The notes beneath the pieces are model-generated. The model did not search any database. It saw only the letters and a list, made by a program, of their open reading frames with translations, and was not told where the DNA came from. 43,232 nt of DNA from Planktothrix serta PCC 8927 (lineage in GTDB: Bacteria; Cyanobacteriota; Cyanobacteriia; Cyanobacteriales; Microcoleaceae): positions 244,448-287,679 of the forward strand of contig NZ_LR734865.1 of NCBI RefSeq assembly GCF_900010725.2, written 5' to 3'. A program made the translations under genes and the position numbers. This document shows positions 1 to 43,232 of the stretch, in pieces. How positions within the stretch are numbered: the stretch's first letter is position 1; each line of letters starts with the position of its first letter.

Positions 1-840
1 CAATCATTAGGGCAATACCAACGGGCGATCGATTTCCATCAGCAATCCTTAGAAATTAAACAGGAAATCGGCAATCGCAGTGGCGTTGCTACCTCTCTGA
101 ACAATTTGGGCAATGCTTACAATTCATTAGGGCAATACCAACAAGCAATCGATTTCTGTCAGCAATCGTTAGAAATTGCACAGGAAATCGGCAATCGCGG
201 TGGCGTTGCTAACTCTCTGGGAGGTTTGGGCAATGCTTACTATTCATTAGGGCAATACCAACGGGCAATTGATTTCTATCAGCAATGGTTAGAAATTGCA
301 CAGGAAATCGGCGATCGCCGTGGCGTTGCCGCCTCTCTGGGAAATTTGGGCAATGCTTACAATTCATTAGGGCAATACCAACAAGCAATCGATTTCTATC
401 AGCAATCCTTAGAAATTGCACAGGAAATCGGCGATCGCGGTGGCGTTGCTGCCTCTCTGGGAAATTTGGGCATTGCTTACAAATCATTAGGGCAATACCA
501 ACAAGCGATCGATTTCCATCAGCAATCGTTAGAAATTGAACAGGAAATCGGCGATCGCCGTGGCGTTGCTACCTCTCTGGGAGGTTTGGGCAGTGCTTAC
601 CATTCATTAGGGCAATACCAACAAGCAATCGATTTCCATCAGCAATCGTTAGAAATTGCACAGGAAATCGGCAATCGCGGTGGCATTGCTATCTCTCTGA
701 ACAATTTGGGCAATGCTTACAAATCATTAGGGCAATACCAACACGCAATCGATTTCTATCAGCAATGGTTAGAAATTGCACAGGAAATCGGTGATATTCG
801 GGGTCAAGCAAATGCTTGGTTTAATACTGGAAATACTCTT
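1..840 (+). repeat. Seven tandem 120-bp units inside the TPR gene
   Basis: Units begin at 1, 121, 241, 361, 481, 601 and 721. Each is exactly 120 bp, with no insertions or deletions, and differs from the others at only a few bases; the seventh diverges in its last third. Most carry a gcgatcgc or gcaatcgc octamer in the same position. Such DNA-level identity, beyond what protein conservation needs, suggests recent unit duplication or gene conversion. Confidence 0.95.
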
Positions 841-1065
841 AAAAAACTTAATCGTTGTGAAGATGCTCTGGGTGCTTATCGAAATTCCCGTGAATTGTCT
901 CAAAATCTGGGACTTGATGCCGATGTGCAAGAGTGCGATAATGCCATTCAAGAATTAACCTCACCGTCTCCCTTGTCTGCCCCTCAATCTCAAGGTTTTT
1001 GGCATTGGTTAAACCTGCAAATTCGTCGTTTTTGGCGGTGGTTGCGGCAGTTAGGGAGAGGTTGA
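1..1065 (+). CDS. TPR-repeat protein, 3' part (5' end outside window)
   Basis: The frame is open from base 1, so the gene starts upstream of the window; the first internal ATG at 106 lies inside a repeat and is not a credible start. The visible protein is a run of 40-residue tetratricopeptide units of the type SLGQYQQAIDFYQQSLEIAQ followed by EIGDRRGVAxSLxNLGNAY. Seven units are visible; the last is degenerate and leads into a further TPR-like helix pair (about 275-310 of the visible frame). The C-terminus is tryptophan- and arginine-rich (FWHWLNLQIRRFWRWLRQLG), which could be an amphipathic membrane-binding or docking tail (inference). TPR arrays are protein-interaction scaffolds; in cyanobacteria such 40-residue arrays often follow CHAT-protease, NB-ARC or kinase domains, which cannot be seen here. 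Partner and function are unknown. Confidence 0.85.
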   Translation, partial: QSLGQYQRAIDFHQQSLEIKQEIGNRSGVATSLNNLGNAYNSLGQYQQAIDFCQQSLEIAQEIGNRGGVANSLGGLGNAYYSLGQYQRAIDFYQQWLEIAQEIGDRRGVAASLGNLGNAYNSLGQYQQAIDFYQQSLEIAQEIGDRGGVAASLGNLGIAYKSLGQYQQAIDFHQQSLEIEQEIGDRRGVATSLGGLGSAYHSLGQYQQAIDFHQQSLEIAQEIGNRGGIAISLNNLGNAYKSLGQYQHAIDFYQQWLEIAQEIGDIRGQANAWFNTGNTLKKLNRCEDALGAYRNSRELSQNLGLDADVQECDNAIQELTSPSPLSAPQSQGFWHWLNLQIRRFWRWLRQLGRG

Positions 1066-1332
1066 AAAAATTAATATTCCATCTTTCTTTAATGTTTGCT
1101 ACCGATAATTTAGAGAGCAGATGAAATTTTCCCCATTGCCCATTGCCCATTGCCTATTGCCTATTGCCTATCACAAGTTTCTCTATAGCAATCCGTGTAG
1201 GAATTGTGATAAAAATCTGTAGGGGTTGGGTCTCCCAACCCAGCCAAGAGGGTTGGGAGACCCAACCCCTACGATAAAATATTACAACCTCCGTCTCGAA
1301 AGCGCGGATTTCTATAGTTTGCCCGAAAAAAC
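1066..1332. other. Non-coding stretch between TPR gene and tRNA-Thr
   Basis: No gene is visible. It holds an array of short degenerate repeats (cccattg / cctattg, about 1134-1170) and then the foldback element at 1184-1272. ORFs called here on either strand are short, overlap these repeats and have no ribosome binding site. Confidence 0.6.
1184..1272 (+). repeat. Dispersed foldback element, copy A
   Basis: A perfect 23-bp inverted repeat (1219-1241 against 1250-1272, 8-base loop) is preceded by the tag tatagcaatccgtgtagga. Each arm is itself a small palindrome (ggttggg-tct-cccaacc), so the element can fold either as one long hairpin or as two short ones. The same tag plus double palindrome occurs in opposite orientation at 40325-40416, so this is a dispersed family, probably a miniature non-autonomous element. 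Confidence 0.85.
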
Positions 1333-1362
1333 TTGACATTTGAAATTAAGTTTTGCTATAAT
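1333..1362 (+). promoter_or_regulatory. Sigma-70-type promoter for tRNA-Thr
   Basis: TTGACA at 1333-1338 and TATAAT at 1357-1362 are exact consensus hexamers, 18 bases apart, with a TG at 1354-1355 giving an extended -10. The tRNA begins 28 bases after the -10 box. Confidence 0.85.
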
Positions 1363-1389
1363 GTACTATTGTACTGATATTGCATTTTT

Positions 1390-1462
1390 GCTGCTTTAGC
1401 TCAGTTGGTAGAGCGGTTCACTCGTAATGAACAGGTCGTCGGTTCGAGTCCGATAAGCAGCT
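1390..1462 (+). tRNA. tRNA-Thr (anticodon CGU)
   Basis: A complete cloverleaf can be drawn. The acceptor stem is gctgctt (1390-1396) with aagcagc (1455-1461) and discriminator T at 1462. The D arm is gctcagttggtagagc. The anticodon stem gttca/tgaac encloses loop ctcgtaa, giving anticodon CGT, which reads the threonine codon ACG. The T arm is gtcgg-ttcgagt-ccgat. No 3' CCA is encoded. The strong promoter just upstream suggests it is transcribed alone. Confidence 0.95.
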
Positions 1463-1764
1463 TTTAAGTTTTAATCTGCCCAAAGGTTCACTATTATTAT
1501 ATAAACTCTGATTTAGATGAATGAGGGTAGCTTAATATTTTTATGTTTTTAATTAGCAAATGCACCCTAAATTAGTATTTTAATAGCAGTTAATAGTTTT
1601 GGTTTTACCCAGACTTGAATCTGTATATTTTTGAAAACAAAGTAGCGGTGTGATGAGAACCGCTACTATATTGGATGAAATAAAGGCTGAGGGTCTCAAC
1701 AGTGTGAGACAGAAATTAACGTAAACCTTGAGATGTTTTGACTAACTAATTTAATCATCGTTTC
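1463..1764. other. Non-coding stretch after tRNA-Thr
   Basis: Low-complexity A+T-rich sequence without a credible ORF. The only structured item is the hairpin at 1641-1667, listed separately. Confidence 0.6.
1641..1667 (-). terminator. Probable intrinsic terminator of the PEP-CTERM gene
   Basis: The stem agtagcggt (1641-1649) pairs perfectly with accgctact (1659-1667). Read on the minus strand it is followed by a T-rich run (ttgttttc). It lies about 100 bases beyond the stop codon of the minus-strand gene at 1765. Confidence 0.6.
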
Positions 1765-2448
1765 TTAGTGAGATTGACGACGACGAGAAGCCAGCATTCC
1801 ACCGAAGGCTAAACCTAAACCAACGAGTGTAGCAGGTTCAGGAACTTCCACGGGAGGAGGAGTCACAGTTGTCACGTTCGCTGCAAATAAGGAAGCGTGA
1901 GACAGAGCTTGACCTTGACCTTTGTTAGTCGAAACACCGATGGTATTGAATATTCCAGTTAAACCTTTTGTCCAATCATAGTCTTTGAACAGATAAGCAC
2001 TGTATCCGGTACTGCTCTTTAAGCTCAAGACAAATGTATCGGTTGAGAGTGCTTGTTTGAAACTCCAATCGCCTGTATTGAAGTTTTCTTTCGCATCAAA
2101 TAAATTATTGGTTTCGTCAGATTTAGCTAATAATGACCAACTGACTTCTTCATTATTATCAAATTCGGTAGCAAATAAACCTGCATCGAGCTTCCCTAGT
2201 AAAGTGCCTTGTTTGCCTGTATCATTTTCTCCAAAAGCACCTTTACAAGCGGTAGCATCGACCAAATCCCCTAATACCCCTCCTAATGAGATATCACTGG
2301 TACTACATTGACTGAGTACACCACCAGTGTCATCGCCACCGCCACCGCCTGAGATCTTAACTGCTTGTGCGGGTGCTGCAATGAAGGAAAGGGCAACTCC
2401 AGTGGCTAATATAGTAGAACCGATAATTTTAGATAGTGGGGTTTTCAT
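1765..2448 (-). CDS. PEP-CTERM sorting domain protein
   Basis: I choose the ATG at 2448 rather than the upstream one at 2559: it is preceded by ggatgaggctgag as ribosome binding site and gives a clean signal peptide (residues 1-29, MKTPLSKIIG then a hydrophobic core ending APAQA). The 227-residue protein ends in a PEP-CTERM signal: VPEPATL, a hydrophobic helix, then RRR. This signal is known to be cut by an exosortase, usually of proteins exported to the surface or matrix. The middle (about 30-200) has a glycine run, two cysteines near the N-terminus and no domain I recognise; F/W/D-rich strands (EVSWSLLAKS, GDWSFKQAL, SAYLFKDYDW) suggest a beta-sandwich, as is common in this class. No exosortase gene is visible in the window. 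The specific role is unknown. Confidence 0.85.
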   Translation of the reverse strand: MKTPLSKIIGSTILATGVALSFIAAPAQAVKISGGGGGDDTGGVLSQCSTSDISLGGVLGDLVDATACKGAFGENDTGKQGTLLGKLDAGLFATEFDNNEEVSWSLLAKSDETNNLFDAKENFNTGDWSFKQALSTDTFVLSLKSSTGYSAYLFKDYDWTKGLTGIFNTIGVSTNKGQGQALSHASLFAANVTTVTPPPVEVPEPATLVGLGLAFGGMLASRRRQSH

Positions 2449-2894
2449 CTCAGCCTCATCCTTTATGTTTTGTGGTCTAGTAACCTGGGGTAGAAACAAG
2501 GGTCTTGAACTTGGGCGTTCTTGATTTCTTGGTTCTACCTTGTTACCAATATGACGCAATCAGTGGAGATTTGTCTATAGGTTTTTGCCAATATTGGTTA
2601 TTTTTACAAAACTTTTATCGTGGGTCGATACAAATATAAAGATACGATTAAATTCCCCGAAAAAACCTAGGTAAAAGATGTGTAGGCTTTCTATCTAGTA
2701 GAAGTCTGATCAATTTTTAGATGCAAAAGTTGTGAGTTAGATCACAAGACGGCGGACAAATCTATCCATATACTGGTAATAAAAAATACTTTTATATCCG
2801 CAATATCCGCAAAAAGACGAGTATCCCCATGATATTTTGTGACCGTCATCGCTGGTTTTAGCCATTAAATCCTTGAAAAACCCTGACTAGAGGG
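2449..2894. other. Non-coding stretch upstream of PEP-CTERM gene
   Basis: No gene seen on either strand. It should hold the minus-strand promoter and leader of the PEP-CTERM gene. A 10-bp palindrome ccaatattgg lies at 2588-2597, a possible regulator site (weak). A+T-rich sequence from 2600 to 2880 shows nothing else I can support. Confidence 0.5.
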
Positions 2895-4091
2895 TTAAAT
2901 GGGGAAATTCAACCCTTTGAGTGGAATCTGTTGTTGAGATGGACTTAAGCCTTTAGATTGTAGGAGGACGCCAAAGTTACCTAACCCCATCGGATCAATT
3001 AAAGAATGTAAGCATTCTCTTCGTTGTAATACTTCGGAAAGAGAATATTCTGAGGGTTGGGATAAAGCCGCAATGCGATCGCCTAACCCTAAAGCCATTA
3101 AAAATAAAGCCTGTTGTGTCAACCCAACAGAATTAATTCCCCAGTTTTCCCCATAAAGTTGTAAGGCGGTAAAATTAACATGGGCGGTAATATCTTGGCG
3201 ACCAATATTCAGATAAGGATCATTATGATGGCAATGTTGATAATAACATTGTAAGGTTCCTTCCCGACGACTAGGAAGATAATATCGTTGGGCTTGATAA
3301 CCATAATCAAGGGTAAGAATAAAACCTTGATTGAGTTTAGATGATAAGGTTTTAATCCAGTCTAAAGCAACTAAATTAACTTCTGTTCGATAGCTTTCTG
3401 GATAAGTATTAGAACATAAATCAATATCAATTAATTTAAAATAGTCTGTAATTTTTACGCTAGAAAGTTGACCAATGGTTTCTTCAAATTTAATCTCTGA
3501 TGGAGTTTGAGAATCTAATGTAATATAAATTTCTTGAAGTTGATGATTTTGAACGATAACTTGATGGACAGGAAAAGCATCGACTAATTCATTAGAGAAA
3601 AAACACCCCCTAATAGTGTTATTAGGAATATCCTCAAGGTCACACCATTGAATTGATACAAAATCAGCGAGTTTTTTTTGGATTTGATGTTTTTGTTGAG
3701 CTTTGAGAAAATTAGATTTCTCGATAATAATATAATTTAAACATTTAAAAAATGTAGGATATTTTTTTTGTAAATATAACAGAATATCGCTGGCTAATAT
3801 TCCCTGTCCTGCGCCCATTTCTACTAAAGTAAAGGAGTTAGGACGATCCAGAATTTCCCACATTTGAAAAAATTGTTCTGCTAACATTTCTCCAAAGTCT
3901 GATCCTAAATAGGGAGAGGTAACAAAATCTCCTTCTGCTCCTAGTTTCGGTTTATTTACACTATAATATCCATATTCTGGGTGATATAAAACCCAGTTCA
4001 TATAATCAGCAAAGCTAATTCTATTTTGAGGATTTCCCTTAATTTCTTGAGCAATAAAACGGCATAAATTCAGATTGTTTTGATCATCCAT
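2895..4091 (-). CDS. MidA/NDUFAF7-like SAM-dependent methyltransferase
   Basis: The 398-residue protein matches the family of mitochondrial NDUFAF7 (MidA), which methylates an arginine of a complex I subunit. The family N-terminal block is clear at about 50-73 (GAEGDFVTSPYLGSDFGEML). The SAM-binding motif I is VEMGAGQGILASD at 90-102. FSNELVDAFPVHQV is the conserved post-motif segment. The family usually runs 350-400 residues, so the length is normal. In cyanobacteria the target is not established; methylation of the NDH-1 complex would be an extrapolation. It is transcribed alone on the minus strand, about 170 bases beyond the aminotransferase gene, which lies upstream of it on the same strand. 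Confidence 0.85.
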   Translation of the reverse strand: MDDQNNLNLCRFIAQEIKGNPQNRISFADYMNWVLYHPEYGYYSVNKPKLGAEGDFVTSPYLGSDFGEMLAEQFFQMWEILDRPNSFTLVEMGAGQGILASDILLYLQKKYPTFFKCLNYIIIEKSNFLKAQQKHQIQKKLADFVSIQWCDLEDIPNNTIRGCFFSNELVDAFPVHQVIVQNHQLQEIYITLDSQTPSEIKFEETIGQLSSVKITDYFKLIDIDLCSNTYPESYRTEVNLVALDWIKTLSSKLNQGFILTLDYGYQAQRYYLPSRREGTLQCYYQHCHHNDPYLNIGRQDITAHVNFTALQLYGENWGINSVGLTQQALFLMALGLGDRIAALSQPSEYSLSEVLQRRECLHSLIDPMGLGNFGVLLQSKGLSPSQQQIPLKGLNFPI

Positions 4092-4213
4092 AATCCAATT
4101 ATAGCAATGAATAGGAAGCGTGTTTACAACAACTTTTGTGTCTTTGTGTCTTTGTGGTTAAATTATGCTTAACAAAATTAAAAATACCAGCACCAACTGC
4201 TCTAATTATTTCC

Positions 4214-4256
4214 TCGTTGTTGTGCTTTAGCACCCCTTAGAAAAGCACAACAACGA
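4214..4256 (-). repeat. 13-bp inverted repeat just after aminotransferase stop
   Basis: tcgttgttgtgct (4214-4226) pairs perfectly with agcacaacaacga (4244-4256) around a 17-base loop, 7 bases beyond the aminotransferase stop. No T-tract follows on the minus strand, so it is either a 3'-end stabilising hairpin or an imperfect terminator. Confidence 0.5.
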
Positions 4257-4263
4257 ATCGGAT

Positions 4264-5466
4264 TTAAACAGAAACAGCTTCAGGTTGATACCGAATATTG
4301 GCATCTTTTAAGCGTTTTAAGGCTTCTCCCAAGCGATCGCAATCTGCAATTAAACTAATTCTAAAATAGCCTTCTCCACCCATTCCAAAAGCATTTCCAG
4401 GAGTAAAAACAACACCCGTTTGTTGTAAGACTGTTAGAGCAAAATCCGTTGAATTCATCCCCTCTGGACAGGGAACCCATAAATACATCGTCGCTAAGGT
4501 TTTAGGAACAGTCCAGCCTAATTCAGCTAAACCTTTAATTAAAAAATCTCGGCGGGTGCGATAGCGTTCTTGAACTTCTTTCAGATAAGAATCCGGTAAA
4601 CTTAAAGCCGTTTCTGCCGCCGTTTGTAACGCTGAAAATACCCCATAATCCAAATTAGTTTTTAACGTTCTTAACCCTTGTAAAACCTTAGAATTTCCCA
4701 CCGCAAAGCCCACTCGCCAACCCGCCATATTATAGGTTTTAGACATGGTGTGAAATTCTACCCCAATTTCTTTTCCCCCCGGAATTTCTAATAAACTCGT
4801 GGGTTGATAACCATCAAAGGCTAATTCAGCATAACATAAATCATGAACCAGCAGAATTTGATATTTATGAGCAAAGGCAACAATTTCTTCAAAAAATTCA
4901 CGCGGGGCGGTTGCACCCGTGGGGTTACTGGGATAATTAAAATAGAGAATTTTAGCTTGTTCAGCAATCGAATCAGGAATCGATCCTAAATCAATAATCC
5001 AATCATTTTCCGGCTTCAAAATCAGAGGATGAACCTTTCCCCCCGCAATGACTGGCCCGCGAAAATGTACGGGATAGGAAGGACTAGGAACTAACACTAA
5101 ATCCCCCGGATTAATATAAGCTAAGGCTAAATGACCTAATCCTTCTTTTGATCCTAATAGAGGTAAAGCTTCGCCATTGGGGTCAAGAGAAACGCCATAA
5201 CGACGGTGATACCAATTGGTAATTGCTCGTCTAAAATTAGCCGTTCCTTCAAAGGGTGGATAGCCATGATTTGCCGGATTTCTTAACGCCTGAACTGCGG
5301 CTTCAACTACAGGTTGAGGAGTGGCGCCATCGGGGTTTCCCATGCCTAAATCAATTAAATCTAAGCCCTGTTGACGGGCGTTGGCTTTCAATTCATCTAA
5401 ACGGGCAAAAACATAAGGCGGTAGGGCTTGTATCCGGTCAGCAGGGCTAATCCAATCTAATGTCAT
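4264..5466 (-). CDS. Class I/II PLP aminotransferase, AlaC-like
   Basis: The 400-residue protein belongs to fold-type I PLP aminotransferases. The start resembles E. coli AlaC (YfdZ) strongly: LPPYVFxxxDELKxxAR then DLGMGNPDGATP (residues 15-50). PLP contacts can be read: YPSNPTG (178-184), HDLCYAEL (208-215), the Schiff-base lysine K243 in MSKTYNMAGWR, and the substrate carboxylate arginine in YFRISL (about R369). AlaC makes alanine from pyruvate and glutamate; cyanobacterial relatives are often labelled aspartate aminotransferase or LL-diaminopimelate aminotransferase, but the N-terminus lacks the typical DapL pattern. Substrate specificity cannot be fixed from sequence alone. No operon partner is obvious. 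Confidence 0.85.
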   Translation of the reverse strand: MTLDWISPADRIQALPPYVFARLDELKANARQQGLDLIDLGMGNPDGATPQPVVEAAVQALRNPANHGYPPFEGTANFRRAITNWYHRRYGVSLDPNGEALPLLGSKEGLGHLALAYINPGDLVLVPSPSYPVHFRGPVIAGGKVHPLILKPENDWIIDLGSIPDSIAEQAKILYFNYPSNPTGATAPREFFEEIVAFAHKYQILLVHDLCYAELAFDGYQPTSLLEIPGGKEIGVEFHTMSKTYNMAGWRVGFAVGNSKVLQGLRTLKTNLDYGVFSALQTAAETALSLPDSYLKEVQERYRTRRDFLIKGLAELGWTVPKTLATMYLWVPCPEGMNSTDFALTVLQQTGVVFTPGNAFGMGGEGYFRISLIADCDRLGEALKRLKDANIRYQPEAVSV

Positions 5467-5648
5467 TGGTCGATTATGTGAGGTTAAAACTAAGGTGTTC
5501 AGTAGCCAGAAAAAAATCGATTCTTATTTAGGGTTTTGATATTGAAACTGAATAATTCAATCTCTAACCCTAAACAATGATTCTTCATTTTCCCCTGATG
5601 GGGTCTACTTTTTTCCTTCCCTTCTTAATTCTTAATTCTGATCAAGAG

Positions 5649-6803
5649 TTAAGGGGTTGAATTCTTCAGCTTGACTTCAACGATGGGGGCTGTAGTTGAC
5701 ACCATTGCCGCCATTAACTGTTCAGGAACCACTTTAAACGGTAAACGATGAAGATCAGAACGTTCATTACAAGCAACGTCGGTGGCTTGTCGCAGTTGGG
5801 CTAAGGTGATTTCACCCATCCCTAAATCATTCAGGGTTTGGGGTAAACCTAAATCCGTGTAAAACTTTAATAATTGTTGTCTAGCGGTGGCAGCGAGTTG
5901 GTTGCCTTGTACCATTTCCTCTAAACGCAATTGCGCTAAAATCCCAAAGGCGACCTTTTCCCCGTGTAAAGTCCCATGACTGGCTGCAATATGGGTTAAC
6001 CCATTATGAACTGCATGGGCGGCAACGGTACGACATTGGGCGCCCCCAATACCGCCAATAACTCCAGCAAGTAACACCGTTGCATCCACGACTTCCCGCC
6101 AAGTTTCGCCACCGTTTTCCTGTAACGCGGTTAAGGATTTTTGTAATAATATATCTCGCAGAACTCGCGCCTGTTGTACCGCAGCAATCATGAAGGTTTG
6201 ATCGGAATGTCCGCTACTGACAGAGGCTTCATACCATTTAGCGATCGCATCTCCAATACCCGCTACTAACATCCGTTGGGGGGCGGTTTGAATTAAGTTA
6301 TAGTCCAAAATCAATAAATCGGGACACCGGGCTAAACTGACATCATATAAAAACGCCCCATCCTCGGAATAGACGTTAGAAAGGGCTGTCCAAGCGGCGC
6401 AGGTCGCCCCAGAAGTAGGAATAGTCACGATGGGGAGATGGCATTGATAGGCGATCAGTTTGGCCGCATCCAGGGCTTTTCCGCCTCCCGTCCCGATAAT
6501 AAAATCTGCTTTATGGTTACTGACAGCTTGACGTAGGGCTGTTAAGCTCGTTTCGCTACAGTCAGCGCCGTAGGATGCTTGAGAATATTGGAGCTGATGA
6601 CGCTCTAAAATGGGTTGTAGAGCTTGAATAGTAAGGGGTAAAGTGCGATCGCCACCAATAATTAGCGGACGTTGACCAAAGCCTGCGATCGCCTCTCCTG
6701 CTTGTATTAAGGCATGATTTCCGCGTAAAACTTGGGCGGGAGCAATATTTAAACTTATAACCGAAGTGGATATTAGGTTCTGGGTTGAGGAAGTTTGAGG
6801 CAT
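5649..6803 (-). CDS. Iron-containing alcohol dehydrogenase family protein (GldA/YbdH-like)
   Basis: The 384-residue NAD(P)-dependent oxidoreductase has the family layout. An N-terminal dinucleotide-binding half carries GTGGGKALDAAK (104-115); this is the GGGSxxDxAK motif with K in place of S, as in YbdH-type members. A helical half carries the metal site: D185 (GIGDAIAKW), H266 (AHAVHNGL) and H280 (HGEKVAFG). All three ligands are present, so it is probably active. Glycerol dehydrogenase uses the same scaffold, but the substrate here is not determined. It is divergent from the ATPase island at 6929, with a shared 125-base intergenic region. Confidence 0.85.
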   Translation of the reverse strand: MPQTSSTQNLISTSVISLNIAPAQVLRGNHALIQAGEAIAGFGQRPLIIGGDRTLPLTIQALQPILERHQLQYSQASYGADCSETSLTALRQAVSNHKADFIIGTGGGKALDAAKLIAYQCHLPIVTIPTSGATCAAWTALSNVYSEDGAFLYDVSLARCPDLLILDYNLIQTAPQRMLVAGIGDAIAKWYEASVSSGHSDQTFMIAAVQQARVLRDILLQKSLTALQENGGETWREVVDATVLLAGVIGGIGGAQCRTVAAHAVHNGLTHIAASHGTLHGEKVAFGILAQLRLEEMVQGNQLAATARQQLLKFYTDLGLPQTLNDLGMGEITLAQLRQATDVACNERSDLHRLPFKVVPEQLMAAMVSTTAPIVEVKLKNSTP

Positions 6804-6928
6804 GGCAAGTCTAGTCAGTGGTGCTAAGGTGTCAATTATAGGGCATTAGGGTCGATGTCAGGTATATATTATTGACTGAATGTTTAAACTATTGTGTTGT
6901 ATTATCAGTACAAGCGGAGGATTTAAGC

Positions 6929-8302
6929 ATGAGATTTAAACTCGAAAATTTAGGCTGTTTAAAAGACGTTGATATAGAATTAGGTAAGTTAACGATTATT
7001 TGTGGAAAAAACAATACAGGGAAAACCTATATCAATTATGCTATTTATGGATTTTTGAGTACCTGGGATTCTATTATAGATTTTAATTTAGATAATGAAA
7101 TAGAAAGTTTGTTTCAAGAGGGGACAGTAAGTATTGATTTGTCTTCACTTGAAGATAGTTTTATCCAAGCACTAAACAAATCGGTTAATAACTACTCTAA
7201 ATCTATATATAAAATGTTTAGTGTTGATGAAGATTTTTTAAAAAATGCAAATTTTAATGTAATTCCATCTGAATATACACCAAATTATTCACAAGAAATA
7301 TCCAGTAATTTCTTTTCCCAAAAGCAGAAACAATTTTTGAAAATCATAAAACCTAAAGATAGTTCTATTTTTGAAATTTCATTACTAATTGAGGATTCTT
7401 TAGGTGAGGACAAAAAAGAGCCAACACCACCCCTAGTAATGATTAGAGACGTGATTAACCGTACTTTAGCGAAAGCATTCTCAGGATATTATTTTCCAAA
7501 ACCATTTATTATCACATCTGAAAGAACTGGAGTATCGCTCTTTTATAAAGAACTTGATATTAGCAAAAATATCATGATTGAGCAATTGAAAAAAAAATCT
7601 AAAATTGAACCGTTCGACTTTCTCAATATGTTGAATGATAGTTTATCTCGATATTCCAAACCCATTAAAGATGAAATAGATTTTGTCAGAGATTTAGACA
7701 ATATTCAAAAAAACAAAAGTCCACTTCGGGAAACTCATCCAGAAATTTTAAATATTTTTAAAGAGATTTTAGGTGGGGAATATGAAGTTCAAGATGAAGG
7801 TTCTATCTGGTTTTCTTTTGATCAAGATGGAAGTTCAAATCAGGTTCCACTACACGCGAGTTCTTCTAGTGTTAAATCCTTAGTTGATCTAAACTTTTAT
7901 ATCAAGCATCTTGCTAAACCAGGAGATTTATTAATTATAGATGAACCAGAGCTTAATTTACATCCTTCTAATCAAAGAAAACTCGCTAAGTTGTTTACTC
8001 GTTTAATGAAAGCAGGTGTAAAATTATTGATGACAACTCATAGTGATTATTTAATTAAAGAATTTAATAACTTAATTTTATTGAATTATTCGTTTCCAGG
8101 TAAAGAAAAATTAATGGAAAAGTATAATTATATAGAAGATGATATTTTAGATAAAAATGATGTCAAAGTTTATATCTCAGATCAAAATACCTTAACTCCT
8201 GCTACCATAACAGATTTAGGAATTGAAGTTGGAAGTTTTGATCAAGAGATTATTGAAATGAATAACTTTTTCAATGAAGCAACTGTTAATTATGATTATT
8301 GA
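6929..8302 (+). CDS. AAA-family ATPase (OLD/SMC-like), first gene of putative defence pair
   Basis: The ATG at 6929 is chosen over 6872: it follows agcggagg at ideal spacing and begins with MRFKLENLGCLKDVDIELGK, the usual opening of OLD/RecF-like ATPases. Walker A is GKNNTGKT (26-33). Walker B is DLLIIDEPELNLHPSNQ with D338/E339. A signature-like SSSVKSL precedes it and the switch histidine H371 (MTTHSDYL) follows. About 300 residues of poorly conserved insertion lie between. No C-terminal TOPRIM nuclease of true OLD proteins is visible; the C-terminus is short. The gene is clearly more A+T-rich than its flanks (19 G+C in the 60 bases 7141-7200). The next gene overlaps its 3' end, so the two are probably co-translated. 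Similar ATPases pair with nucleases in phage-defence systems; that role is inference here. Confidence 0.8.
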   Translation: MRFKLENLGCLKDVDIELGKLTIICGKNNTGKTYINYAIYGFLSTWDSIIDFNLDNEIESLFQEGTVSIDLSSLEDSFIQALNKSVNNYSKSIYKMFSVDEDFLKNANFNVIPSEYTPNYSQEISSNFFSQKQKQFLKIIKPKDSSIFEISLLIEDSLGEDKKEPTPPLVMIRDVINRTLAKAFSGYYFPKPFIITSERTGVSLFYKELDISKNIMIEQLKKKSKIEPFDFLNMLNDSLSRYSKPIKDEIDFVRDLDNIQKNKSPLRETHPEILNIFKEILGGEYEVQDEGSIWFSFDQDGSSNQVPLHASSSSVKSLVDLNFYIKHLAKPGDLLIIDEPELNLHPSNQRKLAKLFTRLMKAGVKLLMTTHSDYLIKEFNNLILLNYSFPGKEKLMEKYNYIEDDILDKNDVKVYISDQNTLTPATITDLGIEVGSFDQEIIEMNNFFNEATVNYDY

Positions 8303-8909
8303 ATATCTCAGGAGAATTATTAACCCCGATTCTGATATTATCATTAATATAAATCCCTATAATGCACCCAGAAATGGTATTATCACTTTAGAAGAAACCG
8401 ATCCTAGTGCTACTTTAACAGAAGTTAATCTGATTGGATTTGAGCCCGAACACACCTACGCTTTTAAGTTAGATGTACAGGGAAAAAGAATTAGCCAATA
8501 TTTAAACCCTAGTGAACCTAAAATTAATACCGCTTGTGATGGAATTATTTTTACTATAATTGATGGAATATTTTATGTATTTTTTTGTGAAATGAAATCT
8601 AAAAACCCGAAACTTCAAGACTGTATAATTAAATATATAAATTCAACATTATTTATCAAGTATATTTTTAATATTATTCGAGAGTTTTACCAGGTTTCAT
8701 CAGAATTTAGCTTTAATGAAATTGAATACAAATATATTTTATTTGACCTCCAAACAAATGCCCAAAAAACACCGACTTCGGGAAGAAGAAATAAAGTCAT
8801 TCCTCAACTATTCGTTGACTCAGATGATGAAAAAAGTATACTTGTATATCAAATTCATCATCTAACCTCAGAAGACTTATTTAATATTAGACATTTAAAC
8901 TTGAATTAA
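8292..8909 (+). CDS. Probable PD-(D/E)XK nuclease, partner of the ATPase
   Basis: I do not recognise a named family. The frame is open from an ATG at 8274 (211 residues); the ATG at 8292 (205 residues) gives a smaller overlap with the ATPase gene, and neither has a clear ribosome binding site. A restriction-endonuclease-like core can be read (numbering from 8274): a strand with D89 (TACDGIIF), a turn, then FFCEMKSK with E106-x-K108, followed by a helix with Q115. The spacing and hydrophobic strands match D-x(10-20)-E-x-K of PD-(D/E)XK nucleases. The N-terminal 60 residues are I/N-rich and the C-terminal part has a basic patch (SGRRNK). It overlaps the upstream ATPase, shares its A+T-rich composition and meets the ftsH gene tail to tail. 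A nuclease partner of an ATPase sensor is the best guess. Confidence 0.6.
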   Translation: MIIEYLRRIINPDSDIIININPYNAPRNGIITLEETDPSATLTEVNLIGFEPEHTYAFKLDVQGKRISQYLNPSEPKINTACDGIIFTIIDGIFYVFFCEMKSKNPKLQDCIIKYINSTLFIKYIFNIIREFYQVSSEFSFNEIEYKYILFDLQTNAQKTPTSGRRNKVIPQLFVDSDDEKSILVYQIHHLTSEDLFNIRHLNLN

Positions 8910-8934
8910 ACACTATCTTGATCTAAAATATGAA

Positions 8935-10788
8935 TTATCGAGATACAGGTTTAACCTGCTCTAACAATTGTTGTAATTCATCCCCTTCAATTACCTCTGT
9001 TTCTAATACTTTTTGAGAAATTTCCGTTAATAAGTCTCGATTATAATTCAAAATAGCTAAAGCTTTTTGATGAGCATTATTAACAATATCCTTGACTTCA
9101 TCATCAATAGCTTCTGCGGTTTTTTCACTCATAGGACGGCGAAGATTAGCATCAGAATTGCCTAAAAAATTATTCTGTTTGGCTTTTTCATAAGCTAAGG
9201 GCCCTAAAGCTTTACTCATGCCATAATTCAGTACCATTCTTTCAGCTAATCCCGTTGCCCGTTGTAGGTCATCTGAGGCGCCATTGGTAACATTTCCAAA
9301 GACTAATTCTTCCGCAGCCCGTCCGCCTAATAGCATGGCAATTTGTTCCCGAAATTCAATTTCATCCATTAAAAAACGGTCTTCCGTTGGCATTCTTAAA
9401 GTATACCCTAATGCGGACATTCCACGCGGCACAATAGAAATTTTAGTCACTTTTCCACCCCCCGGCATTAACGCCCCGACAATGGCATGACCGACTTCAT
9501 GATAGGCGACAATTTTCTTCTCTTTTTCGTTTAACACGCGACTGCGTTTTTCTAACCCCGCAACCACCCTTTCAATAGCCTCATAAAAATCCTCCTGTTT
9601 CACTAACTTACGTTGATTTCTAGCCGCTAATAGGGCTGCTTCATTAACTAAATTTGCTAATTCTGCGCCTCCAAAACCCGGAGTTCTTGTGGCAATGGTG
9701 TGTAAATCTACATGATCTTCTAATTTAACTTTTTTAGCATAAATTTCTAAAACCGCTTTGCGTCCCGCTAAGTCGGGTCTGTCTACTAAGACCTGTCTAT
9801 CAAAGCGTCCAGGGCGTAATAATGCCGCGTCTAAGGCTTCAGGGCGGTTGGTGGCGGCTAATACAATTACCGTCGCATCTCCGACCCCAAACCCATCCAT
9901 TTCAGTTAATAATTGATTCAGGGTTTGTTCTCGTTCATCGTTACTCCCACTTTGGAAACTTCCACTACTTCTGGATTTTCCAATAGCATCTAATTCATCA
10001 ATAAAAATAATACAGGGGGCTTTCTTTTTCGCCTGTTCAAATAAGTCTCGAACTCGCGCGGCTCCAGTTCCCACAAATAACTCAATAAATTCTGAACCCG
10101 ATATACTAAAAAAGGGAACTCCGGCTTCTCCAGCGACCGCTTTTCCTAATAGAGTTTTTCCAGTTCCTGGGGGGCCAACTAATAACACGCCTTTGGGAAT
10201 TTTTGCTCCTATTTCGGTAAACCGTTGGGGACTTTTCAGGAAATCAACGATTTCTGCTAATTCGGTTTTTGCTTCATCAACTCCCGCCACATCTGCAAAG
10301 GTAATATTATCGGTTTCACCTTTAACAAAAACCTTGGCTTTACTTTTATTAATGGATAATGATCCTTGGGGATCTCGTTTCATAAAATATTGAAACGCTA
10401 CCACTAAAATTAAAGGCGGAATTACCCAATTTAAAACAACACTTAACCAACTTTGTTTAGGAGCCGGAGAAGCCGCAAATTCAATTCCTTTGGCTTCTAA
10501 GCGTTTGGGGAGTTCTAAATCAAAAATCGGGGTAGTTGATAAAATTCCTTCAGGTTGATTATTCTCGCCTTTGATTTGGTAAAGAATTTCGTTGTCGCCC
10601 ACTAAAACTTTTGAGACTTTACCATCTTCAATTTGTTGGATAAAAAAACTATAGGGAACTTTAGGAAAACGAGGACGAGTCAGTTGAGGAAACAACCAAT
10701 TTCCGATTAAAATTACCCCGGCTGAGATTAATAAAATTTGGGCAATTTTTTGAGAACTGGGTAATTTAGGTCTTTTTTTAATACTCAT
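8935..10788 (-). CDS. ftsH: ATP-dependent zinc metalloprotease FtsH (copy 1)
   Basis: The 617-residue membrane AAA protease degrades damaged membrane proteins; in cyanobacteria FtsH hexamers turn over photodamaged photosystem II subunits. Two membrane helices (about 16-34 and 118-136) flank a lumenal/periplasmic domain. Then come Walker A GPPGTGKT (205-212), the pore loop near FVG (238-240), Walker [12 protein letters not shown], arginine fingers RPGRFDR, the zinc site HEVGH (430-434) and the third ligand in the ASDDLQRAT segment. Small changes from copy 2 include GKAVAG for AKAVAG after Walker A and GTGAARVR for GAGAARVR. It lies directly downstream of the other ftsH gene on the same strand, 170 bases away, separated by repeat-like sequence. 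All catalytic residues are present. Confidence 0.95.
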
Positions 10789-10829
10789 AAAATTTGGCTC
10801 TGGTTTGTTCTCGTTGCTCTCGTTAACCT

Positions 10830-10937
10830 CGTTTCTAGGTTCAACCTAGAAATGCTACTAGGGCGGCTCTGCCACCCTTCTCCAAATCGGATAGTATTTT
10901 TAGAGGCCTCTGATCGGCATTCCCTGGTAGAACCAGG
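10830..10937. repeat. Foldback repeats between the two ftsH genes
   Basis: tttctaggttcaacctagaaa (inverted arms 10830-10839 and 10841-10850) and ccctggtagaaccaggg (10921-10937) are two short palindromes of one type, each beside a cgtt/cgag tract. Between them is a less regular segment (gggcggctctgccaccc is also a hairpin). This looks like a decayed dispersed repeat element. Confidence 0.6.
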
Positions 10938-10958
10938 GAACGAGGGGGGATAAATTAA

Positions 10959-12857
10959 TTATGCGATCGCGGCGGGAATTTTACCCTCATACTTAACTTG
11001 ATTTAACAAATGTTGCAAATTGTCCCCTTCAATGACTTCTGTTTGTAAGATTTGTTGGGCAATTTGTTCCATTAACTCTTTATTTTGATTCAGGATATCC
11101 AGGGCAACTTCATGGGCTTGTTCAACCAATTGTTTAACCTCATCATCAATAGCTTTTGCTGTTTCATCACTGACATAACGACGAGGATTCATCATCATAT
11201 TATCGCCGAGAAAATTGTTTTGTTGACCCTTTTCATAAGCCAAGGGCCCTAATACTTTACTCATCCCATAACTGGTGACCATGCGTTCAGCTAAATCCGT
11301 CGCCCGTTGTAAGTCATTTGTTGCCCCTGTGGTAATACTTCCAAATACCACTTCTTCGGCAGAACGTCCTCCTAATAAAGTAGCAATTTCGGCTTTCATT
11401 TCTTCTTCACTGAGTAAGAAACGGTCTTCAGTGGGCAGTTGTAAGGTATATCCTAAAGCCGCCATTCCACGCGGCACAATGGAGATTTTAGCCACTTTAT
11501 TTTGACCGGAAACCACTGATCCAACTATAGCATGACCGACTTCATGATAGGCAACAATTTTCTTCTCTTTTTCGTTGAGAACACGGGATTTTTTTTCTAA
11601 CCCCGCAACAACCCGTTCAATGGCTTCAGCAAAGTCCGCTTGACTAACAGTTTCCCGTTTATTTCTAGCAGCTAATAAGGCAGCTTCATTGACTAAATTC
11701 GCTAAATCTGCGCCCGCAAAACCGGGGGTGCGAGTGGCGATCGCTTTTAACTCCACATCGGGCCCAATTTTAACTTTTTTAGCATAGATTTCTAGGATTT
11801 GTAAACGACCGGATAAATCAGGACGATCTACTAAAACTTGGCGATCAAATCGACCGGGACGCAGTAACGCCGGGTCTAAGGTTTCCGGGCGGTTAGTAGC
11901 TGCTAAAACGATTACGGTAGCTTGTCCGGCAGCAAACCCATCCATCTCCGTTAATAACTGGTTGAGGGTTTGTTCTCGCTCATCATTTCCCCCATACATT
12001 CCGCCACTAGAACGGGATTTTCCAATAGCATCTAATTCATCAATAAAGATAATACAGGGAGCTTTCTTTTTGGCTTGTTCAAATAAATCTCGAACTCGCG
12101 CCGCCCCTGCACCCACGAACAATTCCACGAATTCTGACCCAGAAATGCTAAAGAATGGAACACCTGCTTCTCCGGCTACGGCTTTCGCTAATAGGGTTTT
12201 TCCCGTTCCTGGGGGGCCGACTAATAAGACTCCTTTAGGAATTCGAGCTCCTATTTTTAAAAAACGTTCAGGAGTCTTTAAGAATTCCACCACTTCTTCT
12301 AATTCAGTTTTGGCTTCTTCTACCCCAGCTACATCTTGAAAAGTGACTTTTGTGGCATCATTTTCGACATAAACCTTGGCTTTACTCTTACTAATAGAAA
12401 GAGCCCCTTGTGGCCCTCCCATTCCTCCGCCTCGACTTTGCATAAATTGTCCGACAGCCACCCAAATTCCCACAAAAATTAAGGGAGGAATCACCCAACC
12501 AATTAAGCTCGAAAACCAGGTATTTTTAGGAGGTGGAGCAGCAGCAAATTCAACCCCTTTGGCTTCTAAACGTTTGGGTAAATCCATATCAAAAATCGGA
12601 GTTGTTGATAGAACTTGTCCAGGTTTATCAGCTTCTTCTTTAACTAAATACCGGATTTGATCTTGACTGAGATAAACTTGAGAAACTTGACCATCTTCAA
12701 CTTGTTCAATGAATAAACTATAGGGAACACTGGGAATTTGTGGCCCGAATAATCCAGGTAATGTTAGGTTAGCAATTAAGAAGATGATACCCAACCAAAA
12801 TAAAATACTTCCGATGGGAAGATTTCGGGGAAATTGGGGTTTGTCTTTTATACTCAT
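10959..12857 (-). CDS. ftsH: ATP-dependent zinc metalloprotease FtsH (copy 2)
   Basis: The 632-residue paralogue of the gene at 8935 is identical in long blocks. Membrane helices lie at about 15-34 and 119-137, with a short GGGMGG stretch after the second. Walker A GPPGTGKT is at 214-221, Walker B at [16 protein letters not shown] arginines at RPGRFDRQ and the zinc motif HEVGH at 438-442. The third zinc ligand lies in [13 protein letters not shown]. The C-terminal tail has a coiled coil and ends KIPAAIA. Cyanobacterial FtsH proteins work as homo- or hetero-hexamers; two adjacent paralogues could supply both subunits of a hetero-complex (inference). A tnpB fragment ends only 16 bases before its start codon, so its promoter may have been altered. 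Confidence 0.95.
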
Positions 12858-12873
12858 GGTGTTTAATTAAAGG

Positions 12874-13149
12874 TTAACTGTTAACAAGGATAGATATTGA
12901 CATCAGCTGCAAAGGAATAGAAGAAACTTCTGTTAACCATTGCTTTTCAGTAGTCTTTTTAAGATCTGTTAGCCTTTTAGAAAGTTCCTTAATATTAGGT
13001 TTTTTGTTACCTGAACGGTATTGTTCTTGGCAGTAAGCTAAAGCCTCGTTAAAAACTACCCGACAGCAACCGAACAACTGAGACATCAGCCTCTTTTGTT
13101 GGTCTGTTGGGTAGATTCGATATCGATACCTTAACTTCATTCTCTGCAC
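12874..13149 (-). pseudogene. TnpB (IS200/IS605 OrfB) N-terminal fragment
   Basis: The 91-residue frame begins MKLRYRYRIYPTDQQKRLMS then QLFGCCRVVFNEAL, the typical N-terminal helix-turn-helix region of TnpB transposon-associated nucleases (ATG at 13140 or 13149). It stops shortly after the conserved VSSIPLQ segment, so about three quarters of the protein, including the whole RuvC domain and zinc finger, is gone. The remaining sequence runs almost directly into the ftsH start at 12857. It differs clearly from the full TnpB at 31022, so it came from another element. It cannot be an active nuclease. Confidence 0.85.
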
Positions 13150-13180
13150 TTAAAATCTTCTCCTTTAGTATACATTAAAA

Positions 13181-13224
13181 TCAAATAAAAAGCCTAAGTG
13201 GAACTTAGGGGTTTTAAACCCAGA
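13181..13224 (-). repeat. Insertion-sequence end-like hairpin near tnpB fragment
   Basis: cctaagt-gga-acttagg forms a 7-bp hairpin at 13193-13209. With its flanks it aligns, over about 40 bases with a single gap, with 19762-19800 next to the orphan omega RNA (shared core gggt..aaacccctaa.tt and ttaggcttt.tattt). It sits about 45 bases before the tnpB fragment, where the left end of an IS200/IS605 element would lie. Confidence 0.55.
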
Positions 13225-13590
13225 ATTTTCGATAAGGATTCCGATCCTGACTTAGAAAAACTCTGGTCTGCTTCCATATTGCCATAATCCCATGACCTCA
13301 TGTTGTAGGGATCTCTCCCCTTTCATCTATAATTTTTACCATAGCGTGATTTCCTGCATCGGTGGGGTGAGGGCAAGCTCATCAAAGGATCGTTTTTTGA
13401 CACTTGACAAGAGTGAACACAGGATCATCTCTCCTCCACGATTATCGGTAAAATGATTATCAGTAGAATTACTGTTGTAAAAATAAAATAATAGTTGGGT
13501 TTATATTAAAAATTACATCAATTTCTTGACTTATATTTGATTTTGTATCACATTAGAAGAGAGTATTCTGGCTAGACAGAGGAGATTGAA
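13225..13590. other. Non-coding region upstream of the phycobilisome pair
   Basis: No gene is visible. Two adjacent 15-base direct repeats (gattatcggtaaaat, gattatcagtagaat) lie at 13440-13469, about 120 bases before the next start codon and possibly a regulator site. TTGACT at 13526-13531 is a possible -35 but no good -10 follows. The ribosome binding site of the next gene is aggagattgaa just before 13591. Confidence 0.5.
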
Positions 13591-14097
13591 ATGCCAACAA
13601 TGAATTCAACTTGGGATGATTTAATCATCCAGTGCGACGGGCGATATTTGACCAATGCAGAACTCAAGCCGCTGCATCAGTATGTTCAGACTTTAAATGC
13701 TCGCACCAAAACCTATGAAGTTTTACGCGCAAAATCAGCAGGTTTAATCAAGCAAACCCTCAAAAAATTTATGCTGTCTCATCCTGAAATCATGCAAAAA
13801 CATTCTAAACGCTGTGTTTATGATATGTCGATGACGATGTGTTTGATGTCCGTTGCCTTGTTACGCGATGATCCTCACTTTTTTAAGGAATCTTTAATGT
13901 TGTGGTTAGCTAATATTTTAGCTGCTCACGAAAAAAATACCCAGTGCCTTCAAGCCTATACTTATCTTCAAGAAACCCTACAAGAACAATTGCCCAGTGT
14001 GTGTAATCAGTTATTAAAACCCTATATGGATATTGTTTTAGAAGTGCTAGATACACCACCTAAACTGATGGCAAATGTTCAACGTAGTGGAGTTTAA
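13591..14097 (+). CDS. Phycobilisome (biliprotein-like) family protein
   Basis: The 168-residue all-helical protein has the length and pattern of phycobiliprotein subunits. The key segment KRCVYDMSMTMCLMSVALLRDD (C75, D78) lines up with [23 protein letters not shown] of allophycocyanin. The bilin-attachment cysteine and the following aspartate are kept, but the usual arginine of CxRD is tyrosine, so bilin binding is plausible but not certain. Five cysteines in all is more than usual. It sits 133 bases before a linker-protein gene rather than in a cpc or apc operon. It may be a core-variant subunit, a bilin-binding sensor or an assembly factor; the exact class is unresolved. The ribosome binding site aggagattgaa supports the ATG at 13591. 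Confidence 0.7.
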   Translation: MPTMNSTWDDLIIQCDGRYLTNAELKPLHQYVQTLNARTKTYEVLRAKSAGLIKQTLKKFMLSHPEIMQKHSKRCVYDMSMTMCLMSVALLRDDPHFFKESLMLWLANILAAHEKNTQCLQAYTYLQETLQEQLPSVCNQLLKPYMDIVLEVLDTPPKLMANVQRSGV

Positions 14098-14230
14098 AGC
14101 AGATTGATTGTTCATTTTCCATCAGGGTATTACCCCGTTTAAATCAAAACAAACTACAATTTCAATTATTATCCCAGAGTGGGTAAATCTAGGCTAATTT
14201 GGAGTATTGATGCACACAGGAGTTTAATTT

Positions 14231-15028
14231 ATGTCCTTAACTCAACCTGTAACGACTCGTCATGACGCTTCACCCGAAGAAAGAGAATTTGTTTTAAAAC
14301 AAATTTATCAGCAAGTTTTAGAACGCCAGCTTTATGAGTTTGAGCGCAAGCAATTAGCTGATTTAGAAAAAGATTTTATGAAGGGTAAAATCGGAATTCG
14401 GCATTTCTTAAAAAGTCTGGCAGTTCGTCCGATTTATTTAGAGCTTTTTTATGAAAAAAGTTCTAATGTTAAATTCATTGAAAATGCCTGTAAACATTTT
14501 TTAGGACGGGCTCCTAAAAACAATGAAGAACTTCATGAATGGGATGACATTTTAATCCGTCGGGGTGTTGGTGCAATGGTTTCAGAGTTAGTAGACTCGG
14601 AAGAATACCGCAAATCCTTTGGTTATTTTACCGTTCCCTATTGGCATGAACATCGTTTTGAATCAGCTACTGAATATATTGAAAATGAACAGCTAGGTCA
14701 TGAACACGCGGGACAGAGAGGATGGGCAATTCCTACCCATTATCAACATGAATTACACATCGACTGTGATGGCGGAACCTGTGTTCGAGAGGAGGATAAA
14801 TTAGCGGTTAAACCTGTACAAACTCCCCCAGAACCCTTAGACTTCCCCTCGGATACAAAGATTACGCCTAGACATATTCAACGGCTATCCGTTTGTGTTA
14901 AGGAAATTGCTGAAATTCTCTCCTTCTATCCCCAACCTGTCGATCAACAAGAGATTGAAACTGACTTTCAGCAAAAAGTGTTGGAGTATGTCAGTGCCAT
15001 TAACGCCAGTTTACTGTTTAAAAATTAA
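14231..15028 (+). CDS. Phycobilisome linker polypeptide
   Basis: The 265-residue protein has one phycobilisome linker domain (about 15-145). It starts REFVLKQIYQQVLERQLYEF, followed by the typical FLGRAPKNNEELHEWDDILI and a stretch near SELVDSEEYRKSFGYFTVPY. Such domains sit inside the biliprotein ring and fix rods to rods or to the core. The C-terminal 120 residues are unlike CpcG; they are H/E-rich (HYQHELHIDCDGGTC) and end in a helical segment. No second linker domain and no CpcD domain is visible. The ATG at 14231 follows acaggagtttaattt. Together with the gene at 13591 it makes a small two-gene phycobilisome unit away from the main operons; a specialised antenna piece is my inference. 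Confidence 0.85.
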   Translation: MSLTQPVTTRHDASPEEREFVLKQIYQQVLERQLYEFERKQLADLEKDFMKGKIGIRHFLKSLAVRPIYLELFYEKSSNVKFIENACKHFLGRAPKNNEELHEWDDILIRRGVGAMVSELVDSEEYRKSFGYFTVPYWHEHRFESATEYIENEQLGHEHAGQRGWAIPTHYQHELHIDCDGGTCVREEDKLAVKPVQTPPEPLDFPSDTKITPRHIQRLSVCVKEIAEILSFYPQPVDQQEIETDFQQKVLEYVSAINASLLFKN

Positions 15029-15034
15029 AAGTAG

Positions 15035-15051
15035 GGTGGGCTTTGCCCACC
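15035..15051 (+). terminator. Intrinsic terminator of the linker gene
   Basis: ggtgggc-ttt-gcccacc forms a 7-bp G+C-rich hairpin directly followed by ttt, starting 7 bases after the linker stop codon. Confidence 0.65.
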
Positions 15052-15115
15052 TTTGACTCTAATTGAAGCGATTGAAATGACTCTTAAAAAAATTACACTT
15101 TAATCATGGACTCCC

Positions 15116-15146
15116 AAAACCCGGTTTCTTAAAGAAACCGGGTTTT
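15116..15146. terminator. Bidirectional hairpin with A/T tails
   Basis: aaaacccggtttctt (15116-15130) pairs with aagaaaccgggtttt (15132-15146), followed by tt. The A-run before and T-run after make it terminator-like in both directions. It belongs to a repeat type common between cyanobacterial genes. Confidence 0.6.
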
Positions 15147-15190
15147 TAATGCCCATTAACATATTCTGATGGAATTGAGGTAAAATAAAA

Positions 15191-15199
15191 TGGTATAAT
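15191..15199 (+). promoter_or_regulatory. Extended -10 promoter before VOC gene
   Basis: TGGTATAAT gives an exact -10 box (15194-15199) with the extended TGn. No good -35 is present 17 bases upstream. It is the only promoter-like site before the VOC/recombinase pair. Confidence 0.45.
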
Positions 15200-15211
15200 T
15201 ATTATTGTTTT

Positions 15212-15236
15212 GGTGCGTGCGCTGCGCTTACGCACC
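15212..15236. repeat. Short palindromic repeat
   Basis: ggtgcgt (15212-15218) pairs with acgcacc (15230-15236) around gcgctgcgctt. It is a widespread cyanobacterial intergenic repeat type. Its in-frame reading has inflated the downstream ORF. Confidence 0.6.
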
Positions 15237-15269
15237 CTACGGGTTAAAATTGTTGTGTTTTTGGATATC

Positions 15270-15632
15270 ATGAAAATCAATAAATATCTTCATGCTGCTA
15301 TTTTAGTGTCTGATTTAGAACAATCTGAACAATTTTATGGTCAAGTCTTAGGCTTAGAAAAAGTTGAACGTCCGTTAAATTTTTCGGGGATTTGGTATCA
15401 AATTGGTGAGTTTCAAATTCATTTAATTCAAGCTGAAACCTTGATTAATGATCAAGTGAATCAGGAAAAATGGGGACGAAATCGACATTTAGCCTTTTTG
15501 GTTGATAATTTAGAAGCCACAAAACAACAGCTAATTACTTATAATTGTTCATTTCAAATGAGTGCTTCTGGTCGGTCTGCCTTGTTTACAAAAGATCCTG
15601 ATGGTAATATTATAGAATTAAATGAAGCATGA
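15270..15632 (+). CDS. VOC-family (glyoxalase-like) protein
   Basis: I start at the ATG at 15270 (120 residues); the upstream extension runs through a repeat. The single vicinal-oxygen-chelate domain shows HAAILVSDLEQSEQFYGQVLGL (about 8-29), a second half RNRHLAFLVDNLEATKQQL, and the closing FTKDPDGNIIELNE with the metal-ligand glutamate E117. Metal ligands by position are H8, H73 and E117. Family members include glyoxalase I, fosfomycin-modifying enzymes and dioxygenases, and the substrate cannot be named. Its last four bases (ATGA) overlap the start of the next gene, so the two are co-translated. Confidence 0.8.
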   Translation: MKINKYLHAAILVSDLEQSEQFYGQVLGLEKVERPLNFSGIWYQIGEFQIHLIQAETLINDQVNQEKWGRNRHLAFLVDNLEATKQQLITYNCSFQMSASGRSALFTKDPDGNIIELNEA

Positions 15633-16924
15633 AAATTATTGCCTATTGCTATACTGATCCTCTGTTTGAACAGCCTCCAGATCGGATGATTTGGGGTTGG
15701 GAAGTGGATCGGATTTATCAAGATTTAGGGGAAAGACAGGAACTTGAACAATTGTTAAAAGATTGTGATTTAGAAGCCCCAGACTATTTATTAATTCGAC
15801 GGTTAGAGGAGTTAGGAAATTCGGTTTTAGAAGTGAGCGATCGCTTACAACAATTAGAATCTTTCCAGATTAATATTATTGCCATTGAATCAGATTTTAA
15901 CACCTCCGAAACTCAGATTAATCGGTCTGATTTAATCCAATTATTTATAGAAATTCAAAATCGCCAACGCAGTCGTCGCATTTGTCACGGACACGCTCAA
16001 AATAGAATTAAAGCCTTACCTCCACCGGGAAAAGCACCCTATGGATATCGACGGGGAAAAGATCGTTATATTTTAGATCGCAGTGTTTCACCCATCGTTA
16101 AAGAATTTTTTGATCGGTTTTTAATTTATGGATCTTTGCGGGGTGCGGTGCGCTATTTAGAAAAACGGTATGGGAAAAAAATCTCGGTGACAACAGGACG
16201 AAGATGGTTAACAAATCCCGTTTATCGAGGAGATTTAGAATATAAAAATGGGGAGATTATTTCTAATACCCATATTCCGATTATTTCACGAGATGAAGGT
16301 GCTCAAGTAGATCGATTATTACGCCGAAATCAACGGCTTCCGCCGCGAACAGCCAGTGCACCACGTTCGTTAGCGGGGTTAGTCAGTTGTGGAGACTGTC
16401 AATCTTTAATGACTATTGCGCGAGTTACAACCTATCGCCAAGAACGAGAATATTTATATTTACGTCCGACAAATTGTCCGAAAAATCCTAAATGTAAAGC
16501 CTTATCTTATCAAACAGGATTAGAGTTAACAATTGAACGAATTTGTCAAGATTTACCAGAGGCGGTTTCTAGTTTAAATTTACCTGATTTACAAATTGTT
16601 AAACGGGGTATTATTCAGGAGATTAACCAAAAACAAGAGATTTTATTACAAATTCCTGATTTATTAACTTCGGGAATATTAGACACAGAAACGGCAGAGT
16701 TAAGAACCTATAAATTGCGGACAGAAATTGCTCAATTGCAAGGAAAGTTAGCCCAACTTCCCCCAGTTAATTTAAAAGAAACAGCACAAGCGGTTTGTAT
16801 TCCGCAGTTTTGGTTAGATTTATCGGAAACTGAAAGGCGGTTTTATTTTCGAGAATTTATTCGCAAAATTGAGATTATTCGAGATGGGGATAATTGGGAG
16901 TTAAAGCTAATCTTTATTTTTTAA
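15629..16924 (+). CDS. XisF-like serine-recombinase family protein, catalytic serine apparently lost
   Basis: The 431-residue protein has the layout of a large serine recombinase. A resolvase-like domain (1-120) is recognisable by WGWEVDRIYQDLGERQELEQLL and YLLIRRLEELGNSVLEV. A recombinase domain follows at about 130-235 (PPPGKAPYGYRRGKDRYILD, WLTNPVYRGDLEYKNGEII). A zinc ribbon comes next (SCGDCQSLM and CPKNPKC), then a leucine-rich coiled coil. In active enzymes the N-terminus reads YxRVS with the nucleophilic serine; here it reads AYCYTDPLFE, with neither the arginine nor the serine. The relation to XisF, the fdxN-element excisase of heterocystous cyanobacteria, is from memory of the family. 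It ends tail to tail with the next gene with no gap. Its present role is unknown. Confidence 0.75.
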   Translation: MKIIAYCYTDPLFEQPPDRMIWGWEVDRIYQDLGERQELEQLLKDCDLEAPDYLLIRRLEELGNSVLEVSDRLQQLESFQINIIAIESDFNTSETQINRSDLIQLFIEIQNRQRSRRICHGHAQNRIKALPPPGKAPYGYRRGKDRYILDRSVSPIVKEFFDRFLIYGSLRGAVRYLEKRYGKKISVTTGRRWLTNPVYRGDLEYKNGEIISNTHIPIISRDEGAQVDRLLRRNQRLPPRTASAPRSLAGLVSCGDCQSLMTIARVTTYRQEREYLYLRPTNCPKNPKCKALSYQTGLELTIERICQDLPEAVSSLNLPDLQIVKRGIIQEINQKQEILLQIPDLLTSGILDTETAELRTYKLRTEIAQLQGKLAQLPPVNLKETAQAVCIPQFWLDLSETERRFYFREFIRKIEIIRDGDNWELKLIFIF

Positions 16925-17953
16925 TTAAACTTTAACACAATATTGATTGCGACCTTTCTGTTTAGCTTCATAAAGAGCTTGATCAGCAATTGTTAATAAA
17001 TGTTCAGCCGAGGTATCTTTTTGAGGAATTTGATAGGAAACACCAATACTCACGGTAACAATAGAACTCACTGTTGAATACTCATGATTAATTTTAAGCT
17101 GTTGGACTTCCTGATGAATTGTTTGAGCCACTTTCAGTGCCCCTGATAAATCCGTATTGGGTAGAATAATGGCAAATTCTTCTCCTCCATAACGGGCGAC
17201 TAAATCCCTAGAATGACTGACGGATCGATCTAAGGCTTGAGCGACTAATTTCAAACAAATATCTCCCGCCGGATGCCCATAATGATCATTATAATGTTTA
17301 AAAAAATCTAAATCACATAAGAGTAAAGATAAAGGTTGTTGTACCTCGATCATTTGTTTCCAAGTTTGCTGAAAATATTCATCAAAATGGCGACGGTTAG
17401 CTAAACTTGTTAAACTATCGCAAGACGCTAAATTTTGTAATTGACGATTAACCGTTTGTAAATTTTCTTCTACTTTTTGACGAGTTTTAATTTCTTGTGT
17501 TAATTGATTATTTTGTTGTAAGAGTTGTTGATTTTGTTCCAGAAGTTGTTGTTTTAACTGACAAATGGTTAACTGGTTTTTCACCCGTGCTAATACTTCA
17601 TCAACTTTAAACGGTTTGGTAACATAGTCTACGCCTCCGACAGAAAATGCTTGCATAATATCTTCAATTTGATTGAGGGCACTAATAAAAATTACCGGAA
17701 TTTCATGGGTGTCTGGATTGGATTTTAGTTGACGACATAAATCATATCCGGTTGCATCCGGCATCCGAATATCTAATAAAATTAAATCGGGTTTGAGACT
17801 GTTAACCGCTATGAGTGCTATTTGCACATTTAACGCTTTGCGGACATAATATCCCTGTTGAGTTAACAACGCTGATAAAACCCGAATATTATCTGGTTCA
17901 TCATCAACGATGAGTAGATTTCCCTTAATCAAACTAATACCATCTTGATCCAT
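16925..17953 (-). CDS. Response regulator with GGDEF domain (diguanylate cyclase)
   Basis: The 342-residue protein makes cyclic di-GMP under phosphorelay control. The receiver domain covers about 10-125: acidic pair VDDEP, phospho-acceptor D61 in LILLDIRMPD and KP at the end of the domain. A glutamine-rich coiled coil (about 128-170) links to the GGDEF domain with active site RYGGEEFAIILP. The inhibitory RxxD site expected just before is not present (HSRD is found), so product inhibition may be weak. It lies 3 bases downstream of the gene at 17957 on the same strand; the pair is one operon. No histidine kinase gene is next to it. Confidence 0.92.
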   Translation of the reverse strand: MDQDGISLIKGNLLIVDDEPDNIRVLSALLTQQGYYVRKALNVQIALIAVNSLKPDLILLDIRMPDATGYDLCRQLKSNPDTHEIPVIFISALNQIEDIMQAFSVGGVDYVTKPFKVDEVLARVKNQLTICQLKQQLLEQNQQLLQQNNQLTQEIKTRQKVEENLQTVNRQLQNLASCDSLTSLANRRHFDEYFQQTWKQMIEVQQPLSLLLCDLDFFKHYNDHYGHPAGDICLKLVAQALDRSVSHSRDLVARYGGEEFAIILPNTDLSGALKVAQTIHQEVQQLKINHEYSTVSSIVTVSIGVSYQIPQKDTSAEHLLTIADQALYEAKQKGRNQYCVKV

Positions 17954-17956
17954 TGT

Positions 17957-19753
17957 TCACCACTGAGGAGTTAAGGATAGAAATTTAATCAATTCTTCTC
18001 CGGGTAAAGGTTTAGCAAAGAAATACCCCTGCCCAAATCCACAATTTAATTCTCTGAGTATTCCTAACTGTTCAGGTAATTCAATCCCTTCAGCAACAAC
18101 ACTCATATTCATTGTTTTAGCCAAGCTGATAATCACAGGAATTAAGCCCACATTTTCAGATTCTAGGTTGAGACGTTGAACAAAAGATTTATCAACTTTT
18201 AGAGTATCAACGGGAAAAGAATGGAGATAACTGAGAGAAGAATAGCCGGTTCCAAAATCATCAATACTAATTAAAATATGACGTTTTCTTAATTCCTTAA
18301 GAATCACGGCAACATCCTTTTCATTGTCCATAATAGCACTTTCAGTAATTTCCAGTTTTAAACAGTCAGGATGCAGTTGACTTTGAGCTAAAACGTAATC
18401 TATTTGTTCTAATAAATTCGGTTGAGCAAACTGTCTAACGGATAAATTAACACTTATAAACAAACTGGGATCAATTAAACCTTGTTTTTGCCAAGTTCGC
18501 AATTGATTACAAGCTTCTAATAAGACCCAATAGCCAATGGGAGTAATTAAACCCGTTTCTTCTGCAATGGGAATAAATAGACCGGGTGGGATTAAACCCC
18601 TTTGGGGATGACGCCAGCGAACTAAAGCTTCAAACCCGGCAATTTTTCCGGTATTTAAAGCAACAATCGGTTGATAATGAACGACTAATTCTTGTTGTTC
18701 AAGGCCTCGACGTAAATCCGTTTCTAACTGTAATCGTTCTAAAGCGGCTGCGTGCATCACCGGATCAAAAATATGATATTGTCCTTTGCCTAATGCTTTA
18801 GCTCGATACATGGCTGTATCCGCATCTCGCAGTAAATGTTCGGGTTCATTATATTGATTGTGACCGATGACAATCCCAATACTAGCATTAATAAAAACCT
18901 CATGCCTCTCTAAGTGAAAGGGTTCAGAAAAAGATGCTAAAACCTGATCCGCTAAGGCGATGACATGGGGAAAGTCGGGAATTTCAGTTAATAAAATTGC
19001 AAATTCATCACCCCCCAAACGAGCTAACGTATTGTGGGGTTTAATATAAAGGTTTAGACGGCGCGCAATTAAAATTAAGAGTTCATCTCCGACTAAATGA
19101 CCTAAAGAATCATTCACAACTTTAAAGCGATCGCAATCTAAAAATAACACGGCAAACTGATAGTTTTGATCAGCTTTGGCTCGCTGAATGGATTGCTGTA
19201 AGTCCGTCATCAATAAAGCCCGATTGGGTAAACCCGTTAGGGCATCATGAAGCGCCATTTTCAGCAATTTAGCATTGGCTTCTTCAAGTTGCTGCGTGCG
19301 TTCTTTTACCCGTGCTTCTAATTCCGCATTTAAGACCCTAACTTCTAATTCTGCTGCTCGTAAAGCCAATTGATTTTGGACTCGTGCTAATACTTCTTCA
19401 AATTGGAAGGGTTTAGTAATATAGTCCACCCCTCCCACTTGAAATCCTTTAACTTTATCGAGAACATCATCCAAAGCACTCAGAAAAATAATCGGAATTT
19501 CTGCGGTTTTGGGATTAATTTTTAGATGCTGGCAAACTTGATAACCATCCATTTCCGGCATCATAATATCTAGCAAAATCAAATCAGGAGCAACGGTTTG
19601 AGCCGCCGTTAATGCCATTGGCCCATTTAAAGCTTTGCGAACATTGTATCCCTGACGGGTGAGCATTCGGGACAATAAATGCAAGTTGTCCGGTGTATCA
19701 TCAACGATGAGAATATCATCAGTTTTAGTTAGATCAAGGTTGTAATGGTTCAT
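17957..19753 (-). CDS. Response regulator with GGDEF and EAL domains
   Basis: The 598-residue bifunctional cyclic-di-GMP protein has a receiver at 12-128 (VDDTP, phospho-acceptor D62 in LDIMMP), a coiled coil at 130-165, a GGDEF domain with intact [11 protein letters not shown], and an EAL phosphodiesterase domain. The EAL domain shows [26 protein letters not shown] and AEGIE, the usual metal- and substrate-binding sites, so both activities are possible. No RxxD inhibitory site precedes GGDEF. It is the first gene of an operon with the diguanylate cyclase downstream; paired receivers suggest joint control by one kinase. The orphan omega-RNA element lies just upstream and may supply or disturb its promoter. 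Confidence 0.93.
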
Positions 19754-19761
19754 CAGAAAAA

Positions 19762-19812
19762 TGGGTAGAAACCCCTAACTTCTAGTTAGGCTTTATATTT
19801 CCCTTTTCAGGG
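19762..19812 (-). repeat. Hairpin cluster at the far end of the orphan omega-RNA element
   Basis: cctaact-tct-agttagg (19773-19789) and ccct-tttc-aggg (19801-19812) are consecutive hairpins, followed by aggaggg/ccctcct (19813-19834 region). The first, with flanks, matches 13181-13224. I read it as the other terminus of a small IS-derived element of about 330 bases running from 20097 to about 19765. Confidence 0.5.
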
Positions 19813-19833
19813 AGGAGGGTATGATGGCCCTCC

Positions 19834-20097
19834 TAACTCCTATTTCTAGGGTAAAGTTAGCTTCAATAAGGTTTTAAGAGCTTGTTAGGCTAGGAGCATC
19901 AGTCTTACCCCTCGTAAAACTGTTTAACTACTAACGACAGAGCCAGGGACTAGCTACGCATCCAACAGGGTGTCTTGACTCAAAAAACGTAGTCAGTTAA
20001 GACTTAGGCGGGTACGAACTAACTAAAGTTAGAGGCATTACTTCGCGAAGCCTGCGCTCCGCGCATAGCCCCGTCACAGAGAGTGCGGGGTGCTGAC
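19834..20097 (-). ncRNA. Orphan IscB-type omega RNA (no iscB attached)
   Basis: Read on the minus strand this is a diverged second copy of the block upstream of iscB at 42718-42947. Both begin gtcagcaccccgc. Both share a 26-base identical core (here 19902-19927, there 42855-42880) containing acagttttacgaggggtaag. Both end with an identical 21-base stretch (19834-19854, there 42927-42947) containing cctagaaataggag. The first hairpin covaries between copies (cac/gtg here, tct/aga there). A 27-base repeat (about 20039-20066) is inserted into the scaffold after the first hairpin. No iscB frame follows; after ggagtta there is no start codon before the hairpin cluster. By analogy with IscB biology the guide would be the bases just before 20097 on the minus strand. 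Confidence 0.75.
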
Positions 20098-20284
20098 GTT
20101 GATAGGCAACAAATAAGATAGGGTATAGACTGAGGCTGGGAAGTTTAATCTCAAAGATCATCCCTATCCCAAAGCTCACTGATCTTTTTTAACAATTTTT
20201 CGGCATAAAAACAGTGATATACATCATCTTCATATCCGGCTCTGGTGAGAATTGTCGGTTGGTTTTCCACAAAGACACTTGAAT
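20098..20284. other. Non-coding stretch beside orphan omega RNA
   Basis: No supported gene. A minus-strand frame through 20151-20284 could be the tail of a decayed gene but overlaps the O-antigen ligase-like gene out of frame. The bases 20098-20117 are the presumptive guide of the orphan omega RNA. Confidence 0.4.
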
Positions 20285-21904
20285 TCAGACTAATCCTGGG
20301 GGTTGAGGGTAATCGGACTGAGCTTTCTCCTGTTCTTGTTGTTGAATTTTCGGTAATTTGAACAGTACGCCTACTAAGAACCAATAATAAACCGCTACCG
20401 GATCAGTATCAAGAGGATACCAATAAGGATTATAACTAATTAAAACAATAAAAATCCAAAAAACAATTCCATAACCCCACAAACTATGATCTGTTAATTG
20501 ATGATAGGATTTAAACCCTAAAATTGTGATATTAGTCACTAAGAATAAAAAAGCAGCCACTCCAAAGGGCCCAATTTCATACAATAATTTAGGATAATAC
20601 GCTTCAATTAATTGGGTTTTTCCTAATCCTCGTGCTGCGGTGGTTGCTTGTCCTAAACCATTGCCTAAAAAGCCTTGATGGGCTTTCAAACTAAAATCGG
20701 TTTGTTTGGTTAAAAAGACAGCAGGAGGATCAGCATTCCAACGTCCAATAAAGTTATCGACTCGTTCATTAATCATATTGGGAGCCAAAACATAAGTTGA
20801 CAGAATCAAGAGAAATATACCTACAACAATCACTAAAATTCGCTTAACCCGTGAAATGTGACTCGTGACAACTAGAAGCAAAATAATAATCGAAGGAACC
20901 GCTAAAAGGGCTGTTCTTTGACCACAAACAATTGCATTTAAAACGACTAAAGATAACGTTCCTAAACCCATTAAACGCCAATGGAATTTGGGGTCACTAA
21001 ATGCTGTTGCAAAACAAAAAAATGTACTGGAAATTAAAAACCACGCCCAATGCCAAGGGGCTACAAAGGTTCCCGGTAAACGAATAAAATTTTGGACAGG
21101 AAAATACCCTAACGCGCCTCCAACCAAACATTTTCGCTGCACATTTGCCCGCAATAACAAATTGTCGGGTAAACCCGTATTATCGGGGCAATATCCGGTT
21201 ACAACTAATCCAAATTGGATCAGTCCTAAGATGCAGCAAATCAGGATCAAAATAACTTGTAATCGGGTTAGAAATTGTAGTTCTTGTCGATTCCGAATTA
21301 GATAATAGGCACAAGTGATCAGGGGAATATATCCCAGTAAAACTTTTAAGCCAAATAATCCGACTAAAAAAGGTTGATTGTCTACGGTGGCGTTTCGTTG
21401 TAGAACGCCATTCACAGCCAGGAGTGTAACAACTACAATCGTGAAGAAAATTAACAGAGGAATCTTAAGTTGATGCGGATGAATCAGGGGTAATTTTTTT
21501 TTCCTTAATTCAACAATTAAACCGATTAAAGCCGGAATATAAAACCCATCTTTCGCTAAATGGAAAAGAAAATAATCGTTGCCAATCCCATAAGAAATTG
21601 TACCTGCAAACGGTAAATAAATTAAAAATGCCCATAATCCTTGACGGGGATATCGATAACACAACACCATGATCACCAGAGCCATACTGCTCAAGATGAT
21701 GGTACTTGTAGAAGCCCCATTCGCAAACAGCAACAGTCCCACCAACAGAGCTACAGCGCTGACGATACCCAAAAACTGTAAGAAATTTGACCTCTGTGGG
21801 GGAATCTGTTCGAGATCAATAACAGGCTGTTCAGTAAAGTTAACTTCTGAGTCAGGATGACTCTGATCTTGTGATTGTTGGGGTTGGTTGGGGAAGGGGG
21901 ACAT
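20285..21904 (-). CDS. O-antigen ligase/polymerase-like membrane protein
   Basis: I prefer the ATG at 21904 (539 residues) to the one at 22027: the upstream extension would overlap a small gene. The N-terminal 40 residues are hydrophilic (MSPFPNQPQQSQDQ), then about eleven hydrophobic helices span the rest. A large loop of the O-antigen ligase family type lies near FLTKQTDFSLKAHQGFLGNGLGQATTAARGLG, where the family carries H and GxGxG-like residues. Wzy/WaaL proteins polymerise or attach surface polysaccharide in the inner membrane. Without neighbours from a polysaccharide cluster the exact reaction is open. The C-terminus is hydrophilic and Q-rich. Confidence 0.75.
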   Translation of the reverse strand: MSPFPNQPQQSQDQSHPDSEVNFTEQPVIDLEQIPPQRSNFLQFLGIVSAVALLVGLLLFANGASTSTIILSSMALVIMVLCYRYPRQGLWAFLIYLPFAGTISYGIGNDYFLFHLAKDGFYIPALIGLIVELRKKKLPLIHPHQLKIPLLIFFTIVVVTLLAVNGVLQRNATVDNQPFLVGLFGLKVLLGYIPLITCAYYLIRNRQELQFLTRLQVILILICCILGLIQFGLVVTGYCPDNTGLPDNLLLRANVQRKCLVGGALGYFPVQNFIRLPGTFVAPWHWAWFLISSTFFCFATAFSDPKFHWRLMGLGTLSLVVLNAIVCGQRTALLAVPSIIILLLVVTSHISRVKRILVIVVGIFLLILSTYVLAPNMINERVDNFIGRWNADPPAVFLTKQTDFSLKAHQGFLGNGLGQATTAARGLGKTQLIEAYYPKLLYEIGPFGVAAFLFLVTNITILGFKSYHQLTDHSLWGYGIVFWIFIVLISYNPYWYPLDTDPVAVYYWFLVGVLFKLPKIQQQEQEKAQSDYPQPPGLV

Positions 21905-21926
21905 CAGATTATAATTATTTCCCAAA

Positions 21927-22142
21927 TTAAGGAATATTGAGTTCCCAAAGTTCCTGTAATTGATGTTGTTGGGGATAGGAAAGCCGTTCAAAGGCTTGCA
22001 TAATCTCAGAATGAGTATGATCAACAATCAAAGCCGCCAGTTGACCCACCGTTTCAGCTTCTAATAAAGCTAATTGCAACATTTCATCCTCGATGGTGTT
22101 GAGGTTAAGGGTTTGTTCTGAAGATAAAAGTTCTGTTACCAT
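21927..22142 (-). CDS. Small hypothetical protein
   Basis: A 71-residue frame from the ATG at 22142 (a TTG at 22151 adds three residues). It is acidic and helical, with leucine-rich heptads (ETVGQLAALIVDHTHSEIMQ) and ends PQQHQLQELWELNIP. No family is recognised. It ends 22 bases before the O-antigen ligase-like start and begins 40 bases after the MAPEG stop, so the three genes could form one operon. Confidence 0.5.
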   Translation of the reverse strand: MVTELLSSEQTLNLNTIEDEMLQLALLEAETVGQLAALIVDHTHSEIMQAFERLSYPQQHQLQELWELNIP

Positions 22143-22181
22143 CCTGTTCAAAAAAGCAGAGCTTTACAAAATATTTAATTC

Positions 22182-22568
22182 TCAAACCAGAGAGAGAATT
22201 ATCCCAACTATAGCACCCCCCAAAAGAGTGAACGTTACCAGGGAACTGATTCCAAACCCCAACATCCGTTTTTCTGCGGCTTGGTAATATCCCCAAGCGT
22301 ATAAAATCCGTCCAATTACCCAAACAGTACCTAAACCTCCCGCCCAAACCGGACTAATCCATTCAGAAAACAGCCACAGGGTCGGGAGAAACAAAACCAA
22401 TTGTTCCAGGGTGTTCTGTTGGACTCGCACCACGCGCTCAAAATTCTCGTCTCCGGTCATTTCAGGGGGCAGAATTTTGTATTTCATTCTGGCGCGTCCG
22501 ACATTAATCGTCACCGCTAAATACAGCAGCAATGCACAAGCAGTCACTAAACTAGGCCAAATTGACAT
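22182..22568 (-). CDS. MAPEG-family membrane protein
   Basis: The 128-residue protein has four hydrophobic helices. The family block ENFERVVRVQQNTLEQLVLFLP (about 41-62) has the conserved E, R, Q and N that bind glutathione in microsomal glutathione transferases. RILYAWGYYQ is the second conserved segment. MAPEG proteins detoxify electrophiles or lipid peroxides with glutathione; bacterial members are mostly untested. Length and topology are normal. Confidence 0.85.
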   Translation of the reverse strand: MSIWPSLVTACALLLYLAVTINVGRARMKYKILPPEMTGDENFERVVRVQQNTLEQLVLFLPTLWLFSEWISPVWAGGLGTVWVIGRILYAWGYYQAAEKRMLGFGISSLVTFTLLGGAIVGIILSLV

Positions 22569-22803
22569 AAATACAATTTCCCTACGTCCATTACATCAAT
22601 CCCTTCCTATCCTACAGTTAACCGCCAACCGCCAACTTGTGATCTCGATCACTTTTAAGCTTGCCAATCTGTCACATTGAATCTTCCGTTGCTGTCACTC
22701 TAAGGCTTTTGAACTATCACAGGTTTATCAAGAGCGCTATCACTGTCAATCTCAACTAAACATTAGATAGTTAACTCAGTCCGACGTCATGGATTAGGTC
22801 AAA

Positions 22804-23832
22804 ATGCTGAACTTAAATTTCCCAGGTTGCACACCCGTACCCGTCATGAACCCAAGTCAATTGAAGCCCTATATCATTATTATCATTGAAGAAACCCATC
22901 CCTTTAACTTTAGCTCATTTGTGAACTTATTGAACCAACTTAACTTAAGTTTTGTGATTGCACCTCATCCAGAAAGTGCTATCTTTCATGCTGAATATAC
23001 GAATCCCGACATTATTCTGATTCCCTTTGACCCTAACCAATCCAATCCCCAAGAAACTCATCATAAACTCAAGCAGGCGAAAATTACTCAAGATATTCCG
23101 GTACTCTGGATGAATAATTATTCTGAATTGAAAACCCAAACTCCCCAAGCTTTGGCTACAACTCTTGAGGCTTTAAATCCCTTTGTTAACCGGAATACTT
23201 CTCTCAATACTTTACCTACTGACATGACGATTAACAGTCTCAAAAAACAAGTTCAACTTCAGCAAGAATTACTGATTAAATTACAAGCCGAGAATCAACA
23301 ACTTAAGCGTCTTGCTTCTTTGGATGATTTGACTCAACTTGCGAATCGCCGAGAATTTTATAATTGTTTACAAGAACAATGGCAATCCTGTCAAGAAGAT
23401 CATCTTTCCATGCTCTTATGTGATGTCGATTTCTTCAAACTTTATAATGATACTTACGGCCATTTAGCCGGAGACTATTGTTTACAACAAATTGCCAATG
23501 CCATTGAAACGGCTGTCAAAAGAGTTAGAGAACCGGAACCCTATTTAGTGGCTCGTTATGGAGGGGAAGAATTTGCTGTTATTTTACCGCATTTAGATTT
23601 AGAAAATGCTCGTAAAGTCGCCGAAGAAATTCAATTACAAATTCGGTCTTTAAAGATTCCCCATCGTTCATCTCCCATCCGTTCTAATATTACTAGCAGC
23701 TTGGGAGTAGCTTGCTGTGTTCCAGGAGAAAAATCCTATTTACAAGAGTTAATTAGTGCGGCAGATCAAGCCATGTATAAGGCTAAGTCCGAAGGACGTG
23801 ATCAGGTGAAAGTTGCCCAAGGAATACTTTAA
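22804..23832 (+). CDS. Diguanylate cyclase with degenerate receiver
   Basis: The 342-residue protein has a GGDEF domain in its second half (about 175-338) with active site ARYGGEEFAVILP, so it probably makes cyclic di-GMP. The N-terminal 130 residues fold like a receiver by pattern (KPYIIIIIEETHP, NPDIILIPFDPN, DIPVLWMNNYSE), but the phospho-acceptor aspartate position reads P in ILIPFD and the final KP is missing. It is therefore not a normal phosphorelay target. A coiled coil (about 145-172) joins the halves. No RxxD inhibitory site is seen. An alternative ATG is at 22846. It resembles the cyclase at 16925 in its GGDEF half, suggesting paralogues. Confidence 0.9.
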   Translation: MLNLNFPGCTPVPVMNPSQLKPYIIIIIEETHPFNFSSFVNLLNQLNLSFVIAPHPESAIFHAEYTNPDIILIPFDPNQSNPQETHHKLKQAKITQDIPVLWMNNYSELKTQTPQALATTLEALNPFVNRNTSLNTLPTDMTINSLKKQVQLQQELLIKLQAENQQLKRLASLDDLTQLANRREFYNCLQEQWQSCQEDHLSMLLCDVDFFKLYNDTYGHLAGDYCLQQIANAIETAVKRVREPEPYLVARYGGEEFAVILPHLDLENARKVAEEIQLQIRSLKIPHRSSPIRSNITSSLGVACCVPGEKSYLQELISAADQAMYKAKSEGRDQVKVAQGIL

Positions 23833-23873
23833 TGGATAAAAACCAGGATAAAAAATATAAAAAAAATCCTATT

Positions 23874-25319
23874 TTATCTATTAATAATTTTAATTAAATT
23901 TCCCAAGGTTTTCATCGCTTGTTCTAATTCCTCTGACCAAGGTAAACCACAATTTAATCGAAAACAATTTTGATAGCCACCGGAAGCAGAAAACATCGAA
24001 CCCGGTGCAATACTAATTTTATGCTGATATGCTTGTTCATATAATTCCATCGAATCAAATTCCGGGGACAATTCCACCCATAAAACGTGACCCCCAGAAG
24101 GACGAGAAACTTTTGTTTCGGGGGGAAAATAATCACAAATAGCCTGGGTCATTCGCATCACTTGTTCATAATAAGATCGCCGTAATTGGCGCAAATGTCG
24201 GTCATATCCGCCATTGGATAAAAAAGCCGCGATCGCTAATTGATTCACCGTAGCCGTGGCAATATTGGTAAACAATTTTAACTGTTCTAACTGGGTTTGA
24301 TATTGTCCGGCTACCGCCCAACCGACCCGTAATCCTGGGGATAAGGTTTTACTACAGGAAGCACAATATAAAACTAATCCCTTTTGATCAAAAGCTTTAA
24401 TAGCTTTGGGGCGATTTCCTTGAAAACATAAATCCCCATAGATATCATCTTCTACTAAGGGAATATTATAGGATTCCAAAATCGTCACTAATTTTTTTTT
24501 GTGTAAATCGCTCATACAAGTGCCTAATGGATTACTAAAATTAGACACTAATGCACAAGCCGCAATTGACCCTTTTTTTAACACCATTTCTAACGCTTCT
24601 AAACAGAGTCCTTCACGGGGATGGGTCGGTAATTCTAAAGCGCGTAAATGTAAGGATGCTAAGACTTCTAATAATCCATAATAAGACGGAGATTCAATCG
24701 CAACGGTATCCCCTGGTTTTGTGATCGCCCTCAATGATAAATACAGCGCTTCGGTGGTGCCATTGGTAATCAAAATCTGATCCGGTGTCACCGAACATCC
24801 CGCATCCATTAAGCGGCGGGCGATTTCATGTCGTAGGGGCTCACAACCGGGTAAGACATCATAGGAGTGACAGGACTCTGGCGCATTCCGCAACGTTTGT
24901 CCAATTAGACGGTTTAAGGTTGTGATCGGAAACAACGAAGGATCGGCAACGGCGGCACCCAGTTTAATCATATTCGGCTCCCGCAGACTTCTATTGATCC
25001 GAAAGGCTAAGGATGTATCGACGTTGAGGGCGGTTCGTGGGGGGGCGGAAGGGTTAGGTTCCTCTCGGTGGGACATCAGGTTTGAGCGCACAAAATAGCC
25101 CGACTGAGGACGCACCGCAATTAATCCCCGATCTTCTAATAAACGATAAGCTTCTAAAACCGTAGAAATACTGACGTTCATCTGTTGGTGCATTTTTCGT
25201 ACCGAGGGAATGCGATCGCCCCCTTGCAGGGTTCCTTCACTAATCAACGCTTCAACACGATGGGCCACCTGTTCATATAAATTTGTCCCATTTTCAGTTT
25301 CCAGGGGTCTAACTTTCAT
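23874..25319 (-). CDS. MocR/PdxR-type GntR regulator with aminotransferase domain
   Basis: The ATG at 25319 is used; the frame is open to 25364 but the extension is unlike the family. Residues 1-75 form a GntR winged helix (LYEQVAHRVEALISEGTLQ, RIPSVRKMHQQMNVSISTVL). The rest is a fold-type I aminotransferase-like domain with NFSNPLGTC, VEDDIYGDL and the PLP lysine in CSKTLSPGLRVGW. MocR regulators sense PLP or amino-compounds and control vitamin B6, GABA or taurine genes; the target is not evident here. The repeats listed at 25602-25652 lie upstream and may be its operators. The gene converges with the cyclase at 22804. Confidence 0.9.
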   Translation of the reverse strand: MKVRPLETENGTNLYEQVAHRVEALISEGTLQGGDRIPSVRKMHQQMNVSISTVLEAYRLLEDRGLIAVRPQSGYFVRSNLMSHREEPNPSAPPRTALNVDTSLAFRINRSLREPNMIKLGAAVADPSLFPITTLNRLIGQTLRNAPESCHSYDVLPGCEPLRHEIARRLMDAGCSVTPDQILITNGTTEALYLSLRAITKPGDTVAIESPSYYGLLEVLASLHLRALELPTHPREGLCLEALEMVLKKGSIAACALVSNFSNPLGTCMSDLHKKKLVTILESYNIPLVEDDIYGDLCFQGNRPKAIKAFDQKGLVLYCASCSKTLSPGLRVGWAVAGQYQTQLEQLKLFTNIATATVNQLAIAAFLSNGGYDRHLRQLRRSYYEQVMRMTQAICDYFPPETKVSRPSGGHVLWVELSPEFDSMELYEQAYQHKISIAPGSMFSASGGYQNCFRLNCGLPWSEELEQAMKTLGNLIKIINR

Positions 25320-25409
25320 TATTTTTGGGTTGTAGGGGGTTTGGGAGCAGGCGCACGCACCCAAAGTGTGTCAACTTCAGCCGAAAACCCGTGATTACAG
25401 CCAAGATTA

Positions 25410-25486
25410 GATCCCCCTAAATCCCCCTGAAAAAGGGGGACTTTGATCTCCTGTTTCCCCCTTGTTAAGGGGGGTTAGGGGGGATC
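25410..25486. repeat. Long imperfect foldback repeat
   Basis: gatccccctaaatccccct and the facing ggggttaggggggatc form the outer arms, and ctgaaaaaggggg with tttcccccttgttaagg the inner ones. It is a C-run/G-run foldback of a type common between cyanobacterial genes. Confidence 0.7.
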
Positions 25487-25601
25487 ATTGACTGGGGATC
25501 AGATAGTGCGTGAATTCCGGTTTGAGTGCCTACTTTTAGCGTTAAGTTGACACCAATGGCACGCACCCGCTAAATTTTGCGAGTGATTGTTTTATCGTCC
25601 A
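25487..25601. other. Non-coding stretch upstream of MocR-type gene
   Basis: No gene visible from 25320 to 25858 apart from the listed repeats. The words gcacgcaccc (twice, near 25352 and 25560) and gtgtcaactt / aagttgacac (25369-25378 and 25544-25553) bracket the region as direct and inverted copies. Confidence 0.4.
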
Positions 25602-25652
25602 AGCATAACAGTTAAGAACAATTAAACTGTTATGGTTACAATTTAGCATAAC
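25602..25652. promoter_or_regulatory. Possible operator repeats
   Basis: taacagtt (25606-25613) and aactgtta (25625-25632) form an inverted repeat 11 bases apart. agcataac recurs directly at 25602-25609 and 25645-25652. The site lies about 290 bases upstream of the MocR-type gene and 207 upstream of the small gene at 25859, a plausible position for shared control. Confidence 0.4.
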
Positions 25653-25858
25653 TGCATCTGTACGGGTTGGATGGAAACAGTAAAAATAGGAATAGAAGAA
25701 CAACATTAGTTTCTCAAGGCAAAATTGAGAAGCGATTGGGAATAGCGAAATTAGATTTTTTCAGTTGAGTTTTCCTGAAACCAAACATCCTGATTGTTCA
25801 GAGATGTTGATTAATTTTGGGGAAAATTCATCATCGATTTTTAGTGAGGTGAATTACA

Positions 25859-26152
25859 ATGAAAACAGCTAGAAATTTATCATTACCGACTCTACAACCC
25901 TCTTTTCCAACTTTACCCCGTTATCAGTCAAAAGCATGGGGTACGGGGCAAAATATTCTTAAGACTGTTAAACAGATCACAGCCACATTGTTGAGTTCCT
26001 TGGTCTTAAAACCTGAACCCCAAATTTGGCAAAAAAAAGATGCTCAAGGGAATATTGTTTGGCATACTTATGATCCGATTACCGGATATAGGGCTTTATT
26101 TGATACGGAACAGGAAGTTAGAATTTGGCTAGAAAACCGTTACAATTCTTAA
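25859..26152 (+). CDS. Small conserved-type hypothetical protein
   Basis: A 97-residue basic protein; the ATG at 25859 follows gtgaggtgaattaca. The N-terminal half is S/T/P-rich with a possible amphipathic helix (NILKTVKQITATLLSSLVLK). The C-terminal half, WQKKDAQGNIVWHTYDPITG then RALFDTEQEVRIWLENRY, reads like a short beta-hairpin plus helix. I know similar short proteins only as unnamed cyanobacterial ORFs. Function unknown. Confidence 0.65.
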   Translation: MKTARNLSLPTLQPSFPTLPRYQSKAWGTGQNILKTVKQITATLLSSLVLKPEPQIWQKKDAQGNIVWHTYDPITGYRALFDTEQEVRIWLENRYNS

Positions 26153-26190
26153 TTAATGAATCGCAAAAAGTTATATGACCTAACCCCCGT

Positions 26191-26213
26191 CCCTTTTCCC
26201 TAGGGGGAAAGGG
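26191..26213. terminator. Hairpin between convergent genes
   Basis: cccttttccc and the facing gggggaaaggg pair around ta, between the plus-strand gene ending at 26152 and the minus-strand gene ending at 26239. It could terminate both; T-tracts are poor. Confidence 0.45.
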
Positions 26214-26238
26214 GGATTATTTATTCTGATGATTTAAA

Positions 26239-28374
26239 CTAATTATTGTGGCGTTTTATGACTAATAATGTAATATCATCAAATACTTTTTGCTTGCCAA
26301 TATGGTGTCGAAGATCGGTAATCACAGCATCTTTAAGTCCTTCAGCCGATAAATACCAATTTTGATGAATAATTTCACAGAGTTGTTCAATACCATATTG
26401 TTTTTTATTCATGTCTTTGGCTTCAGTAATGCCATCGGTGTAGACCACCACACCATCCCCCGGTTCTAATTCTAAAGTAGTCCGACTAATAAAGTCGATA
26501 ATCTCATCATCAATACCAATAGGCAACCCTAAATCCATTGTATCAATGCGTTCAATCCTTCCACCTTTACGAATAATAATTGTTTCTTCATGTTGACCAC
26601 TGACACTGAGATTTCCCTCAGAATAATTCAGGATAGCCAGGGTTAAATTTCGTTCAGAATTCATCCTCTGAACATTTTTATAAATAGTGCGGTTTAGGGT
26701 ATCTAAAAACCGAGTTGAATCCTGTTCACGAACTTCTTTTAGGGTACGGACTGCCGTTTGCGTCATTAACATTAATAGACCACTTTCTAGCCCATGTCCG
26801 GTAACATCTCCAATGCCAATTGTGACAATCCCATCAATATTAAGAACATCGTAATAATCCCCCCCGACTTCATCAGCAGGTTCCATATATCCACAAATAT
26901 CTAGTCCTTCAATTCCTTCTAATTCTTCTGGTTTAGGGAGAATCATTTGTTGAATTTGGCGAGCGACATCTAATTCCGCACTCATCCGTAAATTTTCTTG
27001 CTTTAATTTCTGATTCAGGCTACTAATTTCTTGATTGGCTTGGGCAAGTTCCAGCGTCCGTTCTTTGACTTTATCTTCTAAAGTTTCAAAGGATTCTTGC
27101 AATTGTTGAGCCATACTATTAAAAGAATATTCTAAGGTATTAATTTCTTCAATCTCAATTAAATCAGTGGTATTAACTCGCTGATCTAAGTTGCCATCGG
27201 CAATTTTTTTAGAGGCTTGAGTCAGTTGAACAATGGGACGAGTAATGAAACGGGCTGTTAAAATGCTAATCACAATAGCAGTAATTAAAGCATAAATAAT
27301 TAATAGAATAGTAGAGCGATTATTGGCATTAATTTCTGCCATAAAATCTGCTTCGGGAACAACAACTACAATTAACCAATCTAATCCTTGACCATCTTGA
27401 AAGGGTAAAATCTTTAAAAAATCGGGTTTATTATTCAGATTAAAAATCAGATGTTGGGGATCGTGAATGGCTTGAAGATTCTCAAATTTTTTGATTAAAT
27501 ATTGGGCTGTGACTTGAGTGGTGAGATTGGTGCTATCTGTTGCTAAAAATCGTTCAGCTTTTCCCTCAGTATTAGTTCGGGATGGTTTTTCATCCGTCGA
27601 GGTTGCTACTAACATTCCTGAACGTTCTAAAATAAAAACCTGTCCGGTTTTACCGACTTTTAAGCTCTGAAGAAATTCACTAATTTGGGAGAGAGAGAAA
27701 TCCGTTGCGGTTACACCTAATAGATTTCCATTCTGATCATAAAAGGGTAATCCGTTGGTAATGGCTAAGGTTTCTGAATCAACATAAGTATAAATCGGCG
27801 ACCAAACAGAGCGTTTTGCTTCGGCGGGTGCTTGATACCAAGGGCGTTTGCGAGGATCGTAATTAGGTTTATTTACCCCTAAAAATTTAGTCCGATTTCC
27901 GTCTTGATCTGAGCCATAACTCACATGAGAATAGTTTGTTTCGGGTCGAGAGATATCAATATTTAGTTCGTTTTTAGCCACTCGTTCTACTCCGGTGAAC
28001 TCCTGTGTTTCTGTTCCCAGAAGTACGGCTGTTACCGATGAAAATTGTTGAACTTGATGCCAAAAATGTTTTTCTAGTTGTTGATAATTCTGTAAATTTA
28101 ATTCTCCTAATTCAATTGCTTGTCGATTTGTTTGATTAATTTGACTGGGAATGGAAACATAGGTTTGTAAGGTTTGACTGACTCGTGCAGCCACTTCATT
28201 ATTTAACTGAATGGCAAGATCTGTAACGGCTTTTTGACCATTTTTAAAGGAAAGATAGCCGACTAATCCAACAACTGCTGTAATTTGGAGAACAAAAGGA
28301 ATAATTAATGTGCTTCCTAGACGAGATTTAATTAGAGGTTTTCGTCCTGAAAATTTTGAATTTTGAGTGAACAT
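26239..28374 (-). CDS. SpoIIE-type PP2C phosphatase with Cache sensor and HAMP
   Basis: The 711-residue membrane sensor phosphatase has a first helix (about 22-43), an extracellular double-Cache domain (about 45-345; motif YDPRKRPWYQAP then TYVDSETLAITNGLPFYD is typical), a second helix (about 352-374) and a HAMP linker (TRPIVQLTQASKKIADGNLDQRV). A coiled coil and a SpoIIE/RsbU phosphatase domain follow (about 480-708). PP2C metal aspartates are visible in GGDYYDVLNIDG, IGIGDVTGHGLESGLLM and VVYTDGITEA. Such proteins dephosphorylate anti-sigma-antagonist proteins in partner-switching pathways. No STAS or RsbW gene is next door, so the target is elsewhere. The ligand of the Cache domain is unknown. 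Confidence 0.93.
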   Translation of the reverse strand: MFTQNSKFSGRKPLIKSRLGSTLIIPFVLQITAVVGLVGYLSFKNGQKAVTDLAIQLNNEVAARVSQTLQTYVSIPSQINQTNRQAIELGELNLQNYQQLEKHFWHQVQQFSSVTAVLLGTETQEFTGVERVAKNELNIDISRPETNYSHVSYGSDQDGNRTKFLGVNKPNYDPRKRPWYQAPAEAKRSVWSPIYTYVDSETLAITNGLPFYDQNGNLLGVTATDFSLSQISEFLQSLKVGKTGQVFILERSGMLVATSTDEKPSRTNTEGKAERFLATDSTNLTTQVTAQYLIKKFENLQAIHDPQHLIFNLNNKPDFLKILPFQDGQGLDWLIVVVVPEADFMAEINANNRSTILLIIYALITAIVISILTARFITRPIVQLTQASKKIADGNLDQRVNTTDLIEIEEINTLEYSFNSMAQQLQESFETLEDKVKERTLELAQANQEISSLNQKLKQENLRMSAELDVARQIQQMILPKPEELEGIEGLDICGYMEPADEVGGDYYDVLNIDGIVTIGIGDVTGHGLESGLLMLMTQTAVRTLKEVREQDSTRFLDTLNRTIYKNVQRMNSERNLTLAILNYSEGNLSVSGQHEETIIIRKGGRIERIDTMDLGLPIGIDDEIIDFISRTTLELEPGDGVVVYTDGITEAKDMNKKQYGIEQLCEIIHQNWYLSAEGLKDAVITDLRHHIGKQKVFDDITLLVIKRHNN

Positions 28375-28607
28375 TTCACAATTCCTTAATCGCGGTTATT
28401 GATTGTTTCTATTAATCTATAGCAATCCTATTTGATCTCCAATTTTATTGATTCTTGCTTTTTATGGGATTTTTTTTGATTGTAGAAAGGCTAAATTAGA
28501 AGAATAAAATAGTAGCTTAACCTAAAATTTTTAGGATTAAAATAGAAAAGCACCCTGAATTAAACTAAAGATTAATGGTAAATCAAACTGTTAAGCTGGA
28601 TTTAACT

Positions 28608-28916
28608 TTAGGATTCACAAACATAGACTAACATCCGTTGAGTCGCTTCACTTTGGGGCGAATAAGTGGTATCATATTCTAGGACATACCAGGTATTGTT
28701 ACTACAGTTTGCGGCTGCATGAAGGGTTTCATTTCCAATGCTATAAATAAATCGCTTTCCTTCTTTTCCAGCATAAATACTATCCGCATCAACAGAAATG
28801 TTTTCTCCGGTATCTGCTTTCCCCATATAAACCCAATTCTCAGCTAGGGCTGGATAGACACAAGTTAAAATGCCCATTACTCCACTAGCTAGAACACTGG
28901 CTATCGATTTTTTCAT
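28608..28916 (-). CDS. Exported small hypothetical protein
   Basis: The ATG at 28916 follows aaagggaaaacg and gives a clean signal peptide (MKKSIASVLASGVMGILTCV, then YPALAENW with cleavage after ALA). An upstream ATG at 28934 is less likely. The mature part, about 77 residues (WVYMGKADTGENISVDADSI, later YVLEYDTTYSPQSEATQRML), holds two cysteines that could form a disulfide. It resembles the short surface-adhesin-like exported proteins common in cyanobacteria (weak). Function unknown. Confidence 0.75.
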   Translation of the reverse strand: MKKSIASVLASGVMGILTCVYPALAENWVYMGKADTGENISVDADSIYAGKEGKRFIYSIGNETLHAAANCSNNTWYVLEYDTTYSPQSEATQRMLVYVCES

Positions 28917-29058
28917 CGTTTTCCCTTTATACATGAGCTTTGCTATATATTAGCTGAACAATAAAGAATATCTGACCCCAACTTATAAAAAATTAACCTT
29001 GACATTCGTTAATTAATCCTTCACCCTTTTTTGATATATAAAATTGATAGGAATTAGA

Positions 29059-30096
29059 TTATAATTTTCTAACTTCTAACGGTTTTTGTTCGGTTAAAGA
29101 AAGTTGATCTAACTGTTGCCAAACTTCCTGTAATAAGCCATCTAACCCAATTCTTGCTACCGCAGAAATCATAAAAATTGGGCTTTGATGTAATTGCTGT
29201 AATTGGGAAGCCAGAGCTTGAATTTCTTCCGTTTCAATATCCACCGCATCCACTTTATTAAATGCCAGAATTTGAGGACGTTCTCCTAATCCTCTGCCAT
29301 AAGCTTTTAATTCCTCTTGAATGGTATGATAATTTTCAATCGGATTACTATCGGTAATATCAATTAAATGCAATAATACGCGAGTTCGTTCAATATGGCG
29401 TAAAAATTCATGTCCTAACCCAGCCCCTAAATGAGCACCTTCAATTAACCCCGGAATATCAGCAAAAACTGTTCCGTCTCCGGTGGGTTTTCTGACAACT
29501 CCCAAGTTAGGAATTAAGGTGGTAAAGGGATAATCAGCAATTTTAGGACGGGCTGATGATAAGGAAGAAATTAATGTAGATTTTCCGGCATTAGGCAAAC
29601 CAATAATTCCGACTTCTGCTAATAGTTTTAATTCTAATCTTAACCGTCGATTTTCTCCTTCTAAACCGGGTAAAGCGTATTCTGGAGCGCGATTTCGATT
29701 ACTTAAAAAGTATTTATTCCCTAATCCTCCTTTTCCTCCCGCCGCAACACAAAGTTGTTGATTCTTTTCAATTAAATCTCCTAAAATTTCATCGGTATTG
29801 GCATCATAAATAACGGTTCCTAATGGCACTTGAATCACACGATCTTCTCCATTCGCCCCCGTCATATTTTTAGGGCCTCCTCGTGTGCCATGCTCCGCTT
29901 GAAATTTATGATTATATTGAAAATCTAACAGGGTTTGCAGGTGTTCAACGGCAACTAATATTACTGATCCGCCTTTGCCTCCATTACCACCCGCAGGCCC
30001 CCCAGCCGGAACATATTTTTCCCGCCGAAAAGCAACAATGCCATCGCCTCCTTTCCCGCCTTCAACTTCAATTTCAACTTGATCAATAAATTGCAT
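29059..30096 (-). CDS. obg: Obg-family GTPase (ObgE/CgtA)
   Basis: The 345-residue essential GTPase acts in large ribosomal subunit assembly and stress control. The glycine-rich Obg domain fills 1-157 (VEGGKGGDGIVAFRREKYVP, GPAGGNGGKGG). The G domain has G1 GLPNAGKST, switch I FTTLIPN, G3 DIPGLIEGAHLG and G4 NKVD. The variable third domain of some Obg proteins is absent and the protein ends soon after the G domain, as usual in cyanobacteria. Catalytic motifs are intact. Confidence 0.96.
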   Translation of the reverse strand: MQFIDQVEIEVEGGKGGDGIVAFRREKYVPAGGPAGGNGGKGGSVILVAVEHLQTLLDFQYNHKFQAEHGTRGGPKNMTGANGEDRVIQVPLGTVIYDANTDEILGDLIEKNQQLCVAAGGKGGLGNKYFLSNRNRAPEYALPGLEGENRRLRLELKLLAEVGIIGLPNAGKSTLISSLSSARPKIADYPFTTLIPNLGVVRKPTGDGTVFADIPGLIEGAHLGAGLGHEFLRHIERTRVLLHLIDITDSNPIENYHTIQEELKAYGRGLGERPQILAFNKVDAVDIETEEIQALASQLQQLHQSPIFMISAVARIGLDGLLQEVWQQLDQLSLTEQKPLEVRKL

Positions 30097-30123
30097 TTTA
30101 TTCTTATTTAGATGAATTAGATA

Positions 30124-30168
30124 TTGAGCTTAGACTGATAACTGATAACTGACAACTGATAACTGATT
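30124..30168. repeat. Short direct repeats
   Basis: The word (g)ataactga / acaactga is repeated five times between about 30137 and 30166, directly after the Psb32 stop. Short tandem words like this are common filler; no function is assigned. Confidence 0.5.
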
Positions 30169-30169
30169 T

Positions 30170-30892
30170 TTAGCTCCGATTTCCTTGGAAATAATAATAG
30201 GTTGCCATCGGAACAATCGTCGCCACAACTAACAATACCACAACGATAATTGTAGCACTGGTATCGTTGGTTTCTTCGGCGGATTTAAAGGTACTGTCAA
30301 CATTAATAGTTTCTACTTCTGTGGGCGCGCCCGGATCAGTTTCTCCTGATAAAACAGTCGCAATGCGATCGCTGGCTGCAATAAACGCCTCATTATATTT
30401 CCCCCCTTGACGAAGGGGATATTTTAGGGTTTCTTGAGCGACACTTTCAGCAATTTCATCCGTTAATAAGGATTGGGTTTTTTCTCCGGTTTGAATGGCG
30501 CTATTATTGTTGATCGTATCCAAAACTAACAAGGTTTGATTAGCGGCAATTTCTGGAGTCGGAAACCATTTTTTAAACACTTTTTCCGCAAAACTATCAA
30601 TGGTTTCACCATAATCTAAACGGTGAACAGTCAAAAATCGAACTTCATAGCCTGTTTTTTTTGCTAAGTCCGATAAGGTATTATTTAAACGTCCTTCCGT
30701 ACTGCGGCTGAGAACGTCATCCATTTCCACAACCCAAGTTTCATTCGCCGAGGATAACGCCGGAACTTGATAAACTCCCGTTGCTAAAGCCGGAGTTGCC
30801 CAAAATCCAACGATAACCGTTAAAAGCAGGGAAATCACGAATCCTGGTAATAAGTTTCCCCAATTTAATATTGTTTTAAGCTGTTGTATCAT
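30170..30892 (-). CDS. psb32: Psb32-like TPM-domain protein (photosystem II repair)
   Basis: I start at the ATG at 30892 (240 residues), giving a hydrophobic signal (LLPGFVISLLLTVIVGFWAT then PALATGVYQVPAL). The TPM domain follows (about 40-170: ETWVVEMDDVLSRSTEGRLN, TGYEVRFLTVHRL, FKKWFPTPEIAANQTLLVLD). A single membrane helix near the C-terminus (TIIVVVLLVVATIVPMATYY) would anchor it with the domain in the thylakoid lumen. This order matches Psb32, which protects photosystem II during repair; the assignment rests on layout and family memory. A TnpB gene lies just upstream (31022). Confidence 0.8.
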   Translation of the reverse strand: MIQQLKTILNWGNLLPGFVISLLLTVIVGFWATPALATGVYQVPALSSANETWVVEMDDVLSRSTEGRLNNTLSDLAKKTGYEVRFLTVHRLDYGETIDSFAEKVFKKWFPTPEIAANQTLLVLDTINNNSAIQTGEKTQSLLTDEIAESVAQETLKYPLRQGGKYNEAFIAASDRIATVLSGETDPGAPTEVETINVDSTFKSAEETNDTSATIIVVVLLVVATIVPMATYYYFQGNRS

Positions 30893-31021
30893 TGTCAAAA
30901 TTGATGATATAAGTGCAGGGTTCCCCATATTAACTATACAAGACAATGGTTATGAGTTGACTGTTAATAGCCAAGACCCTATTGCCAATCCCGCCTCAAC
31001 CGTGAACAATAAACAAGTGAA

Positions 31022-32254
31022 CTACCCACACTTCTCTACGAGTAAGTGTGGGCTTCCAACTTCAACGGGGATAGCATCTGAAGAAACAGAAATTTCATCA
31101 GACGACTTACATCCCCTCAGATTGGCAGTATCGCTAGTTCCTAACGACAATATCCGCAAGGCTTCATTCTTGATATTGATGGAAGCATTTATATCTCGAT
31201 CATGGGTGGTTTGGCAATGCTCACAAGTCCAACTTCTAATATCAAGCGGTAAGCTACCTACTTGATTTAGACAGACATTACAAGTTTTAGAAGAAGGGAA
31301 AAATCGATCAACTTCCAGGTAGGTTTTCCCTTCTTTTTCGGCTTTATACTTCAACATCGTACAGAACATTCCCCAGCCACAATCACTAATTGCCTTGGCT
31401 AATTTATGGTTTCTAACCAGATTCTTAACCCCCAGATCTTCTACAGCAATCACTTGGTTTTCGTTGACTATCTTGCGGGATAGCTTGTGTAGAAAATCTT
31501 CTCGACAGCGAGAGATTTTAGCGTGGACTTTAGCTACTTTTAATCTAGCTTTTTGTCTACTCAGACTCCCACTTCGACTACGCTCAGTGCAAGCCTTCTG
31601 TTTTCGAGAAAGTTTTTGTTGTTTGCGTTTTAAGTTGTGTTCATGTTTAGTAAAGTGTTGGGGATTACTATATTTGTCTCCATCACTGGTAATGGCAAAG
31701 TGAGTTAATCCTAAATCAATTCCAATTGCTTTTCCATTGGTTGATGTCGTAGGTTGCTCTTTCCCGTCATCAACTAACACAGATGCGTAGTATTTTCCAT
31801 CGGGATTCTTTGAGATAGTAACAGTTTTGATTGTCCCTTCAAATTCCCGGTGACGCACACAATAAACTAACCCAATTTTACCGGGTAGTTTTAGATAATC
31901 TCCCTCAAATTTAACGTTTTGGGGATAACTGATTGATTGTCTACCGTGTTTGGATTTGAATCGAGGTAATCTGGCCCGTTTGTCAAAAAAGTTTTTGTAG
32001 GCAGTCGATAAATTTAAAGCGACAACTTGTAAACACTGGGAGTAAGCATCTGTTAGCCAAAGATATTCCTTTTTTAGTTGAGGTAACAATCCTTGAATAG
32101 CTGTTCTTGATAATCCTTTTCCTGTTGTTTTATAGGTTTCTTGGCACAAGTTCAAGGCGTAATTCCAATACCAACGACAACAGCCAAAGCTTTTAGAAGC
32201 GGCTATTTGCTGTTCGGTTGTTGGGTATATGCGATACTTGTATGCTTGAAACAT
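31022..32254 (-). CDS. tnpB: TnpB, IS200/IS605-family RNA-guided nuclease, full length
   Basis: The ATG at 32254 starts the typical MFQAYKYRIYPTTEQQ; the frame is open to 32287. The 410-residue protein has the N-terminal HTH/wedge region and the RuvC residues: D180 (AIGIDLGLTHF), E272 (VIAVEDLGVKNL) and the HDRD motif at 351-354 (THDRDINASINI). Zinc-finger cysteines are CNVC (325, 328) and CEHC (344, 347). All catalytic residues are present, so it could be an active guide-RNA nuclease. No tnpA transposase is adjacent. Residues 221-229 (ACTERSRSG) are an in-frame repeat insertion in the linker before the second RuvC motif. The C-terminal coding end overlaps a hairpin typical of the guide-RNA/right-end region. 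Confidence 0.9.
   Translation of the reverse strand: MFQAYKYRIYPTTEQQIAASKSFGCCRWYWNYALNLCQETYKTTGKGLSRTAIQGLLPQLKKEYLWLTDAYSQCLQVVALNLSTAYKNFFDKRARLPRFKSKHGRQSISYPQNVKFEGDYLKLPGKIGLVYCVRHREFEGTIKTVTISKNPDGKYYASVLVDDGKEQPTTSTNGKAIGIDLGLTHFAITSDGDKYSNPQHFTKHEHNLKRKQQKLSRKQKACTERSRSGSLSRQKARLKVAKVHAKISRCREDFLHKLSRKIVNENQVIAVEDLGVKNLVRNHKLAKAISDCGWGMFCTMLKYKAEKEGKTYLEVDRFFPSSKTCNVCLNQVGSLPLDIRSWTCEHCQTTHDRDINASINIKNEALRILSLGTSDTANLRGCKSSDEISVSSDAIPVEVGSPHLLVEKCG
31025..31052 (-). ncRNA. Putative 3' end of TnpB guide RNA / IS right-end hairpin
   Basis: cccacactt (31025-31033) pairs perfectly with aagtgtggg (31044-31052), 10-base loop, inside the last codons of tnpB. In IS200/IS605 elements the guide RNA scaffold overlaps the 3' end of tnpB and ends at the right-end hairpin; position and orientation fit. 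Exact ends cannot be fixed. Confidence 0.45.
31570..31594. repeat. Small repeat inserted in frame in tnpB
   Basis: cacttcgactacgctcagtg is a common cyanobacterial dispersed repeat; its minus-strand reading gives CTERSRS within the TnpB protein without breaking the frame. Confidence 0.65.
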
Positions 32255-32322
32255 TGTCGTTTTCAACTCTTTGATATAATCTAACATGACATTTTTAATT
32301 TTGTCGGGATTGACCGACGAAA

Positions 32323-32428
32323 ATTAACTTGGGGGAGTCCATGTATCCCACGCTGATTTCTGGTTATTTTTTTGAGGGCAGTAGAAATTCAGCGTGGGAC
32401 TTATAGCTCCCCCAAACCCCTCGTAAGT
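32323..32428. repeat. Long imperfect foldback between tnpB and ABC gene
   Basis: ttgggggag (32329-32337) pairs with ctcccccaa (32407-32415). Inside, tcccacgctgatttct (32346-32361) pairs with agaaattcagcgtggga (32383-32399) with one bulge. Outer ttaactt words (near 32324 and, inverted as aagttaa, 32425) may mark ends. It may be the left terminus of the TnpB element or a separate miniature element; it lies about 30 bases before the ABC gene start. Confidence 0.65.
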
Positions 32429-32460
32429 TAACCCAGAACTGATCTATACCCTGTCACCTT

Positions 32461-34125
32461 ATGCCAAGTTTGTTTGATGTTGAACATTTGCGGGTTGCTT
32501 ATCCCCACTCCCGAACTCCGCAAAGTTGGGCTGTAAATGACATCTCCTTTTCCCTACAACCGGGAGAACGTCTAGGACTGGTGGGGGAGTCCGGTTGTGG
32601 AAAGTCTACCATTGGGCGGGCTGTGATGCGGTTGTTACCCAACACGAGCGAAATTGAAGGACAAGTGAGATTTGAAGGACAACCTGTGTTTGGGATGGAT
32701 GAAAAACGGTTGCGACAGTTTCGGGGGGAAGCGGTTGCTTTAATATTTCAAGACCCGATGACTCGCCTTGACCCGTTAATGACCATTGGCGATCATTGTT
32801 TAGAAACGTTAAAAGCTCATCGTCCGCAATTATCAAATTCTCAAGCTAAAAATAAAGCATTAGAAATATTAGAAGCGGTGAAAATTCCCGCAAATCGTTG
32901 GTCACAATATCCCCATGAATTTAGTGGTGGAATGCGTCAACGGGTAGCGATCGCTTTAGCTTTATTATTAGATCCAAAATTAATTGTTGCAGATGAACCC
33001 ACCACCAGTTTAGATGTCACCGTTTCGGCTCAAATTTTAAAGGAATTAACTCGACTGTGTGAACAACGGGGAACCGCTATTTTATTGATTTCCCATGATT
33101 TAGCAATGGTTGGAGAATATTGCCATAAAATTGCTGTTATGTACCAAGGAAAAATGGTAGAAATGGGTTCATCTCAAACGGTTTTTCAATCTCCCCAACA
33201 TCCCTACACCCAATCTTTATTAAAATCGGCGTTACATTTACAGGATATTGAAAATAAAGAAACAAATCCGACTTTAGAAACCCCTGGATCTTCGGGTCAA
33301 CCTTTATTATCCCTTAAAAATTTACAACAACATTATACCCTAGAATCGAGCTTTTTACAACAACTTTTTTCCAAACAAAAGAAATCTGTGATTAAAGCCG
33401 TTGATGGGATAAATTTAGAATTATATCCAGGGGAAATATTAGGCTTAGTCGGAGAGTCTGGTTGTGGAAAAAGTACCCTTTCCAGAACGATTTTACAACT
33501 AATTCGGGCAACGAACGGCAGTGTTGAATTTTTAGGCACGGATTTAACTAAATTATCCCGTGAACAGGTACGAAAATATCGCCGTCAAATGCAAATGGTA
33601 TTTCAAGATCCCCATGCGTGTTTAAACCCGATGATGACCGTTGGCGAAAGTATTGCTGACCCGCTTTTAATTCATCAATTAGCAACACCAGAGGAGGCAA
33701 AAAAACAGGTTTTAGCGATGTTAGAGCGGGTAGGATTAACACCAACAAAGGAATATTATCAACGCTATCCGGGGGAATTATCCGGCGGACAACAACAACG
33801 AGTTGCGATCGCTAGAGCTTTAATGACTCATCCCCAATTATTAATTTGTGATGAACCTGTTAGTATGTTAGATGCTAGTGTTCAAGCTCAAGTTTTAGAG
33901 TTAATGTTAGAATTGAAACGAGAGTTTAATTTAACCTATTTATTTATTACCCATGATTTATGGGTAGCGAGGTTTTTATGCGATCGCATTGCCGTTATGA
34001 ATCAAGGTAAAATTGTTGAATTAGGGACAACAGAAGACCTATTTACAAACCCTCAACATCCCTACACCCAAACCCTATTATCCGCCGTCCCTTCCCTTTC
34101 TAAATTAAAGCAGGAAATAATTTAA
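32461..34125 (+). CDS. Double-ATPase ABC transporter protein (oligopeptide/glutathione type)
   Basis: The 554-residue protein joins two nucleotide-binding domains of the Dpp/Opp class, like GsiA. Domain 1 has Walker A GESGCGKST (about 42-50), signature FSGGMRQRVA and Walker B LIVADEPTTSLD. Domain 2 has GESGCGKST, LSGGQQQRVA and LLICDEPVSMLD. Each is followed by the QHPYTQSLL / QHPYTQTLL peptide-transporter C-terminal segment. Both sites look competent. No permease or binding protein gene is beside it, so the membrane partner must be encoded elsewhere. The next gene starts 3 bases after its stop, so they are probably co-transcribed. Confidence 0.93.
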   Translation: MPSLFDVEHLRVAYPHSRTPQSWAVNDISFSLQPGERLGLVGESGCGKSTIGRAVMRLLPNTSEIEGQVRFEGQPVFGMDEKRLRQFRGEAVALIFQDPMTRLDPLMTIGDHCLETLKAHRPQLSNSQAKNKALEILEAVKIPANRWSQYPHEFSGGMRQRVAIALALLLDPKLIVADEPTTSLDVTVSAQILKELTRLCEQRGTAILLISHDLAMVGEYCHKIAVMYQGKMVEMGSSQTVFQSPQHPYTQSLLKSALHLQDIENKETNPTLETPGSSGQPLLSLKNLQQHYTLESSFLQQLFSKQKKSVIKAVDGINLELYPGEILGLVGESGCGKSTLSRTILQLIRATNGSVEFLGTDLTKLSREQVRKYRRQMQMVFQDPHACLNPMMTVGESIADPLLIHQLATPEEAKKQVLAMLERVGLTPTKEYYQRYPGELSGGQQQRVAIARALMTHPQLLICDEPVSMLDASVQAQVLELMLELKREFNLTYLFITHDLWVARFLCDRIAVMNQGKIVELGTTEDLFTNPQHPYTQTLLSAVPSLSKLKQEII

Positions 34126-34128
34126 AAG

Positions 34129-35280
34129 ATGAAAAAATTAGTTTTAATTGGTGGCGGACATAGCCATGCGATCGCCCTGAAAAAATGGGGGATGAATCCT
34201 TTATCAGAGGTTGAATTAACCTTAATTACCAATGTTGTAAAAACGCCCTATTCAGGGATGTTACCCGGTTATATTGCTGGATTTTATAGCTTTGATCAAT
34301 GTCATATTGATTTACCGTCCTTAGCTAAATATTCCCATGCGAAAATTTATATTGATCAAGCCATCGGTTTAGATTTAGAAAAAAATCTCGTTATTTGTAA
34401 AAACAATTCTCCTATTCCCTTTGATCTTCTATCTATTGATATTGGGAGCACTCCAACAGTATTAAGCATTCCGGGTGCGATAGAACATACTATTGCTGTT
34501 AAACCGATATCCAAACTTTTGCAATATTGGCATCAATTAATTGAAGAAATTCAGCAAAATCCTCAACAAAAAATCCGGTTAGCGATTGTTGGAGGAGGTG
34601 CGGGAGGTGTTGAATTAGCGTTTAATATTCACAGCCATCTCACTCAAATTTATCAACAAGCCAATCAACCCTTAAATCAGTTAGAATTACATCTAATTCA
34701 TAGCGGTAAGCGGTTATTATCTGAACGTCACCCTTCCTTAAGTCGAAAAGTAGAAAATTTGCTTAAAAAACTTAAGATTCATTTACACTTCAATGAAACA
34801 GTTGATCAAGTTGACGAGACTCAAAATTCTATTAAAAAAATTAGCTGTAAATCAGGATTAACCCTAGAATGCGATCGCATTTTTTGGGTAACACAAGCAT
34901 CAGCATCCCCCTGGTTAAAACAAGCCGGACTAACAACAGATAAACGGGGATTTATTCTAGTCAATGATAACTTACAATCGGTTTCCCATCCCCAAGTTTT
35001 CGCCGCCGGAGATATCGCCACAATGGTTAATTATCCCCGACCCAAAGCGGGAGTTTTTGCAGTGCGTCAAGGTCAACCCTTATTGGAAAATTTAAAACGA
35101 AGTTTAGAAGAAAAACCCCTAAAACCCTTTATCCCTCAAAAAGAATTTTTAATTTTAATTGGGACAGGAGATCAAAAAGCGATCGCTTCTAAAGCATGGT
35201 TTAATATAGGGCCGAATTCGTTATTATGGCGATGGAAAGATTATATTGATCAAAAATTTATGAAACAGTTTAAAAACTGA
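34129..35280 (+). CDS. FAD-dependent oxidoreductase, like the N-terminal half of cyanobacterial SelD
   Basis: The 383-residue NDH-2-like flavoprotein has FAD motif LVLIGGGHSHAIALKKWG (4-21) and NAD motif LAIVGGGAGGVELAF (about 152-166). AAGDIATM binds the FAD ribityl/phosphate region. The N-terminus, PYSGMLPGYIAGFYSFDQCHIDL, closely matches the NADH-dehydrogenase-like half of the cyanobacterial fusion whose second half is selenide, water dikinase (family memory). Here the protein ends at about the domain junction (LLWRWKDYIDQKFMKQF) and no SelD domain follows. It is either a stand-alone quinone/NADH oxidoreductase or a fusion that lost SelD. It is in the same operon as the ABC gene. Confidence 0.8.
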   Translation: MKKLVLIGGGHSHAIALKKWGMNPLSEVELTLITNVVKTPYSGMLPGYIAGFYSFDQCHIDLPSLAKYSHAKIYIDQAIGLDLEKNLVICKNNSPIPFDLLSIDIGSTPTVLSIPGAIEHTIAVKPISKLLQYWHQLIEEIQQNPQQKIRLAIVGGGAGGVELAFNIHSHLTQIYQQANQPLNQLELHLIHSGKRLLSERHPSLSRKVENLLKKLKIHLHFNETVDQVDETQNSIKKISCKSGLTLECDRIFWVTQASASPWLKQAGLTTDKRGFILVNDNLQSVSHPQVFAAGDIATMVNYPRPKAGVFAVRQGQPLLENLKRSLEEKPLKPFIPQKEFLILIGTGDQKAIASKAWFNIGPNSLLWRWKDYIDQKFMKQFKN

Positions 35281-35319
35281 TTAATTTTTATTCAAAAATT
35301 GCGATTATCGGCGTTGTTT

Positions 35320-35754
35320 ATGATACAATTAAAAGGGTTAGTACCTTGGAAAAATCCAAATTTAGGTGAAGGACGTATATTTAGCCATTTTACCAATGCT
35401 GAAGGATTCACCGGAATTACAGGGATTTTTGGTGAGCGTCTTAATGTAGATCAGCCCGTTATTGTTAATACGCTAACATTTGGAAAGGGTTCTAACTCAT
35501 TCTATGCTCAAAAACCTGGTGATATTTTTATCACAGATTTGGGTTTTGACGCTACAGCAGGAAATTTAGAGCAAATCGGTGTTTTTGGAGAAAAGCAGAA
35601 ATTTGTTATTCAATTTTCTGAGGAAACAGCTTTAATTGACAACAATATTAGAGTTCTACCTGTTAAAATAAGACAACAGGGTAGTATATATACAATTCCA
35701 GCCCAGACAACATTTTCAAACGGTAAATTTTTAGTCATGAGGGTTCGACCATGA
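35320..35754 (+). CDS. Possible ADP-ribosyltransferase (HYD1-type) toxin domain protein
   Basis: A TTG at 35299 is possible, but the ATG at 35320 gives a compact 144-residue protein. The pattern H23 (FSHFTNAEGFTGIT), Y62 (GKGSNSFYAQKPGD) and D73 (IFITDLGFDA) follows the H-Y-D triad and spacing of HYD1-signature ADP-ribosyltransferase toxins, known as C-terminal domains of polymorphic toxins. The opening (LVPWKNPNLGEGR) looks like the linker region before such a domain, but no delivery domain is present. Its last four bases overlap the next gene, as in toxin-immunity pairs. The assignment is from pattern reading, not alignment. It could instead be an unrelated small beta protein. Confidence 0.5.
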   Translation: MIQLKGLVPWKNPNLGEGRIFSHFTNAEGFTGITGIFGERLNVDQPVIVNTLTFGKGSNSFYAQKPGDIFITDLGFDATAGNLEQIGVFGEKQKFVIQFSEETALIDNNIRVLPVKIRQQGSIYTIPAQTTFSNGKFLVMRVRP

Positions 35755-36425
35755 ACCAAGTAAACTTAACTTTAGTGCTTGAAGATTTGGATTCATCTAA
35801 ACTTGAAACACAAGTTTTAGCGTTGGAACAAGCAGCCGATATCGTGCAAGTTTTAGCGATGAAGGTTTTGGAAACCTTTAAAACCAGTAATAATCCCTTT
35901 TTGATTGCTGAACATTTGTATCAATTTGGTTCTATCCTTGTTCCTCACTTGGAAACACTGTTTCAAGAAACTGAAAATTCAGAACTCAAACTTTTATCAG
36001 CAATTGTTTTATTACGTTTAGGTTCTCAAGTCGGAGTAAGTTACTTATTACAGGCGATTATTGAGGATCAACAATATCCTTGTTTAGTCGCTAGTTGTTT
36101 GGCTTCTATTCCTATTTATGAGGCTATTAATCCAATTTTACAGCGTCTAAGATGTGCAGATTTACAAGAGATTGATTTAATTATTGGTCTTTTAACAGTT
36201 TTAGAAGATTTTAATTATAATATTCCTAATGATTTGTATCAACGTTTCACAGCATCAGAGGCTCCTTGGCAAGTTCAAGCGGTTGCTAAATCCATTTTTC
36301 AAACATTAGCATCTCGGCTTCAAATGAAAACACCTGAATCTGTAGAAATTGTAGAAGATGATCATAAATCTGATTTGGTTGATCCTAAAACGGAGTTAAA
36401 GCTTAAATCATTAGGGTTTTTCTGA
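35751..36425 (+). CDS. Helical (HEAT-like) repeat protein, possible immunity partner
   Basis: The 224-residue acidic protein is all helical, with repeated helix pairs of HEAT/ARM type (AADIVQVLAMKVLETF, ELKLLSAIVLLRLGSQVGVS, PCLVASCLASIPIYEAINPI). The C-terminus is charged (VEIVEDDHKSDLVDPKTE). It overlaps the upstream gene by ATGA, so the two are translationally coupled. Acidic HEAT-like proteins serve as immunity proteins in some toxin pairs; that role is inferred only from the position. The start at 35751 is fixed by the overlap. Confidence 0.6.
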   Translation: MNQVNLTLVLEDLDSSKLETQVLALEQAADIVQVLAMKVLETFKTSNNPFLIAEHLYQFGSILVPHLETLFQETENSELKLLSAIVLLRLGSQVGVSYLLQAIIEDQQYPCLVASCLASIPIYEAINPILQRLRCADLQEIDLIIGLLTVLEDFNYNIPNDLYQRFTASEAPWQVQAVAKSIFQTLASRLQMKTPESVEIVEDDHKSDLVDPKTELKLKSLGFF

Positions 36426-36449
36426 TTATTTTTACATCAGTTTAATTTA

Positions 36450-36563
36450 ATATGAAATCCTAAAATTGATACTACAGATAATCTCCTAAACCCCCTGTAG
36501 AGACGTTGCATGCAACGTCTCTACAGGGGACGGATGCGTAGCAAACATTTAAAGATTTCATAT
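36450..36563. repeat. Miniature inverted-repeat element with perfect 38-bp palindrome
   Basis: The centre is a perfect palindrome of two 19-base arms (36492-36510 and 36511-36529), containing gtagagacgttgcatgcaac. Outer 10-base inverted ends atatgaaatc (36450-36459) and gatttcatat (36554-36563) bound it. It lies between convergent genes and is a common cyanobacterial repeat type. Confidence 0.75.
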
Positions 36564-36584
36564 AATATAGTATTCCTCCAAAAT

Positions 36585-37298
36585 TTAAGCTGAGATTACC
36601 GATGATTTAGAATAACCTTGTAATTGAATTTTAGCAGCATCTTGAACTTGAGGATGGGAATCAACAGCTAGGGTTTTTAAGACAGAAATGGGGGTATTAG
36701 GGTGTTGGGCGATCGCATATTTTACTAACCAACAATGAACACATTTAACCTGTTCGGTCATTGCTGCTAATATCGATGGGGAAGTCTGAGGATGGAGTAA
36801 AATAATAGCACTAATTACCGGAGGAGCGGTTTTTGCATAATAGCCGATTAAATATCCTGTTCCTTCAGGGGTTTTAATTAAAGATTGAGCCGCAATTGTG
36901 CGAATTTGGGCTTCAATATCATATAATAACCCCTGTAAAATCACCGTTGGAGTTTGGCAATGAGCCGCTAATAATAACCGAATTTCATGGGGTAATTGTG
37001 ATATTTTTTCCCATAATATTCCGGGTTTATGGGGTTGATAAGCAATCTCAAATAGAGAAGATAGATGATTTTTTTTGACTAAGGTACTCAGGGGTTCTTC
37101 GAGTAAACTTGATGGTGGCTTTAAATACCGAATATTATTCAATGGGGGCATAAAATTTAACCCATCAATAATAAAGTCAGGGAGTAACTTCAGTTTAAAT
37201 AACTGTTCTAAATAATTGCTATCTTCAGACCCAGTTTGATAGAGTTCTGCTCGATCCAGCAATTCTTTTTTGATCACTTCAGTACACCCTGACATCAT
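36585..37298 (-). CDS. Leucine-rich/HEAT-like repeat protein
   Basis: The 237-residue protein (start MM at 37298 or 37295) has a variable N-terminal 100 residues and then helix-pair repeats: LLLAAHCQTPTVILQGLLYD, TIAAQSLIKTPEGTGYLIGY, YAIAQHPNTPISVLKTLAVD. The A-x-x-P-x-T-P-x-x-x-L pattern is that of the leucine-rich repeat variant (LRV) family, related to HEAT. LRV proteins mediate protein contacts; partner unknown. The gene downstream of the response regulator at 37920, at 37429, carries the same repeat, so the two are probably duplicated relatives. Confidence 0.7.
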   Translation of the reverse strand: MMSGCTEVIKKELLDRAELYQTGSEDSNYLEQLFKLKLLPDFIIDGLNFMPPLNNIRYLKPPSSLLEEPLSTLVKKNHLSSLFEIAYQPHKPGILWEKISQLPHEIRLLLAAHCQTPTVILQGLLYDIEAQIRTIAAQSLIKTPEGTGYLIGYYAKTAPPVISAIILLHPQTSPSILAAMTEQVKCVHCWLVKYAIAQHPNTPISVLKTLAVDSHPQVQDAAKIQLQGYSKSSVISA

Positions 37299-37428
37299 AA
37301 GACTACCACCTTTTGTGATTAAACTTCATGAAAATTAAACCTTAAAAGAACATTAGATTTGTGTGAAATTAAGGACTGATGCTGTTAAAATTGAGGGGAG
37401 ATAGATGGGGTTGGGGTTTCGATTATTT

Positions 37429-37878
37429 CTAATTGAATAGATGAACATTTGGGGAGAGTTTCAATACCGCTAAAACATCAGGGTTAGGATGGTTTGCGAC
37501 CCATTTTAGGAAACTTTCAGGAGCAGCATTAAACTGAACGAGGAGACGAAGAGTAGAGAGGGGAATTTGATCTAAGAGTTGGGGATAATTTGAACATAAA
37601 ACCGAAAATTGAGGATTACTCAAAACAGGTTTAGGAAACTCATTGAGTAATTTAATTAAGGTTTCTCCAGGGGTATTCGGATTAGTCGCAACGAGGTTGC
37701 GGGTTGCCACATCTGCACTCCTTCCCAAGGTTTTTAATACCTCTGTTGGTGCGTTAGAATTATTGGCAACCAGTCGCGCTAATTCTATACTTTTTTGAGC
37801 GAGTTCGACTAAACGTTCAGAAGAAGTTGTCGAATTTGCGGCTTCCTGTTGAAGAATAACGCACGCTGGTAAGATCAT
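37429..37878 (-). CDS. LRV-repeat protein, short
   Basis: About 149 residues from the ATG at 37878; a GTG at 37890 would add four. Repeats read LARLVANNSNAPTEVLKTLG, RNLVATNPNTPGETLIKLLN and KWVANHPNPDVLAVLKLS, the LRV pattern also seen at 36585. It ends in an asparagine-rich tail (SPNVHLFN). It starts 42 bases after the stop of the receiver gene at 37920 on the same strand, so it is probably co-transcribed with it and may bind it (inference). Confidence 0.7.
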   Translation of the reverse strand: MILPACVILQQEAANSTTSSERLVELAQKSIELARLVANNSNAPTEVLKTLGRSADVATRNLVATNPNTPGETLIKLLNEFPKPVLSNPQFSVLCSNYPQLLDQIPLSTLRLLVQFNAAPESFLKWVANHPNPDVLAVLKLSPNVHLFN

Positions 37879-37919
37879 GATTTTTGACACCGTTTGGGGT
37901 TAGAAAATCCACGTTTTCT

Positions 37920-38324
37920 TTAGTCATCTAAGGGCAGTCTTGATTTAATTTGTTCAACAAAGGCTTTATGATCTACAATAGGTTTGGGAATATAATCATC
38001 AGCCCCACTTCGGGCTAAAAAGTTTTCCCGATCGCCTGTATTAGCATTGGCAGTGACTAAAATAACGGGAAGTTGTGCCGTTTCCGGGTTAGCTTTTAAC
38101 ATTTGGGTAATTTCAATCCCATCAACAGCTTTCCCGTCATAATAACTATTCGTTAAAGACACATCCATTAAAATTAGATCCGCTTGCTTGTTAGTCGCCA
38201 TTTGCATCACGGTTTCGACATCTTCGGTGTGTTTCGCTAATAACCCGCCCCGTCTGGTTAAAATGCGTTCAAACACTTTCCAGTTAACGAGATTATCTTC
38301 AACCACTAAAACGGTTCTGATCAT
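37920..38324 (-). CDS. Stand-alone response regulator receiver
   Basis: The 134-residue single receiver domain has acidic VVEDN (E9, D10), phospho-acceptor D54 (ADLILMDVSLTNSYYDGKAV), T in LVTANAN and KP in YIPKPIV, all intact. A short insertion (TNSYYDGKAVDG) follows the acceptor loop. It has no output domain, so it likely acts as a phosphotransfer or motor-binding protein like CheY. The two LRV-repeat genes follow downstream on the same strand. Confidence 0.9.
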   Translation of the reverse strand: MIRTVLVVEDNLVNWKVFERILTRRGGLLAKHTEDVETVMQMATNKQADLILMDVSLTNSYYDGKAVDGIEITQMLKANPETAQLPVILVTANANTGDRENFLARSGADDYIPKPIVDHKAFVEQIKSRLPLDD

Positions 38325-38582
38325 AATCTTACCCCTCTAATGAACTCTAGTTCATGTATCCATCTATCTTTCTTTAAGTGTCTTCTATATTGATAAAACC
38401 GTCGATAGGGATAAGTTCAGGAGTTCTCAAAGGTCAGGTCTGACTAGAAACAATCTTTCTTAGGAAGTCAGGATGGAAAAGGATGGAAAAGTTCAGGATG
38501 TCTTCTGAGACTATCCACAAACCTCAATGAGTACGGGAGAACTTATCAATAGGATTGCTATAGCTGATTCAATAATAGAAAT
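38325..38582. other. Non-coding stretch between receiver gene and three-gene cassette
   Basis: Only the direct repeat ggatggaaaa twice (38471-38490) and a ggattgctata tag (38552-38562), a word also seen at the tag of the foldback family, are visible. No gene is supported. Confidence 0.4.
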
Positions 38583-38975
38583 CTACTTTTTGTTGATAAT
38601 AGGATCATCTAAACGATCTAAATATAACCAGGCTTTCTTTGCTAACTTAGCTGGAATATCTGTTGCTTCCTTTTCATTTGTTTGGGGATTAGGAACATTA
38701 ATAATACTTACATGGTCAGGCTTATCCTGAATCGCATCTAACCCCAATTCTCTGACATCCCTAACAGTCAAACAAATTACTCCCCAACATTTAAACAATC
38801 TATTATAAGCTTGTTCAGGTTTAAGTGCAGCAGATAAAGCCTTCTCGTACTCTTCTCTCTTCGGAAACCATCGTAAAATAAACGCTTCTGCATCAACTGC
38901 TTTAGTATCAGGGTCAATCCATTTTTTATTAGTAATAGCTCGATATAATATCGTGTCATCAGATAATTTATCCAC
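38583..38975 (-). CDS. Hypothetical protein, third gene of unknown cassette
   Basis: About 130 residues; starts at a GTG (38975) in the sequence tctgtggataaa. It reads MDKLSDDTILYRAITNKKWI, then AFILRWFPKREEYEKALSAA, a central GVICLTVRDVRELGLDAI and a C-terminal helix LAKKAWLYLDRL. W, R and K are frequent. I do not recognise the family. It lies 13 bases after the stop of the gene at 38989, same strand. It may be a small toxin-like or nuclease-like partner; there is no motif to prove it. Confidence 0.65.
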   Translation of the reverse strand: MDKLSDDTILYRAITNKKWIDPDTKAVDAEAFILRWFPKREEYEKALSAALKPEQAYNRLFKCWGVICLTVRDVRELGLDAIQDKPDHVSIINVPNPQTNEKEATDIPAKLAKKAWLYLDRLDDPIINKK

Positions 38976-38988
38976 AGATGCTTATACA

Positions 38989-39555
38989 CTAAATAATTGG
39001 TTGATTAGTAGATAGCCAAAGAAGAATCTGAGAGATTTTCTCTAAAGAAGGATTCTTAATTAACTCGCTGTCATCACCTTTTCTGTAATAAACAGACTCT
39101 TGAAAATCACAATTAACAGGAATTTTAACCCGAATTTCTTTGTCAAAATCTGGATTCTTCCAAATCAAGTTAACTCCTCCTCGACTTTCTAAAGAAGAAA
39201 AACCGCGAGGAAAAGATTGGCCTAATAATTCATCTAACTGGATTAACTGTTTTATTGATTTTGAAACTGCATAACTTGATGGATTTAATATCTCATCCTC
39301 TTCGTTCTCATCCAAATCAGGGTCTATTTCTGTTAACTCTAAAAGACGCTTAAAGGTAATAATAAAATCAGAATTATGTGAAGATTCTCTAGCTAGATAA
39401 TCTTCACATAATGGCTTTTGATGATGTGAAATAGTTGATAAAATTTGGCTCAAATCTACTGGAGTGTTTAAAACTATTCTTTCCCTTAATTGCTTTTGAT
39501 AAGCCTGATCAAAATTCGCTTTGATAGCACTTGTTTTTTTATAGGTGATTGTCAT
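38989..39555 (-). CDS. Hypothetical protein, second gene of unknown cassette
   Basis: A 188-residue acidic protein (ATG 39555). It is helical N-terminally (KANFDQAYQKQLRERIVLNT), has an acidic loop (DPDLDENEEDEILNPSSYAV), then a beta-rich part (GGVNLIWKNPDFDKEIRVKI, FQESVYYRKG) and closes with a helix ISQILLWLSTNQ. No family recognised. The start codon is 5 bases from the stop of the gene at 39561, so the two are co-translated. The composition is A+T-rich compared with the rnz and spoIID-like neighbours. Confidence 0.7.
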   Translation of the reverse strand: MTITYKKTSAIKANFDQAYQKQLRERIVLNTPVDLSQILSTISHHQKPLCEDYLARESSHNSDFIITFKRLLELTEIDPDLDENEEDEILNPSSYAVSKSIKQLIQLDELLGQSFPRGFSSLESRGGVNLIWKNPDFDKEIRVKIPVNCDFQESVYYRKGDDSELIKNPSLEKISQILLWLSTNQPII

Positions 39556-39560
39556 AGCAA

Positions 39561-40253
39561 TTATTCCTCCTCATTTAATAAACAATCATTAACTAATGAA
39601 ATATAGCGATTCACATCGTCAGACCAAAGAGATACCCTTTCGTTAAGAGGTTTTAACTTATCTTCTGAGCTATGATCTAGGTTAAACTCTCGATAAATAT
39701 TACCAGCAAATAAAATTCCTAGATTTTTTTCAGTTGCTTTTTTATCATCACAAATTAAGACAGGATCGATAGAAATATTGATCTGAGAATCTTCAAAGGA
39801 ATAGATGAAAGTAGCTGATAATGAGGGTTTTTTATTTAAGAAGTTTTTCCAATCTCCGGGTCTTAATAAGTAATCAGAGATATAATGATCTAATTCTTCT
39901 TGAGATTGAAACTCAATATGACCTTTGGGATTAATTTCCAAGGCTTCATAATTAATATGGGGAAAAACTTCTAAATATCTTAGAGCTATATCTTGAAGAA
40001 GCACCTTGTTTTCAGAATATTCTCCTTCAATTAATTGTTCAAAAGAGATTTTATCAGATTGAATAATAATCGTTACGCCGTTTTTATAAACGACCTGAGA
40101 AATGATATCCGTAGTAAAAGTAGGAGAAGTAACTGCCCAATCTGTATTAACAATTTTATTGATTCTCAAAAAATCAGGATTTAGCAAACTAGGATTATGA
40201 TTCCTAGCCAGAATAACAAATGCTAAGTGAGTGATTTGTAACTTTCCGAGCAT
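39561..40253 (-). CDS. Hypothetical protein, first gene of unknown cassette
   Basis: I start at the ATG at 40253 (230 residues); a start at 40274 adds seven. It has alternating strands (LQITHLAFVILARNH, IISQVVYKNGVTIIIQ, YEALEINPKGHIEFQ, LSATFIYSFEDSQINISIDP) and a final helix, recalling the layout of the uncharacterised TIGR04255-type family (weak similarity from memory). With the two following genes it forms a compact operon of sporadic-looking type. An immunity, defence or toxin-antitoxin role is conceivable. No catalytic motif is seen. Confidence 0.65.
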   Translation of the reverse strand: MLGKLQITHLAFVILARNHNPSLLNPDFLRINKIVNTDWAVTSPTFTTDIISQVVYKNGVTIIIQSDKISFEQLIEGEYSENKVLLQDIALRYLEVFPHINYEALEINPKGHIEFQSQEELDHYISDYLLRPGDWKNFLNKKPSLSATFIYSFEDSQINISIDPVLICDDKKATEKNLGILFAGNIYREFNLDHSSEDKLKPLNERVSLWSDDVNRYISLVNDCLLNEEE

Positions 40254-40324
40254 ACCGAATACACAGATAAGCAAACATAGATAATGATTTAATTATAGCA
40301 TTCTTATTTTTGTGAAAAAGAACT

Positions 40325-40416
40325 GTAGGGGTTTGGTTTCCAAACCCAGGCGCAAAGAGGGTTTGGTTTCCAAACCCCTACAGGTTTTGATCACAAATCC
40401 TACACGGATTGCTATA
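40325..40416 (-). repeat. Dispersed foldback element, copy B
   Basis: Two direct copies of the small palindrome gggtttggtttccaaaccc (ending 40347 and starting 40359) are followed by a tag ending cctacacggattgctata (40399-40416). On the minus strand the order tag-palindrome-palindrome matches copy A at 1184-1272. The outer arms (40325-40347 and 40359-40381) pair except at the three central bases of each small palindrome. Confidence 0.85.
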
Positions 40417-40477
40417 TGTCCTCTCAATACCGAATACCAATCAAAAGCCCCTCTTAATGAAGACGAGGAAATGAAGA

Positions 40478-40493
40478 CAGCCCTGAAGGGCTG
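40478..40493 (-). terminator. Hairpin after rnz stop
   Basis: cagccct-ga-agggctg forms a short G+C-rich hairpin 10 bases beyond the rnz stop codon; on the minus strand it is followed by tcttcattt, a modest T-rich run. Confidence 0.5.
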
Positions 40494-40502
40494 ACTACGA
40501 AG

Positions 40503-41435
40503 TTAGGAACGTCGGGGAATTTCATGGGTGAGGAAATCATAGGCCATATTGGTATTAGGAAAAATGGCTCTGGCTTCTGTTAATAAATCGTCTAAAATAA
40601 TCGTATTTCCGGGGGCATAACGGGGGCTAAAATGGGTCATGATTAACTGTTTAACTCCGGCGGCTAACGCGACCTGTGCCGCCATTGTTGAGGTAGAATG
40701 TAATCTTTGAAACGCCATTTCTGCATCTTGATGGGAAAACGTCGCTTCATGAACTAAAACATCCGCATCTTGGGCTAATTCTACCGCCCCTTCACAAAAT
40801 ACTGTATCTGTACAATAAACGAATTTACGACCGATTTGGGGAACTCCACAAAGTTCTGTACCGCGAATAGTACGACCATCGGGAAGGGTAACAGTTTGTC
40901 CTTGTTTTAATTGAGCATAAATCGGCCCTGGAGGAATGCCTAATTTTTGGGCTTTTTCGATATCAAATCGTCCCGGTTTATCCTTTTCAATAATTCGATA
41001 ACCCAAGGCTGTGACTCGATGTTTTAAATAACCACAAACCACTTGATATTCTTCATCTTCAAATATCATTCCCGGTTCAATAGTATGCACTTTAACCGGA
41101 TAAGAAAAATGGGTTTGAGAATAGCGAACACAGGCTTGTAAATACTCTGATAAACCTGACGGCCCATAAATATCAATGCGTTTGGCATTTCCCGCTAACC
41201 CACAACTGGCTAATAATCCCGTTAATCCAAAAATATGATCTCCGTGTAAATGGGTAATAAAAATTCGACTAATTTGACTAACTTTTAAATCACTCCGCAG
41301 GAATTGATGTTGCGTCCCTTCCCCACAATCAAACAGCCAAATTTCAGCCCGTTGTGGTAAACGTAGAGCTATACTAGAAACATTGCGCGATCGCGTCGGA
41401 ACCCCAGAACTTGTCCCTAAAAAAGTAATCTGCAT
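40503..41435 (-). CDS. rnz: Ribonuclease Z (tRNA 3' processing endonuclease)
   Basis: The 310-residue metallo-beta-lactamase-fold enzyme cuts the 3' trailer of tRNA precursors, needed here because tRNA-Thr in this window lacks an encoded CCA. The short-form RNase Z layout is complete: [10 protein letters not shown] at the N-terminus, [14 protein letters not shown], zinc motif [11 protein letters not shown] (H62, H64, D66, H67), the exosite region (GPSGLSEYL), FVYCTDTVF with the bridging aspartate, and MTHFSPRY. Length is typical. It is divergent from the SpoIID-like gene, sharing a 95-base region. Confidence 0.95.
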
Positions 41436-41473
41436 TCACTTTCTGCCTTGCCTCTTCAAATGCGAAAAAATAT

Positions 41474-41483
41474 GTTATATAAC
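41474..41483. promoter_or_regulatory. Palindrome in rnz/spoIID-like divergent region
   Basis: gttatataac is a perfect 10-bp palindrome midway between the two divergent start codons; possibly overlapping promoter -10 elements or a regulator site. Confidence 0.3.
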
Positions 41484-41530
41484 CAAAGTGCAGTTCTCAT
41501 GGATCAATTTTACTGGATCTGATCACAACA

Positions 41531-42712
41531 ATGGTTTTTTCTGTTCCTGACTCCCCCCAACCCCCGAATTCCCCTTGGAATGCTTTTGTCTCTTTCCCCA
41601 ACTCCCTGCAACGGTTTAAGCGTTATTGGTGGACAACGTTGCTGATTTGGCTGTGTATGGTCGCCCCCGCCCAAGCGGAATTATTATTACGGGTTGCCAT
41701 CGAAGACGGTGCGAGTCAGGTTAAAGTTGGGAGTACCACTAAGGCGCTGGTTCGAGATGGCAATGGTCAAGCATTAGGGGAATTAGTGGCGATGGGGGGC
41801 GGTGTCGCCCAGGCGAAATCGGGAAAAATCGCCTTGGGAAACTGGCAAGGCTCCCAACTGTGGATTGATCCCAGTAATAATGGTAATGTTTGGATCGGCA
41901 ATGGTTGGTATCGTGGGCGAGTGTTATTAGTGCCTCGGAATGGCGGTTTAACAGCGATTAATTATGTCGATTTAGAGCAATATCTCTACAGCGTTCTAGG
42001 GGCGGAAATGGATGGCGGATGGCCCCAGGAAGCCCTGAAAGCTCAGGCCGTTGCAGCGCGAACCTATGCCCTCTACAAGCGTCAACGCAGCAATGGAATT
42101 TTTGATGTCGGAGATGACCAAAATTGGCAAGTTTATAAAGGCTTAGTTACGGAGTCTAACGGAACCCAGTCGGCGGTGAATGCCACGCGGGGACAGGTTT
42201 TGACCTATAATGGTCAAGCGATTTTAGCGGCGTTTCATTCTGCATCAGGGGGACATACCGAAAACGTTGAGGATGTTTGGAATGAACCCTTACCTTATTT
42301 ACGGGGAGTACCGGATTTTGACCAAGGAACCCCGGTATTTGAGTGGACAAAAACCTTCTCGCAGGCGGATTTAAGTAAGAGAATTTCGGGTGTAGGGAAT
42401 GTTACAACGATGACCCCGCAACGGACTTCGGCTTTTGGTAGTATTCTAGCGATGAAAGTCGTGGGGGACAAAGGGGCGCGAGTTATGAGTGGGGAGGACA
42501 TCGCCTCGGCGTTAGGACTTCGCAGCACTCGGTTTCAAGTTAGCCGCAAAAGTGGAACCACGAGTTTTCAAGTCACAGGTCGGGGTTTTGGTCACGGTGT
42601 TGGTTTAAGTCAATGGGGCGCCTATAATTTAGCTCGTGGTGGATACAATTACCAGCAAATTTTAGGCCATTATTATCGCAATACGGCTTTAGCAAAAATC
42701 GAAGTTCGTTAA
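41531..42712 (+). CDS. SpoIID/LytB-domain protein (lytic transglycosylase family)
   Basis: The 393-residue exported protein has a hydrophobic signal region (about 33-49, WWTTLLIWLCMVAPAQA). An N-terminal beta domain (52-150) is followed by the SpoIID domain. The conserved block LEQYLYSVLGAEMDGGWPQE then ALKAQAVAARTYALY includes the catalytic glutamate (in GAEMDGGWP). GHTENVEDVWNEPLPYLRGV and GRGFGHGVGLSQWGA are the other family marks. SpoIID trims peptidoglycan stripped of stem peptides; cyanobacterial members have been linked to cell-wall remodelling and septal or filament functions (family knowledge, not shown here). The stop codon is directly followed by the IscB omega-RNA element. Confidence 0.92.
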   Translation: MVFSVPDSPQPPNSPWNAFVSFPNSLQRFKRYWWTTLLIWLCMVAPAQAELLLRVAIEDGASQVKVGSTTKALVRDGNGQALGELVAMGGGVAQAKSGKIALGNWQGSQLWIDPSNNGNVWIGNGWYRGRVLLVPRNGGLTAINYVDLEQYLYSVLGAEMDGGWPQEALKAQAVAARTYALYKRQRSNGIFDVGDDQNWQVYKGLVTESNGTQSAVNATRGQVLTYNGQAILAAFHSASGGHTENVEDVWNEPLPYLRGVPDFDQGTPVFEWTKTFSQADLSKRISGVGNVTTMTPQRTSAFGSILAMKVVGDKGARVMSGEDIASALGLRSTRFQVSRKSGTTSFQVTGRGFGHGVGLSQWGAYNLARGGYNYQQILGHYYRNTALAKIEVR

Positions 42713-42717
42713 CCGTA

Positions 42718-42951
42718 GTCAGCACCCCGCTCTGAAGAGACGGGGCTTCATGCCTCCAACTTTAGATAGCTGACCAGCCTAAGCCTAACGGCTACGTTTT
42801 CTGAATCATAATACCCACGAATGCGACGCTAGTTTGTGGCTCTATTGTTAACAATTAAACAGTTTTACGAGGGGTAAGACAGTGTTGTTAACGCCAAAAG
42901 TTCAGAAAACATTGGCGAAGCGAACATTACCCTAGAAATAGGAGTTATTTC
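42718..42951 (+). ncRNA. IscB omega RNA scaffold
   Basis: The 234-base non-coding block ends at the iscB start codon and begins 6 bases after the stop of the SpoIID-like gene. It can fold: ccccg-tct-gaag-aga-cgggg near 42724-42744, an outer pair gtcagc (42718-42723) with gctgac (42769-42774), and the palindrome attgttaacaat. The core at 42855-42880 and the 3' block at 42927-42947 are identical in the orphan copy at 19834-20097. IscB nucleases are known to use an RNA encoded directly upstream of the gene, with the guide at its 5' end from the element flank. The guide would then be about 42700-42717, the last codons and stop of the SpoIID-like gene. The ribosome binding site aggag (42940-42944) lies within the 3' block. 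Confidence 0.8.
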
Positions 42952-43232
42952 ATGTCTAATTACGTCTTTGTAATTGATCCGAATAAACAGCCTCAAAACC
43001 CAATACATCCCGCCCAAGCTCGATTGTTATTGAATCAAGGTCAAGCTGCTGTTTATCGTCGTTATCCATTTACTATTATTTTAAAGGAGTCAAAACCCGA
43101 ACCAGAAATACAACAAATAACCCTCAAAATTGATCCCGGTTCAAAAAACACTGGAATTGCATTAGTTCAGGGAAATAAAGTAATTTGGGGTGCAGAATTA
43201 ACCCATCGGGGTCAAACAATTAAAATGTCTTT
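42952..43232 (+). CDS. iscB: IscB RNA-guided nuclease (Cas9-ancestor family), 5' part
   Basis: 93 complete codons are visible before the window ends. The start ATG at 42952 follows aggagttatttc. The N-terminal PLMP/RRXRR domain is unmistakable: VFVIDPNKQPQNPIHPAQAR (5-24), then the RRYPFTIIL mark (36-44). RuvC-I follows as TLKIDPGSKNTGIALV with catalytic D61. The segment AELTHRGQTIKMS leads into the arginine-rich bridge helix. The HNH domain, RuvC-II and RuvC-III lie outside the window, so activity cannot be judged. IscB proteins are encoded by IS200/IS605-superfamily elements and cut DNA with an omega RNA. The element has landed immediately behind the SpoIID-like gene. Confidence 0.92.
   Translation, partial: MSNYVFVIDPNKQPQNPIHPAQARLLLNQGQAAVYRRYPFTIILKESKPEPEIQQITLKIDPGSKNTGIALVQGNKVIWGAELTHRGQTIKMS

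Follow-up and report, generated by a model that had tools for sequence, protein, structure and literature searches.

Why should the guide-RNA scaffold of an RNA-guided nuclease directly precede the start codon of a gene for signalling, with no nuclease gene behind it? The question is raised by a 43,232-nucleotide stretch of the Planktothrix serta PCC 8927 genome (contig NZ_LR734865.1, positions 244,448 to 287,679; hereafter the window), whose minus strand carries a block that resembles the one preceding an iscB gene about 23 kb away. A reading of this DNA from its sequence alone had offered two answers, a trans-acting guide RNA or a miniature element, mobilised in trans, of which this RNA is the core. 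Both fit the data presented here: the miniature element is well supported by empty sites and by families of copies, whereas the trans-acting guide would follow from the model proposed below.

An omega-RNA scaffold without iscB abuts a start codon

Identical runs of 26 and of 21 bases occur in both blocks, and in the same order, as the sequence-only reading had pointed out; at the 5' end 13 more bases agree. When the window was compared with all Rfam families, two matches to RF02033 (HEARO) exceeded the gathering score of 83 bits: one at 19851–20097 on the minus strand (96 bits, E 1.5e-18), covering model positions 1–211, and one at 42718–42930 on the plus strand (166.2 bits, E 1.2e-35). These values exclude chance for both matches and bear out the proposed omega-RNA identity of the two blocks; a repeat unrelated to iscB loci was thereby ruled out. 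As had also been stated, nothing follows the minus-strand copy that could be called iscB, since neither similarity (tblastn) nor a reading frame was found in the 1500 bases downstream. The features of the two loci are as follows.

19754–20097, minus: whole element without iscB, 344 bp (GTCAGCACCC...CCATTTTTCTG); left junction from comparison with the nearest relative (L075 of G008), whose site is empty, the other eight congeners being likewise without the element
19851–20097, minus: orphan omega-RNA (HEARO) scaffold, Rfam RF02033
20098–20113, minus: presumed guide, 16 bases of host sequence adjoining the element on its 5' side (TTTGTTGCCTATCAAC), placed according to the known IscB omega-RNA layout
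19754–19850, minus: tail and right end of family A, common to the sister copies, at the position that iscB occupies in iscB-bearing copies (alignment of 15 family A elements)
19774–19790, minus: subterminal right-end hairpin CCTAACT/AGTTAGG (stem from a hairpin scan)
19754, minus: right junction, from empty sites and the limit of homology to sister copies
19750–19753, minus: target, a TAM-like ATGA that is the start codon of the downstream gene; same ATGA start in nine congeners
20040–20066 (approximate limits), minus: palindromic repeat in an omega-RNA loop, found by alignment in some sister copies only
17957–19753, minus: gene for a response regulator with GGDEF and EAL domains (PF00072, PF00990, PF00563), its start codon adjoining the element; beside the same upstream gene in nine congeners
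20285–22027, minus: gene upstream of the orphan; same order beside the downstream gene in nine congeners
42718–42930, plus: iscB-linked HEARO (RF02033), the copy with which the orphan was first compared
42952–43230, plus: N-terminal 93 codons of iscB, then N, then the C-terminal end (PF14239 RRXRR, 107.1 bits; contig read)

The feature is an omega-RNA scaffold with both ends of its element but without iscB, placed between a host leader and an ATGA start codon. The span first given for it, 19834–20097, turned out to be too short: the empty site and the end of homology set the element at 19754–20097, with no target duplication. At its 3' side it is flanked by an NTGA-type sequence, the ATGA at 19753–19750 of the minus strand. 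In the IscB omega-RNA layout the guide is located 5' of the element, in host sequence. A scan of 19700–20350 for one promoter type, sigma-70-like, found none.

The insertion sites are empty in most relatives

At the locus corresponding to 17957–22027 the orphan is absent from 9/9 congeners, in which the intergenic stretch leads directly into the downstream start codon. At the left junction the nearest relative reads TATCAA-A-ATGAACC, as against TATCAA-C-[element]-ATGAACC here; the C before the element was counted as host because the base before GTCAG varies among copies. Named records of the same locus come from Planktothrix, two Oscillatoriales MAGs and a more distant Lyngbya.

Two further insertions in the same genome lie directly 5' of a start codon. 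One of them (L010) corresponds to an empty site with a clean junction in 6/9 congeners; the site is occupied in 2/9, in one of which most of the omega-RNA has been deleted, and the gene start is uncovered in the last (G005). The other (L017, family B) is empty in 9/9 congeners. Clean empty sites in relatives are thus available for three sites of this genome, and the insertions display the traits of IS200/IS605-type elements: there is no target duplication and the target adjoins one end.

The family A insertion L239 (G009, at the start of a pilT-like gene) has lost most of its omega-RNA, and both its ends remain. In two of six orthologous pairs of insertions (L132/L158 and L010/L157) the element is 95–98% alike, against 79–89% for the adjoining coding DNA, and in L132/L158 the block of high identity begins about 17 bases before the element; in the other four pairs the element and the coding DNA beside it differ to about the same degree. 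The higher identity in the two pairs may stem from homing, from re-insertion or from constraint. When the six orthologous insertions were compared for a stronger constraint on the omega-RNA than on the tail, the two parts proved about equally alike.

The orphan belongs to families of miniature elements

A covariance scan for further iscB-less copies, as the sequence-only reading had suggested, showed that the window copy is not singular. The genome holds 41 HEARO matches with E values of 0.001 or less (31 above the gathering score and 10 below it) and nine RRXRR (IscB) matches, mostly fragments and several at assembly gaps. Sorted by their 3' flank, seven of the 41 fall into family A, 11 into family B and three into family C, six run into an iscB start, and the remaining 14 belong to none of these. 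Family A is that of the window element, which is itself one of the seven copies; another of them is truncated at the end of a contig. Within each of the three families the inner sequence is common to the copies, and homology between copies stops at the RTGA target. Fifteen aligned family A elements from three genomes are 82–100% identical. Multiple iscB-less copies that agree in inner sequence and have discrete ends have therefore spread as miniature, non-autonomous elements. An independent deletion of iscB at the window site was rejected, as sister copies have the same inner junction.

Of 120 genomes sampled across the order, 64 contain HEARO. Sixteen contiguous cyanobacterial assemblies of the order, selected for having HEARO matches, held 118 copies above cut-off, of which 56 have an RRXRR match within 400 bp downstream and 62 do not (two of these 62 have one at 400–3000 bp). 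Orphan omega-RNAs are common in this order. In one genome (G002) 7/8 HEARO matches are without IscB, and in one congener (G001; L094 and L101) two orphans above cut-off coexist with no RRXRR match in the genome, so that short-term persistence needs no IscB.

The RNA fold is kept, less well in the window copy

Conservation of the fold was assessed on 53 orphan omega-RNAs with a structure of 48 pairs, drawn from RNAalifold on the same alignment and from the Rfam consensus helices. In this set 95.3% of cells are paired, and 260 cells are changed on both sides, against a mean of 87 in shuffles that ignore the relatedness of the sequences (0/500 reach the observed value). Slid versions of the structure gave at most 41 two-sided cells, a control that favours the structure because the latter was partly derived from the same sequences. 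The number of pairs with any two-sided change is a weaker measure, with 19 against a shuffled mean of 16.3 and 25/500 shuffles reaching 19. Within families, two-sided cells numbered 25 in A (n=20), 23 in B (n=20) and 17 in C (n=9), the maxima of 500 shuffles being 18, 14 and 9 respectively. Some structure variants may have been exchanged with iscB-linked copies.

The conserved helices are not all intact in the window copy: 44/48 modelled pairs are kept and four are broken, two of them in a long-range GCC/GGC helix. This change is shared by one sister (L028), which scores 104.5 bits; four other sisters score 138.4 to 152.6 bits and the window copy 96. A sister with intact helices is L008. The window copy is thus among the poorer of its family; its scaffold is weakened, and the copy may be decaying. 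In a related IsrB, disruption of pseudoknot pairs, which may or may not include the counterpart of the GCC/GGC helix, abolishes nicking (PMC9581776).

The palindromic repeat at 20040–20066 is of the GCGCGGAGCGCAGGC type. Some copies carry it in this omega-RNA loop and some lack it there; different loops hold further palindromes (L119, L120 and L121).

The low score and broken pairs of the window copy are what would be expected of a dead remnant, in which a deletion at this site removed the gene from an iscB element and left the omega-RNA to decay. The 10/41 matches of this genome that fall below the gathering score and the two orphans of the congener without RRXRR point in the same direction. 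Seven copies in this genome and more in congeners have, however, the same inner junction and tail, which places the loss of iscB before their spread; in addition, the structure of the orphans is kept with two-sided changes and their sites are far from random, as described next. We therefore consider a dead remnant unlikely.

Orphans often dock at start codons and mostly face the downstream gene in sense

Of the 115 HEARO matches in the genus, 99 were analysed and 16 left out; the right end was mapped in 76 and not in 23, three supporting copies being required within the genus and two outside it. After removal of seven orthologous duplicates, 69 distinct sites remained, of which 14 have iscB or its remnants and 55 show no similarity to iscB. 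A site was called a start codon when its ATGA opens a frame of at least 100 codons without a long upstream extension.

By this definition 32/55 iscB-less sites abut a start codon, compared with 95/607 intergenic ATGA sites in 20 stretches, each of 20 kb, taken from three genus genomes (binomial, 7e-13); without L030, an element of 1136 bp whose middle was not examined, the count is 31/54. Two other nulls gave 7/97 (RTGA sites of the window) and 150/1088 (RTGA sites in the flanks of the loci); the one with the highest rate was chosen, given that genes are truncated at the edges of short loci and that the window is of small size. Start codons account for 11/21 sites in family A, 10/20 in B, 6/9 in C and 5/5 among the others. 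Sites with iscB are at a start codon in 3/14 cases, three of the 14 being undecided as the locus ends there (Fisher p 0.018 versus iscB-less sites).

Orientation is biased as well. The downstream gene is in sense at 51/54 iscB-less genus sites with a known neighbour (null 60%, p 1e-8), a count that includes five sites called inside a gene only through an alternative start up to 72 bases upstream, and both neighbours are antisense at 1/51 (null 25%, p 7e-6). The bias persists when start-codon sites are removed (19/22; null 53%, p 0.0013).

Outside the genus we used 40 of the 62 orphans, from five genomes (nine of the 62 belong to the genus and 13 further non-genus orphans were left out). Right ends were mapped in 23 and not in 17, and 10/23 are at a start codon (p 0.0014 with the Planktothrix null); one right end that looks misplaced by eye (L202) was scored as non-start. 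By genome the counts are 6/14 (G119), 4/5 (G065) and 0/4 (G049), none being mapped in G025 and G108, so that this replication rests on two of the three mapped genomes. With the same null, 36/40 orphans are in sense to the downstream gene (p 3e-5) and 1/35 has both neighbours antisense (p 5e-4).

GTGA replaces ATGA at nine of the 69 distinct genus sites, all in elements that end in CTTCCCAT(G/T)TTTTTCT(T/G), a CCCAT(G/T)TTTTTCT right end behind CTT; one of them (L002) has a family B body. Family A also ends in TTTTTCTG, but after CTACCCAT and at ATGA; L089 (TTTTTCTT) likewise sits at ATGA.

Docking at start codons could be a matter of insertion preference alone, the transposase reaching ATGA more easily there and guide expression being irrelevant. 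Elements that carry iscB dock at starts too (3/14), and the target tracks the make-up of the element, as seen for the 9/9 GTGA sites with a common end. Such a preference leaves unexplained that orphans away from start codons are still in sense to the next gene, and no longer motif around ATGA was noticed by eye on the distinct genus sites. This explanation thus also appears improbable.

All nine distinct family C right ends (L011, L015, L025, L129, L132, L133, L134, L137 and L155) contain a Shine-Dalgarno-like GGAGG or GGGGG a few bases 5' of the target ATGA, and would thus bring a ribosome-binding site to the gene at which they dock. A stretch of this kind was also seen in 5/14 iscB-type and 2/5 other right ends, and in 0/41 right ends of families A and B, whose docking may consequently harm the host gene.

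These ends bear on the possibility that the element is a 5' leader useful to the host, kept for its effect on expression of the downstream gene and independently of IscB. The family C ends, the start-codon and sense bias and the two orthologous pairs in which the element is more alike than its coding DNA are consistent with such a role. The 41 family A and B sites offer no ribosome-binding site, however, and the L017 insertion would part the GGAGG found shortly before the start in 5/9 congeners from its ATG; moreover, the other four pairs show no excess identity, and a plain leader would not need the omega-RNA fold that has been kept. A host-useful leader is, in our judgement, quite unlikely.

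Candidate IscB and transposase partners

The iscB gene at 42952 exists as the sequence-only reading had said, but its role as partner of the orphan is less secure, for it may be broken: either it has an internal deletion or its missing part fell into a repeat gap, and a working gene there is only putative. In this genome several iscB copies run into N gaps, between one base and about 2 kb long (among them the copy at the end of the window, from 43231 onward on contig C45), as collapsed repeats do, and counts of intact iscB are therefore lower bounds. No complete iscB frame is visible in this draft assembly with its N gaps. On contig C7, an IscB is open over 357 codons to its stop and hits NF040563, its N-terminus lying in a gap; it is a better candidate partner than the iscB 23 kb away. 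Two congeners have an intact IscB of 425 residues, and the IscB frame of L098 is intact. An IscB partner for the orphan RNAs is plausible on these grounds.

Y1 transposase (PF01797) has nine matches in the genome, none beside a HEARO, and none of the six Y1 loci inspected has HEARO-like ends. HEARO nucleases occur only sparsely beside TnpA according to published work (PMC9755519), which is in line with mobilisation in trans.

The host-derived guide could in principle match elsewhere, and the orphan RNA might then act as a regulator that directs IscB to other genes, whether IscB cuts them or not. For the final 12 bases of the guide adjoining RTGA the genome has no second full match, and allowing one mismatch yields one hit, namely the left junction of the element itself; with two mismatches there are eight further places, against four for a control pattern. 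A guide aimed at another gene of this genome finds no support in this search, and we regard regulation as very improbable.

Proposed mechanism

The best explanation of these data, to which we assign a probability of roughly 0.6, is a miniature, non-autonomous IscB-type element that is moved in trans, whose guide is transcribed by the host and whose copies are retained by an IscB from elsewhere. An IS200/IS605-like transposase acting in trans would move the element. As the guide is the host sequence directly 5' of the element, only host transcription makes a complete guide RNA, and copies in sense between a host promoter and its gene could yield one if expressed. An IscB encoded elsewhere in the genome would use the orphan RNAs and cut the empty site beside its TAM (ATGA); repair from an occupied chromosome copy would then restore the element.

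The HEARO match, the three start-codon insertions, the families, the docking and sense bias, the kept structure and a possible IscB partner argue for this model. Against it stands the lower frequency of start-codon docking in iscB-bearing copies, which a pure expression-selection model does not predict. The broken pairs of the window copy, the lack of a complete iscB frame in this genome, persistence in the congener without RRXRR, family A and B ends without a Shine-Dalgarno-like stretch, the absence of Y1 beside HEARO and the one weak covariation measure also count against it.

A more far-reaching and tentative version, which we hold as possible without favouring it, is a dispersed guide bank. 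Miniature elements docked at start codons would take the host promoter and 5' leader as promoter and guide, and one or a few IscB genes would serve them all in trans, fixing copies across many chromosome copies.

Relation to known systems

If the proposed model is true, a guide-RNA system outside CRISPR is split into many guide loci and few nuclease loci, which shows how an element with an external guide can get that guide transcribed. Several cyanobacterial genes, including the c-di-GMP-type signalling gene studied here, would then carry a mobile structured leader.

The element agrees with HEARO RF02033 and the IscB omega-RNAs of OMEGA systems in its full-length model match, its fold, its host-derived 5' side and the RTGA on its 3' side; it differs in standing without iscB in cis, in having a family-specific tail instead and in docking frequently at start codons. 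The 2009 HEARO paper reportedly describes HEARO in Arthrospira and insertion next to ATGA or GTGA, which makes novelty of the target itself improbable. That omega-RNAs can occur as orphans is already known. Stand-alone omega-RNAs in Ktedonobacter were reportedly presented in the 2021 OMEGA paper; like the orphans studied here they have no adjacent nuclease and were proposed to act in trans, whereas the cyanobacterial ones form mobile families for which ends have been mapped and empty sites found, and which are biased towards start codons and sense orientation.

MITE/PATE-like derivatives of IS200/IS605 elements are short, have no transposase or nuclease gene, carry hairpins near their ends and make no target duplication. 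The orphan element shares all of these traits but has retained the structured scaffold of a guide RNA.

Neither docking at start codons nor the sense bias was found described in the literature searched, which included parts of PMC8400943, PMC9755519, PMC8987985, PMC9581776 and PMC11870625, the 2009 HEARO and 2021 OMEGA papers lying outside this scope. A related IsrB cuts next to ATGA and TTGA and uses NTGA TAMs (PMC9581776). The earlier statement that no description existed in cyanobacteria does not hold, since HEARO RNAs were annotated in Limnospira indica in an RNA-seq study (PMC8400943). In the relevant passage of that study they were set aside as 'post-splicing, post-mobility intron remnants', and so the likeness lies in HEARO RNAs of a cyanobacterium and the difference in their treatment as intron remnants, with no analysis of the element there. 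A parallel to the retention step comes from IS200/605 elements that are retained in plasmids by TnpB (PMC11870625): there, as proposed here, the guide records the insertion site and cutting of the empty site retains the element. The nuclease is TnpB and not IscB, it is encoded in cis, and retention was established by experiment, whereas for the Planktothrix orphans it is a proposal.
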